Both the position numbers and the translations under genes were made by a program. From Gammaproteobacteria bacterium (GTDB lineage: Bacteria; Pseudomonadota; Gammaproteobacteria; 21-64-14): a DNA stretch of 64,000 bases. How positions within the stretch are numbered: the first letter of the stretch is position 1; the number at the start of each line of letters is the position of its first letter. This document shows positions 1 through 64,000 of this stretch, piece after piece. Where the stretch lies: positions 1 through 64,000 of the forward strand of contig JALUXX010000062.1 in assembly GCA_027013145.1 (NCBI GenBank). The letters run 5' to 3'. The notes beneath the pieces were generated by a model. The model was not told the DNA's origin. It saw only the letters and a list, made by a program, of their open reading frames with translations, and did not search any database.

Positions 1-8
1 GCTCACCC

Positions 9-96
9 ATGGTCTCCTCCTCACTCTCACCGATGGTCCCAGAATCCACTCCATCTTGGCGCATCACGACGCCGAAGTAGAGGGGGAGGAGACCAT
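9..96. repeat. Perfect 12-bp inverted repeat at the window edge
   Basis: Bases 9-20 and 85-96 are exact reverse complements (ATGGTCTCCTCC and its complement) separated by 64 bases. Arms this long and exact at this spacing are unlikely by chance. The interval could be a small inverted-repeat element or the tail of an element cut by the window edge. A plus-strand frame stays open from base 3 to a stop at 78-80, and a minus-strand frame opens at an ATG at 64 and runs off the edge. Neither is recognisable, so no gene is called. Confidence 0.45.
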
Positions 97-101
97 CCCA
101 T

Positions 102-185
102 CGGATGGAGCGCAGCGCAATCCGGGGGGATCTCCTTCGACACCGTGATTCCCCGGATTCCGGCCTGCGGCCTGCATCCGGGCTG
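102..185. repeat. Pair of inverted REP-like palindromes (REPIN-like)
   Basis: Two short palindromes of one family face each other downstream of cydC. The first (102-127) has CGGAT and ATCCG arms around a GC-rich core. The second (151-185) has CCCGGAT and ATCCGGG arms. The sequence class, with CCGGAT and ATCCGG arms around a variable core, is typical of gammaproteobacterial repetitive extragenic palindromes that are mobilised by RAYT transposases. No RAYT gene lies in the window. It may also help terminate transcription of cydDC. Confidence 0.5.
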
Positions 186-237
186 CGAGGGCGCCCCGTC
201 GGATCCGGAGGGCGACGGGGGCGCGGCCGGTGAGCGG

Positions 238-1986
238 TCACCCGCCTGCGTCGGGACGGGCGGAGAAGACCTCGTGCAGGCGGCGATAGCGCCCGCCGCG
301 CGCCATCAGCGTCTCGTGGCGTCCGCGTTCGAGGATGCGTCCGCCCTCCAGCACCGCGATCTCGTCGAAGCGGGCGAGCCCGGCCAGGCGGTGGGTGATG
401 AGGATCAGCGTGCGCTCGCGGGCGTGCTCGAGCACGCCGTCGAGCACCGCGGCGGCCGTGTTCATGTCGAGCCCCTCGGTGGGCTCGTCCAGCAGCAGGA
501 TCGGGGCGGAGCGGAGCAGCACGCGGGCGAGGGCGACGCGGCGCGCCTGGCCGCCCGACAGGCGCAGTCCCCCTTCGCCGACGTAGGTATCGAGCCCCTC
601 CGGCAGGGCCATGATCTCCTCTTCGACCGCCGCCGCCCGCAGTGCCGCGCGCAGTGCGGCCTCGTCCGCCTCCGGCGCCGCCAAGCGCAGGTTCTCGCGG
701 ATCGTCGTGTTGAACAGGTGGGTATCCTGCGTGAGCGCGCCGAACAGGCGGCGTGCGTCCGCGGCGCGATACGCGCGCAGGTCGTGACCGCCGAGGCGCA
801 CGCCGCCTTCCTGGTATTCCCGCAGGCGCAGGAGCAGCGCGGCCAGGGTGCTCTTGCCCGCACCGCTCGGACCCACGACGGCGAGGTGCCGGCCCGCCGC
901 GATCTGGAGATCGATTCCGTCGAGCACCCACGGGCCCGAGGGTTCCATCCGCAGCCGCACGCCGCGCAGTTCGAGCCCGGCGTCGACCGGGTGCGGTGAA
1001 GGCCCGGGGGGATCGGCGATCGCGGGCGGGGCGTCGGCGAGTTCGAAGATGCGACGGGCGGCGGCGAGGGTGTGGCCGAGGTATTGAAAGCCCGCCGGCA
1101 GATCCGACACCGCCTCGAAGCTCGCCATCGCCACGAGTACCAGCATCGGCAATTGCGGCCCGCTCAAGGCGCCGGCGCGCAGCAGCCCGGCACCGAGCAC
1201 GAAGGTCGACCACACCGCGAGCTGCGCCGCCAGCATGGTGCCCGCGGCGCCGAGTCCGGCGATCCGGCTCATGCGCTCCTGGTCCGCGATCAGTGCGCGG
1301 CTCAAGCGCCCGACCCGCTCCGTCTGGCGCGGGAGCGCCCCATAGACGCTCAACTCCGACATCCCGGCCACGGTGTCCACGATCGCGGTTCGCAGCGCCG
1401 CCCCCGTGTGCACGATGCGGGCGCCCGGCCGGCGGCCCAGGTACCCGGTGAGGAGCGGTACGCCGAGCCCGGCGAGCGCGAGCAGGAGCAGGTCGATCGC
1501 CGCGATGCGACCGTCGTAGAGCGCGAGAAAGGCGCACGCGAGCACCGATCCGACCGCGGCGACCACGGCCGGCTGCAGCGTGCGCAGGTAGAAATTGTCC
1601 AGGGCGTCGATGTCGGCGCGGATGCGGCTGAGCAGGTCGCCGCCGCGGTACGGCTGCAGCACGGCGGGGGCGGCCGGTTCGATGCGCGTGTAGAACCATA
1701 CCCGCAGGCGCGCGAGGAAGCGCAGCGTGGCCTCATGGGTGATCAGGCGTTCCAGGTAGCGCCCGCCGGTGCGCAGGATGGCGAACGCGCGGATGGCCGC
1801 GGCCGGGGTGAAATAGTTCATCGTCGCACCGGCGATTCCCGCCGCGGCCATCGCCGCGAGGAACCAGCCCGCGACGCCCATGAGGGCGACGTTGGCCAGC
1901 ACCACGACCAGGGCGACCAGGGTGCCCGCCGCCATCCAGCGCCAGGCCGGGCGGTAGAGCGACAGCAGCCGCAGCAGGGTCTTCAT
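238..1986 (-). CDS. cydC: CydC, ABC exporter subunit for thiol export / cytochrome bd assembly
   Basis: Half-transporter of the heterodimeric CydDC exporter in the inner membrane, which exports cysteine and glutathione to the periplasm and is needed to assemble cytochrome bd oxidase (family knowledge). The 582-residue protein has an N-terminal six-helix ABC membrane domain, then a nucleotide-binding domain with Walker A GPSGAGKST near residue 370, signature LSGGQ near 475, Walker B LLLDEP near 497 and a D-loop. The ATG at 1986 is chosen because it overlaps the cydD stop as ATGA and gives the usual CydC N-terminus; the open frame runs much further upstream but only antisense to or inside cydD. 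No cydAB is visible. A REP pair follows. Confidence 0.93.
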   Translation of the reverse strand: MKTLLRLLSLYRPAWRWMAAGTLVALVVVLANVALMGVAGWFLAAMAAAGIAGATMNYFTPAAAIRAFAILRTGGRYLERLITHEATLRFLARLRVWFYTRIEPAAPAVLQPYRGGDLLSRIRADIDALDNFYLRTLQPAVVAAVGSVLACAFLALYDGRIAAIDLLLLALAGLGVPLLTGYLGRRPGARIVHTGAALRTAIVDTVAGMSELSVYGALPRQTERVGRLSRALIADQERMSRIAGLGAAGTMLAAQLAVWSTFVLGAGLLRAGALSGPQLPMLVLVAMASFEAVSDLPAGFQYLGHTLAAARRIFELADAPPAIADPPGPSPHPVDAGLELRGVRLRMEPSGPWVLDGIDLQIAAGRHLAVVGPSGAGKSTLAALLLRLREYQEGGVRLGGHDLRAYRAADARRLFGALTQDTHLFNTTIRENLRLAAPEADEAALRAALRAAAVEEEIMALPEGLDTYVGEGGLRLSGGQARRVALARVLLRSAPILLLDEPTEGLDMNTAAAVLDGVLEHARERTLILITHRLAGLARFDEIAVLEGGRILERGRHETLMARGGRYRRLHEVFSARPDAGG

Positions 1987-3791
1987 ACTCCCTCCAGGCC
2001 GGCCGTGAGCAGGGCGCGGTAGAGCCCGTCCCGCGCCGCGAGCGCGCGATGCGTGCCGCTCTCGACGATGCGGCCGCGGTCGAGCACCAGGATGCGGTCG
2101 GCCTCGCGCACCGTGGCCAGGCGGTGCGCGACCGTCAGCACCGCCCGGCCCGCCGACAGCCGCTGCAGGGCGCGCCCGATGCGCTCCTCGCTGTGCGCGT
2201 CGAGGCTCGCCGTGGCCTCGTCCATCAACACCAGCGGGGCGTCCTTGAGAAAGGCCCGCGCCAGGGCCAGGCGCTGGGTCTCGCCGCCGGAGAGCCCGCG
2301 CCCGCCTTCGCCGACGAGCGTGTCGTAGCCCCGCGGCAGCGCGCGGATGAACTCGTCGGCGAAGGCGTCGCGCGCCGCGGCCTCGACGCGCGCGGCGTCC
2401 GCGCCGGGATCGGCCAGGCGGATGTTGTCGCGCACCGTCCCGTGGAACAGGCGCGGGCGCTGCGGGACCCAGGCGATCGCGCGGCGCCATTCGTCCGGGT
2501 CGAGGTCCTCCAGCGCGGTCCCGTCGATCGATACCCGGCCCTCCGTCGGTTGGAGGAAGCCCAGGAGGAGATGGAGCAGCGTACTCTTGCCGGCGCCGGT
2601 GGGTCCGACGAGGGCGATGCGTTCCCCGCGTTTCAGGGTCAGGGAGACATCGTCGAGGACCCATGGGCCGTCGTCGTAGCGGCAGCGCACCCGCTCGAGG
2701 CGCAGCTCGTGCACCGCCACCGGGGCCGGCGCGCGCCGCGCCGGTGCGGTGTGGACCGGTGGTGCGACGGGTGTCTCCAGGATCGCGGCGATGCGCTCGG
2801 CCGCGCCGATGGCCTCCATGCGCGCGTGGTAGTGGGTGCCGAGGGTGCGCAGCGGCAGATAGAACTCGGGGGCGAGGAGCAGCACCAGGAAACCGGTCTC
2901 GAAGTGCAGGTCGCCCCAAAGCAGGCGAAAACCGACCAGGACCGCCACCAGCGCGATACTGACGACGGCGAGGAACTCCAGGGCGAGCGAGGAGAGAAAG
3001 GCGATCCGCAGCACCGCCATGGTGCTCCTGCGGTACTCCTCCGAGAGGCGGGCGACCATTTCGGCCTCGCGGCGGCTGGCGTCGAAGAGCTTGAGGGTGG
3101 TCAGTCCCTGCAGGGCATCGAGAAAATGGGCGCTCAAACGGGCCAGTCGGCGCCACTGACGGCGATTCAGGGATTCGGCGCCCTTTCCGATCAGGATCAT
3201 GAAAAAGGGGATCGCCGGACCGGTGACGAGCAGGACCGTCCCCGAGATCCAGTCCTGCGCGTAGACCACCGCGAGGATCGCCGCCGGTACCAGGACCGCG
3301 AGGGCCATCTGCGGGAGGAACCGGGCGTAGTAGCCCTCGAGCGCCTCGACCCCGTCGGCGAGCGTGTTGGCCAGCTCGCCGCGGTGCTCGCCCGTCAGCC
3401 GCAGCGGTCCGAGGGTGCGCAGCCGCTCGAGCAGGCGCATGCGCAGCCCGTGCTTGACGGTGGCCGCCGCCCGGAACGCCGCCCACTGCGTGAGCGCGGT
3501 CACCGCGGCGCGGGCCGCGAACACCGCGAGCAGGCCGTACAGCTCCGGCGCCAGTACCGTCGGCCCGAGCCGGTGGAAGACGGCGCCGGCCACGACCCGC
3601 GCGAGGAGCCAAGCTTGGACGATGAGCAGCACGCCGCCGCACAGACCCAGTGCGACGGCGGCGCGCAACGCGACGGAGCCGCCGCCGGCGTTGCTCCGCA
3701 GCCATGCATCGGCGGGTGCGCCCGCGCCACCCGCGGTTTCATCCCGCATTTCCGTGTGCCGCTCGGCGGTGGGTGTCGGCGACCGGCTCAT
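1983..3791 (-). CDS. cydD: CydD, ABC exporter subunit for thiol export / cytochrome bd assembly
   Basis: First gene of the cydDC pair and partner half-transporter of CydC. It has an ABC transmembrane domain (about residues 30-330) and a C-terminal ATPase domain with Walker A GPTGAGKST near residue 397, an LSGGE signature near 494 and Walker B LVLMDEA. The start is uncertain: a GTG at 3812, tandem ATGs at 3794 and 3791, and an ATG at 3749 are in frame. I prefer 3791 because GGAG lies six bases upstream, giving about 602 residues. It is translationally coupled to cydC by a 4-bp ATGA overlap. It is divergent from sodB across a 333-bp gap. Confidence 0.93.
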   Translation of the reverse strand: MSRSPTPTAERHTEMRDETAGGAGAPADAWLRSNAGGGSVALRAAVALGLCGGVLLIVQAWLLARVVAGAVFHRLGPTVLAPELYGLLAVFAARAAVTALTQWAAFRAAATVKHGLRMRLLERLRTLGPLRLTGEHRGELANTLADGVEALEGYYARFLPQMALAVLVPAAILAVVYAQDWISGTVLLVTGPAIPFFMILIGKGAESLNRRQWRRLARLSAHFLDALQGLTTLKLFDASRREAEMVARLSEEYRRSTMAVLRIAFLSSLALEFLAVVSIALVAVLVGFRLLWGDLHFETGFLVLLLAPEFYLPLRTLGTHYHARMEAIGAAERIAAILETPVAPPVHTAPARRAPAPVAVHELRLERVRCRYDDGPWVLDDVSLTLKRGERIALVGPTGAGKSTLLHLLLGFLQPTEGRVSIDGTALEDLDPDEWRRAIAWVPQRPRLFHGTVRDNIRLADPGADAARVEAAARDAFADEFIRALPRGYDTLVGEGGRGLSGGETQRLALARAFLKDAPLVLMDEATASLDAHSEERIGRALQRLSAGRAVLTVAHRLATVREADRILVLDRGRIVESGTHRALAARDGLYRALLTAGLEGV

Positions 3792-3882
3792 CATACGCTC
3801 CGGCCGCCGCACCCTTCATGCCGCTGATCCGCAACTCCCGCGTCCGCGTCACGGTTTGCGCTGCGGATCCCGGCGAAAGATC

Positions 3883-3894
3883 GGTCATTTGACC
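3883..3894. promoter_or_regulatory. Possible operator palindrome over the sodB -35 element
   Basis: GGTCA-N2-TGACC is a perfect 5-bp inverted repeat whose right arm is part of the TTGACC -35 hexamer of the predicted sodB promoter. Flanking bases extend the symmetry imperfectly (CGAAA and TTTCG). A factor bound here would block RNA polymerase. The regulator cannot be named from sequence alone; the site does not look like a Fur box. Confidence 0.35.
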
Positions 3895-3916
3895 TTTCGT
3901 GCGGAATCGGTACGAT
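3889..3916 (+). promoter_or_regulatory. Predicted sigma-70 promoter of sodB
   Basis: TTGACC (3889-3894), a 16-bp spacer and TACGAT (3911-3916), the latter within a short AT-rich run. Transcription would begin near 3923, giving an untranslated leader of about 200 bases before the sodB start codon. This lies in the 333-bp divergent gap between cydD and sodB. No clear cydD promoter was found on the other strand. Confidence 0.55.
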
Positions 3917-4124
3917 AAATGGCCCCGGCACACCCCGCCGCCAGGGGGCGCAGCCCGGTGTCGCCGTGGTGGCGCCGGCGTTACGGGGCCGTTGCATCTG
4001 CGGGCCGATCTGCTGCGACGTTCCGTGGCGGTTCCGCGTACGATTTCGGATTCCCCCTGCAACCGGACGCGCAGAGTTTGCGCGCCCGTGCGCCGAACGG
4101 TCATCGTCAATCAAGGAGGTCGTC

Positions 4125-4763
4125 ATGAGCAGTGCCGCAACCGATGTCGCCCGGGAGGGCGCCCTGCGAGGAGCCGACGGAAAGTTCGCGCTCCCCGACC
4201 TGCCCTACGGTATGAGCGCGCTGGCGCCGCACGTCTCGGAGGAGACGCTCCAGTTTCATTACGGGAAGCACCACGCCACCTACGTCGCCAACCTGAACAA
4301 GCTGACCGCCGGAACCGAATTCGAAGGCGCCTCGATCCCGGAGATCATTCGCAAGGCGCCTGCGGGGGGCGTGTTCAACAACGCCGCCCAGGTGTGGAAC
4401 CACACCTTCTACTGGCACTGCCTGAGCCCCAATGGCGGCGGGAAGCCGGCCGGGGATCTCGCCGCGGCGATCGACAAGGCCTTCGGATCCTACGACGCCT
4501 TCAAGGAGAAGTTCACGCAGGCGGCGGTGACGCTGTTCGGCTCGGGCTGGGCGTGGCTGGTGCGCGGCGCCGACGGCTCGCTCGCGATCGAGGGGACCTC
4601 GAACGCCGGCAACCCCATGACCGCCGGCAAGACGCCGCTGCTCACCTGCGACGTCTGGGAGCACGCCTACTACATCGATTACCGCAACGCGCGGCCCAAG
4701 TACCTGGAGGCCTTCTGGAGCTTGGTGAACTGGGACTTCGTGGCCCGCAACCACGGAGGCTGA
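4125..4763 (+). CDS. sodB: Iron superoxide dismutase
   Basis: Converts superoxide to oxygen and hydrogen peroxide in the cytoplasm. The 212-residue protein carries all four metal ligands: His45 (FHYGKHH), His93 (WNHTFYW), Asp176 and His180 (DVWEHAYY). Gln89 in AAQVW is the residue position typical of iron rather than manganese enzymes. It is about 19 residues longer than E. coli SodB because of a hydrophilic N-terminal extension with no signal peptide. The ATG at 4125 is supported by AAGGAGGT at 4113-4120. It stands alone, with its own promoter near 3889, between divergent cydD and convergent psiE. Confidence 0.96.
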
Positions 4764-4796
4764 TCGTCCAAGGGCCGGCGCGGCGCGGGGGCGGCG

Positions 4797-5246
4797 TCAG
4801 TCCCCGCGCCGCGCGGGCTGATGTTCCATCATGATCTTCTCGCGCTGGAACACGAGGACGGAGGCGATGCGCAGGGCGCCGAGTACGAACAACAGGGCGC
4901 TCAACGCGTAGATCTGCGCGACCTCGATCTTTCCCTCGAACAGCCGGATCATGATCTCGCGCAGGACGAAGACGATGGCCGCGTCGACGATGAAGGTCAT
5001 GCGCAGGCGGTGCGTGCTGAAGTAGCCGACCAGCGAGCGGGAGAGTTCGATCAGGACGAACAGCGTGAGCACCTCGGAGATCATCTGCTGATACTCGCGC
5101 ATGATGTCGGCATGGATCACCAGGTCGCCGAGGTTGAAGAACAGGCGGATCAGTCCGACGATCAGCCCGACGGTGATGAACAGCAGCAACACCGCGAAGA
5201 TCGCGTCGGTCACCCGATCGAACAGGCGCATGTAGGGGATCTTCAT
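4797..5246 (-). CDS. psiE: PsiE-family membrane protein
   Basis: Phosphate-starvation-inducible PsiE family; the molecular function is not established. The 149-residue protein is mostly four hydrophobic helices (about residues 12-35, 55-78, 82-100 and 110-130) with short charged loops, and ends in a basic tail. The ATG at 5246 is preferred over a GTG at 5261 because GGAG lies eight bases before it. It is convergent with sodB (33-bp gap) and divergent from the methyltransferase. No clear Pho box was seen upstream. Confidence 0.8.
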   Translation of the reverse strand: MKIPYMRLFDRVTDAIFAVLLLFITVGLIVGLIRLFFNLGDLVIHADIMREYQQMISEVLTLFVLIELSRSLVGYFSTHRLRMTFIVDAAIVFVLREIMIRLFEGKIEVAQIYALSALLFVLGALRIASVLVFQREKIMMEHQPARRGD

Positions 5247-5380
5247 GGCTACGCTCCGCACCGCGCCGCCGGGACCCCTCCGCGGAGCGGCGCGGTGCCC
5301 AGTCTATCGCAAAAGACCCGCCGCGGTGCGGGCCGCGCGCGCAACGCCGGGCGGTTGCGCCCCGCAGGTGCGGTGGCACG

Positions 5381-6223
5381 GTGAGTGAGGACGCCGATCG
5401 GACCGAAGCGGTCATCGCGCTCTTCGACCGCGTCGCTTCCGGCTACGATCACGAGTCGTTGCGCCTGTTTCCCTTCGCCGCCGACCGCCTGCTGCGGCAC
5501 GTGCCGGTCGCCCCCGGCGCGCGGGTCCTCGACGTCGCCACCGGCACCGGGGCGGTGGCGGTCGCCGCCGCGCAGATGGCGGCACCCGGCGGCCGCGTCA
5601 CGGCGATCGACCTATCCGAGGGGATGCTGGCGCGTGCCGAGGGCAAGGCGCGTGCGCTGGGGCTGTCCAACATCGACCTGCATCGCATGGACGCGGGCGC
5701 GCTCGAGTTCCGCAGCGGCTACTTCGACGTCGTGCTGTGTGGTTTCGGTCTGTTCTTCCTGGCGGACATGGAACGCGCGGTGCGCGGGTGGGTGCGCGTG
5801 ACCCGGCCCGGAGGCCGCGTCGCCTTCAGCGCCTTCGCCCCCGGTTCCTTCGAACCCCTGGGCGCGCGGCTGTTCGCCGCCCTGGAGCGCGCCGGGGTCC
5901 GCGCCGCGGATGCCGCGCCGCCCGCCTGGCGGCGGCTGGAGGAGACGGCGACCTGCCGCGCGCTGCTCGAGCGGGCCGGGCTGGAGGCGGTGCGCGTGGA
6001 GGAGGAGTCGATCGCCTACCGCCTCGCGGACGCCTCGGCCTGGTGGGACGCGGTCTGGAACAGCGGCATGCGTGCCTACGTGGAGGCGCTGGACGGGCCG
6101 GCGCGCGAGCGGCTGCGCGCCGCCCACCTGGCCGAGGTGCAGGCCGAGGCGCCCGCCGACGGTATCCGCCTTCAGGTAAACGTCCGCTTTGTCCACGGCC
6201 GCAAGCCGGATCGAGGCTCCTAG
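5381..6223 (+). CDS. SAM-dependent methyltransferase, UbiE/class I type
   Basis: Class I (Rossmann) methyltransferase of the UbiE/MenG-like group. The 280-residue protein has the SAM motif I VLDVATGTG near residues 49-57, an acidic residue closing motif II (VTAIDLS), and a post-motif GLFFLADMERAVR segment as in UbiE relatives. The C-terminal third is not UbiE-like and may form the substrate lid, so the substrate is unknown. It is probably not the ubiquinone enzyme. The start is a GTG. The stop overlaps the stop of the convergent MFS gene by 4 bp (CTAG), so the two share their 3' ends. Confidence 0.8.
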   Translation: MSEDADRTEAVIALFDRVASGYDHESLRLFPFAADRLLRHVPVAPGARVLDVATGTGAVAVAAAQMAAPGGRVTAIDLSEGMLARAEGKARALGLSNIDLHRMDAGALEFRSGYFDVVLCGFGLFFLADMERAVRGWVRVTRPGGRVAFSAFAPGSFEPLGARLFAALERAGVRAADAAPPAWRRLEETATCRALLERAGLEAVRVEEESIAYRLADASAWWDAVWNSGMRAYVEALDGPARERLRAAHLAEVQAEAPADGIRLQVNVRFVHGRKPDRGS

Positions 6224-7473
6224 GGTTCCCCGGGGGTGACCGCGGGCCCGTCGTCCGGCGCCGCGCGCGGGTCGAGTTCGCTGAGCACGGGGGTGGTGCG
6301 GGTCAGGGTGACGAAAGGGCTGCGCTCGGGCCCCGGGCCGGTGCGCCGGCGCAGGATCGTCGCGACGGTCCCGAAGGCGGCGCTGGTGAAGAACAGATAG
6401 GCGAACAGCCCGTCGGGTCCGAGGAGGGTCATGGCGGGCGCCGCCAGCAGCGGCCCGAGGGCCGAGCCGGTACCCCAGATCAGGAGCAGGCCGGCGCTCA
6501 CGGAGACGAAGTGGCGCCGGTCGGCGAGGTCGTTGGCGTGCGCGACGCTGAGCGGATAGAGGGTGTAGCTGAGCCCCCCGAACAGCGCCGCCAGGACGAG
6601 CAGAGCGGGCAGCGACCGCCCGCCCACCCACCACATCCCGAGCGCGGCGATCGCGACCCCGAAATGGACCGCCCCGATCAGGCGCACCCGGTCGAGCCGG
6701 TCGGAGAGCACCCCGACCGGCCACTGCAGCAGCAGCCCGCCGACCACCGCGACCCCCATCAGGCCCGAGACTCCGCCGATCCCGAGTCCCGAACGCACCC
6801 CGTAGACGGGGGCCAGCGCGGCGAAGGCGGCCCCGGTGAGGCCGGCGGCGAAGGCGCCCAGGGCCCCCGCGGGCGCCGTGCGCAGGAGGTCCAGCGGGCC
6901 GAAGTGCGACCATTCCGGGAGCGTCGGGTGGACCGCACGGGTGAGTGAGACGGGCAGCGCCGAGAGGGCCAGCAGCACGGCCGCGAGGAGGATCGGAGCG
7001 AGCGTGTGCGGGTCGCCGAGGTTGAGGAGGAGCTGGCCGATCCCGAGTGCGAGGATGGAGGTGGCGGCGTAGAGGGAGAACAGCCGCCCGCGGTTGCGGG
7101 CGTCGGCGTGCGCATTGAGCCAGCTCTCGATGACCAGATAGAGGCCGGCGACGGCGAAGCCGGTCAGCGCCCGCAGCACGAGCCAGGCCGCGGGAGAGGT
7201 CAACAGGCCGTGCAGCAGCGCGGCGCTGGTGGCGGCGGAGGCGAAGGCGGCGAAGGCGCGGATGTGGCCGACGGCGCGGATGACGCCCCCGCCCGTGAAC
7301 GCCCCGCTGACGAGCCCGGCGAAGTAGGCGGCCATGACCACGCCGATGGTGGGCGCCGGCCAGCCGGCCAGACCCATGAACACGCTCAAATAGATCCCGA
7401 GCAGCCCGTTCCCCGCCATGAGGAGGGCGACGGAGACGAACAGCGCGCGCGATGGGATCAGTCCCTGCCGCAT
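6220..7473 (-). CDS. MFS transporter, YcaD-like
   Basis: Major facilitator superfamily permease of 417 residues with about twelve hydrophobic segments and a hydrophilic C-terminal tail of about 35 residues. The N-terminal half carries IESWLNAHADARNRGR, typical of the YcaD/UMF group, whose members are often annotated as sugar or drug-like transporters; the substrate is unknown. It lies just downstream of the ATP-grasp gene in the same orientation (31-bp gap), so co-transcription is likely. Confidence 0.82.
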   Translation of the reverse strand: MRQGLIPSRALFVSVALLMAGNGLLGIYLSVFMGLAGWPAPTIGVVMAAYFAGLVSGAFTGGGVIRAVGHIRAFAAFASAATSAALLHGLLTSPAAWLVLRALTGFAVAGLYLVIESWLNAHADARNRGRLFSLYAATSILALGIGQLLLNLGDPHTLAPILLAAVLLALSALPVSLTRAVHPTLPEWSHFGPLDLLRTAPAGALGAFAAGLTGAAFAALAPVYGVRSGLGIGGVSGLMGVAVVGGLLLQWPVGVLSDRLDRVRLIGAVHFGVAIAALGMWWVGGRSLPALLVLAALFGGLSYTLYPLSVAHANDLADRRHFVSVSAGLLLIWGTGSALGPLLAAPAMTLLGPDGLFAYLFFTSAAFGTVATILRRRTGPGPERSPFVTLTRTTPVLSELDPRAAPDDGPAVTPGEP

Positions 7474-7504
7474 GGGTCGCCGGCGCTCCGGGCCGCGGGG
7501 GCGT

Positions 7505-8314
7505 TCAGCCCGCGCGCGGCAACGGCCGCGGGTCGGGGTCGATTGCGGGCGCGCCGCGGCGCTCGAGCAGCGCCTGGATCCGCGGCCCCAGGGCGATGCC
7601 GGCCCGGGTCAGGGCCTGGTTGCCGAACAGCGTATTGAACTCCAGCAGGAACCACCGGCCACCCACGCAGGCCAGGTCGAAGCCGGCATGATCGACCCCG
7701 AGACGGGTGGCCACATCGGTCACCAGCGCCAGCGGCTCGTCCGGGACCCCGTCGAAGAGGATCCGCGCACCGCGGGCGACGTTGTGATGGAACGCGTCGG
7801 GCGGACCCACCCGCCAGTAGGCCGTGACCACCTCGTCCCCGACCCAGACCACCCGCAGGTCGCGATCGATCGGCAGGTACTCCTGTACGTAGAGCACCGG
7901 GTGGCTGCGCGCGTAGGCGCGCCACGCGGCGGCGTCGTCGATGCGCCGCACGCCCCGCCCCATCGAGCTGCGCGGCTCCTTGACGACGAACGGGAAGTCG
8001 AACTCCTCCGGGATCCGCCGCTCGGCGTCGTCGGTCGACGCCAGGATGCGGGTCTCGGGCACGTGCTGCGGACAGATCGCCCAGAAGGCGCGCGTCATCT
8101 CCGGCTTGTCGTGGCCCAGATGGTAGCTCGCCGGGCTCGGGAACAGGCGCCGGCCCATGCCGTAGACCAGGGCGTTCACCTGCCAGTATTCGGGGAACAG
8201 CACCCAGTCGCTTTCGGCGATCTCCGCGCGGTGGCGGAACATCCACTCCGGCTTGAGGTAACGCACCCCGGGGATATCGAAGGTGCGCAGGGGGTCGAAG
8301 GAGAGCAGGCGCAT
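7505..8314 (-). CDS. ATP-grasp ligase, RimK/glutathione-synthase type
   Basis: Predicted carboxylate-amine ligase of 269 residues. An N-terminal pre-ATP-grasp domain is followed by ATP-grasp elements: FPFVVKEPRSSMGRGV (the glycine-rich ATP loop), YVQEYLPIDRDLRVVWVG, and the Mg-binding end WFLLEFNTLFGNQ. The protein is shorter than RimK or GshB, and the substrate pair cannot be told. The ATG at 8314 is chosen because the family-like sequence begins there; the longer frame upstream is low-complexity Arg/Pro. It sits between sthA upstream and the MFS gene downstream, all on the minus strand. Confidence 0.78.
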   Translation of the reverse strand: MRLLSFDPLRTFDIPGVRYLKPEWMFRHRAEIAESDWVLFPEYWQVNALVYGMGRRLFPSPASYHLGHDKPEMTRAFWAICPQHVPETRILASTDDAERRIPEEFDFPFVVKEPRSSMGRGVRRIDDAAAWRAYARSHPVLYVQEYLPIDRDLRVVWVGDEVVTAYWRVGPPDAFHHNVARGARILFDGVPDEPLALVTDVATRLGVDHAGFDLACVGGRWFLLEFNTLFGNQALTRAGIALGPRIQALLERRGAPAIDPDPRPLPRAG

Positions 8315-8435
8315 GGTAACGGCCCGAACGCTAGGAGCCGAAGGTCGGGGACACGGGGATCGGCGGGCCCCGGCCGGGCGGGGCGCCGACGCGCGCATTA
8401 GATGTCGGGCGCCCGCTTCCGTCAAGCCCCCGCGG

Positions 8436-9824
8436 TCAGACACACAGCCGGTTCCAGGCGTCGAGGGCGGCCACCTTGTAGGCCTCCGCCAGGGTGGGGT
8501 AGTTGAAGACGTTCTCCAGGAAGAACGTGAGGGTCCCGCCCAGGGCCAGGGCCGCCTGCCCGATGTGGATCAGTTCGGTCGACCCCTCCCCGAGGATGTG
8601 CACGCCGAGCACGCGCCGGTCTTCGAGCCCGAACAGGATCTTCAACAGGCCGTCGTTCAGGCCCATGATCTGGCCGCGGGCCGTCTCGCGCAGGCGCGCG
8701 ATCCCGACCTCGTAGGGCACCTTCTGCTCGGTAAGCTCCTGCTCGCTCTTCCCCACCATGCTCATCTCCGGGACCGCGTAGATGCCGAAGGGGAACCACT
8801 CGGGCTGGCTGCTCGCGGGTACGCCGAAGGCGCTGCAGGCCGCGAGCCGGCCCTGCTCCATGGAGGTCGAGGCGAGGCTCGGGAAGCCGATCACATCGCC
8901 CGCCGCGTAGATGTGGGGCGTGTCGGTCTGAAAGCGCTCGTTCACCCGCAGCCGGCCGCGGGCGTCGGCGCTGAGGCCGGCGTTCTCCAGATGCAGCGCG
9001 GCGGTGTTGCCGGTGCGCCCGGCGGCGAACATCACCAGTTCGGATCGCAGCGTCTTGCCGCTCTCGAGCGTGGTCGTCACGTGGCCGTTGGGGCCGTGGC
9101 TCACGCCTGCGACCGCCTCGCCCAGGCGCAGCAGCACGCCGCGGTCGCGCATGTGATGGGAGAATTCGTCCACGACCTCGCGGTCCATGAAGTCGAGCAG
9201 GTGCGGGCGGCTCTCGACCAGCGTCACCTTCACATCGAGGATGCTGAAGATCGAGGCGTATTCCAGGCCGATGACGCCGCCGCCGACGACGATCATCGAG
9301 CGCGGGATGCGTTTGAGGCTCAGGATCCCGTCACTGTCGATAATGGTGTCGTCGTCGAAGGGCACCGACTCGGGGCGGTGCGGCGTCGTGCCGGTGGCGA
9401 TGAGGGTGCGTTCGGCCTCCAGCGACAGGTGCTCGCCGCCCGGGGTCTCGACCGTGACGCGGTGGGGATCCGCGAACGCGGCGGCGCCCTGGATCACGTC
9501 GACGCCGTTGCGCGCGAGCTGGTTCTGCATCACTTCGGTCTCGTGCTGCAGGGTCGTGCGCAGGCGCTGCATCAGGTCCTCGATGCCGATATGGGGCTTG
9601 AGGCGGTAGCCGTAGCCGTAGAGGCCGCGCTGGCTCCATCCGGTCAGATAGAGCACCGCTTCGCGCAGCGTCTTGCTCGGGATCGTCCCGGTGTGCACCG
9701 AGACCCCGCCGACGACCGGGCGGCGCTCGATGACGGCGACCCGCCGCCCGAGCTTGGCCGCCTGGATGGCGGCCTTCTGGCCCGCCGGTCCGCTACCGAT
9801 GACGAGGAAGTCGTAGCGCTGCAC
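8436..9824 (-). CDS. sthA: Soluble pyridine nucleotide transhydrogenase
   Basis: Cytosolic FAD enzyme that moves hydride between NADPH and NAD+. The 462-residue flavoprotein has the FAD dinucleotide motif GSGPAGQ at residues 10-16, a second NAD(P) fold (VVGGGVIGLEYASI), the YAAGDVIG FAD segment, and a C-terminal dimerisation domain with GVHILGEGSTELIHIGQ. The redox-disulfide position of related reductases reads VHTGTIPSK, without the Cys pair, as expected of SthA and unlike lipoamide dehydrogenase. It is monocistronic or leads into the ATP-grasp and MFS genes. It is divergent from the GGDEF-EAL gene. Confidence 0.93.
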   Translation of the reverse strand: MQRYDFLVIGSGPAGQKAAIQAAKLGRRVAVIERRPVVGGVSVHTGTIPSKTLREAVLYLTGWSQRGLYGYGYRLKPHIGIEDLMQRLRTTLQHETEVMQNQLARNGVDVIQGAAAFADPHRVTVETPGGEHLSLEAERTLIATGTTPHRPESVPFDDDTIIDSDGILSLKRIPRSMIVVGGGVIGLEYASIFSILDVKVTLVESRPHLLDFMDREVVDEFSHHMRDRGVLLRLGEAVAGVSHGPNGHVTTTLESGKTLRSELVMFAAGRTGNTAALHLENAGLSADARGRLRVNERFQTDTPHIYAAGDVIGFPSLASTSMEQGRLAACSAFGVPASSQPEWFPFGIYAVPEMSMVGKSEQELTEQKVPYEVGIARLRETARGQIMGLNDGLLKILFGLEDRRVLGVHILGEGSTELIHIGQAALALGGTLTFFLENVFNYPTLAEAYKVAALDAWNRLCV

Positions 9825-10061
9825 GGGGAATCTCCGCGAGGCCGCCGGGGCGGCGTGGACGGGCCCGTCGCCCGCGGCGCCCCGGGCCCACCATGCTAGC
9901 GCTGGGGTATTGGAAAGCTTTAGCCCGTATTTCTCACCGGGCGCCCAGCGCTCGGAGCCGCCGGGCTCCGATGGGACTCAAACACCGCCTGCGGCCGGTC
10001 GATAGCACGGATTGGAGGCCCGGCGTCGGCGCGGGGCGGCGGATGGGGTACCCCGAGGGCG

Positions 10062-13049
10062 ATGGGCGCACGGATCCTGATCATCGAAGGGCACGCGCAC
10101 GACACGGACGACGTGGCGGGCCCCCTGGCGTCGGCGGGGTTCGAGGTGCGACGGTGCCCCGCGCACGCCGCGGCGCAGACCCCCGTCCCCGATGCGGTGT
10201 TGATCCCTCTCGAACGGTGTGGGGATCCGGGTGTGCCGGACGCGCTGCGGCGGATCCGTGCCGCCGGAGGGGGCGTGGTGCTGGCCCTGGTCGGGCCGCC
10301 GGACGACGATGCGCTGCTCCAATGCGCGGACGCCGTGCGGCCGGCCGGCTATCTGGACCGCTCGTGGTCGCCGCGGTGTCTGGCCGCCGCGCTCACGGCG
10401 ATCCTCGCCCGGCGCCCGGGTCGGGAGGAGCGGCACCCGGAACGGCGCGCGATGGAGAGCGCCATGGACGGGATGGCGCTGCTCGACGCGCGCGGGGTCT
10501 ATACCTTCGTCAACGAGGCGCACGCCCGGCTCTACGGCTACGATCGCCCGGACGAGATGCTCGGGCGCTCGTGGCATACCCTCTATGACACGGCCGAGCT
10601 CGCGCGCTTTCGCGAGACGATCATGCCGGTCGTCGCCGCCGCCGGGCGCTGGCGCGGCGAGGCCGTCGGCCTGCGTCGCGACGGCACCCGCTTTGCACAG
10701 GAACTCTCGCTGACGGCCCTCGAAGACGACGGTCTGGTGTGCGTGGTGCGCGACATCAGCGAGCGCCGGCGCGAGGAGGAGGCGCGCCGCGTCCGGGAGG
10801 CCGCGCTGCGGGCGCAGCAGCAGGCGCTGCTGGAGCTGGTTTCGCGCCAGGGCGCCGCGCCCGGCTGCGAGGCCGATGTCTTCCGCCGGGTATGCGAGAC
10901 CGCTGCGCGCACCCTGGGCGTGGAGCGCGTGGGGCTGTGGCGCTTCGACGCGGCCCGCACACGGATCGTCTGCGAGGTGCTCTACGAGCGCGGGCCGGGG
11001 CGTTTCTCGGCCGGGATGACGCTGGCGCGCGCCGACTATCCGAGCTATTTCGCGGCCATGGAGTCGGACCTCGTCATCGCCGCCGCCGACGCCCACGAGG
11101 ACCCGCGGACCCGGGAGTTTTCGGACGGCTACCTGACGCCGGCGGGCATCGGCGCGATGCTGGACGCCCCGATCCGGCTCGGCTCCGGCACGGCCGGCGT
11201 GCTGTGCCACGAGCACGTCGGCCCGCCCCGTCCCTGGACCCTCGAGGAACAGAACTTCGCCGCCGCCCTCGCGGATATCGTCGCCCTGGCGATGGACGAG
11301 GCCGAGCGCCGGCGCGCCGAGCGCGAGTTGCAGCACGAGAAGGAGCTCGCCCAGGTGACCCTGGAATCGATCGGCGACGGGGTGATCCGCACCGACGTGC
11401 ACGGCATCGTCGAGTACCTGAACCCGGTCGCCGAGAAGCTAACCGGCTGGCCCCGGGACGAGGCCCTGGGGCGAGCGCTGCTGGAGGTCCTGCGTCTGGT
11501 CGACGAGGTCAGCGGGCGCGCGCTGCCCGATCCCGTGGCGCGCTCGCGCCGCGAGCGGGGGAGCTTCTGCCTCGCCGGCAGGACCCTTTTGCTGCACCGG
11601 GATCAGGTGCGCCGGTTCGCCACCGAGGTCACGGTGTCCCCGGTGCTCGATCTCGAGCGCAGGGTCATCGGTACGGTGCTGGTGTTCCGGGACGTCACCG
11701 AATTGCACGGCATGGCGCGTCAGATGGCCTATCAGGCCAGCCACGACCCGCTCACCGGTCTGATCAACCGCCGCGAATTCGAGCGCCGCGTGGAGCGGGC
11801 CCTGGAGCGCGTACGTAGCGCCGGGTCCGATACCGGGCATGCCCTGTGCTACCTCGACCTCGACCAGTTCAAGATCGTCAACGACACCTGCGGTCACGCC
11901 GCGGGAGACGAACTCCTGCGCCGTCTGGCCGTCGAGCTGTCCGGTTGCGTGCGCGAAACCGACACCCTCGCCCGTCTCGGCGGCGACGAGTTCGGCGTGC
12001 TGCTGGAGCACTGTCCGCTGGAGCGCGCCGCGCAGATTGGCGACAAGCTGCGCCGCGTCGTGCAGGGGTTCCGCTTCGACTGGGAGGGCAAACGCTTCGA
12101 GATCGGCGTCAGCATCGGTGTGGTCGCGCTGGACGCCGATACCGGCGGGCTCTCCGACGGCCTCGGCGCCGCCGACGCCGCCTGCTACGTCGCCAAGGAA
12201 CAGGGGCGCAACCGCGTCCATGTCTCCCACGCGGCGGACGGCGCGTTGTTGCGCCATCACGGGCAGATGCGCTGGGCGCGGCGTATCCGCGAGGCGCTCA
12301 ACGAGGACCGGTGGCAGTTGTGGCTGCAGCCCTACCGTGCGCTCTCACCGGACTGCGCCGGCGTGCGCCCCGCCGAGTTCCTGCTGCGCATGGTCGACGA
12401 GGACGGGACCGTCGTCGCGCCGGGCGAATTCCTCCCGGCGGCGGAGCGCTATCATCTCATGCCCGACGTCGACCGCTGGGTCGTGCGTTCGGCGCTGGCG
12501 GCGCTCGCCGGCGGACACCCCGGCGTGCGCGACCTGAACCTCTGCGGCATCAACCTGTCGGGGCAGTCCCTGGGAGACGAGTCGTTTCTTCCCTACGTGA
12601 CGGACTGCCTGGAGGCGAGCGGGGTCGCCGCCGCCCGCGTGTGTTTCGAGGTCACCGAGACGGCGGCGGTCGCCAACCTCGCGCAGGCGATGCGCTTCAT
12701 GTCGGTGCTGCGCGAGCGCGGCTGCCGCTTCGCGCTGGACGACTTCGGCAGCGGCCTGAGTTCCTTCGCCTACCTGAAGAATTTCCCGGTCGACTATCTC
12801 AAGATCGACGGGGCCTTCGTCCGCGACATGGCGGAGGATCCCGTCGATCATGCCATGGTGGAGGCCATCCACCAGGTCGGCCGCGTGCTGAGGATGCGGA
12901 CCGTGGCCGAGTTCGTGGAGGACGAGGCGACCCTGACCGAGCTGCGGCGCCTGGGCGTGGACTTCGCCCAGGGTTATGCCGTGGCCCGGCCGGCGCCGCT
13001 CGAATCGTACGCGGCCGACACCGACGCCGACGCCGCGCGGCGGGGCTGA
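10062..13049 (+). CDS. PAS-GAF-PAS-GGDEF-EAL cyclic-di-GMP regulator
   Basis: Predicted bifunctional c-di-GMP enzyme of 995 residues with no transmembrane segment. Order: a receiver-like domain (1-120) whose phospho-acceptor position reads DAVLIPL without a clear Asp; PAS (about 130-240); GAF (about 265-410); PAS (about 425-550); GGDEF (about 560-720); EAL (about 735-990). The GGDEF motif is intact at 640-644, with an RETD inhibitory I-site five residues before it. The EAL motif reads EFL (Glu772), yet DDFG (893-896), YLKIDG and the catalytic Glu in TVAEF remain, so phosphodiesterase activity is plausible. It is transcribed alone and its signal is unknown. Confidence 0.93.
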   Translation: MGARILIIEGHAHDTDDVAGPLASAGFEVRRCPAHAAAQTPVPDAVLIPLERCGDPGVPDALRRIRAAGGGVVLALVGPPDDDALLQCADAVRPAGYLDRSWSPRCLAAALTAILARRPGREERHPERRAMESAMDGMALLDARGVYTFVNEAHARLYGYDRPDEMLGRSWHTLYDTAELARFRETIMPVVAAAGRWRGEAVGLRRDGTRFAQELSLTALEDDGLVCVVRDISERRREEEARRVREAALRAQQQALLELVSRQGAAPGCEADVFRRVCETAARTLGVERVGLWRFDAARTRIVCEVLYERGPGRFSAGMTLARADYPSYFAAMESDLVIAAADAHEDPRTREFSDGYLTPAGIGAMLDAPIRLGSGTAGVLCHEHVGPPRPWTLEEQNFAAALADIVALAMDEAERRRAERELQHEKELAQVTLESIGDGVIRTDVHGIVEYLNPVAEKLTGWPRDEALGRALLEVLRLVDEVSGRALPDPVARSRRERGSFCLAGRTLLLHRDQVRRFATEVTVSPVLDLERRVIGTVLVFRDVTELHGMARQMAYQASHDPLTGLINRREFERRVERALERVRSAGSDTGHALCYLDLDQFKIVNDTCGHAAGDELLRRLAVELSGCVRETDTLARLGGDEFGVLLEHCPLERAAQIGDKLRRVVQGFRFDWEGKRFEIGVSIGVVALDADTGGLSDGLGAADAACYVAKEQGRNRVHVSHAADGALLRHHGQMRWARRIREALNEDRWQLWLQPYRALSPDCAGVRPAEFLLRMVDEDGTVVAPGEFLPAAERYHLMPDVDRWVVRSALAALAGGHPGVRDLNLCGINLSGQSLGDESFLPYVTDCLEASGVAAARVCFEVTETAAVANLAQAMRFMSVLRERGCRFALDDFGSGLSSFAYLKNFPVDYLKIDGAFVRDMAEDPVDHAMVEAIHQVGRVLRMRTVAEFVEDEATLTELRRLGVDFAQGYAVARPAPLESYAADTDADAARRG

Positions 13050-13113
13050 AGGTCCCGGGAGACGCGGGCGGCGGCGAGGTCCCGGAGTCGGTCCCGCGCC
13101 GCCGCCGATGCCG

Positions 13114-15147
<2,034 letters not shown>

Positions 15148-15309
15148 GGACCATCCTCCGTATGATGAGCGGCGCGCAGCCGCATACCGGCGGGCGACGG
15201 GTCCGGGTCTGCGACGACCGCGCCCGCGTCCGCAAGCCAATGCGTCGCCGGCCCCCGATCGCGGCCGCGCGGCCGCAGGGTCGGCGACAAACTCCCCGGC
15301 CGTCTCCGG

Positions 15310-15507
15310 TCAGGGTTGCTTGAACACGGTCCCGGGCCTGAGCCCGAAGACCTCCTCGAGCCTGAGTTCCCCGATGAGGCGGTCGACCGCCGCCTGGCCG
15401 TGCTCGCGCTGGACCTCGGCCAGGATCAGGCGCGCGGCGTTGCGATTGTAGCCGCTGCCCATCTGCACCTGGACGGCGAGCAATTCTCTGGCTTTGTCCA
15501 GGGTCAT
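15310..15507 (-). CDS. Small conserved hypothetical protein between pfp and hppA
   Basis: A 65-residue soluble, helical protein with no recognised domain (starts MTLDKARELL). It sits in the same direction 33 bp after pfp and 162 bp before hppA. The ATG at 15507 has no Shine-Dalgarno; instead an FNR-like box sits 3-17 bases upstream. If that box serves a promoter for this gene, translation could begin at the internal ATG at 15462. The function is unknown; a role linked to PPi metabolism is only suggested by position. Confidence 0.65.
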   Translation of the reverse strand: MTLDKARELLAVQVQMGSGYNRNAARLILAEVQREHGQAAVDRLIGELRLEEVFGLRPGTVFKQP

Positions 15508-15510
15508 CGC

Positions 15511-15524
15511 TTGATCCAGGTCAA
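15511..15524. promoter_or_regulatory. FNR/Crp-family box inside the pfp-hppA operon
   Basis: TTGAT-N4-GTCAA at 15511-15524 differs from the FNR consensus TTGAT-N4-ATCAA at one base. It lies between the pfp stop and the start of the small gene. FNR-type factors usually activate from about 41 bases before a start site, which would place a transcript start near 15476, just inside the small gene. This suggests oxygen-responsive internal control of hppA, but no matching -10 was identified. Confidence 0.45.
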
Positions 15525-15540
15525 GGGGCCCCGTTCCGGC

Positions 15541-16818
15541 CTACTTCAGCACGAAGCGCCCCTTCAGGCGGCGCGGGACCGGCGTGTTCTTGAGCGTCGC
15601 GTACTGTGGCAGACCGTTGCGGTACGGGGGGTAGTCCTCGCCCCGGACCAGCGGCTGCAGGTAGCGCCGGCACTTCTCGGTGATGCCGAAGCCGTCGCGG
15701 GCGATGAACTCGCGCGGCATCTTCTTCTCGACGTTGGCCACGTCCGCGAGCGGCGCCACGCCGATGCCCCAGCGGTAGGGCTTGTCGGATTTGCGCACGA
15801 TGGTCGGCATGACCGCGTTCTGACCCTTGAGCGCGAGCTGCACCGCGGCCTTGCCCACGGCGTAGGCCTGCTCGACGTCGGTCTTGGAGGCGATGTGCCG
15901 GGCGGAGCGTTGCAGGTAGTCGGCGACCGCCCAGTGGTACTTGTATCCCAGGGAGTCCTTGATGAGCTGCGCGATGACCGGCGCGACGCCGCCGAGCTGG
16001 GTGTGCCCGAAGGCGTCTTTGGTGCCGGCCTCGGCCAGGAAGCGGCCCGCGGCGTTGCGCACCCCCTCGGAGACGACGATCGCGCAGTAGCCGTATTTCT
16101 TGACCGCCTGATCGACGCGCTTGAGGAACTTCTCCTGGTCGAACACCACCTCGGGGAAGAGGATGACGTGCGGTGCGTCGCCCGCCTTCTCGGCGGCGAG
16201 GCCGCCGGCGGCGGCGATCCAGCCCGCATGCCGGCCCATGACCTCCATGACGAAGATCTTCGTGGAGGTCTTGGCCATGGAGGCGACGTCGAAGGCGGCC
16301 TCGCGGATGGAGACGGCGACGTACTTGGCGACGGAGCCGAATCCGGGGCAGTTGTCGGTGATCGGCAGGTCGTTGTCGACGGTCTTGGGCACGCCGATGC
16401 AGGTGATGGGATAGCCCATCTTCTCGCTCAACTGCGACACCTTGTAGGCGGTGTCCTGGGAGTCGTTGCCGCCGTTGTAGAAGAAGTAGCCGATGTTGTG
16501 CGCCTCGAAGACCTCGATGAGCCGCTCGTATTCCGCGCGGTTCTCGTCGAGCCCCTTGAGCTTATAGCGCGCCGAGCCGAACGCCCCGCCCGGGGTATGG
16601 CGCAACGCGGCGATGGCGGCGGCCGATTCGCGCCCGGTGTCGATGAGATCCTCGGTGAGGGCGCCGATGATGCCGTTGCGCCCGGCGTAGACCTTGCCGA
16701 TGCGGTCCTTGTGTCGGCGCGCGGTTTCGATCACCCCGCAGGCGCTGGCGTTGATGACGGCGGTGACCCCGCCGGACTGCGCATAAAAGGCGTTCTTCTT
16801 CGCCGCTTTCCTGGCCAT
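15541..16818 (-). CDS. pfp: Pyrophosphate-dependent 6-phosphofructokinase
   Basis: Reversibly phosphorylates fructose 6-phosphate with PPi, so it can serve both glycolysis and gluconeogenesis. The 425-residue protein has GGNDS (116-120) and PKTVDND (144-150). In ATP-dependent enzymes these read GGDGS and GTIDND, so PPi is the predicted donor. MGRHAGW is the conserved substrate segment. The ATG at 16818 begins the family homology and GGGAG lies upstream; a longer frame to 16911 is unlikely. It is the first gene of an operon with a small gene and hppA, pairing a PPi consumer with a PPi-linked proton pump. Confidence 0.94.
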   Translation of the reverse strand: MARKAAKKNAFYAQSGGVTAVINASACGVIETARRHKDRIGKVYAGRNGIIGALTEDLIDTGRESAAAIAALRHTPGGAFGSARYKLKGLDENRAEYERLIEVFEAHNIGYFFYNGGNDSQDTAYKVSQLSEKMGYPITCIGVPKTVDNDLPITDNCPGFGSVAKYVAVSIREAAFDVASMAKTSTKIFVMEVMGRHAGWIAAAGGLAAEKAGDAPHVILFPEVVFDQEKFLKRVDQAVKKYGYCAIVVSEGVRNAAGRFLAEAGTKDAFGHTQLGGVAPVIAQLIKDSLGYKYHWAVADYLQRSARHIASKTDVEQAYAVGKAAVQLALKGQNAVMPTIVRKSDKPYRWGIGVAPLADVANVEKKMPREFIARDGFGITEKCRRYLQPLVRGEDYPPYRNGLPQYATLKNTPVPRRLKGRFVLK

Positions 16819-16936
16819 CTCGAATTCTCTCCCCTGGGGCTGCGGTCCCCGTGGTTCGTTGTGTTGCGGATATCGAAGCCGCCCGCATGATATCGGCTCC
16901 GCGGTCCGCATACCACCGCACCCGCGGCGGGCCGCG

Positions 16937-17290
16937 TCAGTCCCCCTGCGGCGCCATTCCGCGCTCGCGCTCGTGGTCCGACTGGACCCGCAGCAGGGTG
17001 AGGATGCAATCGCCGAGGTCGTCGTACTCCTCGATCCCGGTGCCGAACACCTGGCGGACGCGGTAGAAAAACTGACAGCGGTAGCGGCTCGGCGCGGTCT
17101 TGAAGACGACGAAGTGGCAACCGCGCTCCTGCCAGTAGAGGCTCGGGCAGGTCACCAGTTCGAGGGCGTGCGGATCGAGGCGCAGTTCGCTCTCGGCCGG
17201 TTCCGGCTCGACCGGGCGCGCGTAGCGCTCGGCGAGAATCGCGCGGGCGACCTCGAGTTCCTGTGCAGTGAATTCCGGGATGCGGTCCAT
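16937..17290 (-). CDS. Conserved hypothetical protein, 117 aa
   Basis: Soluble protein of 117 residues of unknown function. It is acidic at the N-terminus (VEPEPAESEL) with a central block rich in aromatic and Cys residues (LVTCPSLYWQERGCHF, FKTAPSRYRCQFFYRV). Three Cys and several aromatic residues suggest a compact fold, but no metal-binding pattern is clear. The ATG at 17290 is chosen; the longer frame runs into the adk-side intergenic. It lies upstream of pfp on the same strand (118-bp gap) and is divergent from adk. Confidence 0.62.
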   Translation of the reverse strand: MDRIPEFTAQELEVARAILAERYARPVEPEPAESELRLDPHALELVTCPSLYWQERGCHFVVFKTAPSRYRCQFFYRVRQVFGTGIEEYDDLGDCILTLLRVQSDHERERGMAPQGD

Positions 17291-17401
17291 GGATGCTTCA
17301 ATAATCAATGGGTTCGACGCGGGCTCGCCGTGCCGGGCGCGCCGCCCCCGTCGAAGGGGGTCCAAGGATACTCCAAAACATAATGCATTTCATGGGGTTC
17401 G

Positions 17402-17430
17402 TTGACTTGTCGCGGTCGTGCGGGTAGCTT
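17402..17430 (+). promoter_or_regulatory. Predicted sigma-70 promoter of adk
   Basis: TTGACT (17402-17407), a 17-bp spacer and TAGCTT (17425-17430) inside the 390-bp divergent gap before adk. The predicted start near 17437 gives a leader of about 244 bases. A perfect 8-bp stem with a 7-base loop (17444-17466, CGCCGCGG arms) lies at its 5' end. The rest of the gap (17291-17401 and 17467-17680) holds nothing recognisable apart from a short AT-rich stretch near 17370-17395. Confidence 0.55.
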
Positions 17431-17680
17431 AGTCGCACGTTTACGCCGCGGTGTGCGTCCGCGGCGTGCGCAACGCCCGCCGGCGCCGGCGCGCGGGCGG
17501 ACCGATACGGGACACCCGGGGTGTGGCCGGGATCGGGGTGCGGCCGGCGGGGACGGGCGGTCCGGGGCGCAGGGACGGGCGGGTGGCGAGCCGAACCCGC
17601 AGTGTCCGGACCGTGCCGGGGCTGCCGGTCGGCAGTCCATCCAAGACAACAACCCAGACGACGGGGAGCGAAAGGCCGCC

Positions 17681-18766
17681 ATGAGAATCGTACTGTTGGG
17701 AGCACCGGGGTCGGGCAAGGGTACGCAGGCGAAACAGCTCGTCGATCAATACCATATCCCGCAGATCTCCACCGGCGACCTGCTCCGTGCGGCGGTGGCC
17801 GCCGACACGCCGCTCGGACGCATGGCGAAGGCGGCCATGGACGCCGGGCAGCTAGTCTCCGACGAGATCGTACTCGGGATGATCCGCGAGCGCCTCGCCG
17901 AGTCCGACGCGCAGCGCGGTTTCATCCTCGACGGGTTCCCGCGCAATCTGTCGCAGGCGGAATCCCTCGACGGGATGCTGCAGGATCTGGGGCAGCCCCT
18001 GGACCTGGCGCTGCTGATCGACGTCGACTTCGACGTGCTGATGCAGCGCCTGACCGGGCGGCGGACCTGCGAATCCTGCGGCGCGGTCTACAACGTCTAC
18101 TCGAATCCGCCCAAGTTCGATGACCGCTGCGATCTCTGCGGCGGCAATCTGCGTCGTCGGGCCGACGACAACGAGGAGACGATCGGCAACCGGCTGCGGG
18201 TCTACGAGGCGCAGACCACTCCCGTCGTCGATTACTACCGCCGTAGCGGGCGCCTGCGCACCGTTCAGGGTGTAGGGGAGATCTCCGACATCCAGCGTGC
18301 GATCCGCCGCATCCTGGACGCGGTGGGCCGGGGCGAGGCGTCCGCCCCGGCGGGCGCCGGCGAAGGGGCTGCCGCAGCCGTTGTGGCGAGGCGGCCCGCC
18401 GGCGGCGAGGAGGCGACCGCCCGGAAGAAGCCCGCAGCCAAGAAGAAGCCGGCGGCCAAGAAGAAGACCGCGGCCAAGAAGAAAGCCGCGGCCAAGAAGA
18501 AGCCGGCGGCCAAGAAGAAGCCGGCGGCCAAGAAGAAGCCCGCAGCCAAGAAGAAGCCGGCGGCGAAGAAGAAGCCCGCGGCGAAGAAGAAAGCCGCGGC
18601 GAAGAAGAAAGCCGCGGCGAAGAAGAAGCCGGCGGCGAAGAAGAAACCTCTCGCCAAGAAGAAATCCTCGGCCCGGAAGAAGTCTGCGGCGAAGAAGGCC
18701 CCGGCGCGCCGCAAGACCGCGGCGAAGAAGGGGGTGCGCCGCCGCACGCCCCGCCGGCCCAAGTAG
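17681..18766 (+). CDS. adk: Adenylate kinase fused to a Lys-rich histone-H1-like tail
   Basis: Catalyses ATP + AMP to 2 ADP. Residues 1-215 form a complete long-type adenylate kinase: P-loop GAPGSGKGT (7-15), DGFPR (84-88), and a LID with a four-Cys zinc site (Cys130, 133, 150, 153). Standard enzymes end there. This one continues for about 145 residues: an Ala/Gly linker, then about 16 hexamers of the AKKKPA type from residue 247, and a basic RRRTPRRPK-like end. The tail resembles AlgP/H1-like bacterial proteins and should bind DNA, RNA or another polyanion. No frameshift or stop separates the parts. It heads the gene run leading to amgK (50-bp gap). Confidence 0.93.
   Translation: MRIVLLGAPGSGKGTQAKQLVDQYHIPQISTGDLLRAAVAADTPLGRMAKAAMDAGQLVSDEIVLGMIRERLAESDAQRGFILDGFPRNLSQAESLDGMLQDLGQPLDLALLIDVDFDVLMQRLTGRRTCESCGAVYNVYSNPPKFDDRCDLCGGNLRRRADDNEETIGNRLRVYEAQTTPVVDYYRRSGRLRTVQGVGEISDIQRAIRRILDAVGRGEASAPAGAGEGAAAAVVARRPAGGEEATARKKPAAKKKPAAKKKTAAKKKAAAKKKPAAKKKPAAKKKPAAKKKPAAKKKPAAKKKAAAKKKAAAKKKPAAKKKPLAKKKSSARKKSAAKKAPARRKTAAKKGVRRRTPRRPK
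18419..18706 (+). repeat. 18-bp tandem repeat encoding AKKKPA hexamers in the adk tail
   Basis: Sixteen in-frame units of 18 bp (GCSAAGAAGAAGCCSGCG-like) encode AKKKPA, AKKKAA, AKKKTA and related hexamers. Units 2-13 are nearly identical, while the first and last units drift. Such an array can expand or contract by slippage in multiples of six residues, so tail length may vary between strains. Confidence 0.9.
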
Positions 18767-18816
18767 GCGAGGACGGCGGGGGCGCAGGTACCGCCCCCGC
18801 CCGTCCCCCGATCCCC

Positions 18817-20552
<1,736 letters not shown>

Positions 20553-20588
20553 ACCCATTGTCCGGGCGAACAGGGTGTAGGCGCTGCG

Positions 20589-21047
20589 ATGGCGAACCTC
20601 GATCCCCAGCAGGTGGCGCAATCCTTCCGTTTCGATCCGCAGGCGGCGCAGGACCTGCGCGCGCGCTGGCTGCGGCTCGTCGACCTCGGCGTGTGGGGGG
20701 ACCTCAAGAGCCCGCGTCTCGGCGCGCTGGCGCGGATGCGCAAACGCCTGCTCGAGACCGGCGAGAACCTGCGTTCGCTGCTCTCCGACCGCAGCTGGAT
20801 CCCGCAGCCGCGCGAGCAGGTCAAGTCCGCGCTGGGCGCCTGCGTGAAGCTGCGCGACGGTCTGCTCGATCTCGAGCGTGCCGCGCGCCTCGTCGAAGGC
20901 GGGGCCGACTTCGCGCGCTTCGAGTCGGAGTTGCTCGCACTGCGTGCGGCGCTGTTGCGCCTGCTCGAACACCACGAGCGTGCGTGGGCCGAACTGCTCG
21001 AGGGACTCTACGCGGATCCCGAGGACGGCGCGGGCGAGGGGGACTGA
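20589..21047 (+). CDS. Uncharacterised helical protein, 152 aa
   Basis: Not recognised. The 152-residue soluble protein is rich in Leu, Arg and Glu and predicted all-helical, with heptad-like runs such as LLDLERAARLVEG and LLALRAALLRLLEHH that suggest a coiled coil. It ends in an acidic tail (DPEDGAGEGD). It lies 36 bp after murU and 3 bp before the GCS2 ligase, so it probably belongs to their transcript and may be a partner of that ligase. Confidence 0.68.
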   Translation: MANLDPQQVAQSFRFDPQAAQDLRARWLRLVDLGVWGDLKSPRLGALARMRKRLLETGENLRSLLSDRSWIPQPREQVKSALGACVKLRDGLLDLERAARLVEGGADFARFESELLALRAALLRLLEHHERAWAELLEGLYADPEDGAGEGD

Positions 21048-21050
21048 GCG

Positions 21051-22484
21051 GTGGGACAGGAGATCGCCGAGAGCCGCTTCCGGGACGGCGACTTCGCCGA
21101 GTTCCGCCGCCGCCTGGACGCGGAGACGGAGATCCTGACAGGGTGGTTCCGCGACGGGTGTTTCTCCGCCGCGCCCGCGGTGGGCGGCTACGAGCTGGAG
21201 GCATGGCTGGTCGACGCCGGGCTGCGCGCCGCACCGGTCAACGCGGCGTTTCTCGATCGCCTCGGGGATGCGCGCGTGGTCCCCGAACTCGCCCGCTTCA
21301 ACGTCGAACTCAACGGGGCGCCGCGCGCCCTGCACGGCGACGCCCTCGCGGCCATGCACCGCGAACTGGACGAGACCTGGCGCGCGTGCGCGCGCGCCGC
21401 GCGCACCCTGGGGGTCCGCATGCTGATGGCCGGAATCCTGCCGACACTGCGCGAGAGCGAACTGTGTCCGGCCAACATGTCCGCGCTCAAGCGTTACCGG
21501 GCCCTCAACGAGCAGGTGCTGCGCCTGCGCGACGGGCGCCCGCTGCATCTCGATATCCAGGGGGCCGAGCACCTCGGCACGGAGCACCGGGACGTCATGC
21601 TCGAGGCCGCGGCGACCTCGTTGCAGATCCATCTCCAGACGTCGCCGGAGCGCGCGGTGCGCGTGTTCAACGCGGCGCTGATCGTCTCCGCGCCGATGGT
21701 CGCCGCCGGCGCCAACTCGCCCTATCTGTTCGGCCGCGATCTCTGGGACGAGACGCGCATCCCGCTGTTCGAGCAGTCGGTGGAGGTGGGCGGCTACGAC
21801 GGTGCGTCCTGCGGGCCGATGCGCCGCGTCACCTTCGGGTCGGACTATGCGCGCGAGTCGCTGCTGGAGTGCTTCGTCGAGAACCGCGACCACTATCCGG
21901 TGCTGTTGCCGATGTGCAGCGACGACCCACCCGCGGCGCTCGCGCACCTGCGACTGCACAACGGGACGATCTGGCGCTGGAACCGTCCGCTGATCGGATT
22001 CGACGCGGGCGGCGGGGCGCACCTGCGCATCGAGCATCGGGTGGTGCCCGGGGGGCCGAGCACGGTTGATGCGGTCGCCAACGCGGCGTTGTTCTACGGG
22101 CTCGTCGAGGCGCTCGCCGGGCGCCTGGTGCCGCCCGAGCGCGACCTGACCTTCGCGCGGGCACGCGACAACTTCTATGCCGCGGCCCGCGGCGGGCTGC
22201 GCGCCAACGTGGAGTGGCTCGACGGGCGGCGCGGGTCGGTGCAGGCGCTTCTGCTGGAGACCCTGCTTCCCGCGGCGCGCCGCGGCCTGTTGCGCCTGGA
22301 ACTGGATGCCGCCGACGTGGATCAATATCTGGGGGTGATCGAGGCGCGCGTGCGCGGCGCGCGCAACGGCGCGGCTTGGCAGCGCGCATGGATCGCGGCC
22401 CACGGCCGCGACTTCGCCGGGCTCACGGCGGCCTATCTCGAGCATCAGGAGACCGGCGAGCCGGTGCATACGTGGGGCTGGTGA
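21051..22484 (+). CDS. GCS2-family glutamate-cysteine-ligase-like enzyme
   Basis: Carboxylate-amine ligase of the GCS2/YbdK superfamily, 477 residues. It shows the acidic substrate/metal motif YELEAWLVD (residues 45-53), ELNGAPRAL, the His-rich HLRIEHRVV strand, and a GANSPYLFG segment. Relatives join Glu to an amine using ATP, but the family is broad, so gamma-glutamylcysteine synthesis is only one possibility. It starts with GTG. It is followed, with 1-bp overlap, by an M14-type hydrolase, suggesting that a bond made by one enzyme is trimmed by the next. Confidence 0.8.
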   Translation: MGQEIAESRFRDGDFAEFRRRLDAETEILTGWFRDGCFSAAPAVGGYELEAWLVDAGLRAAPVNAAFLDRLGDARVVPELARFNVELNGAPRALHGDALAAMHRELDETWRACARAARTLGVRMLMAGILPTLRESELCPANMSALKRYRALNEQVLRLRDGRPLHLDIQGAEHLGTEHRDVMLEAAATSLQIHLQTSPERAVRVFNAALIVSAPMVAAGANSPYLFGRDLWDETRIPLFEQSVEVGGYDGASCGPMRRVTFGSDYARESLLECFVENRDHYPVLLPMCSDDPPAALAHLRLHNGTIWRWNRPLIGFDAGGGAHLRIEHRVVPGGPSTVDAVANAALFYGLVEALAGRLVPPERDLTFARARDNFYAAARGGLRANVEWLDGRRGSVQALLLETLLPAARRGLLRLELDAADVDQYLGVIEARVRGARNGAAWQRAWIAAHGRDFAGLTAAYLEHQETGEPVHTWGW

Positions 22485-23533
22485 TGGATACCGGGGCCGT
22501 CGAACTCACCGTTCTGGATCGTCTTCCCGACGGCTTCCTGACGGCGGAACCCGCGGCCTTGCACCGTCTGCTGCCGGGTCCGACGCTCCTCCACCTCGCC
22601 GGGAGGGGCGAGCCGCCGCTTTTCGTCTCGGTGCTATTGCACGGCGATGAGGATACCGGGCTGCGCGCCGCACAGCGGTTGTTGCGCCGCTACCGCCCGG
22701 GCGGAGGCGCGCACGAACTGCCGCGGTCGCTGTCGCTGTTCGTCGGCAACGTCGCCGCCGCGGCGGCCGGGGTGCGCCGACTGCCCGGACAGCCGGACTA
22801 CAATCGCGTCTGGCCCGGGTCCGGGACCGGCGGCACGCCGGAGCACGCGCTCATGCGCCGCGTGTTCGAGGAGATGCGCGCACGGGGCGTGTTCGCGAGC
22901 GTCGACGTCCACAACAACACCGGGCTCAACCCGCACTATGCCTGCGTCAACCGGCGCGATCCGCGTTTCCTGAACCTGGCGTCGCTGTTCGGACGCACGG
23001 TGGTGTACTTCACCTCCCCGCGGGGAGTGCAGGCGGCGGCCTTCGCATCGCTCGCCCCGGCGGTCACCCTCGAGTGCGGACAGCCCGGCCTCGCCCGCGG
23101 GGTCGATCACGCGCTCGACTATCTGGAGACCTGTCTGCATCTGCCGGCGGTGCCCGGCGCCCCCCCCGATCCCGGATCGATCGACCTCTTCCATACCGTC
23201 GCGATCGTGAAGATCACGGAAGGCGTCTCGTTCGGGTTCGGCGCCGAGGAAGCGGACCTGCGGCTGGTGGAGGATCTCGATCACCTGAATTTCCGGGAAC
23301 TGCCGCCGGGTACGCGGCTGGGGTGGGTGCGCCCCGGGCGGCGCGCGCCGATCGCCGCCTATGACGACCGCGGCCGCGACGTCGCGGGCCGTTATTTCAC
23401 CGAGGTCGACGGCGAGTTGCGCACGGCGGCGGCGTTGATGCCTTCGATGTTCACCCGCGATCCGCGGGCCATCCGGCAGGACTGTCTCGGCTACCTCATG
23501 GAGCGTCTGGCGCCCGTGGACGGGGCGCGGTGA
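22484..23533 (+). CDS. M14-family zinc hydrolase, succinylglutamate desuccinylase/aspartoacylase-like
   Basis: Predicted zinc deacylase or carboxypeptidase of 349 residues. The metal ligands are His53 and Glu56 (HGDED) and His143 (DVHNNTG); Glu197 in VTLECG is the probable catalytic base. The C-terminal beta domain (from about 240) matches AstE-like proteins. No signal peptide, so it is cytoplasmic. ATG at 22484 overlaps the GCS2 stop by one base; a GTG one codon earlier is also possible. Its end overlaps the glycosyltransferase start (GTGA). The substrate is unknown, probably an N-acylated amino acid or glutamyl amide. Confidence 0.78.
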   Translation: MDTGAVELTVLDRLPDGFLTAEPAALHRLLPGPTLLHLAGRGEPPLFVSVLLHGDEDTGLRAAQRLLRRYRPGGGAHELPRSLSLFVGNVAAAAAGVRRLPGQPDYNRVWPGSGTGGTPEHALMRRVFEEMRARGVFASVDVHNNTGLNPHYACVNRRDPRFLNLASLFGRTVVYFTSPRGVQAAAFASLAPAVTLECGQPGLARGVDHALDYLETCLHLPAVPGAPPDPGSIDLFHTVAIVKITEGVSFGFGAEEADLRLVEDLDHLNFRELPPGTRLGWVRPGRRAPIAAYDDRGRDVAGRYFTEVDGELRTAAALMPSMFTRDPRAIRQDCLGYLMERLAPVDGAR

Positions 23534-24636
23534 GCGCTGCGGGCGCGGACGGCCCGCACCTGCTCGCGGCGATCTCGCACCACGGGCACGGGCACCTCGC
23601 CCAGTGCGCGCCGGTGCTCGCCGCCCTGCGCCGGCGCCTGCCCGGACTGCGGCTGACGGTGTATTCGGCGCTCCCGCGCGCGGTGCTGGCCGCGCGCATC
23701 GATCCGCCCTTCGCGTACCGGGCCGGGGCGGTCGACGTCGGCATGGTGATGGCGGACGCGCTCACGGTACGCCCCGCCGCGAGCGCCCGCGCCTATGCCG
23801 CCTTCCATCGGAACTGGGACGCCGATGTCGCGGACGAGGTGCGGGGCCTGGCGCGCGCGGCGGTGGACCTGGTCCTCGCCGATATCCCCTACCGGATCCT
23901 CGCCGCGGCCGCGCAGGCGGGGATCCCCGCCGTCGCGCTGTGCTCCCTGCACTGGGGGGAGATCTATGGCGCCTATTGCGCGCAGGCCGCCGGCGCCGGG
24001 CGGATCCTGCGGGAGATCACGAGCGCCTATCGCGCGGCGCGCGCGTTCCTGGCGCCGGAGCCGGCGTTGGCGATGCCGGACCTGCCGAACCGGGTGCCGA
24101 TCGGCCCCATCGCCCGCCTCGGCCGGGACCGGCGTGCGGCCGTGCGCCGCCGCGCCGGGCTCGATCCGCAGGCCGGCGGGCGCCTGGTGCTGGTGGCCCC
24201 GGGCGGGATCCCCACACCGCTGCCGCTGGCGCGGTGGCCTGCGCAGCCCGGCGTGCGCTGGATCGTGCCGCCGGAGAGCGCGGCCGCGCGTCCCGACGTG
24301 ATTCCCGTCACGGCCCTGGGGGAGTCGTTCGTCGACGTCCTGCGCGCCTGCGACGCGGTGATCACCAAGCCCGGATACGGCATGTTCGCCGAGGCGGCCT
24401 GCAACGGGGTGCCGGTGCTCTATGCCCGCCGCGGCGACTGGCCCGAGGAGCCGGGGCTGGCCGCGTGGCTGCGGCACCACGCGTGCGCGCGCGAGATCGA
24501 CCCCGAACGCCTGCGCGACGGCGACCTCGGCGGCGAGTTGGAGGCGCTGTGGGCGATGCCCGCGCCGCGCCCGCCCCGGCCCACCGGTATCGAACAGGCC
24601 GCCGACCGCCTCGAGGCGATCCTGCACGGCCCGTAG
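23530..24636 (+). CDS. Glycosyltransferase-like protein (GT-B fold)
   Basis: A 368-residue protein with a MurG/GT28-like two-domain architecture. The N-terminus has the nucleotide-sugar-transferase loop SHHGHGHLAQ; the C-terminal domain has VITKPGYGMFAEAACNGVPVLY, the donor-binding region of such enzymes. IPYRILAAAAQAGIPAVALC is also conserved in related hypothetical proteins. The acceptor is unknown. It is the last gene of the run starting at adk. Its TAG stop (24634-24636) lies inside the GTAG head of the first REP element, so the repeat supplies the stop codon. Confidence 0.75.
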   Translation: MSAAGADGPHLLAAISHHGHGHLAQCAPVLAALRRRLPGLRLTVYSALPRAVLAARIDPPFAYRAGAVDVGMVMADALTVRPAASARAYAAFHRNWDADVADEVRGLARAAVDLVLADIPYRILAAAAQAGIPAVALCSLHWGEIYGAYCAQAAGAGRILREITSAYRAARAFLAPEPALAMPDLPNRVPIGPIARLGRDRRAAVRRRAGLDPQAGGRLVLVAPGGIPTPLPLARWPAQPGVRWIVPPESAAARPDVIPVTALGESFVDVLRACDAVITKPGYGMFAEAACNGVPVLYARRGDWPEEPGLAAWLRHHACAREIDPERLRDGDLGGELEALWAMPAPRPPRPTGIEQAADRLEAILHGP

Positions 24637-25125
24637 GGCCGGGCTTGCCCGGTCTGCCGGCCGACGTTGTGGATCGGCGTGACATCGTTCGGATCGTCCG
24701 TCGTCGGCGGGGCGAGGTCCGCCCTACGGGCGCCAGGATCCGCGCAGGAGGTGGGGGTAGGGCCGGGCTTGCCCGGCCGACGCCGTGGATGGGGGCGACA
24801 TCGTTTGGGTCATGCGTCGTCGGCGGGGCGAGCCCCGCCCTACGGGCGCCAGGATCCGCGTAGGAGGTGGGGGTAGGGCCGGGCTTGCCCGGCCGACGCC
24901 GTGGATGGGGGCGACATCGTTTGGGTCATGCGTCGTCGACGGGGCGAGCCCCGCCCTGCAGGCGCCAGGATCCGCGCAGGAGGTGGGGGTAGGGCCGGGC
25001 TTGCCCGGCCGGCGTCGCGGACCGGTGCGACATCGTTTGGATCGGGTGTGGTCGGCGGGCCGACACCGCCAATGGCATCGGCGGCGCCTGGATCCGACGT
25101 CGTCGGCGGGCCGACCGCGCGCCGG
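24633..25125. repeat. Tandem array of REP doublets (REPINs), ~116-bp units
   Basis: Fills the convergent gap between the glycosyltransferase and lipA. Each unit starts with GTAGGGC plus a CGGGC/GCCCG palindrome and ends with the inverted copy closing in CTAC. Doublets: 24633-24727, 24757-24843, 24873-24959 (the last ends CTGC), and a decayed fourth from 24989. Units 2 and 3 are 116 bp apart and nearly identical, including the 29-bp linkers. GTAG-headed palindromes in inverted pairs are the hallmark of REPINs moved by RAYT transposases; no RAYT gene is in the window. Strong hairpins here may also terminate both flanking genes. Confidence 0.82.
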
Positions 25126-26088
25126 TCAGGCGCCCGCGAGCACCTCGCGCGCCTGGAGGTCCGCGTGGTAGGAGGAGCGCACCATCGGGCCGCTGGCGAC
25201 GTGACGAAAGCCCATACCCCGGGCGATCTCGCCGAGGCGGTCGAACTCCTCCGGGGTCACGAAGCGGGCGACCGGCAGATGGTGAACGGAGGGCTGCAGA
25301 TACTGGCCGAGGGTGAGCATCTCGACGCCGTGCGTGCGCAGATCGGCGAGGACCGCCTCGACCTCTTCGATCTCCTCGCCGAGGCCGAGCATGAGCCCGG
25401 ACTTGGTCGGCACCTGTGGGCACTGTTGCCGGAAGGCCTCCAGCAGCCGCAGCGAGCCGGCGTAGTCGGCACCCGGGCGGGCGCTGCGGTAGAGTCGCGG
25501 GACGGTCTCGAGGTTGTGGTTGAAGACATCGGGCGGAGCCGCGGCGAGGGCCGCGAGCGCGCGCGTCTCGCGGGCGCGGAAATCCGGGACCAGGATTTCC
25601 ACCCGGATCGCCGGGTTCTGCGCGCGCACCGCCTCGACGCAGGCGCTGAAATGGCTCGCGCCGCCGTCGCGCAGGTCGTCGCGGTCGACCGAGGTGATGA
25701 CGACATAGCGCAGGCCCATGGCGCGGATCGTGCGGGCGAGGTTGGCCGGCTCCTCGGGGTCGGGGGGCAGCGGACGCCCGTGGGCGACGTCGCAGAACGG
25801 GCAGCGGCGCGTGCACAGCTCGCCCAGGATCATGAAGGTCGCCGTCCCGTGCCCGAAGCACTCGCCGATGTTGGGGCAGGATGCCTCCTCGCAGACGGTA
25901 TGCAGACGGTTGGCGCGCAATACCGCCTTGAGCCGCTGCACCGCCGGATGTGCGGGGGACCGCGCACGGATCCAGGCCGGCTTGCGCGCCGGGGCTGTGG
26001 CGGGCGTGACGCGCACCGGGATGCGGGCGACCTTCTCGGCGCCGCGTTCGGGCACTCCGGCTTGGGGACGGCGGGGTCGGCTCATCAT
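25126..26088 (-). CDS. lipA: Lipoyl synthase
   Basis: Radical SAM enzyme that inserts two sulfurs into protein-bound octanoyl groups to make lipoyl cofactors. It has both iron-sulfur clusters: the auxiliary cluster [12 protein letters not shown] and the radical SAM motif CTRRCPFC, followed by the conserved ITSVDRDDL region and a C-terminal SSYHA. The start at 26088 (ATG-ATG pair) gives 320 residues, the usual length; a GTG at 26148 would add 20. Unlike in many relatives it is not directly after lipB: a 1.9-kb plus-strand insert separates them. Confidence 0.94.
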
Positions 26089-26323
26089 CGGGTCCGGTCG
26101 GAAGGGGCGGCCCGCGCGCGCGGCCGGTCCCGTTCGGTCCGCGGTCACTATACCACGGCAACCGCGCGTCCCGCGGGCCGCGGATCCGCGCCCGCCGCGG
26201 GCGAACCCCCTTCGGGGTAGTGCAGGCTATCGCCAAAGCGGTATTGAGGCGGCAACGCGGCGGACCGCATGATCGGGCGGGGTCGTTTCGGGGCCCGTGG
26301 CGTGGTGATCGGGGGAGGCGGAT

Positions 26324-26665
26324 ATGGCTCTGGAGATCGACGGGCGGGCGCTGGAGACCGATGAGGAGGGGTTTCTCCTCGACCCTTCCGAGTGGAACCG
26401 GGACGTGGCGCAGGCCATCGCCCGGCAGGAGGCGCTGGAGTTGACCGAGGCCCGCTGGCTGGTCGTCGATTTCGTGCGCAACCATTTCGAGGAACGCCAG
26501 ACGGTCCCGGAGACGCGGACCATCCTGCGCATGCTCGGCGAGCGCCTCGGCAAGGAACGCGGCACCCGCCGCTTCCTGCACGAACTCTTTCCCTACGGCT
26601 ACGGCCAGCAGGCGTGCAAGATCGCGGGCATGCGCAAACCGCGCAAGCTCATGCTCGACGTGTAG
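26324..26665 (+). CDS. DsrC/TusE-family sulfur-carrier homologue lacking the penultimate Cys
   Basis: A 113-residue member of the DsrC/TusE/RspA family of sulfur-relay proteins. The family fold is clear (MALEIDGRALETDEEGFL, ACKIAGMRKP). In DsrC a penultimate Cys (CysA) carries sulfur and a second Cys (CysB) sits 11 residues before; TusE keeps only CysA. This protein has the CysB equivalent, Cys98, but Leu109 at the CysA position, and ends KLMLDV. Canonical sulfur transfer is therefore unlikely, and a regulatory or RspA-like role is possible. It is divergent from lipA (235-bp gap), with GGGGGAGG before its ATG. Confidence 0.85.
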   Translation: MALEIDGRALETDEEGFLLDPSEWNRDVAQAIARQEALELTEARWLVVDFVRNHFEERQTVPETRTILRMLGERLGKERGTRRFLHELFPYGYGQQACKIAGMRKPRKLMLDV

Positions 26666-26817
26666 CGCCGACCGCGACAGTTCGGATTCATTCCTCGCCG
26701 ACCTACCGGAGTCCCGCGCCGCGGCCGTCGGCCGCCCCGTGAGCAATCCGGGCCAAGGCCGTTGCCCGCGGCCGGCCGATGTCGGATCATGGGCCGTGAC
26801 ACGGAGCGGAGGGCGCG

Positions 26818-27228
26818 ATGCGCGGACCGATCGGCAGATTGAACGCGGTGTTCGCCGCGGGCGCGTTCGGGGGCCTGGTCAACAGCTTTGCGGTCTGGGG
26901 TTTCGGCGTCCTGGGGATCACGGCGCGCTGGGGCGTGCATATCGCGCCGGCGTGGACCCCCGGCTGGCTCTACCCGCGCATCGTCTGGGGCGGCATCTGG
27001 GGCCTGCTGTTCCTCCTGCCGGTGCTCGCGCGCAGCGTGCTCGTGCGCGGCCTGCTCTTCAGTCTCGGGCCGACGCTGGTCCAGCTCTTCGTCGTGTTCC
27101 CGCTCAAGGCCCACAAGGGGATTGCGGGTCTCGACCTCGGCGCGTGGACGCCGGCGTTCGTGGCCTTCTTCAATGCCGCCTGGGGGATCGCCGCGGCGCT
27201 GTGGCTGCGCCTGGCGGGCGAACGCTGA
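26818..27228 (+). CDS. Small membrane protein, unknown function
   Basis: A 136-residue protein with about four hydrophobic helices (roughly 8-30, 52-72, 74-95 and 110-130). It is Trp- and Gly-rich near the first loop. No family recognised with certainty; it resembles hypothetical four-helix inner-membrane proteins. It is the first of three plus-strand membrane genes between lipA and lipB. Confidence 0.65.
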   Translation: MRGPIGRLNAVFAAGAFGGLVNSFAVWGFGVLGITARWGVHIAPAWTPGWLYPRIVWGGIWGLLFLLPVLARSVLVRGLLFSLGPTLVQLFVVFPLKAHKGIAGLDLGAWTPAFVAFFNAAWGIAAALWLRLAGER

Positions 27229-27242
27229 CCGGGGGCGCCGTC

Positions 27243-27803
27243 TTGGCGGACCCGCGACCCCGTAGCGTGCGCCTCATCGCCTGGGCGTGGATCCTCAGTG
27301 GGCTGCTCAACGGTTTCGGGGCGCTCGCGGGTGTGTTTTCCGCGGGGCTGCTGCAGGGGCTCGCCACGACCGGCGTCCCGCAGGCGGCACAGTCTCTCGG
27401 GGGCGCACTCGGCACCTCCCGCTACGCGGTCGCCTCGGCCCTCTTCCAGCTCGCGCTCTCGGTCGTGGCGGTGCTGGCCGGGATCGATTTTCTGCGCCTG
27501 AAGGCCTGGGCCCGGACCGCCCTCGAGTGGCTGTCGTGGCTCTCGCTGGCCTACCTCGCGGTCGCGATGATCTACTGGTGGCGCTTCTGGAATGCGTTCA
27601 CCGCCTCCGGTTCGTTCGCCGAGGTGTCCGTGGACCTCGCGCCGTATCGCACGCCGGGCCTGATTCTCGGCGTGCTGCTCATCGCCGCACTGGCCGTTCC
27701 GCTCGGCCTGATGATTCGCGCCCTGCGCGGGCCGGCGGTGCGGCGCGCGTTGGCCGCGGCGCGGGCGGGCGCGGTCGCGGGCGGGTCGGAGAAGGGGGTG
27801 TGA
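27243..27803 (+). CDS. Membrane protein, unknown function
   Basis: About 186 residues with four hydrophobic segments and a basic C-terminus. No recognised domain. The start is uncertain: TTG at 27243 (preceded by GGGGGC) or GTG at 27267; the frame is open further upstream but overlaps the previous gene out of frame. It lies 14 bp after that gene and one base before the next, so the three probably form one operon. Confidence 0.6.
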   Translation: MADPRPRSVRLIAWAWILSGLLNGFGALAGVFSAGLLQGLATTGVPQAAQSLGGALGTSRYAVASALFQLALSVVAVLAGIDFLRLKAWARTALEWLSWLSLAYLAVAMIYWWRFWNAFTASGSFAEVSVDLAPYRTPGLILGVLLIAALAVPLGLMIRALRGPAVRRALAAARAGAVAGGSEKGV

Positions 27804-27804
27804 G

Positions 27805-28011
27805 ATGAGCCGGGATCCCGAAGAGCGGGCGGTGGTGGTGACCGACGTGCGTATGCCGTTCTGGTCGATGGTGGTGTTCATGGTGAAGTGGGCCGTCGCC
27901 TCGATTCCGGCGATCATCATTCTCGGCGCGCTCTGGACCGCCGTCTGGATGCTGGCGGGCGGGGTGTTGGCGGGACTGTTCGGCGGCGGTCACCTCGGCG
28001 TCAACATGTAG
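27805..28011 (+). CDS. Small single-helix membrane protein, 68 aa
   Basis: A 68-residue protein with a hydrophilic N-terminus and one long hydrophobic stretch (about 20-60) rich in Ala, Ile and Trp, ending in a Gly-rich tail. It starts one base after the previous stop. Its 3' end overlaps the 3' end of lipB by 11 bp on the opposite strand. Function unknown. Confidence 0.6.
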   Translation: MSRDPEERAVVVTDVRMPFWSMVVFMVKWAVASIPAIIILGALWTAVWMLAGGVLAGLFGGGHLGVNM

Positions 28012-28648
28012 CCTCCGGCAGCTGCGCTGCGACCGCGGCCGCCAGCGGCGTCGCCACGGCGGACGCGTCGGCGGGCCCGCCGAGATCGCACAGCCGCGTG
28101 ACCTTCAGACCGGCGTAGCCGCAGGGGTCGATGCGGCCGAAGGGCGCGAGATCCGTGGTCACGTTCAGGCTGATTCCGTGGTAGGCGGCGCCGCGGCGCA
28201 CACGCAGCCCGAGCGCGGCGATCTTGGCGCCGTCGACGTAGACGCCGGGCGCCCCGGCACGGCGCGAACCCTCGATCCCGTACCCCTGGAGCAGATCGAT
28301 CACCGCCGCCTCGAGCCGGTGGACGAACTCGCGCACCCCCAGGCGGCGCCGGCGCAGGTCGATGAGCGCGTAGAGGACGAGCTGTCCGGGGCCGTGATAG
28401 GTCACCTGCCCGCCGCGGTCGCAGCGCACCACCGGGATGTCGCCGGCATCGAGCAGGTGCTCCGCGCGCGCGTTCCACCCCAAGGTATAGACCGGCGGAT
28501 GTTCGAGGAGCCAGAGTTCGTCCGCGGTGTCCGGGCCGCGGGCGTCGGTGAATGCGCGCATGGCCGACCAGGTCTCCAGATAGTCTGCGGTGCCGAGACG
28601 GCGCACGAGCGGCCCGGTGCCCGCGGGACGATGCGCGGGCAGGCTCAC
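28001..28648 (-). CDS. lipB: Octanoyl-[acyl-carrier-protein]:protein octanoyltransferase
   Basis: Moves octanoate from acyl carrier protein to lipoyl domains, giving the LipA substrate. The 215-residue protein has the LipB core GGQVTYHGPGQLV, with its catalytic Lys in DGAKIAALGLRV and the Cys in IDPCGY completing the dyad, as in known LipB enzymes. It starts with a GTG that overlaps the ybeD stop (GTGA), so the two are translationally coupled. lipA is not next to it but 1.9 kb downstream beyond an insert. Confidence 0.94.
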   Translation of the reverse strand: MSLPAHRPAGTGPLVRRLGTADYLETWSAMRAFTDARGPDTADELWLLEHPPVYTLGWNARAEHLLDAGDIPVVRCDRGGQVTYHGPGQLVLYALIDLRRRRLGVREFVHRLEAAVIDLLQGYGIEGSRRAGAPGVYVDGAKIAALGLRVRRGAAYHGISLNVTTDLAPFGRIDPCGYAGLKVTRLCDLGGPADASAVATPLAAAVAAQLPEATC

Positions 28649-28911
28649 AGGACCATCACCACGCGCTCGCTCGCGCTCAGCTCGCGATAGACGGCGTCGA
28701 GTTGCGCGCGGCTCTCGGCCGGGACGGTCACGGTGACGGCGACGTAGCGCCCGCCGCGGCTGGTGCGGCTGCGGATCGCGCCCTCGCCGAGACGCGGGAC
28801 GTGGCGGCGCACGAGTTCGGCGACGCAGGCGTCGAAGTCCTCGGCGGCGGCGCCGAAGACCTTGACCGGGAACTCGCAGGGGAATTGGAGGGCGCTGCGC
28901 TCCGGGTCCAT
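28645..28911 (-). CDS. ybeD: DUF493 / YbeD-family protein
   Basis: An 88-residue member of the YbeD (DUF493) family, an ACT-like small fold often found before lipB. It shows the conserved FPCEFPVKVFG and SRGGRYVAVTVTV segments. Family members are proposed to affect lipoate metabolism; the biochemical role is unknown. It overlaps the lipB start by 4 bp. Confidence 0.88.
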   Translation of the reverse strand: MDPERSALQFPCEFPVKVFGAAAEDFDACVAELVRRHVPRLGEGAIRSRTSRGGRYVAVTVTVPAESRAQLDAVYRELSASERVVMVL

Positions 28912-28977
28912 GGTCGGCTCCGGCCGGGGTGAGCGGGTGCCGGCCCGCGGCCTATTCTACCGCGTCGTGCGGCGGCG

Positions 28978-29835
28978 TCAGCCGGCGGCGCGCTGGCGTG
29001 CCTTGAAGTCCTGAAACAAGGCGTGCATCCGCGCCCACACCGGTCCCGGGCGCCCGGTGCCGACCGGCGCCCCGTCGAGTCGCGTGACCGGCAGTATCTC
29101 GCGCGTGGAACTCGTGATCCACAGCTCCTGTGCGCAGGCGAGCCAGGACGCGGGCACCGGCGCCTCGCGGGCCGGGATCCCGTGATCCCGGGCGAGCTCC
29201 AGGATCAGGTCGCGGGTGATCCCCGGCAGCAGGAACGGCCCCTTCGGCGGGGTCAGCAGGACGTCGTCGCGGACCAGGAAGAGGTTGCTCGCCGCGCCCT
29301 CGGTCGCCTCGCCGTCGCGGACCAGGATCGCCTCCGCGCAGCCGGCCTCGACGGCCTCCTGGCGCAGCAGGACGTTGCCGAGCAGGGTGATGGCCTTGAT
29401 GTGGCAGTACTTCCAGCGGATGTCCTCGCGCGTGATCGCGGCCACGCCGCGCTCGGCCAGGTCCGCGGGCGGCGGCGCGATCGGGCTCACCGAGGCGAAC
29501 ACCGTCGGCGTCACCACGGCCGGGAAGGCGTGGTCGCGCTTGGGAGCCGGCCCGCGTGTCACCTGCAGGTACACCGAGCGATCACCCGAGCCGTTGCGTT
29601 CGATCAGATCCTCGAGGATCCGACGCCACTCGCCGGGCGTGTGCGGATCGGCGAGGCGGATGCCCGCGAGACTCTGAGCCAGACGCGCGAGGTGCTCGTC
29701 GAGCCGGAACAGCCGCGCGCCGTAGACGGGGATGACCTCGTAGACCCCGTCGCCGAACAGGAAGCCGCGGTCCGACACCGGCACCAGTGCTTGGTCCGGG
29801 GCGAGGAACCGCCCATTCAGGTAGACCGTCGTCAT
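28978..29835 (-). CDS. dat: D-amino acid aminotransferase (class IV PLP)
   Basis: Fold-type IV PLP aminotransferase of 285 residues, most likely D-alanine transaminase, which makes D-Ala and D-Glu precursors for peptidoglycan. Features: FGDGVYEVIPVYGARLFRLDEHL at the substrate pocket, YLQVTRG, the PLP-lysine in KYCHIKAITLLGNVL, the phosphate-binding TEGAASNLFLV and TSSTREILPV. Some relatives are branched-chain or 4-amino-4-deoxychorismate lyases, but position in the mre-dacA cluster supports Dat. It follows dacA by 28 bp in the same direction. Confidence 0.86.
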   Translation of the reverse strand: MTTVYLNGRFLAPDQALVPVSDRGFLFGDGVYEVIPVYGARLFRLDEHLARLAQSLAGIRLADPHTPGEWRRILEDLIERNGSGDRSVYLQVTRGPAPKRDHAFPAVVTPTVFASVSPIAPPPADLAERGVAAITREDIRWKYCHIKAITLLGNVLLRQEAVEAGCAEAILVRDGEATEGAASNLFLVRDDVLLTPPKGPFLLPGITRDLILELARDHGIPAREAPVPASWLACAQELWITSSTREILPVTRLDGAPVGTGRPGPVWARMHALFQDFKARQRAAG

Positions 29836-29863
29836 CGGCGTCTCGCAGGGGGTGGCTCGCGGG

Positions 29864-31033
29864 TCAGCGGCCGAAGTACAACCGGACGTCGTCCTTGAGC
29901 CGGTGCCAAAGGGAACCCTGACCGACGTCGCTCAGGGCGACGAGCGGCGCCTGCGCGAGCACCTTCTTGCCGAGCATGACCTTGACGGTCCCGTAGGTCT
30001 TGCCGCGCGCGACCGGCGCGACGATCGGCCCGTGCACGTCGGTGACCGGGGTCAGCTCTTCCGCCCGGCCGGTGGGGATCGTGACCTCGAGGTTGCGGTT
30101 CACGCCCAGCGCCACTCGGTCTTCGCTCCCCTTCCAGACGCGGGCCTGCGTGACCGGTTGCCCGCCTTTGTAGACCACCTTCGTTTCGAAGAAGCGGAAA
30201 CCGTAATTGAGCAGCGCCTCACTCTGGCGCACGCGCGCGTGTTCGCTGTCGGTCCCCATGACCACCGATATCAAGCGCGTATCGCCGCGCTTCGCCGAGG
30301 CCGCGAGGCAGTAGCCCGCTTCCTTGGTGTAGCCGGTCTTGAGGCCGTCCACGGAGGAGTCGAGCCACAACAATTTGTTGCGGTTGTATTGGGTGATGTG
30401 GTTGTAGGTCAGGTGGCCAAGCTTGAAATAGTGATAGTACTGCGGGAAATCCCGGATCAGGTCGCGGCAGAGCAGTGCGATGTCGTAGGCGGTGCTGTAG
30501 TGATCCTTGATCGGGAGCCCGTCCACGTCGGCGAAGTGGGTTCCCTTCATGCCCAGTTGTTGGGCCGTGGCGTTCATCAGTTGGACGAAGGAGCCGGTCG
30601 TGCCGGCGACCTGTTGCGCGAGGGCGACGGTGGCGTCGTTGCCCGAGTCCACGATGATCCCTTCGATGAGCTTCTCCACCGGGACCTTGGTGCCGACCTC
30701 GACGAACATGCGCGACCCGCCGGTGCGCCATGCCTTCTTGCTGATCGGCACCAGGTCGTCGAGGTGCATCCGCCCGGCGGCGAGCTGATGAAAGACGATG
30801 TAGAGCACCATCAGCTTGGTCAGGCTCGCCGGGATCTCCCGGCGGTGCGGGTCGTGCGCCGCGAGAATCTTTCCGGTGGAGTAGTCGAGCAGCACGTACG
30901 AGCGTGCGCCCAGCGCCGGGGCGGCCGGGACGGGGATCGGCGGGAGCGGCGGCTGGGCCGCGGCGGCAAGCGGGAGTCCCGTCAGGAGACACAGTGCGAA
31001 TACGAACAGACGACCGAAGCGAGTGCGGATCAC
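29864..31033 (-). CDS. dacA: D-alanyl-D-alanine carboxypeptidase (PBP5 type)
   Basis: Low-molecular-mass penicillin-binding protein that removes the terminal D-Ala from periplasmic peptidoglycan stems. With GTG at 31033 as start (GAGAGGGAA upstream), the 389-residue protein opens with a signal peptide (to about residue 26). The catalytic motifs are SLTK (Ser70-Lys73), SGN (130-132) and KTG (232-234). A C-terminal beta domain and an amphipathic anchor end it. A TTG at 31075 would add 14 residues. It is expressed with the upstream rlpA and downstream dat. Confidence 0.94.
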   Translation of the reverse strand: MIRTRFGRLFVFALCLLTGLPLAAAAQPPLPPIPVPAAPALGARSYVLLDYSTGKILAAHDPHRREIPASLTKLMVLYIVFHQLAAGRMHLDDLVPISKKAWRTGGSRMFVEVGTKVPVEKLIEGIIVDSGNDATVALAQQVAGTTGSFVQLMNATAQQLGMKGTHFADVDGLPIKDHYSTAYDIALLCRDLIRDFPQYYHYFKLGHLTYNHITQYNRNKLLWLDSSVDGLKTGYTKEAGYCLAASAKRGDTRLISVVMGTDSEHARVRQSEALLNYGFRFFETKVVYKGGQPVTQARVWKGSEDRVALGVNRNLEVTIPTGRAEELTPVTDVHGPIVAPVARGKTYGTVKVMLGKKVLAQAPLVALSDVGQGSLWHRLKDDVRLYFGR

Positions 31034-31175
31034 GGACGATTCCCTCTCTTTGGCGGTGTGCGCCGCCGGTTCCAATGGTCTTCGCGCCGGGAAGGGGCCA
31101 TCGGGTCGGCTCCGGCGGGGGCGGCCCGATGCCGGGCGGGCGCGTCGAACGGGTAGGATAGGGACATCCGGGCGC

Positions 31176-32078
31176 TTAGTCGACAGCCACGTAGTCGGGC
31201 GAGATCCCGAGCCGTTTCAGCGCCCGGCTCATACGCGCCGTCCGCGCGGGATCGCTGACCGGCCCGACCCGCACCTGGTAGACGAGGTGTCCGCGGCGGC
31301 GTGCGGTGCGGATATGCACCGGCCGGATATTCGCCGCCGTGAGCCGACGTTCGAGTCTGCGCGCATTGCGCAGCTCGGCGAATGCGCCCGCCTGCAGAAA
31401 CTGTCGCGGGTGCATCGACGCGTTCGCCGCCGGCGCCCGGCGCCCGGCGGCGTCCGGCGCGTGGGCCGGCGGGACGTGCGTGCCCGCCGCCGCGTTCGGA
31501 TCGTGCGAACCCTGCGACGCCACGGTGACGGGCGGCTTGCGACGGCGCGGATCGATCGCGCGGATCTCCACCGGGGCGGTTCCCTCCGGCAACATGCCGA
31601 GCTTGGCGGCCGCTGCCCAGGAGAGGTCCAGGACGCGGTTGCGGGCGAACGGCCCGCGATCGTTGACGCGCACGACCACCGAGCGCCCGTTGCGCAGATT
31701 CGTGACCCGTATGAACGTCGGGATCGGCAGCGTGCGGTGGGCCGCGGTCATCGCATACATGTCGTAGGGCTCGCCGCTGGCGGTGCGCCGGCCGTGGAAC
31801 TTGGTGCCGTACCAGGAGGCGATGCCGCGTTGCACGAAGCCGCGGCTGGAGCGCAGCACATGGTAGCGCCGTCCGAAGACCACGTACGACGACGGATTTC
31901 CGTACGGGCTGCGGGGTTCCACGCGGGGGACGGCGTTGGGGATGGCCGCCAGATCGACGCGGTGCCCGGGACCGCCGTCGCCGCCCATGGGCAGCCCCGC
32001 GCAGCCGCCCAGCAACAGCAGCGCGCCGGCTCCGCACAGACGCAGCAGACGCGCGGCCCCGGCCCGGGTCGCCTTCAA
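31176..32078 (-). CDS. rlpA: RlpA septal ring lytic transglycosylase
   Basis: Outer-membrane lipoprotein that cleaves denuded glycan strands. The 300-residue protein has a lipobox LGGC (Cys26), a double-psi beta-barrel with [19 protein letters not shown] and VRVNDRGPF, an Ala/Pro linker, and a C-terminal SPOR domain (about 225-300, [11 protein letters not shown]). The start is a rare TTG that overlaps the mltB stop as TTGA. Confidence 0.92.
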
Positions 32079-33124
32079 TCCTCCCCCCGGTCGCGGGCGT
32101 CGCGGATCGCACGGCCGAGTTGGTAGACCGCCATCGCATACAGCGCGCTGTGGTTGTAGCGGGTGATCACGTAGAAGTTGTGGTAGGTGATCCAGTACTC
32201 GGGTCCGTCACGCCCCTGGAGGCGCAGCAGCCGCGCCGGCAGGTCCTGGGGCGCGGCGGCGGCGCCGGCGGGCTCCACCCCGAGGGCGCGCAGTTGCGCC
32301 AGGCTGCGGCGCGGCGCGGCATCCTTGCCGGTCGCCAGCAGCGGCCCGAACCGGTCGCCGCTCACCCGGGCCGCGAGTGCGATCGGCGCACCCGCTTTCC
32401 ACCCGTGCGCGCTGAGGTAGTGGGCGACGCTGCCCACGGCGTCGGCTGTGCTGTGGATCAGGTCGACGTGGCCGTCGCCGTCGAAGTCGACCGCGTAGCG
32501 GCGGTAGCTGCTGGCGATGAACTGCGGCATGCCCATCGCCCCGGCGTAGGAGCCCTTGACCGCGAGCGGGTCGAGGCCGTTGGTCCGGGTGAGAAGCAGG
32601 AACTGCGCGAGTTCCCGGCGGAAGAAGCGCTCGCGCGGCGGATAGTCGAAGGCGAGCGTGCTCAGCGAGTCGATTACCGGGATGTTGCCCATGCGCCGCC
32701 CGTAGCGGGTCTCGACACCGAGTATCGCGGTGACGATCTGCGGCGGAACTCCATAGCGGCGCTGCGCGCGCTCCAGGATCGCGGCGTGCCGCTCCCAGAA
32801 ACGCACCCCGCCGCGGATTCTCGCGTCGGTGAGGAAGATCGGACGATACTGGTACCACGGTTTGGACTCGGCCGGGCGGCGGATCGCGGCGAGCACCCCC
32901 GGGCGCATGCGCACCTTGGCAAAGAGACGCTCGAGGGCGGAGCGGGAGAAGTCGTGCCGCTGCACCATCTGGTCGATGAACGGGCGCAGCTCCCGTTCCG
33001 GAACGGCCTCCGCGCCCGCGGGTGTGGACGCGCACCCGTAGGCGGCGGCGCACAGCACGATGCCGGTCAGCCACGCGGCGATGCGCCCGGGCCTGCCTGC
33101 GGCGCGCAACCGGGGGAGCGTCAT
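32075..33124 (-). CDS. mltB: MltB lytic murein transglycosylase
   Basis: Periplasmic or outer-membrane-anchored muramidase of family 3. The 349-residue protein has a signal segment with a lipobox-like AYGC (Cys31). The catalytic Glu lies in [14 protein letters not shown], and [19 protein letters not shown] with FDGDGHVDL forms the conserved core. The ATG at 33124 starts a typical lipoprotein leader; the long upstream frame lies inside rodA. The gap from rodA is 11 bp. Confidence 0.92.
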
Positions 33125-33135
33125 GTAATACCCGT

Positions 33136-34272
33136 TCAAGTCGGCAGCAGCTTGCGGTGGGTGTGAATGGACATGAGCATACCGAAACCCGCCATGACCG
33201 TCACCATGGAGGTCCCGCCGTAGCTGATCAACGGCAGCGGCAGGCCGACGACGGGGAGCAGGCCCGTGACCATGCCGGCATTGACGAAGACGAAGAAGAA
33301 GAAGGTCAGCGCCAGCCCCCCGGCGAGCAGCCGCGTAAACGTCGTCTGGGCCTGGGTCGCGATGTAGAGACCGCGCACCACCAGGAACAGGTACAGCGCG
33401 AGCAGCACCAGGATCCCGAACAGTCCGAATTCCTCGCCGAAGACCGACAGGATGAAGTCGGTGGATCCTTCGGGCAGGAAGTCGAGGTGGGACTGGGTCC
33501 CGTTGAGCCAGCCCTTGCCGTATAGGCCGCCCGAGCCCAGGGCGATCGTCGACTGGATGATGTGGTAGCCCGCTCCCAGGGGGTCGTTCTCCGGGTTGAG
33601 GAAAGTCAGGACGCGCTGGCGTTGATACCCGTGCATGAAATGCCACAGTACCGGTACCAGCGCGGCGCCGAGGGCGAGCATTCCCAGGATGAGACGCCAC
33701 CGCAGCCCGGCGAAGAACAGCACGAAGAACCCGGCCGCGGCGACGAGCACGGCGGTCCCGAGGTCGGGCTGGCGCGCGATCAGGCCGGTCGGGATCAGGA
33801 TCATCAGCGCGCACAGGGCCACCTGCAGGCGGCCGGGCGGCAGCGCCTTGTCGTGCAGATACCACGCGACCATCATGGGGACCGCGAGCTTCATCATCTC
33901 CCCCGGCTGGAAGCGGAACAGGCCGAGGTTCAACCACCGCTGCGCCCCCTTGCCGGTGTGGCCGACGACCAGTACCGCGACCAGCAGCAATATCCCGGCG
34001 GTGAACGCGACCGGCGCGATGCGCCGCAGCCAATGCGGGGGCACCTGCGCGACCAGGAGCATGGCGACGAGGGCGACGACCAAGCGAATCACCTGCTTCC
34101 ACACATGGTGCATGTCCTGGTCCGTGGCGCTGTAGAGGATCACCAGCCCGAGCAGCGCCACCGCCGTCGAGCCGATCAGCAGCGGCATGTCGAGGTGCAG
34201 CCGCGTCGTCAGGCGATGGAATCCGCTCCCCGACGCCGTCGTCGGACTGTCGAGCATGAGCCGCGAACTCAC
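33136..34272 (-). CDS. rodA: RodA, SEDS peptidoglycan glycosyltransferase
   Basis: Polymerises lipid II for cell elongation, in complex with PBP2. The 378-residue protein has about ten transmembrane helices and the SEDS signature (WLNLGLFRFQPGEMMKL; NPENDPLGAGYHIIQS; GSTDFILSVFGEEFGL). GTG at 34272 overlaps the mrdA stop as GTGA; an internal ATG at 34257 is also plausible. Confidence 0.95.
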   Translation of the reverse strand: MSSRLMLDSPTTASGSGFHRLTTRLHLDMPLLIGSTAVALLGLVILYSATDQDMHHVWKQVIRLVVALVAMLLVAQVPPHWLRRIAPVAFTAGILLLVAVLVVGHTGKGAQRWLNLGLFRFQPGEMMKLAVPMMVAWYLHDKALPPGRLQVALCALMILIPTGLIARQPDLGTAVLVAAAGFFVLFFAGLRWRLILGMLALGAALVPVLWHFMHGYQRQRVLTFLNPENDPLGAGYHIIQSTIALGSGGLYGKGWLNGTQSHLDFLPEGSTDFILSVFGEEFGLFGILVLLALYLFLVVRGLYIATQAQTTFTRLLAGGLALTFFFFVFVNAGMVTGLLPVVGLPLPLISYGGTSMVTVMAGFGMLMSIHTHRKLLPT

Positions 34273-36119
34273 TGTTTCTCCCTCACCAGGTATTCGTCCA
34301 TCACCTTGCGCGCGATCGGCGCGGCGGCAACCCCACCGTACCCGCCGTGTTCGACGATCACCGCCACCACGATCTTCGGATCGTACGCCGGGGCGAAGCC
34401 GATAAACAAGGCGTTGTCCCGCAACTTGAAGGGGATCTTCGCCTCGTCCTTGTAGCCGCCCTCGCCGGTCCCGAACAGTTGGGCGGTGCCGGTCTTGCCC
34501 GCGATGGTGTAGCTCAGGCCGCGGGCGATGGAGTGTGCGGTGCCGTGAATGCTGCTGACGACGTCCGTCATCGAGGTGATGACGTCCTTCCAGTAGGCGG
34601 GATTGGCGAGGACGATCGTGGGCCGGTAGCGGGTCGGAACGATCTGGAGATGACCGGTGCTCGGATCCTTGGTGGCGTAGAGGAGGTGAGGAACGACCCG
34701 CCGGCCGTGCGTGGCCAGCGCTGCCACGGCCGTCGCCAACTGCAACGGAGTGACCAGTGTGTATCCCTGCCCGATGCCGTTGATCAGGGTCTCCCCCGGA
34801 TACCACGGCTGGTGCCGGACCGCCTCCTTCCACTGCGGGGACGGGAGCAGCCCGGCCTTCTCCCCCGGCACGTCCACCCCGGTGCGTTCGCCGAATCCGA
34901 AGCGGCTCAGAAACGCATGCATCCGGTCGATGCCCAGTTCGTGCGCCAGTGAGTAGAAGTAGACGTCGCAGGACTCCGTGATCGCCTCCTTCAGGTCGAC
35001 GGTCCCGTGGCCGGTGCGTTTCCAACCCCAATATTTTCTGCTGCTGCCCGGCAGTTGGTAATACCCGGGGCAGTAGACGGTGCTCGTGGGCGTGACGGTA
35101 CCGTACTGCAGGCCGGCGAGGGCCATGAACGGCTTGATCGTGGATCCGGGGGCGTACATCCCACGGATCGCCCGGTCGAACAGCGGGTGTCCGGGGTTGT
35201 CGCGCAGGGCCCGGTAGGCCTTGGCGTCGATCCCGTCGACGAAGGGGTTGGGGTTGTAGACCGGGGTGCTCACCATCGCAAGTATGTCCCCGTTGTTCGG
35301 ATCCAGCGCCACCACCGCGCCGTGATAGTCGCCGAGCGCCTTCTGCGCCGTCTCCTGGAGTCGCGTGTCCAGGGTCAGATAGAGGTCGTCCCCGGGTTGG
35401 GGCGCATCGCGCTTGAGCACGCGCAGTGTGCGGCCCTGAGCGTTGGCCTCGACCTGCTCGACGCCGACGTTTCCGTGCAGCAGTGCCTCGTAGTACTGCT
35501 CGATGCCGGTCTTGCCGATGTAGGAGGTGCCGGCATACTCGCTGCTGTTCACCCGCTGCAGATCCGCCACGTCGATGCGCCCGACATAACCGATGTCGTG
35601 CACCGCCAGCGGGCCGAGCGGGTAGTAGCGACTGAGTCGTGCGGTCACGTCGACTCCGGGGAAGCGCCAGCGGTTGACGGCGAAGCGGGCGACCTCCTTC
35701 GGCGTCAGCCGGAAACGAAGCGGGATGCTCTCGAAACGGGGCTTCTGCGCCATCAACTGCCGAAAGGCGTCGACGTCGTCGTCGCTGATGGGGATCAGCC
35801 GGCGCAACCGCGCCAGCGTGGACTTGAGGTTCGGGACCTGCTCGGGCGTGATCTCGAGGTTGTAGGTGGGGACGTTCTCGGCGAGGAGCACGCCGTTGCG
35901 ATCATAGATCAGTCCGCGCGTGGGCGGCACCGGAAGGAGCTTGACCCAGTTCTCCTTGGACAGCGTCGCATAGTGTTCGTAGGAGACGATCTGCAGGTAC
36001 ACGAGGCGCGCGATGAGCACGGCGGTCAACAGCCCGATGAGAATCACCGCCCACGTGGCACGGACGATGGTGAGCTGGCTCTCCGCCAGGTAGTCCTTGA
36101 GTGTCAGGCGCCGCGCCAT
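34269..36119 (-). CDS. mrdA: Penicillin-binding protein 2 (elongation transpeptidase)
   Basis: Class B transpeptidase that cross-links peptidoglycan during cylindrical growth. The 616-residue protein has a single N-terminal transmembrane helix (about 21-41), a dimerisation domain, and the penicillin-binding motifs STIK (Ser326-Lys329), SCD (383-385) and KTG (542-544). It is coupled to rodA by a GTGA overlap and follows mreD by 43 bp. Confidence 0.95.
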   Translation of the reverse strand: MARRLTLKDYLAESQLTIVRATWAVILIGLLTAVLIARLVYLQIVSYEHYATLSKENWVKLLPVPPTRGLIYDRNGVLLAENVPTYNLEITPEQVPNLKSTLARLRRLIPISDDDVDAFRQLMAQKPRFESIPLRFRLTPKEVARFAVNRWRFPGVDVTARLSRYYPLGPLAVHDIGYVGRIDVADLQRVNSSEYAGTSYIGKTGIEQYYEALLHGNVGVEQVEANAQGRTLRVLKRDAPQPGDDLYLTLDTRLQETAQKALGDYHGAVVALDPNNGDILAMVSTPVYNPNPFVDGIDAKAYRALRDNPGHPLFDRAIRGMYAPGSTIKPFMALAGLQYGTVTPTSTVYCPGYYQLPGSSRKYWGWKRTGHGTVDLKEAITESCDVYFYSLAHELGIDRMHAFLSRFGFGERTGVDVPGEKAGLLPSPQWKEAVRHQPWYPGETLINGIGQGYTLVTPLQLATAVAALATHGRRVVPHLLYATKDPSTGHLQIVPTRYRPTIVLANPAYWKDVITSMTDVVSSIHGTAHSIARGLSYTIAGKTGTAQLFGTGEGGYKDEAKIPFKLRDNALFIGFAPAYDPKIVVAVIVEHGGYGGVAAAPIARKVMDEYLVREKQ

Positions 36120-36162
36120 ATGCGCAATTCCGTGGACCGACGTCCGTGCCGTCGTGTCCGGT

Positions 36163-36651
36163 TCAATGGACCCGGAAGCGGCGTCGCAGGTCCCGCAGCA
36201 GGAGGAACAGCGCCGGCCAGAGCATGGTGCCGGTGAGCGACGGGGCCCAGTACAGCCAAGTGCGGGCCGGCCGCCCGATGATGCCGTTGATCCACAAGGT
36301 CACCAGTTGATAGAGCGCGAGCAGCATCAGCACGCTCAGCGCCTGCTGCCACATCGGATAGACCCGGATCCGCTGGTGCAGTTTCAGCGCCAGGAAGGCG
36401 ACCACCGTCAGTCCGAGCGCGTGCTCGCCGAGCAGCCCCCCCTTGAGGACGTCCATCAGGAGGCCGACCAGCCAGGCGCTTCCCACCCCGACCCGTTCCG
36501 GGAGCGCCAGGCACCAGTAGATCAGTACCAGTGCCGTCCACTCGGGGCGGAACGGATCGACCACCTGCGGCAGCGGGAGGATCGACAGGAGCATCGCGAC
36601 GACGAAGCTCAGGACGATGATCCAGCCGCCGCGGCGGCCGTCGCCGATCAC
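36163..36651 (-). CDS. mreD: MreD rod-shape membrane protein
   Basis: Inner-membrane elongasome component of 162 residues with about five helices. It shows the MreD motifs DPFRPEW and GLLMDVLKGGLLGEHALGL. I choose GTG at 36651, which overlaps the mreC stop as GTGA and gives the standard N-terminus; the frame start at 36693 would lie inside mreC. Confidence 0.93.
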   Translation of the reverse strand: MIGDGRRGGWIIVLSFVVAMLLSILPLPQVVDPFRPEWTALVLIYWCLALPERVGVGSAWLVGLLMDVLKGGLLGEHALGLTVVAFLALKLHQRIRVYPMWQQALSVLMLLALYQLVTLWINGIIGRPARTWLYWAPSLTGTMLWPALFLLLRDLRRRFRVH

Positions 36652-37499
36652 CGGCCCCTCCGCGCGGCCCCGCAGGCCTTGCCGCGAGGCCACACCAGCA
36701 TCACCTCGCGGCTGCGGTCCAGGTGGGCGGTGGGGGTCGCGGTGACCTCCGCGAACGGGCGGCCGGGGTCGCGCCGCACCGCGGTCACCCGTGCCACCGG
36801 GTAGCCGGATGGATAGCGCCCGCCGAGTCCCGACGTCACCAGCAGATCCCCGACCCGGATGTCGGCGTTGTTCGGCAGGTGGGGCAGTTCCAGCCGGTCC
36901 ATGGCGCCGGTGCCGACGGCGATCGCCCGCAGGCCGTCGCGGTTGACCTGCACCGGGATCGCCTGGCTGACGTCGGTGATGAGCATCGCGGTGGCGCTGA
37001 GGGGGCCGACGTGGGTGATCTGCCCCATCACCCCGTCGGCGTCGAGCAGGGGTTGGCCGACGCAGACGCCGTCGTCACCGCCCTTGTCGATGACGACGCG
37101 GTGCTTGTAGGGGTCGAGGTCCACCGCCATGATCTCGGCGATGAGGATGCGCCCGTCGACCTGGGCCGAGGATTCGTGCAGCGCCCGCAGGCGCAGATTC
37201 TCGGCCTCCAGCGCCGCCATCCGCTGCAGTTCCGTCTTGAGGACGAACTGCTGCGTGCGCAGCGCGGCGTTCTCCTCGAGGAGCCTGCGCCGCGAGGTCA
37301 CGGTCTCCTCGATCCAGCGCCCGGCCGCGACCGGCAGGTCGACGGCGTATTGCAGCGGGTAGACGACCACCGACAGGGCGCCACGCAGCGCCTCGAGGTG
37401 CTGCGCGCGGTGATCCGCCGTCATGAGCAGGATCGAAGCCAGGGCGAAAACCACCAGACGGGCGGTGATCGACGGACCTTGTGTGAACAGCGGCTTTAT
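36648..37499 (-). CDS. mreC: MreC rod-shape protein, apparent AUA start
   Basis: Periplasmic scaffold of the elongasome. From the first standard start codon (GTG, 37454) the protein would be 268 residues and lack the cytoplasmic end and part of the single membrane helix. The same frame continues upstream without a stop. From ATA at 37499 it reads KPLFTQGPSITARLVVFA, the conserved MreC N-terminus, with GGGGG eight bases before. AUA is a rare initiator, so a sequence error cannot be excluded. A coiled coil (LLEENAALRTQQFVLKTEL) follows the helix, then two beta domains. The gene is 47 bp after mreB. Confidence 0.9.
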   Translation of the reverse strand: MKPLFTQGPSITARLVVFALASILLMTADHRAQHLEALRGALSVVVYPLQYAVDLPVAAGRWIEETVTSRRRLLEENAALRTQQFVLKTELQRMAALEAENLRLRALHESSAQVDGRILIAEIMAVDLDPYKHRVVIDKGGDDGVCVGQPLLDADGVMGQITHVGPLSATAMLITDVSQAIPVQVNRDGLRAIAVGTGAMDRLELPHLPNNADIRVGDLLVTSGLGGRYPSGYPVARVTAVRRDPGRPFAEVTATPTAHLDRSREVMLVWPRGKACGAARRGR

Positions 37500-37546
37500 C
37501 GGTACAACCCCCGCACCGGCGGCAGCATCCGGGTACTGGCGGTGCG

Positions 37547-38658
<1,112 letters not shown>

Positions 38659-38708
38659 GGACGCGCGTGTGGTAAGTTTTCGCGGTTGCATGTGGCGGGG
38701 TGCGGGCG

Positions 38709-38996
38709 ATGGCGCTGGAATCCGGTGAGGTCGAGAAGATCGCGCACCTGGCGCGCATCGCCATCCGTGCCGAGGACGTGTCCGAGTACCGGCGCCACCT
38801 CTCCCGGATCCTCGAGTTCGTCGCGCAGATGAACGCCGTCGACACGCACGGCGTCGACCCGATCGCCCATCCCCTGGACGCCGTACAGCGGCTGCGTCCG
38901 GACGAGGTCACCGAGGTCGATCAGCGCGAACGCTTCCAGGCGATCGCCCCCCAGGTCGACGCCGGGCTCTACCTCGTCCCCAAGGTCATCGAGTAG
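38709..38996 (+). CDS. gatC: Glu/Asp-tRNA amidotransferase subunit C
   Basis: Small bridging subunit of the GatCAB amidotransferase that corrects misacylated Glu-tRNA(Gln) and Asp-tRNA(Asn). The 95-residue protein has the GatC pattern VEKIAHLARIAI and DPIAHPLD. The ATG at 38709 gives the standard length; a GTG at 38700 is in frame. It heads the gatCAB operon. Confidence 0.92.
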   Translation: MALESGEVEKIAHLARIAIRAEDVSEYRRHLSRILEFVAQMNAVDTHGVDPIAHPLDAVQRLRPDEVTEVDQRERFQAIAPQVDAGLYLVPKVIE

Positions 38997-39056
38997 GCCC
39001 CCGGCGGGCGCCGCCGCCCGCCGCCTTCAGGGACCGACAGGAGCCGCCGCGTATCC

Positions 39057-40514
39057 ATGCACGAGATGACCGTCGCCGAACTGTCCGCCGCGCTCGCCGC
39101 CGGCCGGATCTCCAGCGAGGAGCTCACGCGCGCGTTCCTCGAGCGCATCGAGCGGCTCGATCCCGGGCTCAACAGCTTCATCACCGTGACCGCCGAGGGC
39201 GCCCTGGAGCAGGCGCGCGCGGCCGACCGGCGCCGGGCCCGCGGCGAGGGCGGACCGTTGACCGGGGTGCCCGTCGCGCACAAGGACATCTTCTGCACCC
39301 TCGGGGTACGCACCAGTTGCGGCTCGCGAATGCTCGACAACTTCGTCGCGCCCTACGAGTCGGCGGTGACCGAACGCCTGGCGGGCGCCGGGATGGTGAC
39401 GCTCGGCAAGACCAACATGGACGAGTTCGCGATGGGCTCCTCCAGCGAGACCAGCCACTACGGGCCGGTGCGCAACCCCTGGAACCCGGATACCGTTCCC
39501 GGCGGCTCCTCGGGCGGCTCGGCGTCGGCGCTCGCCGCACGCCTGGCGCCGGCGGCCACCGGCACCGACACCGGCGGCTCGATCCGCCAGCCCGCCGCCC
39601 TGTGCGGGGTGTGCGGGCTGAAGCCCACCTACGGGCGCGTCTCGCGCTACGGCATGATCGCCTTCGCCTCGAGCCTCGATCAGGGCGGTCCGATGGCCCG
39701 CAGCGCCGAAGACCTCGCCCTGCTGCTGCAGGCGATGGCCGGCTTCGACCCGCGGGACTCGACCAGCGTCGAGGAGCCGGTCCCCGACTACGCGGGCGAA
39801 CTCGACGCCGGCGTGGAGGGCCTGCGCATCGGCCTGCCGCGCGAGTACTTCGCCGAAGGGCTCGATGCCGGCGTGGCGCGCGCGGTGGAGGAGGCGGTGG
39901 CGCAGTTCCGGCGCCTGGGGGCCGAGGTGCGCGAGATCGGCCTGCCGAACACGCGCTTGGCGGTACCGGCCTACTACGTCATCGCCCCGGCGGAGTGCTC
40001 GTCGAACCTGTCGCGCTACGACGGCGTGCGCTTCGGGCACCGCTGCGCCGACCCGACCGACATCGACGACCTCTACAAGCGCTCGCGCGGCGAGGGGTTC
40101 GGCGCGGAGGTTAAGCGCCGGATCCTGGTGGGGACCTACGCGTTGTCGGCCGGCTACTACGATGCGTACTACCGCAAGGCGCAGCAGGTGCGCCGGCTCA
40201 TCCGCGACGACTTCCGCCGCGCCTTCGGGGAGGTGGACCTGATCGTGGGGCCGACTTCGCCGAGTACGGCCTTCCGCCTCGGCGAGCGCCTCGACGATCC
40301 GGTGACCATGTACCTGTCGGACATCTACACCATCGCCGTCAATCTGGCGGGGCTGCCGGCGCTGTCGATCCCCTGCGGCTTCGTCGACGGGCTGCCGGTC
40401 GGGCTGCACGTCATCGGGGACTATTTCCGGGAGGGACGCCTGCTGGCCGCCGCTCATCGCTACCAGCGGGAGACCGACTGGCACCGCCGGGCGCCCGCGG
40501 GGTTCGGCGGGTGA
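39057..40514 (+). CDS. gatA: Glu/Asp-tRNA amidotransferase subunit A
   Basis: Amidase subunit that releases ammonia from glutamine for tRNA-bound Glu or Asp. The 485-residue protein has the amidase-signature triad: Lys76 (VAHKDIF), cis-Ser151 ([11 protein letters not shown]) and nucleophile Ser175 ([10 protein letters not shown]). The length is normal. AGGAG precedes the ATG. The presence of GatCAB implies the organism uses the indirect route for Gln-tRNA or Asn-tRNA. Confidence 0.97.
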
Positions 40515-40548
40515 TGACGGCGCGGGCGAGGCGGCCGGGAGGCGCGGC

Positions 40549-41988
40549 ATGAGCGACTGGGAAGTCGTCATCGGGCTCGAGATCCACGCCCAACTGGCGA
40601 CGCGCAGCAAGATCTTCTCCGGGGCGTCCACCGCCTACGGCGCCGCCCCCAACACGCAGGCGTGCGCGGTCGATCTCGGCCTGCCCGGTGTGCTCCCGGT
40701 GCTCAACGCCGAGGCGGTGCGCATGGCGGTGAAGTTCGGCCTCGCCGTCGAGGCGCAGATCGCGCCGCGGTCGGTGTTCGCGCGCAAGAACTACTTCTAT
40801 CCGGACCTGCCCAAGGGCTACCAGATCAGCCAGTACGAGCTGCCGGTGGTCGCGCACGGGCATCTGAACATCGACCTCGAGGACGGCGGCACCAAGCGCG
40901 TGGGCATCACGCGCGCGCATCTCGAGGAGGACGCGGGCAAGTCGCTGCACGAGGACTATCACGGCATGACGGGCATCGACCTCAACCGCGCCGGCGTGCC
41001 GCTGCTGGAGATCGTCTCCGAGCCCGATCTGCGTTCGGCGCGCGAGGCCGTGGCCTACGCCAAGAAGATCCACGCCCTGGTGCGTTACCTCGAGATCTGC
41101 GACGGGAACATGCAGGAGGGTTCGTTCCGCTGCGACGTCAACGTCTCGCTGCGTCCGCGCGGCGCGAGCGGGTACGGGACCCGTACCGAGACCAAGAACC
41201 TCAACTCCTTCCGCTTCCTCGAGCGCGCGGTGCTCTACGAGGTCGAGCGCCAGCGCGAGGTCCTCGAGTCCGGCGGGCGCGTGGTCCAGGAGACGCGACT
41301 CTACGACTCGGCGCGCAACGAGACGCGATCCATGCGCGGCAAGGAGGAGGCGCACGACTACCGCTACTTTCCGGATCCCGACCTGCTGCCCCTGGAGATC
41401 GACGCGGGTTTCGTCGAGTCGGTGCGTGCGACCCTGCCGGAGCTGCCCGACGCGAAGCGGCTCCGGTTCGAGGACCAGTACGGCCTCTCACCCTATGACG
41501 CGTCGGTGCTGACCGCGACACGCGAGCTGGCCGATTACTACGAGGCGGCGGCCGCCGCCTGCGGCGGGGAGGGCAAGCTGGCGGCCAACTGGGTGATGGG
41601 GGAACTCGCGGGGGCGCTCAACAAGGCCGGACTGGACATCACCGCCTCGCCGGTGAGCGCGGAGCGTCTGGCCGGGCTGTTGCGGCGCATTGCCGACGGC
41701 ACCATCTCGGGCAAGATCGCCAAACAGGTCTTCGAGGCGATGTGGGAGGGCGGCGAGGAGGCCGACCGTGTGATCGAGGCGCGCGGACTGCGCCAGATCA
41801 CCGACACCGCGGCGATCGAGACGATCATCGACCGCGTCCTGGCGGACAATCCGACGCAGCTCGAGCAGTATCGCGCCGGCAAGGACAAGCTCTTCGGGTT
41901 CTTCGTCGGCCAGGTGATGAAGGCCTGCCAGGGCAAGGCCAACCCCGCCCAGGTCAACGAACTCCTGAAGCGCAAGCTCGCCGGTTGA
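40549..41988 (+). CDS. gatB: Glu/Asp-tRNA amidotransferase subunit B
   Basis: Kinase/transamidase subunit that phosphorylates the tRNA-bound acid before amidation. The 479-residue protein has the GatB signature [24 protein letters not shown], the [13 protein letters not shown] motif and the C-terminal YqeY-like helical domain. It follows gatA by 34 bp. Confidence 0.97.
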
Positions 41989-42016
41989 TGCACCCGCCGC
42001 CCCGGCGCGACCCGGA

Positions 42017-42418
42017 TCAGCGGCCCGCGCCGGCGAGTTCCACCGCCACCTCGCGTACCTCCCCGCCCTGCAGCCGGAAGGCGCGGACCTCGAGTACGCC
42101 GCGGGTGTCCAGGCACAGGGACAGATGCAGCGGGGCGGGATCGCCCCACCGCGCGATCTCCGCCGCCGCGGGCACGGCCGCGCGCTGCGGGCGGGTCGCG
42201 TAGACGGCGAAGAGCGTCTCGCCGGCCTCGCGCAATCGGCGCGCGGCGGTCGCGGGCGGCGTGTGCGGGTCGAGGGCGTGGCAGTGGCGCGGGAGTCCGT
42301 CGCGCGCACCGATGACCCCGACGACGTCAAGGGCGCCGGGGGCGCCGTCCCCGGCGGCGCGTTGCGCCGCGGCCAACAGCCGGTTGACCAGCGGGCGCGG
42401 CAGGGCGACGGTCGCCAT
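42017..42418 (-). CDS. M67/JAMM-like protein with lost metal ligands
   Basis: A 133-residue homologue of the Mov34/MPN/PAD-1 (JAB/M67) family usually found beside moeB/thiF genes. Functional members bind zinc through a HxHP...SxxD (JAMM) motif. At that place this protein reads YATRP...PAAAEI, so both His and the Asp are replaced (Ala, Arg, Glu). The N-terminal strand VVGVIGARDG and the DPAPLHLSLCLD strand still fit the fold. It is probably a catalytically dead partner or diverged copy. The ATG at 42418 overlaps the moeB stop by one base. Confidence 0.7.
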   Translation of the reverse strand: MATVALPRPLVNRLLAAAQRAAGDGAPGALDVVGVIGARDGLPRHCHALDPHTPPATAARRLREAGETLFAVYATRPQRAAVPAAAEIARWGDPAPLHLSLCLDTRGVLEVRAFRLQGGEVREVAVELAGAGR

Positions 42419-43167
42419 CACGGGCCCGCCCCGCAGACGGGGCAGGCGGGATCGGCCGGGACCTGCACGCTGTGCCAGCGGCCCTGCGCGAGATCGACGA
42501 ACAGCAGCCGCCCCAGCAGCGGTGGGCGCTCGCCGAGCAGGATACGCAGCGCCTCGGCCGCCTGGAGGCTGCCGATGACCCCCACCAGGGGCGCGAAGAC
42601 CCCGGACTCGCTGCAGGTCTCCGCGTCGCCGCCCTCCTCCGGGTACAGGCAGCGGTAGCAGGGGCCGGCGCCGCGCCGGGCGTGAAACACCGCGACCTGC
42701 CCCTCCATGCGGATCGCGGCTCCGGAAACCAGCGGCGTGGCGCTCGCGACGCAGGCGCGGTTGACGTCGAAGCGCGTGGCGAAGTTGTCGCTGGCGTCGA
42801 GGACGACGTCGGCGGCCTCGACCCGCGCCGACAGGCGCGCCCCGGCGAGCCGCTCGCAACGCGCCTCGACTGCGATCCCGGGGTTGAGCGCGCGCAAAGC
42901 CGCCCCCGCCGCCTCGGCCTTGGGGCGCCCCAGGTCGGCGGTGCGCAGGTGGATCTGGCGCTGCAGGTTGGAGAGTTCGACGCGGTCGGGGTCCGCGACC
43001 GTGATGCGGCCCACGCCCGCACCCGCGAGGTACAGCGCCGCCGGGCCCCCCAGCCCGCCGGCCCCCACGATGAGGGCGTGCGCCCCGCGCAGCCGCTCCT
43101 GGCCCTCGACGCCGATGCGCGGCAGCAGGATCTGGCGGCTGTAACGCAGCAGTTCCTCGTCGTCCAT
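42418..43167 (-). CDS. moeB: MoeB/ThiF-family adenylyltransferase
   Basis: E1-like enzyme that adenylates the C-terminus of a sulfur-carrier protein (MoaD or ThiS) for molybdopterin or thiamine synthesis. The 249-residue protein has the nucleotide loop GAGGLGGPAALYLA, DPDRVELSNLQRQ, and two CxxC pairs (CYRC, CPVC) that form the structural zinc site. The partner MoaD/ThiS is not nearby, so the exact pathway is open. It is followed, with one base of overlap, by a JAMM-like gene. Confidence 0.92.
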   Translation of the reverse strand: MDDEELLRYSRQILLPRIGVEGQERLRGAHALIVGAGGLGGPAALYLAGAGVGRITVADPDRVELSNLQRQIHLRTADLGRPKAEAAGAALRALNPGIAVEARCERLAGARLSARVEAADVVLDASDNFATRFDVNRACVASATPLVSGAAIRMEGQVAVFHARRGAGPCYRCLYPEEGGDAETCSESGVFAPLVGVIGSLQAAEALRILLGERPPLLGRLLFVDLAQGRWHSVQVPADPACPVCGAGP

Positions 43168-43168
43168 T

Positions 43169-44074
43169 TCAGCCCCCGCCGGGGTGACGCGCGCCCGTGG
43201 CCCGCGGATGGCCGCGGTGGTCCGCATGGGTGGCGATGTCGCGGTAACCGTAGCGGCGCAGGAGGGCCTGCACCGCCGGGGCCTGCTCCGGGGCGTGCTC
43301 CAGCAGCAGCATCCCGTCCGCGGCGAGGACGCGCCGCGCCGCCCAGGCGATCCGGCGCACGGCGTCGAGCCCGTCCGGCCCCGCCGCGAGCGCGGTCCGC
43401 GGCTCGAAGCGCACGTCCCCCTGCACGAGGTGCGGGTCACCGGCACGGACGTAGGGCGGGTTGCTCACGATCAGCTCGAAGCGCTCGCGCGGGTCGAGTG
43501 CGCGGCACCAGTCGCCCCGGCGCCACTCGATCCGGTCCAGGCCGAGGCGCGCGGCGTTCGCGCGCGCGACCGCGAGCGCCGCGGCGCTCGAATCGGTGGC
43601 CACGATGTGCGCGCGCGGCCGCTCGTGGGCCAGCGCCAGCGCCAGCGCGCCGCTGCCCGTGCCCAGGTCGGCGATTCGCGCCCCGGCATCGGGTGCCAGC
43701 TCCGCGAGCGCCAGCTCCACCAGCCGTTCGGTCTCGGGGCGGGGGATGAGCACGTCCGGCGTGACCGCCAGCGTCAGCGACCAGAACTCGCGCGTCCCCG
43801 TGAGGTAGGCGACCGGTTCCCCCGCGCGCCGCCGCTCCACCAGTGCGGCGAAGCGGCGCGCCTGCGCCTCCGGGAGCGTCTCCTCGGGGCGGGCGTACAG
43901 GCGGGTGCGCCCGCAGCCCAGGACGTGCGCCAGAAGCACCTGCGCCTCGAGGAGTGCGGCATGGTCGGCGATCGCCAGGCGCGCCGCGGCGTACGCGAGC
44001 CACTCGCCGATCCGCGCCGGCGGGGATGCGGGTGCCGACGGCGGGGTCACGGGCCCCGCTCCGGTCGCGCTCAC
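43169..44074 (-). CDS. prmC: Peptide chain release factor N5-glutamine methyltransferase
   Basis: Methylates the Gln of the GGQ motif in release factors, improving termination. The 301-residue protein has an N-terminal helical domain, the SAM loop [16 protein letters not shown], and NPPYV for glutamine recognition. The GTG at 44074 overlaps the prfA stop (GTGA), so modifier and substrate are co-translated; moeB begins just one base after the prmC stop. Confidence 0.94.
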
Positions 44075-45153
44075 TCGCCCATGGCCGCGAGCGCCTCGGC
44101 CTGGTACTCGCTGGTCAGCGGGTCGATCACCGGATCGAGGTCTCCCTCGAGGATCGACTCGAGCTTGTACAGGGTGAGATTGATGCGGTGGTCGGTCACC
44201 CGGCCCTGCGGGAAGTTGTAGGTGCGGATGCGCTCGGAGCGGTCGCCCGTCCCGACCATGAGGCGCCGCGTATGCGCCCGCTCGGCGTCCCGGCGCTCGC
44301 GTTCGCGCGCCTGCAGTCGCGCCTGGAGCAGGGCCATGGCGCGCGCGCGATTCTTGTGCTGGGAGCGCTCGTCCTGGCACTCGACGACGATCCCGGTGGG
44401 CAGATGCGTCAGGCGCACCGCCGAGTCGGTCTTGTTGACGTGCTGACCGCCCGCCCCGGAGGCGCGGAAGGTGTCCACGCGCAGCTCGGCGGGATTGATC
44501 TCGACCGCCTCCAGCTCCTCGACCTCCGGCAGCACGGCGACCGTGCACGCCGAAGTGTGGATGCGTCCCTGCGCCTCGGTCTCGGGAACGCGTTGCACGC
44601 GATGCACGCCGGACTCGAATTTAAGGCGCGAGTAGGCGCCGCGCCCGGTCACCCGCAGGATGATCTCCTTGTAGCCGCCGTGTTCGCCCGGGCTCTCGCT
44701 GAGGACCTCCGTGCCCCATCGGTTCCGCTCGGCATAGCGCAGGTACATGCGTACCAGGTCGCCGGCGAACAGCGCCGCCTCGTCGCCGCCGGTCCCGGCG
44801 CGCACCTCCAGGAACAGGTTGCGCTCGTCGAGCGGGTCGCGCGGCACCAGCAGGCGGCGCAGTTCCGCCTCCAGCGCGGCGCAGCGCGCGCCGGCCGCTT
44901 CGCGCTCGTCCGCCGCGAGCGCCCGCACGCCGGCGTCCGCATCGCGGAGCATCTCCTCGGCCGTATCGCGTTCGCGCGCGGCGCGCCGGTAGGCGTCGAA
45001 CGACTGCACCAGGGGGGCGAGCTGCGCGTACTCCTTGGAAAGTTCCCGGAACCGGTCCGGCGCGGAAGCGACCTCCGGGGAGGCGAGCAGGGCCTCGAGT
45101 TCGCGAAACCGTTCCGCCAGCGCCTCGAGTTTTTCCAGGGTGGCCGGCGTCAT
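44071..45153 (-). CDS. prfA: Peptide chain release factor 1
   Basis: Ends translation at UAA and UAG codons. The 360-residue protein is the normal length, with an N-terminal coiled coil, the GGQ loop in [16 protein letters not shown], and the [18 protein letters not shown] tail of class I factors. It lies in the hemA-prfA-prmC order typical of gammaproteobacteria and overlaps the hemA stop as ATGA. Confidence 0.97.
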
Positions 45154-46436
45154 GGTTCGGTATCGTCGGCGTCGCCGTCGGCGTTATCTTTCAGGTCGAA
45201 CAGCTCCCGCGCCGCCGCGAGCAGTTCGCTGCGGCCCTGACTGCCGGCGAGGCGCAGGCGCGTACTCGGTTCGTGCAGCAGCTTGTTCGTCAACACGCGC
45301 GCCAGCTGCTCCACCACCTCGTTGGGGTCGCGCCCGCGCGCCAGTTCGCGCCGCGCGCGGGCCAGCACCTGGTCGCGCGCGCACTCCAGCTTCCCGCGGC
45401 AGGCGCGGATCGTCCGGACCGCGTCCAGGGAACGCACCCAGTCCATGAATCGCGCCACCTGGTAGTCGACGATCTCTTCGGCCTGCACGGCGGCCTCGCG
45501 CCGCGACTGAAGATTCTCCTGGATCACGTCGTGCAGATCGTCTATCGTGTACAGGTAGACGTCGGGAAGCTCCCCCACCTCCGGTTCGATATCCCGCGGC
45601 ACGGCGATGTCCACCATGAACATGGGACGGTGTTTGCGGGTACGCAGGGCGCGTTCGACGGTGCCCTTACCGAGCACCGGCAAGGGGCTGGCCGTGGAGG
45701 CCACGACGATGTCGGCGTCGGCGACGTGATCCGGGATCTCCTGCAGGGCGATGCCGTAGCCGTGGAAGCGCCCGGCGAGCGCGTGCGCGCGCTCCGCGCT
45801 GCGGTTGGCGACGATGAGGCGCCCGATGCGGTTCTCGTGCAGGTGCCGGATCGCCAGCTCGACCGTTTCGCCGGCCCCGATGAGCATGGCGGTGCGATCG
45901 GACAGGTCCCCGAAGATCTGTTTCGCCAGACTCACGGCGGCGAATGCGACCGAGACCGGGCTGGCGCCGATCGCGGTGTCGGTGCGGATCTGTTTGGCGA
46001 CCGAAAAGGTATGCTGAAACAAGCGCCCGAGGATCGGCCCGAGGGTCCCGGCCGCGGCGGCGGCCTGGTAGGCCGCCTTCATCTGGCCGAGGATCTGCGG
46101 TTCCCCCAGGATCATCGAGTCGAGGCCCGCCGCGACGCGGATCATGTGCCGTACGGCGGCCTGTTCCGGGTGCCGGTAGACGAACGGCTCCAGGGACCGC
46201 TCCCCCAGGCGGTGGTATCGGCCCAGCCACTCGACGAGCGGATCGGCCCCGGCGCCGTCGAGGCCGCAGTAGACCTCGGTACGGTTGCAGGTGGACAGGA
46301 TCGCCGCCTCGCGCACGCCGCCCAGGCGGGCGAGCTGTCGCAGGGCCCCGCCGAGGCTTTCGGCGGGGAAGACCACGCGCTCGCGGATGTCCACGGGGGC
46401 GGTGCGGTAGTTCAGTCCGAAGGCGAGCAAGGGCAT
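45150..46436 (-). CDS. hemA: Glutamyl-tRNA reductase
   Basis: First committed enzyme of C5-pathway tetrapyrrole synthesis; reduces Glu-tRNA to glutamate 1-semialdehyde with NADPH. The 428-residue protein has catalytic Cys50 ([10 protein letters not shown]), the Rossmann motif IGAGETVEL, and a C-terminal dimerisation helix. ATG at 46436 begins the conserved [14 protein letters not shown]; an upstream ATG at 46487 would add 17 residues of low similarity. It is first in the hemA-prfA-prmC operon and divergent from the TPR lipoprotein gene. Only a weak promoter match was seen. Confidence 0.96.
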
Positions 46437-46623
46437 ACCATCAAGTCGTGCGGAAGGCGTCCGAAACCCGGAGGGAGCAATTACCATATCGGCGCCGTCC
46501 GCGCCATGTCCCGGTGCGGTGTCTGGGGTGGATCGCGCATCCGGACCGTACCTCGGCGGGCTGTACCTCGGGTACACGCCCGGAACACTACCTTATCAGG
46601 AAGCCGGCTGAAAAGGGCATAGC

Positions 46624-48399
46624 ATGGTCGCGGTGAGTACCTCGAAGCACGAGCGGGGCGGCGGGAGACGTGCGTTGGGTCGCGTCTGCCTCACCGCGAT
46701 GGTCCTGACGATCTCCGGGTGTGCGGCCCTGCGACCCCACGCTCCGGCGCCGGGGCCCCGGGCCGCCGCGTCCCCGGCGCCGGCCCCCGTCGCGCGGCGC
46801 CTCCCGCCGGCCCCGCTGACGGGGCCGTTGCTCTACCATCTGCTGGCCGGGGAGATCGCCCTGCAGCGCGGGCGCGCGGAGTTCGCGCTCGGCCAGCTCA
46901 TGCGCGCTGCGGGCGAGACGCCCGACCCGCGGGTGGCGGAGGCGGCGGCGCGTCTGGCCGGCTACGCCCACAACGACCGCTTGGGCCTGGAGGCCGCGCA
47001 GCGCTGGGCGCACCTGGAGCCCGACAGCGTCAGTGCGCGCGAGGTCGCCGCGGTGCTGGCGGTGCGCGCCGGAAAGCCGGATGTCGCGCTCGCCCAGATG
47101 GACCATCTGCTCTCCTTGCCCGCCCCGGCGGGTGCGCGGGCGCTGCTCCGGGTGGCGGGCGTGCTCGCCGGGGGATCGGATCGGGACGCCGCGCTGGCGG
47201 TGTTCCGGCGCCTCGCAAAGCGGCACCCCAAGGAGGCGGCGGCGCACCTGGCCGTGGCGCGCGTCGCATTCCAGGCGCGCCGCCTGCCGCTCGCCGCGGC
47301 CCAGTCCCGACGCGCGCTCGCGCTGCGGCCGGACTGGCCGCCGGCGGCCCTGCTCCTGGCCGAGGTCCGGATCCGTCAGGGACACGCCGATGCGGCGCTC
47401 GCCGGACTGAAAAAGGTGGTCGCCGTCCACCCCGACGAGCGCGAGCTGCGCCTGGCCTATGCGCGGCTGCTGTTGCAGGCCGAACGGATCCCGGATGCGA
47501 CCCGCCAGTTCCGGGAGCTGCTGCGCCGGGACCCCAAGGACGCCGACGCCCTCTACGCCCTCGGGCTGCTCGCGCTGCAGGCCGACCATCCCAAGGAGGC
47601 GCGCGGCTACATGACGCGGCTGGTCGAACTCGGGGTGCGCACCGATGCGGCGCATTACTACCTCGGCCGCATCGCCGAGGCCGAGGGTCATTCGCAGCAG
47701 GCGATCGCCGAATACGGACAGGTGCGCCGCGGCCAACTGGCGCTGGATTCGCAGATCCGCATCGCCCGCATCCTCGCGGCCCGGGGCGAGGTGGCGCAGG
47801 CGCGCAAACGACTCTCGCAACTGCGCCAGCGGGTGCCGGCGCTGGCGGTGCGCCTGTATCTGGCCGAGGGTGAGATCCTGCGCGAGACCGACCATTACCG
47901 TCAGGCGCTGTCGGTGTACGACCACGCGCTCGAGCGCCATCCGGGCAACGACGATCTGCTCTACGGTCGCGCCCTCATCGCCGCACACCTCGGGGATCTG
48001 AAGCGCGCCGAGAGCGACCTGAAGACCATCCTGGCGCGCGACCCGGACAATGTCGAGGCGCTGAACGCGCTCGGCTATACGCTCGCCGACCGCACGACCC
48101 GCTATCACGAGGCGCTCGGTTACATCCGCAAGGCGCTGGCGCGCAAGCCCGACGACCCGGCGATCCTCGACAGCATGGGTTGGGTCCAGTTCCGCCTGGG
48201 TCATCTGCCGCAGGCGTTGGACTACCTGCGGCGCGCACTCAAGCTGAGCGGCGGCGACGACGAGATCGCGGCGCACCTGGGTGAAGTGCTTTGGGCGAGC
48301 GGCGCGCGCGGCGAGGCGCGCAAGGTCTGGGACCGCGCCCTGCGCGCCCACCCCGACAGCGGCGCGCTGCGCGCGGTGGTCCGACGGTTCGAGCGGTGA
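46624..48399 (+). CDS. TPR-repeat lipoprotein upstream of lolB
   Basis: A 591-residue protein with a signal segment and lipobox TISGC (Cys33), then an Ala/Pro linker and about 14 tetratricopeptide repeats, e.g. DPKDADALYALGLLALQ and DPDNVEALNALGYTLADR. TPR arrays mediate protein contacts. The position directly before lolB matches a widely conserved gammaproteobacterial gene pair (PA4667-like in Pseudomonas), so an envelope-assembly role is likely. Its stop overlaps the lolB start (GTGA). Confidence 0.88.
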   Translation: MVAVSTSKHERGGGRRALGRVCLTAMVLTISGCAALRPHAPAPGPRAAASPAPAPVARRLPPAPLTGPLLYHLLAGEIALQRGRAEFALGQLMRAAGETPDPRVAEAAARLAGYAHNDRLGLEAAQRWAHLEPDSVSAREVAAVLAVRAGKPDVALAQMDHLLSLPAPAGARALLRVAGVLAGGSDRDAALAVFRRLAKRHPKEAAAHLAVARVAFQARRLPLAAAQSRRALALRPDWPPAALLLAEVRIRQGHADAALAGLKKVVAVHPDERELRLAYARLLLQAERIPDATRQFRELLRRDPKDADALYALGLLALQADHPKEARGYMTRLVELGVRTDAAHYYLGRIAEAEGHSQQAIAEYGQVRRGQLALDSQIRIARILAARGEVAQARKRLSQLRQRVPALAVRLYLAEGEILRETDHYRQALSVYDHALERHPGNDDLLYGRALIAAHLGDLKRAESDLKTILARDPDNVEALNALGYTLADRTTRYHEALGYIRKALARKPDDPAILDSMGWVQFRLGHLPQALDYLRRALKLSGGDDEIAAHLGEVLWASGARGEARKVWDRALRAHPDSGALRAVVRRFER

Positions 48400-49064
48400 G
48401 TCTGCGCGGTTCGCGGGCGCGGCGGGTCGGTGGCGCACCGGCGCCGCGGGTCGCCCGCGTCCTCGCGATCGGGCTCTTCGGGCTCGGGTTGTCGGCGTGC
48501 GCGCTGACGCGCCCGCCGCTGCGCGGTCCGGCGCCGCCGGTGGCCGGGCACCTGGATCGGGTGCGGGCGTTGGCGGACTGGTCGCTCGCCGGCCGCATCG
48601 GCGTGCGCGCCGGCCGCGACGCGTGGAGCGGCAGCGTGCGCTGGACGCAGCTCGGGGCGCGGTTCCGCATCCGCTTCGTCGGCCCGCTGGGGCAGGGTGC
48701 GTTCGACCTGCGGGGCGCGCCCGGCGCGGTCGTATTGCGCACCTCGCGCGGCGGTCCCTACCGCGCGGCGACGGCGGGGATCCTGATGGAACGGGTGCTG
48801 GGCCGGCGGCTGCCGGTTGCGGCGCTCGCCTACTGGGTCCGCGGGGTCCCGCGGCCGGGCGCCCCGTACCGCCTCACGCTCGGCGGCGACGGCCGGATCC
48901 GCGGATTCACGCAGTCCGGCTGGACCCTGACGGTACGCGACTACCGTCGCGTCGGCCGCGTCGAACTCCCCGGCTTTGTCGATGCACGGCGCCCCGGGTT
49001 GCGTGTGCGCCTCATGGTCTCGAACTGGTCCCTCGCCCCGAGTGCCGCGGCCCTCAGCGACTGA
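48396..49064 (+). CDS. lolB: Outer-membrane lipoprotein receptor LolB
   Basis: Takes lipoproteins from periplasmic LolA and inserts them in the outer membrane. The 222-residue protein has an Arg-rich signal peptide with lipobox LSAC (Cys35) and the LolB barrel ([23 protein letters not shown]). Similarity is modest but position after the TPR lipoprotein supports it. It is convergent with ubiA and overlaps its 3' end by 11 bp. Commonly following ispE is absent here. Confidence 0.88.
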
Positions 49065-50016
49065 GGTAGCCGGCGACGATCCCCGCGAATACCACCATTC
49101 CGAACCAGTTGTTGTGCAGGAAGGCCTGGAAGCAGCGCCGCGGATCGCGGTCGCGGATCAGGTATTGGTGGTAGCCGGCGAGGCCCGCGGCGGCCGCGAC
49201 CCCGACGTAATAGGCCGCACCCAGATGGGCGCTGCGCCCGACCAGCACCAGGTCCAGGATGAGCAGCACCTGGAGCACGGCGATGAACACGCGGTCGGCG
49301 TCGCCGAACAGAATCGCGGTCGACTTCACGCCGGCGCGCAGGTCGTCCTCGCGGTCGACCATGGCGTAGAACGTGTCGTAGACGGTGGCCCAGAGCACGT
49401 TGCCGATGAACAGCAGCCACGCCACGCGCGGGAGCGAGCCGGCCTGGGCGGCGAACGCCATCGGGATCGCCCAGCCGAAGGTCGCGCCGAGGTAGACCTG
49501 CGGCAGGTAGGTGTAGCGCTTCATGAAAGGGTAGGTCACCGCCAGGAACAGCCCCGCGAAGGAGAGCAGGATCGTGAGCCGGTTCGTCAACAACACCAGT
49601 CCGAAGGCCAGCACGCACAGCGCGGCGAACAGGGTCAGGGCCTCGCGCGCGCTCACGCGCCCGGCCGCCAGCGGCCGGTTTCGTGTGCGGCGCACCTGCG
49701 GGTCGAAGGCGCGGTCGGCGTAGTCGTTGATGATGCATCCGGCGGCGCGCATGACGAACACCCCGAGCACGAAGATGACGACGATGCCGGTGCGCGGACG
49801 GCCGTCGCCGGCGATCCACAGCGCCCACAGCGTCGGCCACAGCAGCAGGAGGGCGCCGATGGGCCGGTCGAAGCGCATCAGTTCCAGATAGAGGCGCACC
49901 CGCTCGCGCAGGCGGTCGCGATCGAACGCCCCCCGCACACGTACGGTCCGCCGACCCGGCCGCGCGCCGCGGCGTCCCGCGCCGGACGCCGGTTTGCGCA
50001 GGTTCCGGTCAGCCAC
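49054..50016 (-). CDS. ubiA: 4-hydroxybenzoate polyprenyltransferase
   Basis: Attaches the polyprenyl chain to 4-hydroxybenzoate in ubiquinone synthesis at the inner membrane. The 320-residue protein has a basic, cytosolic N-terminal extension of about 40 residues, about eight helices, and both Asp-rich prenyl-diphosphate motifs: NDYADRAFD and [16 protein letters not shown] start overlaps the ubiC end by 8 bp. Confidence 0.95.
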
Positions 50017-50620
50017 GGCGCGGACCGCTGCGGTGGTCGAGCCGGCGCAACGGCGGCTCGGGCGGGGCCGGGCGCGTCAGCGCGGGCAGGAACACCTCGG
50101 TGACCAGCAGGGTGTGTCCCTGCAGGCGGTAGCGCCGCCGCCGCGCCCACAGGGCGTCGCCCGCGGGGCATCCGGCGTCCGCATAGAGCGCGTGGGCGGG
50201 TAGGAGGCGGGCCAGTTCGGCGCGTTCGCGGCGCAGATCGGGGTCGGCGAAGAGCACCGCGCCGAGCGGCCGGGCGCCGAGGCGGAGCAGGCGCCGATGG
50301 CGCCCGTGCAGGGCGTGCGGAGGGATCACCGTGCGCCCGAAGACCCACGGGACCCCGCCGCACAGGAGCTGTACGCGGCGGACGAAGGCGCGCCGGCCCG
50401 GTGCCAGCCCGAGGCGGCGTGCCTCGTCGGGCAGCGGGTGTCCCCACGACTGGCTCAGGACGCGCACCGCGAATTCGGGGCCGCAGGCGCGTTGCAGCCG
50501 ATGGGTGAGCGAGGAACTCGCGCGCAGCCAGGTGCCGATCGGCTGCGGGGGTCGCGCACCGGCCGGCGGCCGCCAGACGGGGGCCTCGGGAAGTCTCAAT
50601 GCGGCGGTTCCTGGTTGCAC
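50009..50620 (-). CDS. ubiC: Chorismate pyruvate-lyase
   Basis: Makes 4-hydroxybenzoate from chorismate, the first step of ubiquinone synthesis and substrate for UbiA encoded next door. The 203-residue protein has the UbiC pattern [30 protein letters not shown]-like strand ([16 protein letters not shown]) and [13 protein letters not shown] near the end. GTG at 50620 is the only sensible start. The Arg/Gly-rich C-terminus is somewhat longer than usual. Confidence 0.9.
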
Positions 50621-50702
50621 ATGGGTCGCGGGGGATCCGGGCCCTCCGGGACCCGGTCCGGCGTCGGAACGGGAGTATACCCCAGCGCCCCGGCGGGGCG
50701 GG

Positions 50703-52877
50703 TCAGACCTGGGCGTAGCGCACGGCTTCCCCGAGCCAGCGCCGGATCAGCGGCGCGACGTGATCCGGGTGGTGTTCGAGCAGCAGGGTCGCGGCCTCGG
50801 CCACGTCGGAGAGCAGGTCGCGATCGCGCGTGAGGTCGGCGACGCGCAGTTGCAGCTCGCCCGTCTGGCGCGTGCCCAGCACCTCGCCGGGGCCGCGCAG
50901 GTCGAGGTCACGGCGCGCGATCTCGAAGCCGTCGTTGGTCTCGCGCAGCGCCGCGAGCCGCCGCCGGGCGTTCTCGGAGAGCGCGCCCTGGTAGAGCAGC
51001 ACGCAGCTGCTCTCGCGGCGGCCGCGGCCGACGCGTCCCCGCAACTGGTGCAGTTGCGCCAGACCGAGGCGCTCGGCGTTCTCGATGATCATCAGGCCGG
51101 CGTTGGGTACGTCGACGCCCACCTCGATCACCGTGGTCGCCACCAGGAGGTCGATCTCCCCGGTCTTGAACGCACCCATGATGCGTGCCTTGTCGCGTTC
51201 CTTGAGCCGTCCGTGCACCAACCCGACGCGCAGCTCCGGCAGCGCCTCGGCCAGCGCCGCCGCCGTGTCGGCCGCCGCCCGGCACTGCAGGGCCTCGGAC
51301 TCCTCGATCAGGGTGCAGACCCAATAGGCCTGAAGTCCGGAGCGGCAGGCCCTGCGCACTCGTTCGACCACCTCGCCGCGGCGTTGGTCGGGGACGACGA
51401 CGGTCTTCACCGGGGTGCGCCCGGGCGGCAGCTCGTCGATGACCGAGGTGTCGAGGTCGGCATACGCGGTCATCGCCAGGGTGCGCGGGATCGGCGTGGC
51501 GGTCATGACCAGTTGATGCGGCTGCAGCTCCGGGCGCCGGCCCTTCTCGTGCAGCGCGAGACGCTGATGCACGCCGAAACGGTGCTGCTCGTCGATGACG
51601 ACCAGTGCGAGGCGCGTGAACTCCACCGCTTCCTGGAACAGTGCGTGGGTGCCGACGGCCACCGCGGCGGTTCCGTCGCGCAGGGCCGCGAGGGCCTCGC
51701 GCCGCGCCGCGCCGCGACCGCGCCCGCCGAGGCGCGCCACGCGCACGCCGAGGGGTTCGAACCAGGCGCTGAAATTGCGGTAGTGTTGTTCGGCGAGCAG
51801 TTCGGTGGGCGCCATCAGCGCCGCCTGCCAGCCGGCCTCGACCGCCTCGAGACAGGCCAGGGCGGCGACCAGCGTTTTCCCGGAGCCGACGTCGCCCTGC
51901 ACCAGGCGCAGCATCGGCACGCCCCGTGCCAGGTCCTCGCGGATCCTGGCGGCGACGCGCTCCTGCGCCGCCGTCAGCGTGAACGGGAGCGCCGCGCGCA
52001 GGGCCGCGGCGAGCCGGCCGTCGCTGCGCAGTACGGGCGCCGGGCGCCGGCGCACCCGCGCGCGCAGGCGGCGCAGGCTGAGGCGGTGGGCGAGCAGCTC
52101 CTCGAAGGCGAGCCGGCGTTGCGCGGGGTGGCGCCCGGCGGCGAGTTCGGCGAGCGGGGCCGTGCGCGGCGGTCGATGTACATAGCGCAGCGCGTCCGGG
52201 AGAGAGGGCAGACGGAAGCGGCGCAGGATCGGTTCCGGGAGGAATTCGGGCAGCGCCGGCGCGCCCCGGTCCGCCGCCTCCAGGTACTCGAGCGCCTGCG
52301 CCGCGAGTGCCCGCAACCGCACCTGGTGCAGGCCTTCGGTCGCGGGATAGACGGGCGTCAGGCTGTCGGCCTCCGAATCGGTTTCCGCTTCCGCCCCCGG
52401 TTCGGCGTCCGCACCGCGCGCGGCGACCAGCCGGTATTCCGGATGCACCATCTCCAGGGTGATCGGGCCGGGTCGCACCTCGCCGAAGCAGCGGATCCTC
52501 CGCCCGCGCCGCAAGGTCTCCTGCCGGTGTGCGTTGAAGTGGAAGAAGCGCAGCGTCAGGCTGCCGGTGCCGTCTCCGATGCGGCACAGCAACGCGCGCC
52601 GGCGCCCGCGTCCGATCTCGGTCAGTTCCACCTCGCCCTCGACGACCGCCGCGGCGCCCGCACGCAGCGCGCCGATCGGGACCACGCGCGTGCGGTCCTC
52701 GTAGCGCAGCGGCAGGTGGAAGAGGAGGTCCTGCACGGTCCGGATGCCCAGGCGTTCGAGCCGCGCCGCAAGCTGCGGCCCGACGCCGCGCAGGGCGGTG
52801 ACGGCAACGGCGTCGGGCGTCGGGGCGCGCGCCCCCGGACCCGCGCCGGCTTCACCCGCCGAGGTCGAGGACGGCAT
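50703..52877 (-). CDS. recG: ATP-dependent DNA helicase RecG
   Basis: Reverses stalled replication forks and processes Holliday junctions. The 724-residue protein has an N-terminal wedge (OB) domain, Walker [13 protein letters not shown] (motif II), [11 protein letters not shown] (motif III), and a helicase C domain with QLRGRVGRG. An acidic insert near residue 160 ([11 protein letters not shown]) is unusual. The start overlaps ridA by 26 bp; no other good start was found. Confidence 0.96.
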
Positions 52878-53238
52878 CCATCTCCACCGCGGCGCCGCGC
52901 GGCAGCGCGGCGACGCCGACCGCGGCGCGCGCCGGGTACGGCTCCCGGAAATACTCGGCCATGATCCGGTTGACGAGCGGGAAATGCGCCAGATCGGTGA
53001 GGTAGACGTTGAGCTTGGCCACGTCGGCGAGGTCGCCGCCCGCGGCCTGTGCGACCGCCTTGAGGTTGTCGAACACGCGCCGGATCTGCGCCTCGATGCC
53101 CCCGTCCTCCAGCTCCATCGTCGCGGGGATCAGAGGGATCTGGCCGGAGAGGTAGACGGTGCGGTCGCAACGCACCGCCTGCGAGTAGGTCCCGATCGCC
53201 TCCGGGGCGTCGGGGGTGCGGATGATCTTTCGAGCCAT
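52852..53238 (-). CDS. ridA: RidA-family enamine/imine deaminase
   Basis: Hydrolyses reactive 2-aminoacrylate and related imines released by PLP enzymes. The 128-residue protein has the family's [16 protein letters not shown], the active-site Arg in [22 protein letters not shown]-like C-terminal region ([11 protein letters not shown]), and normal length. Its 3' end overlaps recG. It follows spoT by 43 bp, a gene order common in gammaproteobacteria. Confidence 0.93.
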
Positions 53239-53281
53239 TGCCGGGTGCTCCCGTGTGCCGGTGTCCGTGAACGCCGCGTGA

Positions 53282-55453
53282 TCAGCCGCGTGTGCGGGTG
53301 ATGCGCATGACCGATTCCATCGCGCGGATGCGGCGCATGATCCGTGCGAGGTGGCGGCGGTCGCGGACGTCGATCAGCAGGGTCATGGCGCTGGTCATGC
53401 CGTCGCGCTCCTCCATGCGCACGTTTTCGATGTTGGAACCCATCCCGGCCACCGTGGCCGCCACACTCGCGAGGACGCCGCGCTGATTGACCACGTCGAC
53501 CCGCACCTCGACCGGGAACTCCGCCTCGATGGATCCGCCCCACTCGACGTCGACCCACTTCTCCGGGCGCTTGCGGAATTCGGCGACGTTCTTGCAGTTG
53601 TCGGTATGGATGACGATCCCGCGCCCGGCGCTGAGAAAGCCCAGGATCGGGTCGCCGGGGATGGGATGGCAGCACCGGGCGTAGGTCACCACCATCCCTT
53701 CGGACCCGCGGATCGCGAGCGGGCCGGCGCGCGCGGTATCGGCGGTGGCCCCGGGGTCCTCGGCCGCGCCCAGGCGCCGGGCGATCAGCGAGGCGATACG
53801 GTTGCCGAGGCCGATCTCGGCGAGGAGGGCGTCGAGATCCGCCAGCCCCAGTTCGCTCAGGAGGGCCTCGAGGCGCTCGGGCGGGACGTCGTCCACCGAG
53901 AGCTGCAACCCCGCCAGCGCCCACTCCAGCAGTCGGCGGCCGAGCTGCACGGCCTCGCGGTGCTGGAGATTCTTGAGGTAGCTGCGGATGTTGGAGCGCG
54001 CCTTGCCGGTGGTGACGAAGCTCAGCCAGGCCGGGTTCGGCCGCGCGCCCGGGGCGGTGATGATCTCGACGGTCTGCCCGTTGGCGAGCGGGGTGCGCAA
54101 CGGCGCGAGCCGCCGGTCGATCTTCACCGCCACGCAACGCTTGCCCACATCGGTGTGCACCGCGTAGGCGAAATCCACGGCGGTCGCACCGCGCGGAAGC
54201 TTCATGATCTGCCCCTTGGGGGTGAACACGTAGACCTCGTCGGGGAACAGGTCGATCTTGACGTTCTCGAGGAATTCGAGCGAGTCGCCCGCGTTCTTCT
54301 GCAGCTCCAACACCCCGTGCAGCCACTCGCGCGCGCGCACCTGCGGCAGTCCTTCCCGATCGCCCGCCTTGTAGAGCCAGTGCGCGGCGATCCCCGATTC
54401 GGCGATCCGGTCCATGTCCTCGGTGCGGATCTGGACCTCCATCGGAACCCCGTAGGGACCGAACAGCACGGTGTGCAGCGATTGATAGCCGTTCGACTTG
54501 GGGATGGCGACGTAGTCCTTGAAGCGTCCCGGTACGGGCTTGTACAGGTTGTGCATGGCGCCGAGGACGCGATAGCAGGAATCGACGCTGTCGACGATGA
54601 TGCGGAAGGCGTAGACGTCGAACACCTCGTGGAACGGCAGCGCCTTCTGGCGCATCTTCTGATAGATGCCGTAGAGGTGCTTCTCGCGCCCGATCACCGT
54701 GCCCGGGAGCCCTTCCTGGCGCAGGCGCCGCTTGATGGCGGTCTCGACCTTGCGCAGGATCTCCTTGCGGTTGCCGCGCGCCTGGCGCACCGCCTCGGCG
54801 AGTACGCGTGCGCGCATCGGGTGGAGCGACTCGAAGGCGAGGTCCTCGAGTTCCACGCGCATGTGGTTCATGCCCAGGCGATTGGCGATCGGCGCGTAGA
54901 TCTCCAGCGTCTCGCGGGCGATCGCGCGGCGCCGCTCCGGGCGCAGGGCGCGCAACGTGCGCATGTTGTGCAGCCGGTCTGCGAGCTTGATGAGGATCAC
55001 GCGGATGTCGCGCACCATCGCCAGGAGCATCTTGCGGAAATTCTCCGCCTGCGCCTCGGCTTGCGACTGGAACTCGATCTGGGTGAGCTTGCTGACCCCG
55101 TCGACCAGCTCCGCCACCTCCTCGCCGAACTCCTGCGCGAGTTGCGCCTTGACGGTGGGTGTGTCTTCGATCACGTCGTGCAGGACGGCGGCGATCAGAC
55201 TCTGGTGGTCGATGTGCATCTCGGCGAGGATGCGCGCCACCGCCAGCGGGTGATAGATGTAGGGCTCCCCGCTGAGGCGGCGCTGGCCCTCGTGGGCCTC
55301 GGCGCCGAAGAGGTAGGCGCGATAGACGTCGCGGACCTGGTCCGGCTCGAGATAGGTCTCGAGCAGGGCGCACAGGTCACTGATCAGGAAGCGTGACTGG
55401 GCCGCCGCAGGGGCGGGGGGGTCGGGATGGGCCGCCGTCGGCGCCTTGGCCAT
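53282..55453 (-). CDS. spoT: Bifunctional (p)ppGpp synthetase/hydrolase
   Basis: Controls the stringent-response alarmone. The 723-residue protein has an intact hydrolase HD domain (His92-Asp93 in VLHDVIEDT), a synthetase domain ([23 protein letters not shown]), then TGS and C-terminal ACT domains. The intact HD site marks SpoT rather than RelA. The ATG at 55453 gives the usual start; a longer frame is Pro/Arg-rich. It follows rpoZ by 117 bp. Confidence 0.96.
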
Positions 55454-55570
55454 AGCAGTCGGAGTCCGGCGTGCGGGTGGGCGTGCCGCGCCCACCGGTG
55501 ATCGGGGGTCTACGGAGCCATGATAGGGCAAAGCCCCGGGGGGCCGGAAGCGGCGGGGCGGCGCGGGCGC

Positions 55571-56053
55571 CTACTCGGGCTCGGCGGGGGCGTTGGCGCC
55601 GGAATCGCTTGCGGGGGACGGAGCGGTGCCGGCGTCGGGATCTTCCGCCGCGGCGCCGCGCGGCGTCTCCGCGGCGTCGTCGGAGGCCTCCTGCGCAGCC
55701 CCTTCCGTGACGCCCTCCGCGCTGTCGTGGGCCTCCGCGGATGCACCCGTCGCACCCGCCTCCGCGCCGCCGCCGGCCTCCTCCGCGGTGTCCCCGGCGG
55801 CCTCGCGCAGCAGTTCCGCGAGTTCGTCGTCCGGGGTTTCCACCACCACCTTGCCGATCTCGTCGACGTTGTCCGGCGTGATCTCCCCGGCGGCGATCTC
55901 CCGCAGGGCCATCACCGTGGGCTTGTCGTTCTCCCAGTCGAGCAGCGCCGGCGCCCCGCGCGCGAGCTGGCGCGCGCGCTTGGAGGAAACCAGCACCAGC
56001 TGAAAGCGGTTGTCGACCTTGTCGAGGCAGTCTTCTACGGTGACCCGGGCCAT
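55571..56053 (-). CDS. rpoZ: RNA polymerase omega subunit with long acidic tail
   Basis: Omega helps assemble RNA polymerase and forms part of a ppGpp-binding site. The first 85 residues match RpoZ ([33 protein letters not shown]). The usual protein is about 90 residues; this one has 160, with an added disordered Ala/Glu/Asp-rich tail of about 75 residues. No frameshift was seen. It lies in the gmk-rpoZ-spoT order. Confidence 0.93.
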
Positions 56054-56156
56054 CGGCGGCACTCTCCTGAAGGGTACGCGGGGCAGTTCGAACGCGGCCG
56101 CGGCGCGCGCCGGCGCCCGCCGCGCGGGGGCGCCCACTATAGCCGAATCGCCGGCC

Positions 56157-57669
<1,513 letters not shown>

Positions 57670-57690
57670 GGATGGCGCTCCTATTTAAAT

Positions 57691-57721
57691 GTCGGGACCG
57701 TCCGTCCCGGACGGTCCCGAC
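57691..57721. repeat. Perfect 14-bp hairpin before yicC
   Basis: GTCGGGACCGTCCG, a 3-base loop, and its exact complement. It lies 22 bases upstream of the yicC start codon and abuts the duplicated block. It could be an operator, attenuator or REP-like palindrome. Part of the right arm is repeated in the second copy of the block. Confidence 0.7.
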
Positions 57722-58018
57722 TCTCGCCGCGCCCGGCACATGTCCGTGCGCGGCTCCGCCGGCCCGGGCGCCCCGGGAGACGATCCGGGGCGCCCGTTCC
57801 GCGGGCGGGGCATTCGCCCCGCCGGGTGGTGTCCGCGCGCGCCGCGGGACCCTCGACGGGATCCGGTTCGGAGCCCGTCCCGGACGGTCCCGACTCTCGC
57901 CGCGCCCGGCACATGTCCGTGCGCGGCTCCGCCGGCCCGGGCGCCCCGGGAGACGACCCGGGGCGCCCGTTCCGCGGGCGGGGCATTCGCCCCGCCGGGT
58001 GGTGTCCGCACGCGCCGC
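57702..58018. repeat. 144-bp direct duplication between yicC and the PP2C gene
   Basis: Bases 57702-57845 and 57875-58018 are almost identical (two or so differences) and offset by 173 bp, with 29 bp between. Each copy contains a GGCGGGGC-ATTC-GCCCCGCC palindrome. The high identity implies a recent duplication. This block makes up most of the 449-bp divergent gap 57670-58118; the rest (58019-58118) shows no clear promoter. Confidence 0.85.
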
Positions 58019-58118
58019 ACCCGCCCGAAGGGCGCCGCCGGGGCGCCAATGGTAATCTTTCCGGCCAAGGCAGGGAAATGGGCGCCGGCGCCGGCGCGCC
58101 GCGCAGCGGGGCGGCCCG

Positions 58119-58856
58119 ATGGATTACGAGATCGCGCAGGCGAGCCTGCGCGGCGATCGCGAGAACAATCAGGACCGCCTCGCCTGGCTGGAGGCCGACG
58201 GCGGGGTGCTTCTGGTCCTCGCCGACGGGATGGGAGGTCACCCCCGGGGCGAGCTGGCCGCGGAGATCGCGGTGCGGACCCTCACCGCCGCCTATCGCGC
58301 CGCGCCGCGCCCGTTGCCGGATCCCGGCGCTTTTCTGTGCGCCGCATTCGAGCGCGCCCACGCGGAGATCGTCGCCGCCGGACGGCGCGAGCGCCCGCCG
58401 GTGGACCCGCACACGACCTGCGTCGCGGCGGTGGTCGAAGGCGGGCGCGCCCACTGGGCGCACGTCGGCGACAGCCGCCTGTATTGGATCCGTGCCGGCG
58501 GCGGGGCGGAACACACGCGCGACCACAATGCCGCCGAGGACCTGTACCGCGAAGGGGCGATCGACGCGGCGGCGCGGCGCACACACCCCTTGCGCCACGT
58601 CGTCACCCGCGCCTTGGGCGGCGCAGGCCCGGGACCGGTGCAGGCGGGCGGCGGCGTGGCGCTCGCGTCCGGCGACCTGCTCGTGCTGTGCTCCGACGGG
58701 CTCCTGGTCCTGCCGCAGGAGCGCCTCCTGGCGGGCCTGCGTGCGGCCGCTCCCCTGCAGGCAGGGATCGACGCCCTTGCTCACGCCGCGGTCGCGGCGG
58801 CGCACCCCCGCAGCGATAACGTGAGCATCCTCGCCTTGGGGGCCCGTCGGGCGTAG
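58119..58856 (+). CDS. PP2C-family protein serine/threonine phosphatase
   Basis: Metal-dependent phosphatase of 245 residues. The PP2C motifs are present: GDRENNQDRL with the early Asp, VLADGMGGH, HVGDSRLYW, LCSDGL and the C-terminal SDNVSILAL with the last metal-binding Asp. No transmembrane segment. In relatives it pairs with a Ser/Thr kinase or FHA protein, but none is adjacent, so its substrates are unknown. Confidence 0.88.
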   Translation: MDYEIAQASLRGDRENNQDRLAWLEADGGVLLVLADGMGGHPRGELAAEIAVRTLTAAYRAAPRPLPDPGAFLCAAFERAHAEIVAAGRRERPPVDPHTTCVAAVVEGGRAHWAHVGDSRLYWIRAGGGAEHTRDHNAAEDLYREGAIDAAARRTHPLRHVVTRALGGAGPGPVQAGGGVALASGDLLVLCSDGLLVLPQERLLAGLRAAAPLQAGIDALAHAAVAAAHPRSDNVSILALGARRA

Positions 58857-58892
58857 GCTTGTTCTTCTGGACGGTGGGAGATCGGCCCATTT

Positions 58893-58946
58893 TTCCGATC
58901 GTTTCCGTTCAACAGCGACCATCATCCTCCAGTCAAACGATCGGAA
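58893..58946. repeat. 12-bp inverted repeat upstream of rph
   Basis: TTCCGATCGTTT (58893-58904) and its exact complement (58935-58946), separated by 30 bases. It begins just after the PP2C gene and is more AT-rich than its surroundings. Arm spacing of about four helix turns would suit a dimeric or tetrameric DNA-binding factor; it could also fold as a terminator-like stem. Confidence 0.5.
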
Positions 58947-59034
58947 GACCGCGCCCGACCTCCCGCCGCCTCGCTGCGGACACCCAAGTCCGACGGTTCT
59001 CCCGGTGGGTCCCCAGGTCCGACAGGCTCCCAGG

Positions 59035-59071
59035 CGCCGGGACGCGGCGTCGCGCGCGTCGCGTCCCGGCG
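59035..59071. terminator. Strong 12-bp hairpin between PP2C and rph
   Basis: CGCCGGGACGCG, a 13-base GC-rich loop and its exact complement. No U-run follows, so a classic intrinsic terminator is not complete. It lies 47 bases before the rph start codon and could instead act on the rph leader. Confidence 0.4.
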
Positions 59072-59118
59072 TGATGCGGTAAGATAGCCGCCCCGTCGCC
59101 GATTCCTCCGGAGGTTCC

Positions 59119-59838
59119 ATGCGCCCCAGCGGTCGTGCCGCCGACGAGATGCGCCCGGTGCGTCTGACCCGCCACTACACCCGCCACGCCGAGGGCTCGG
59201 TGCTGGTCGAATTCGGCGACACGCGCGTGCTCTGTACCGCGAGCGTGAGCGACCGCGCCCCGGGGTTCCTGCGCGGGAAGGGTCGCGGCTGGGTCACGGC
59301 CGAGTACGGGATGCTCCCGCGCGCCACCGGCGAGCGTACCCCGCGTGAGGCGGCGCGCGGACGCCAGGGTGGACGCACCCTCGAGATCCAGCGTCTGATC
59401 GGGCGCGCCCTGCGGGCGGCGGTGGACCCGGCGGCGCTCGGCGAGCGCACCGTCACCCTCGACTGCGATGTCCTCCAGGCCGACGGCGGGACCCGGACCG
59501 CGGCGATCACCGGCGCCTACGTCGCGCTGGTGGACGCGGTGGGCACGCTGATGCGCGGCCCGCGCGCGGTGCGCGACCCGATCCACGGCATGGTCGCCGC
59601 GGTGTCGGTGGGCATCGTCGACGGGGTCCCGGTGCTCGATCTCGACTATGCCGAGGATTGCCGCGCGGAGACGGACATGAACGTCGTCATGAACGATGCC
59701 GGCGCCTTCATCGAGGTGCAGGGCACGGCCGAGGGGCACGCCTTCCGCATGGAGGAGCTGCTCGCCATGCTGGACCTCGCCCGGCGCGGCACCGCGCGGC
59801 TCATGGAACTGCAACGCGAGGCGCTCGCCGGTGACTGA
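59119..59838 (+). CDS. rph: Ribonuclease PH
   Basis: Phosphorolytic 3' exoribonuclease that trims tRNA precursors. The 239-residue protein has the family pattern [28 protein letters not shown] and [21 protein letters not shown]-like core ([12 protein letters not shown]). GGAGG precedes the ATG. Its end overlaps the rdgB GTG start by 8 bp. Confidence 0.96.
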
Positions 59839-60478
59839 GCCCGGAGCGCGGAGCGGTGCGCAGGCCGGCGGCGCGGCGCGCACGCTGGTACTGGCGAGCA
59901 ACAACGCGGGCAAGGTGCGCGAGTTCAACGAGCTGCTCGCCGGCCTCGATCTGGCCGTCGTGCCGCAGGCGCAGTTCGACGTGCCGGAGGTCGAGGAAAC
60001 CGGCCTGACCTTCGTGGAGAACGCCATTCTCAAGGCGCGCAACGCCGCCCGGCACACCGGGTGCCCGGCGATCGCCGACGATTCGGGACTGGAGGTCGAC
60101 GTGCTCGGCGGCGCGCCGGGCATCCGTTCCGCGCGCTACGCCGGTCCCGGCGCCGGCGACCGCGCCAACCTCGAGAAGCTCCTGGAGGCATTGCGGGGCG
60201 TGGAGCCGGCGCAGCGTACGGCGCGTTTCCAGTGCGTACTGGTGCGCCTGCGTCACGCCGAGGATCCCACCCCGCTGATCTGCCAGGGGACCTGGGAGGG
60301 CCGCATCCTCGAGGCACCCGTCGGCGCCAACGGGTTCGGCTACGACCCCGTCTTCTTCGTTCCGGCCGAGGGCTGTTCGGCGGCCGAACTCGACGCCGAG
60401 CGCAAGAACCGTCTCAGCCACCGGGGGCAGGCGTTGCGCGCCCTGGTCGCGGCGCTCGGCCGCGGGGCGGCGCCGTGA
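59831..60478 (+). CDS. rdgB: XTP/dITP pyrophosphatase
   Basis: Removes non-canonical purine nucleotides (dITP, XTP) from the precursor pool. The 215-residue protein has [39 protein letters not shown] and FGYDPVF. About 15 extra residues precede the core because the GTG start overlaps rph. Its stop overlaps the start of the Sel1 gene as GTGA. Confidence 0.95.
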
Positions 60479-61407
60479 GCGCGCGTCGATCTTCGGGGGC
60501 CGGAGCGGCCGCCGCCGTGCTCGCCGCCGCCGTGCTCGCCGCCGCCGTGGGCCTCGCCCCGCGGGCCGCGGCCGCCGGCGGACCGCAGACGGAACCGGCC
60601 GACCTGGCGGCGATCCGCGCCGCGGCGCGCGACGAGAACACCGGCGCGCAACTGCTGCTCGGCCTGGCCTATCTCGAGGGGCGCTACGGGCTGCGCCGCG
60701 ATCCGGGCCGCGCCGCCTATTGGCTGCGGCGCGCGGCGCGCGACGGTCAGCCCTATGCGCAATACCGGCTCGGCGAACTCTATGCGGAAGGGCTCGGGGT
60801 ACCGCGCGACCCCGCACACGCGGTGTACTGGTGGCGGCGCGCGGCGCGCGCCGGTAACGCCCAGGCGCAGCTTCGCCTCGGCGAGGCCCTGCTCGCCGGT
60901 CGCGGCGTCGCCCGCGATCCCCGCGCGGCCGCGCACTGGCTGACGCTCGCGGCGCGCCAGGGCAACGCGCAGGCGCAGTACGAACTCGGGCGCATGTACC
61001 ACGAGGGCTACGGGGTCCCGCGCGACGCCGGACGCAGCACCGACTGGCTCAGCCGGGCCGCCGCCCAGGGCCAGTCGGATGCGGTCAAGCTGCTGCACCT
61101 GATCGAGGAGGCGGGCAAGGAGAGCACGCTCACCTACCAGCAGTCGGCGGAGGTCCTCGAGCGCAAAGCGAAGGCCGGCGATCCGCGCGCCCAGTACGAA
61201 CTCGGCCTGCGCTACGAGAGCGGCGCCTGGGACGTCCCCCGCAATCCCGCCCTGGCGCTGCACTGGCTGCGGGCGGCGGCCGACGGCGGCAACCGCCACG
61301 CGATGGCGGCCCTCGCGCACATCTACGACCGCGGCCTCCTCGGGCTCGCCCCGGATCCCAAGCGCGCGGCCTACTGGCGGCGCAAGGCGGCGGCCGCCCC
61401 GCACTGA
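60475..61407 (+). CDS. Secreted Sel1-repeat (TPR-like) protein
   Basis: A 310-residue protein with an Ala-rich signal peptide (cleavage near residue 34) and about six Sel1 repeats ([67 protein letters not shown]). Sel1 arrays bind other proteins. The function is unknown; its coupling to rdgB may reflect gene order more than function. Confidence 0.82.
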
Positions 61408-61514
61408 GGACGCCCCGCCCCGGCCCGCCTATACTGCCGGGCAGGGGCGGGCGGAGACCCGCGGCGCCGCGCGTGCCGGGCGGTTTGTCTCGCGCTCCGC
61501 TCCGGGAGGAGTCC

Positions 61515-62723
61515 GTGTCCGTAACCGCATCGCCCCCGCCGCCGCTCGCCCTCTACGTGCACCTGCCCTGGTGCGTGCGCAAGTGCCCGTACTGCGACTT
61601 CAATTCGCACCCGCTGCGCGGCGCCGTACCGGAGCGTGCCTACGTGGACGCGCTGCTCGCCGATCTCGACGCCGACCTTGTCGAGGCGGGCACGGCACTG
61701 ACCGGGCGCCCCCTGATCGCCGTGTTCCTGGGCGGCGGGACGCCGAGCCTGTTCACCGCCGCGGCGGTGGCGCGGCTGCTGGAGGGGGTCCGCGCCCGCT
61801 TTCCGCATCCCTTTGCGCCCGAGGTGACCCTGGAGGCCAATCCGGGGACGGTCGAGCGCGGGCGCTTCGCCGAGTTGCGTGCGGCCGGCGTCAACCGGCT
61901 GTCCATCGGCGTGCAGAGCTTTCAGGCCGACCTGCTCGGGCGCATCGGCCGTATTCACGACCGCGCCCAGGCCCTCGCCGCCGTCGAGGAGGCGCACCGG
62001 GCGGGGTTCGTCCGCCTGAACCTCGACCTCATGTACGGGCTCCCGGGGCAGAGTCGGGGCCAGGCCCGCGACGACGTGACGACGGCCTGTGCGCTGGAGC
62101 CGGACCACGTCTCGCTCTATCAACTCACGCTCGAGCCCGGCACGCCGTTCCACCGCCATCCGCCGCCGCTGCCCGGGGACGAGACGACTTGGCGCATGCA
62201 GTGCACGGGCGCGGAGATCCTCGCCGCGCACGGCTATCGCCGCTACGAAGTCTCCGCCTATGCGCACCCCGGCGGGGAGTGCCGCCACAACCGCAACTAC
62301 TGGGAGTTCGGCGACTACCTCGGGATCGGCGCGGGGGCGCACGCCAAGATCACCGGGGCGGCCGAAGCCGGGGTGGTGCGCCGCTGGAAGCAGGCGCGCC
62401 CGGCGCGCTACCTCGAGGCGGCGGGCACACCGGCACGCGTGGCCGGGGAGGCGCGCCCGCGCGGGGCGGAGCTGGCGTTCGAGTTCCTCCTCAATGCCCT
62501 GCGGCTCACGGACGGCTTCGCCCCGGCGCAGTTCACGGCGCGCACCGGGCTCGCCTTCGAGACCCTGCGCCCGCGGCTCGAGGCGCTCGCCGCCCTCGGT
62601 CTCCTGGACCTCGGCCCGGAGTCGGTGCGCGCGAGCGCCCGCGGGGCGCGCTTTCTCAACGAGATCCTCGAGCGTTTCCTGCCGGAGGAGAGCGGTGAAC
62701 GGGATCGAACCGGTACGGGTTGA
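61515..62723 (+). CDS. hemW: HemW, haem chaperone / radical SAM protein
   Basis: Related to coproporphyrinogen III dehydrogenase but thought to deliver haem to respiratory proteins. The 402-residue protein has the radical SAM Cys20-Cys24-Cys27 (CVRKCPYC), LGGGTPSL, LEANPGT, GVQSFQ and a C-terminal HemW-type domain. GTG at 61515 is supported by GGGAGGAG; an ATG at 61473 is less likely. The rph-rdgB-hemW order is common in gammaproteobacteria. Confidence 0.93.
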   Translation: MSVTASPPPPLALYVHLPWCVRKCPYCDFNSHPLRGAVPERAYVDALLADLDADLVEAGTALTGRPLIAVFLGGGTPSLFTAAAVARLLEGVRARFPHPFAPEVTLEANPGTVERGRFAELRAAGVNRLSIGVQSFQADLLGRIGRIHDRAQALAAVEEAHRAGFVRLNLDLMYGLPGQSRGQARDDVTTACALEPDHVSLYQLTLEPGTPFHRHPPPLPGDETTWRMQCTGAEILAAHGYRRYEVSAYAHPGGECRHNRNYWEFGDYLGIGAGAHAKITGAAEAGVVRRWKQARPARYLEAAGTPARVAGEARPRGAELAFEFLLNALRLTDGFAPAQFTARTGLAFETLRPRLEALAALGLLDLGPESVRASARGARFLNEILERFLPEESGERDRTGTG

Positions 62724-62889
62724 CTGTCCCTATTGCGGCGAGCCGTTCACCACCACGGTCGATTGCAGTGCCGGGGATCAGGACTACGTCGAGGACTGCC
62801 CCGTGTGCTGCCGTCCCATCGACTTCTCCGTGGCGATCGATGCGGCCGGCCGGATCGCTTCCCTGCGGGTGCGCCGCGACGACGAGTAG
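62695..62889 (+). CDS. CPXCG-motif Cys-rich protein
   Basis: A 64-residue protein with two CxxC pairs (CPYCGEP; CPVCC) that likely bind one zinc. It belongs to the small CPXCG family of unknown function. The GTG at 62695 follows GGAGGAG and overlaps the hemW end by 29 bp in another frame. It is too short to be obvious but has a clear family pattern. Confidence 0.8.
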   Translation: MNGIEPVRVDCPYCGEPFTTTVDCSAGDQDYVEDCPVCCRPIDFSVAIDAAGRIASLRVRRDDE

Positions 62890-62908
62890 GCCGGTGCGAG
62901 GGTGAGTC

Positions 62909-63148
62909 ATGGGCGGCGATTACGTTCCGGTGCCTTGTGCGCTCCATTCCCGGCTCGAGGTGGCCGTACTACACCGCGAGCGGCTGCGGGTGCTGTGGCG
63001 CGGGCCCGACGGCGAGCGGCACCTCGAGTCGCTGCGCCCGTTCGACCTGCAGAGCCGTGCCGGATGCGAGTTCCTCCTCGCGCGGGACGCCCACGGGGGG
63101 GAGCGGCGCCTGCGCCTGGACTGGATCCTGCGCGTCGAGCCGGTCTGA
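62909..63148 (+). CDS. rof: Rof/YaeO-like Rho-binding antiterminator
   Basis: A 79-residue relative of Rof, which blocks RNA entry to the termination factor Rho. It shows the family's YVPVPCALHSRLEVAVLHRE start and the later LRLDWILRVEPV strand. Similarity is moderate, so the call is probable. It is the last gene of the hemW run. Confidence 0.72.
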   Translation: MGGDYVPVPCALHSRLEVAVLHRERLRVLWRGPDGERHLESLRPFDLQSRAGCEFLLARDAHGGERRLRLDWILRVEPV

Positions 63149-63590
63149 GCGCGCGCCCGGGCGGCGCGGTTTATGCACACCCGCGGTGCCCCGGGCCCGG
63201 CGGTGCCCGCCCGTCGCCCGTAATCGCCGAATTCTCGCGGGTTTTTTGTAACACATTGTTTTCAAACAACGTCTATAGCGAACATTTTGTCATCGATTTG
63301 TAAAACTTCCAGACGGGCCCTGGCGTTGGAGTTCTTGACCCCATTTCTTCCACAACGTTATCCACAGATTTTGTGGATAAGGATAATTTTCCGGTCATTC
63401 AATCCGTTAGCGTCAACCGGTCGGCGATGCCCTGGAGGGCCCATATAAGTCGCTGTTTTTGTTCGGCGACTTTTCGCGGGGGTGCGCGCACCGGTCTCGG
63501 GCGCGCGGGCCCCCCTGTGGTATCCTGTCAAAAACCGGATCAACAACAATGTGTCCGGACGGACCCGGGCGGTCGGCAGGAGGCGTACGA
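63149..63590. other. 442-bp intergenic with AT-rich island
   Basis: Long gap before the DUF3135 gene, clearly richer in A and T (mainly 63235-63460) than the rest of the window. It contains TTGTTT-TC-AAACAA at 63256-63269, two DnaA boxes at 63358-63380, and a stem-loop AAGTCGC/GCGACTT near 63447-63470. No gene was recognised in it. Confidence 0.6.
63358..63380. promoter_or_regulatory. Two perfect inverted DnaA boxes
   Basis: TTATCCACA (63358-63366), a 5-bp spacer and TGTGGATAA (63372-63380). Both match the strong DnaA consensus exactly and face each other. They could control the DUF3135 gene, titrate DnaA, or belong to a replication origin. A full oriC usually has more boxes than seen here; weaker variants were not clear. 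Confidence 0.8.
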
Positions 63591-63965
63591 ATGGTCAAGC
63601 CCGCGGTCCATGGGTTCGACTTCGAGCGTTGGGCGGCCCTGGCGCGCAACGATCCGCAGGGGTTCGAGGCCGAGCGTGCCGCCGTACTCGATGCGGCGAT
63701 CCGGCGTGCCCCCGAGGATCGGCAGCGGCGCCTGCGCGGCCTTCAGTGGCGGATCGATCAGGTACGGCGCACGACCCGCAACCCGCTGGTCGCCTGCCAG
63801 CGGATCCACGGCATGATGTGGGAGTCGGTGGTGCGCGACGGCGGCCTGCTCGACCATCTGCAGCGGCTGTCGGAAATCGGCCGGGGCCGGGCGTGCGCAC
63901 CCGCCGCGGAACCGCCGCGGGTGGCCAAGGTCCTCGCCTTTCCCGGCGGACGGCGGCGCGGTTGA
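63591..63965 (+). CDS. DUF3135-family protein
   Basis: A 124-residue soluble protein matching the DUF3135 pattern: FDFERWAALARNDPQGFEAERAAVL and LRGLQWRIDQVRR. Function unknown. AGGAGG lies 9 bases before the ATG. It follows the AT-rich, DnaA-box-bearing gap, so DnaA or growth-phase control is possible. Confidence 0.8.
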   Translation: MVKPAVHGFDFERWAALARNDPQGFEAERAAVLDAAIRRAPEDRQRRLRGLQWRIDQVRRTTRNPLVACQRIHGMMWESVVRDGGLLDHLQRLSEIGRGRACAPAAEPPRVAKVLAFPGGRRRG

Positions 63966-64000
63966 CACGCATCGGGGCGGACTTGAGGCCCCCGGCGCTT

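Follow-up and report, generated by a model that had tools for sequence, protein, structure and literature searches.

A tandem array of GTAG-type REPINs in a convergent gap, with an edge that probably supplies the stop codon of the flanking gene

Organization of the array at the window locus

The window, a stretch of 64,000 nucleotides of a Gammaproteobacteria bacterium (contig JALUXX010000062.1), carries a repeat array in the convergent gap between an upstream open reading frame (ORF; 23530–24636, + strand, 368 aa) and lipA, encoding lipoyl synthase (25126–26148, − strand; TIGR00510, 432.8 bits). The initial annotation had called the upstream ORF a glycosyltransferase. This label is weakly supported, as no Pfam family was found at the cut-off and the top match was EryCIII-like_C (E = 0.005). 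The ORF ends with CAC GGC CCG TAG, in which the TAG (24634–24636) represents bases 2–4 of the GTAG at 24633, the head of the first REP. The earlier observation that the first GTAG carries the stop codon was thus correct.

Four head-to-tail units are located at 24633–25057, each of 116 bp and made up of an 87-bp REPIN, consisting of two inverted GTAG-headed hairpins, and a 29-bp linker. The GTAG heads on the + strand start at 24633, 24757, 24873 and 24989 (spacing 124, 116 and 116 bp), their inverted partners on the − strand at 24727, 24843 and 24959. All elements are listed here on the + strand. REPIN 1 (24633–24727) measures 95 bp owing to an 8-bp insertion and is followed by linker 1 (24728–24756, 29 bp, GGGCGCCAGGATCCGCGCAGGAGGTGGGG). 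REPIN 2 (24757–24843, 87 bp) forms a long hairpin when folded as single-stranded DNA (−30.6 kcal/mol, z −3.6). Linker 2 (24844–24872, 29 bp) precedes REPIN 3 (24873–24959, 87 bp), of which the right head reads GCAG, and linker 3 (24960–24988, 29 bp) leads to REPIN 4 (24989–25057), with an intact left REP and a decayed right REP lacking the CTAC head. A degenerate REP-like remnant (25058–25114) shows 70% identity to the unit core. Four tandem doublets spaced by about 116 bp had been described for 24633–25125. The start and the period were confirmed by TRF (period 116, 3.6 copies, 89% match) and by the head positions, but the deviating first REPIN and the half-decayed fourth one depart from this description, and the clean array stops near 25057, with REP-like debris up to about 25114.

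The sequence GTAGGGCNGGGCTTGCCC was found 10 times at three mismatches or fewer, compared to 0.61 expected from shuffled sequence, and a 22-mer occurred six times with 0.02 expected, which excludes a chance origin of the repeats. Searches of the array region against Rfam and of a phage collection yielded no matches, and neither intrinsic terminators nor sigma-70 promoters were found in the region. A CRISPR array was considered and rejected, the linkers being near-identical to one another and not unique spacers.

Distribution of the repeat family and its transposase

The possibility that the array had no other copies, raised in the initial annotation, was disproved by a count over its own genome (3.28 Mb, 67 contigs). 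A total of 307 REP heads (157 + 150) was found at one mismatch or fewer, against 0 + 1 with a reversed-pattern control, and BLAST with the array unit returned 160 places. Counts of clusters, REPINs and linkers cover the stretches around arrays, which hold 230 of the 307 heads; at least 216 of the 307 belong to clusters with three heads or more, making arrays the dominant form in this genome. The statement that tandem REPINs are rarer than single ones is therefore wrong here, and tandem REPINs are well described elsewhere too. In these stretches 110 REPINs (82–99 bp) and 119 linkers were measured, with a REPIN length of mostly 87 bp (n = 65) or 95 bp (n = 18) and linkers of 26–29 bp. Stem pair 8–19, which is unconstrained in a search pattern that constrains some other stem positions, was C-G in 151 cases and G-C in 147, with seven mismatches; pair 11–16 was G-C in 226 and C-G in 76. 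Such changes on both sides of several stem pairs indicate that the hairpin is conserved.

Two variants were observed within the family. A second palindromic element (GAGGCCACGGAAYCCACGGAACGCACGGAA...) is nested within REPINs in the stretches L039, L041, L046, L062, L064, L074 and L076. Derived arrays with a 70-bp period, containing right REPs only, are present at L060:1965–2245, L074 and L079 and look as though each unit has lost the left REP and the linker.

Five Y1 transposase loci were identified in the genome. One of them, L063:1941–2441 on the − strand, contains a 166-aa ORF recognized as a REP-associated tyrosine transposase (RAYT) by NF047646, with 146.7 bits at a cut-off of 80. It is flanked on both sides by arrays of the window's REP family, so that the RAYT gene which the initial annotation proposed to look for was indeed located. 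The genes bracketing it are presumably purD-like and accC-like, named from their sequence. A Y1 locus on contig C3 was rejected as a RAYT, being an IS605-type tnpA beside tnpB (L031:1486–3202) near a REP cluster, and the stretches around the Y1 loci on contigs C11 and C16 contained no REP heads. In the sister genome (G001), the single other genome of the order that was compared, no close orthologue of the L063 RAYT was found (best 28% identity).

The family has the features of GTAG-type REPs: a GTAG 5′ of a short palindrome, a high copy number with mainly extragenic positions (307 heads, arrays between genes) and a cognate RAYT flanked by the same REPs. The 110 pairs of inverted REPs giving a long hairpin correspond to REPINs, and the regularly spaced tandem modules of alternately oriented REPs to BIME-2.

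Stop codons and positions of the arrays

The sister orthologue of the window ORF (73% identical) ends with ...LLRSDDPDGE followed by TGA, a few codons further on. Directly 3′ of it begins an array in which five left heads are intact; its inner and linker sequences are unlike those of the window. This gap is thus occupied by an array in both species; each of the two is homogeneous in itself but differs from the other, which would fit either independent amplification or concerted turnover. Since the sister has an array here as well, the insertion may predate the split. In the roughly 500 bp 3′ of the class-level orthologues no head of the window's REP family was found, and the ends of these genes varied. 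The sister itself is not array-free, and neither its TGA nor the varied ends of the class-level orthologues without arrays reproduce the same stop without the repeat.

For 48 arrays both neighbours were assigned by a codon-model gene call: 29 lie between convergent, 17 between co-directional and two between divergent genes. Convergent gaps are favoured when compared with the gene pairs of the window (8/49). Nine gene ends stop inside the head of an array-edge REP by a strict count and about 13 by a loose one, including about four degenerate heads. A count by frame gave approximately 11 in-frame stops to two out of frame, a bias that could be due in part to selection or to the gene-calling method.

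Ten genes, the window ORF and nine others with usable orthologues, were compared with the sister, and eight of the ten orthologues stop with TGA or TAA, a polarity resting on two genomes. The clearest pair is L048, with a C-terminus of the same length, a TGA without array in the sister and a TAG from the REP in the window genome. The orthologue of L042 has TAA at the same codon, those of L051, L055, L072 and L075 end differently, in most cases with a longer tail, and L059 and L061a have TAG and REP-like remains in both genomes. Because the sister orthologues mostly use TGA or TAA, the repeat most likely provides the TAG to its flanking genes, and about eight orthologue pairs look like cases in which the stop codon of a working gene has given way to one from a mobile repeat.

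In two places, which is less expected, gene 3′ ends were copied along with REP units. At L036:1117–1872 on contig 2 of the window genome, a 165-bp coding end of the flanking gene has been triplicated in tandem together with the REPIN (97% identity), with junctions at most 3 bp from the CTAC end of the REPIN. In the sister, the array at L140:350–486 on contig 25 includes some 37 bp from the 3′ end of the coding sequence of the window ORF orthologue, together with the neighbouring REP and linker; this copy shows 92% identity to the locus it came from.

These observations are, with high confidence, best explained by a BIME-2-like tandem array of non-autonomous GTAG-type REPINs in the convergent gap, presumably placed by a RAYT and multiplied locally, with its edge donating the TAG. 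The transposase would have placed a REPIN in or beside the 3′ end of the ORF, after which duplication, unequal recombination or RAYT-driven copying may have multiplied the unit. Since any REPIN edge presents a GTAG when read inwards from the outside, an edge in frame yields a TAG stop, and such insertions would survive because the protein is barely changed.

That the GTAG was already present as a target tetranucleotide, beside which the REPINs inserted without providing the stop, is improbable. Such a target would account for the exact agreement in frame seen at about 13 gene ends, and relatives of the IS200/IS605 type use tetranucleotide sites at their ends; however, comparable sister orthologues lacking a REP at that position have a TGA or TAA stop and in no case a GTAG, and TnpA-REP cleaves at CT or CA, with GTAG as guide and recognition sequence (PMC8266576). 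Ordinary tandem duplication, independent of REP mobility, has very little chance of being right: units are more alike within arrays than between loci (0.85 vs 0.64), but copies of the window unit, with a conserved hairpin, are found at dozens of loci, including one next to the RAYT, and they refute duplication as a full account. Retention of the array as a bidirectional transcription barrier or as a stabilizer of mRNA 3′ ends between converging genes is a conceivable though rather unlikely alternative. The excess of convergent over divergent positions and the strong hairpins agree with such a role, and REPs are reported to act in termination and mRNA stability (PMC3733652, PMC2817692). Against it, the region has no intrinsic-terminator signature, promoter avoidance alone would give a similar distribution, and the array sequence at the window locus differs between the two species.

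Linkers and comparison with known systems

Linkers were compared using one linker per locus, with arrays binned by position. In the window genome 42 of 57 were at least 70% identical to GGGTGCCCGGGTCGGCGTGGGAGGTGGG, against none of 16 in the sister. Mean identity between loci was 0.64 in the window genome (0.55 shuffled) and 0.50 in the sister (0.48 shuffled), whereas within arrays it was high in both, with 0.82 and 0.89 respectively. The best reading of these values is that, in the window genome, spread or conversion between loci has involved array segments together with their linkers. More tentatively, the spreading unit might be the REPIN plus linker, moved or copied between loci, which would result in dozens of arrays with one linker, while the sister arrays, with mostly locus-specific linkers and no close RAYT copy, would grow mainly locally. 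Shared linkers and the presence of a RAYT may be tied, judging from these two genomes.

Tandem units and donated stops are both already documented in other bacteria, which leaves the shared linkers as the sole part departing from published expectations. The GTAG superfamily comprises GTAG-tagged palindromes and dimers with GTAG outside, the termini of which often supply the TAG stop of flanking ORFs (PMC3733652). As a rule of thumb variable spacers are found in GTAG-inside dimers (PMC3733652), but such spacers are largely conserved in the window genome. The BIME-2 and modular BIMEs of E. coli and Stenotrophomonas are likewise built of REPs that alternate in orientation and form regular tandem modules; they directly flank a RAYT gene and capture gene 3′ ends between REPs (PMC2817692); the gene tails at L036 and L140 resemble this rayt 3′-end capture. 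DNA gyrase binding is a feature of the E. coli BIME-2 (PMC2817692). In P. fluorescens SBW25, tandem REPIN clusters also adjoin RAYTs, but most REPINs are single and 16 ordered clusters are known (PMC3116915), whereas most heads in the window genome are clustered. For the question of how REPIN arrays expand and spread, the genus offers a natural contrast: the REP heads are the same in both species, but one has linkers common to many loci and a RAYT that was identified, while in the other the linkers are locus-specific and no close orthologue of the RAYT was found. The inter-REP segments of Stenotrophomonas are mutually non-homologous (PMC2817692), whereas the linker of the window genome is common to most loci.

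Follow-up and report, generated by a model that had tools for sequence, protein, structure and literature searches.

An apparent AUA start codon in mreC and its AUC and AUU counterparts across families of Gammaproteobacteria

Introduction

Only a few chromosomal genes have been documented with a conserved AUH (AUA, AUC or AUU) or similar start codon, namely infC and pcnB and, in other phyla, sigR, ccpN and cvfC1. For pcnB of Escherichia coli, Binns and Masters reportedly described in 2002 an AUU start that limits translation. In Streptomyces, sigR starts at GTC behind AGGAGGTG, alternating with GTT, and is repressed by IF3, as tested with IF3 mutants; according to the cited sections of that report, the non-standard start is kept in 34 Streptomyces species (32 with GTC and 2 with GTT) and was not seen in other actinobacterial genera (PMC5472188). 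In Staphylococcus aureus, infC (AUA), ccpN (AUA) and cvfC1 (AUU) are described, in the cited part of the source, as carrying an extended Shine-Dalgarno sequence (PMC13009471).

The present study concerns mreC in the window, i.e., the whole 64,000-nucleotide stretch of gammaproteobacterial DNA analysed (contig JALUXX010000062.1). An earlier note, made from the letters of this stretch, had proposed that mreC starts at AUA behind a G-rich, Shine-Dalgarno-like run. MreC is a cell-shape scaffold, and we know of no link between it and translation initiation.

Results

The mre locus and the start region of mreC

The mre genes lie on the minus strand of the window in the order mreB-mreC-mreD. The mreB gene (37547..38593), identified from the open reading frame list and a profile match, has an ordinary ATG start, and its stop lies 47 nt upstream of the ATA proposed to initiate mreC. 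Read from this ATA, mreC (36648..37499) encodes 283 amino acids plus a stop, with an N-terminus conserved across families, and its product was identified as MreC by the equivalog model TIGR00219 (194 bits, cut-off 92.75) and the barrel-core model PF04085 (139.8 bits, cut-off 28), both above their curated cut-offs. Downstream, mreD (36163..36693, minus strand; TIGR03426, 134.8 bits against a cut-off of 34.85) is listed with an ordinary GTG start, and the cluster continues on the same strand with mrdA, encoding PBP2 (34269..36119; TIGR03423, 767 bits against a cut-off of 455), and with a RodA-like frame recognised from its translation.

On the minus strand, the start region of mreC reads GGT GCG GGG GTT GTA CCG up to the proposed start, followed by ATA and then AAG CCG CTG TTC ACA CAA GGT CCG TCG. 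The frame is open upstream of the listed GTG at 37454 through IKPLFTQGPSITARL, which is the conserved beginning of MreC (IKPLFTQGPS), and no in-frame ATG, GTG or TTG occurs in the stretch from the preceding stop, 62 codons upstream, to this GTG, in agreement with the earlier claim that the conserved N-terminus is encoded ahead of the first standard start codon. The GTG itself (37452..37454, minus strand) lies 15 codons inside the conserved N-terminus, within the N-terminal hydrophobic segment, and was judged not to be the start; initiation there would lose the conserved segment KPLFTQGPSITARL (37455..37496, minus strand), as recognised from the translation and from relatives. The proposed initiation codon ATA (37497..37499, minus strand), whose decoding as fMet would be expected, aligns with ATG, ATC, ATT or ATA in relatives. 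The G-rich run that had also been noticed before corresponds to GGGGGT (37507..37512, minus strand), a Shine-Dalgarno sequence with a 7-nt spacer to the ATA, whose most stable 8-base pairing with the 16S tail reached -9.8 kcal/mol and ended 6 nt from the ATA.

A genus mate (L002, 88% identical) carries GGGGTTGTACCGATAAAG at the position of the mreC start. Between the two genomes, the first 15 mreC codons show four synonymous changes and none that is non-synonymous, and the 15 codons upstream of the ATA one synonymous and nine non-synonymous changes, with the four codons adjoining the start being identical. The upstream stretch of the genus mate comprises 15 open codons, in which GTT GTA CCG is kept and CTG is absent. 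A sequencing slip at the ATA was considered and is unlikely, since the genus mate is a separate genome with the same ATA.

Start codons of mreC across the class

The comparison of start codons in relatives suggested in the earlier note was extended to mreC and its flanks in 190 genomes of Gammaproteobacteria from 157 families (by database codes), with one locus per genome and duplicates dropped, and the codon four before a conserved Phe was scored as the start position. ATH (ATA, ATC or ATT) occupied this position in 101 of the 190 genomes, although two of these (L273 and L275) have no conserved Phe and are probably misaligned; 87 of the 101 had no in-frame ATG, GTG or TTG in the 60 codons upstream and 14 had one. 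At the family level, 73 of 157 families contained at least one ATH row, and 64 of 157 an ATH row lacking a standard start within 60 codons upstream. The aligned codon was ATG in 20, GTG in 3 and TTG in 2 of the 190 genomes, 40 had a standard codon within 15 codons upstream, 6 were unplaced, and the other 18 included GTT in L102 and L103 and ATH one codon earlier in L080, L090 and L259. These frequencies depend on the draw of genomes: ATH was found in 66 of 90 drawn by similarity to MreC of the window (84) or of Pseudomonas aeruginosa (6), in 16 of 30 from an initial draw by family (the best 30 of 35 matches), in 19 of 70 drawn to fill uncovered families, and in 35 of the 100 outside the similarity draw. 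A further set of named loci (L122-L201), likewise drawn by similarity and overlapping in species with the survey, had ATH in 76 of 80 (ATT 37, ATC 23, ATA 16), GTT in three and TTG in one.

Among rows with the conserved Phe, the start position held ATH in 99 of 164, compared with 1 of 164 for each of the two codons that follow and 12 of 161 for codon -1, and ordinary isoleucine positions inside MreC reached 30/164 (codon +3) and 31/164 (codon +10). The occurrence of ATH at the mreC start position is not due to chance. The 99 rows were divided into AUC (42), AUU (35) and AUA (22), the codon of the window being the least common. A FastTree tree of 122 rows required a minimum of 37 exchanges within the ATH set (ATA, ATC and ATT) and of 13 from ATH to a standard start or back, which shows a lasting use of this codon set; such changes do not prove selection against ATG. 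In addition, GTT starts behind a strong Shine-Dalgarno sequence were found in L102/L184, L103, L188 (a Halioglobus MAG) and L194. In other classes of the phylum, none of the 14 loci examined (of 43 matching genomes) had ATH at the aligned codon, with N-termini that align poorly. Five of the loci from other classes (L377, L378, L380, L383 and L386) have TTG at or adjoining the aligned start with Shine-Dalgarno energies of -6.6 to -11.8 kcal/mol, perhaps another form of a design that joins a weak codon to a strong Shine-Dalgarno sequence.

In P. aeruginosa (CP123788.1), ATC is found at 219, separated from an in-frame stop by three codons, and the record annotates mreC from 267, 16 codons too late, so that 219-266 (16 residues) are omitted. 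Four genomes sharing one family code, including one whose MreC is 80% identical to that of P. aeruginosa, likewise have ATC, which makes five of five with P. aeruginosa itself. Solved structures of P. aeruginosa MreC begin to match only at query residue 95 or 112 and leave the N-terminus uninformed. ATG occupies the start in E. coli, Klebsiella, Proteus and Aeromonas; the N-terminus of E. coli MreC, MKPIFSRGPSLQIRL (MKPIFSRGPS), is homologous and begins at the Met aligned with the ATH codon, behind a weak Shine-Dalgarno sequence. The aligned codon is CAT in Legionella adelaidensis and CAA in Acinetobacter baumannii, both with GTG codons upstream. As a side observation, mre genes were encountered on records of a plasmid collection (L116, NZ_LR134431.1; L117, NZ_AP026896.1; L118, NZ_OL790811.1; L120, CP125156.1; L115, CP123788.1), comprising three of megabase size (4.9, 4.1 and 5.4 Mb), one 42.6-kb record of Legionella and one linear 1.1-kb record of Pseudomonas, all of which look like misfiled pieces of chromosomes.

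Signals around the start codon

Further analysis was based on 85 clean rows with ATH at the mreC start and no standard start within 60 codons upstream, including one (L290) that has ATG at the next codon and is to be discounted. An in-frame stop lies within 10 codons upstream of the ATH in 54 of these rows and within three codons in 17. The mean Shine-Dalgarno energy by position peaked at -6.8 kcal/mol in ATH rows and -1.6 kcal/mol in ATG rows, and the best-site medians were -7.3 (n = 85) and -2.9 kcal/mol (n = 19), respectively (p = 1.7e-7 without phylogenetic correction). The median at the first standard codon downstream was -1.5, and in 83 of 85 rows the site there was weaker than the one at the ATH; on the same score, only 39 of the 85 ATH rows exceeded the 5% tail of random internal sites. 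Duplexes of -5 or stronger were present in 89 of 99 ATH rows compared with 7 of 23 standard rows. Across eight independent pairs, on average 5.3 pointed one way and 0.3 the other (median p 0.06), which is only suggestive of a trade-off between the start codon and Shine-Dalgarno strength. The first standard codon downstream varied in identity (GTG 38, ATG 25, TTG 22) and in place (1-97 codons downstream) over the 85 rows.

The codon signature of the same rows, in which the selection of rows itself dictates codon 0 and the Phe codon, showed all three positions of codons -14 to -5 to be near-random (1.91-1.99 bits), the Shine-Dalgarno sequence to be visible at codons -4 and -3, and the upstream codons to be otherwise without conservation apart from a slight bias at codon -1. 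Beginning with codon 1, variation was for the most part lower at the first two codon positions than at the third. At the start, RNA structure did not exceed chance in mononucleotide shuffles (median z 0.08 in ATH rows and 0.18 in ATG rows).

Control genes and a within-genus scan

As negative controls in the same loci, mreB had a standard start in all 112 evaluable rows (10 of 122 were not evaluable), and mreD in 119 of the 120 found, under a start rule looser than that for mreB. As a positive control, infC was examined in the 27 loci that carried its motif, and 20 of them lacked a standard start within 30 codons. The motif missed 3 of the 30 loci, among them that of the window genome, whose infC (L306) was read directly and has ATC after TTTTGGAGGACTGAAGC (GGAGG) with no standard codon among the first 37. 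The infC gene of the genus mate (L314) also has ATC after GGAGG with no standard start codon near, and is 92% identical to that of the window genome from the first codon on. Thus, two or more genes of the window genome, mreC and infC among them, apparently start at AUH. For pcnB in relatives, the motif could be placed in 19 of 30 loci (11 not), all 19 with an in-frame standard codon before the motif, in some cases only deep in the conserved part.

A scan for further such genes within the genus compared parts of the window genome (383 kb) with parts of the genus mate (1.03 Mb) and yielded 99 frame pairs, possibly including non-gene frames, of which 92 were evaluable and 18 gave raw matches. Judging from the rows, 17 of the 18 appear to be alignments that continue past an ordinary start into the upstream sequence (0.36-0.77 identity in that part), and mreC alone combined a fully identical segment with the lack of a standard start. 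The scan is leaky and gives no reliable measure of rarity: it missed infC, although the pair is 92% identical with no standard codon before codon 37, a loss taken to result from the overlap filter, as a longer antisense frame over infC scores higher.

Discussion

A start of mreC translation at AUA is well supported by these sequence comparisons, owing to the position of the codon, its conservation, the lack of standard alternatives, the Shine-Dalgarno sequence and the onset of the coding signature. The AUA start put forward in the earlier note is therefore kept as the best reading, with which the aligned codons of relatives, the missing standard alternatives and the Shine-Dalgarno sequence all agree; what did not stand is its treatment as an oddity of one gene, since ATA, ATC and ATT starts recur in many families of the class. 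Given this recurrence, the start has the appearance of a conserved brake on translation and not of a sequencing slip.

The explanation that we favour, with a probability of about 0.85, is that the AUA is read as fMet by way of the strong Shine-Dalgarno sequence in an IF3-limited start, lowering the rate of MreC synthesis relative to MreB. The initiator would be selected through the Shine-Dalgarno sequence 7 nt upstream, and AUH codons initiate poorly because IF3 destabilises such complexes. An attenuation of mreC thus follows from the known biochemistry of IF3-discriminated codons, and MreC would be made more slowly than MreB from the same operon; its output should rise when IF3 discrimination drops. 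The same pairing of an AUA, AUC or AUU (occasionally GUU) start with a strong Shine-Dalgarno sequence occurs in many families, with AUG lineages such as E. coli tending to a weak Shine-Dalgarno sequence. MreC is a scaffold needed in smaller amounts than MreB, which would fit translation below the potential of its Shine-Dalgarno sequence, and the AUA start plausibly limits MreC relative to MreB.

Other placements of the start were weighed against this reading. The deposited P. aeruginosa record, with its coding sequence from 267 and the conserved N-terminus at 219, would favour initiation at the first standard codon downstream, i.e., at GTG 37454 in the window, giving an MreC without its N-terminal segment behind an untranslated stretch. 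We regard this as highly improbable and as contradicted by the comparison, because the segment in question is conserved as protein with third-base variation, E. coli begins at the homologous Met, and the downstream codons have weak Shine-Dalgarno sequences and vary in identity and place. Equally improbable is a start at another non-standard codon further upstream (GTA, GTT or a CTG overlapping the mreB stop) with the ATA as an internal isoleucine codon: the 62 open codons in the window would permit it, but GTT shares bases with the Shine-Dalgarno sequence and GTA lies nearly next to it, the genus mate lacks the CTG, the frame is closed within three codons in the 17 rows mentioned above, the upstream codons are unconserved beyond the Shine-Dalgarno sequence and the mild bias at codon -1, and the same codon is ATG in 19 aligned rows. 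Slightly better odds, though still poor ones, are given to ribosomes that re-initiate on mreC after finishing mreB and so relax the need for a standard start. The short distance between the two genes in the window suits such coupling, but the distance separating the mreB stop from the mreC start varies between -1 and 435 nt over 83 rows (median 68), mreC has a strong Shine-Dalgarno sequence of its own, and mreD in the same loci shows no comparable relaxation.

If initiation at AUA is accepted, its role may be either to fix a stoichiometry or to place elongation under IF3-linked control. A brake of fixed strength that determines the MreC:MreB ratio, with IF3 sensitivity as a by-product and no regulatory role, stands at about even odds: ATG rows have a weak Shine-Dalgarno sequence instead, so that selection may act on low output alone, and the lack of RNA structure beyond chance at the start points the same way. 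On the other hand, a weak Shine-Dalgarno sequence with ATG would suffice for such a brake, yet the strong one has been kept together with AUH through the many codon changes of the tree, an argument that is not decisive. Because the Shine-Dalgarno sequence is strong, the arrangement may serve to make the start responsive to initiation factors, and not just to keep output low. In much of the Gammaproteobacteria, the cell-wall elongation machinery might be wired to translation via IF3, such that the supply of MreC, and hence rod elongation, would track the state of initiation (which may be IF3 per ribosome or the availability of 30S subunits) in step with infC; this proposal is tentative and, on balance, rather unlikely.

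No report of a non-standard mreC start was found in the full-text literature among the matches listed; the kind of start is known, and neither the membership of mreC in it nor its spread, nor its occurrence in P. aeruginosa, was found in print among those matches. With ATH in 73 of the 157 sampled families, mreC would, to our knowledge, be the broadest such case beside infC. In species with such starts, gene finders that accept only ATG, GTG and TTG would be expected to truncate MreC at its N-terminus or to place that end wrongly, as seen in the one P. aeruginosa record, and the single start codon of mreC would provide a simple genetic handle on the coupling of cell elongation to initiation-factor activity.

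Compared with the described systems, mreC shows the features of starts of the infC and sigR kind, i.e., a non-standard codon where the protein begins and no standard alternative upstream of it, a strong and well-spaced Shine-Dalgarno sequence, and conservation in relatives. Like sigR, it combines such a codon with an extensive ribosome-binding site and a wrongly annotated start, and its GTT variants recall the GTC/GTT alternation of sigR; unlike the sigR start, which the cited sections describe for Streptomyces and not for other actinobacterial genera (PMC5472188), that of mreC extends over many families, and the action of IF3 on it is predicted. The ccpN and cvfC1 genes of S. aureus resemble mreC in having conserved AUH starts directed by an extended Shine-Dalgarno sequence, whereas they belong to Staphylococci, serve other functions and are backed, in the cited part of the source, by ribosome profiling and reporters (PMC13009471), the mreC start being proposed from sequence. 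The mreC gene of E. coli shares its neighbours and a homologous N-terminus with that of the window and differs in its ATG start and weak Shine-Dalgarno sequence. The pcnB gene of E. coli, judging by the title of its report, offers the parallel of an AUU start that limits translation. A further parallel in design is infC (AUU, AUC or AUA), where an IF3-discriminated codon likewise stands behind a strong Shine-Dalgarno sequence and is widespread in the same class; infC is autoregulated by its own product, whereas the product of mreC is a cell-shape scaffold.
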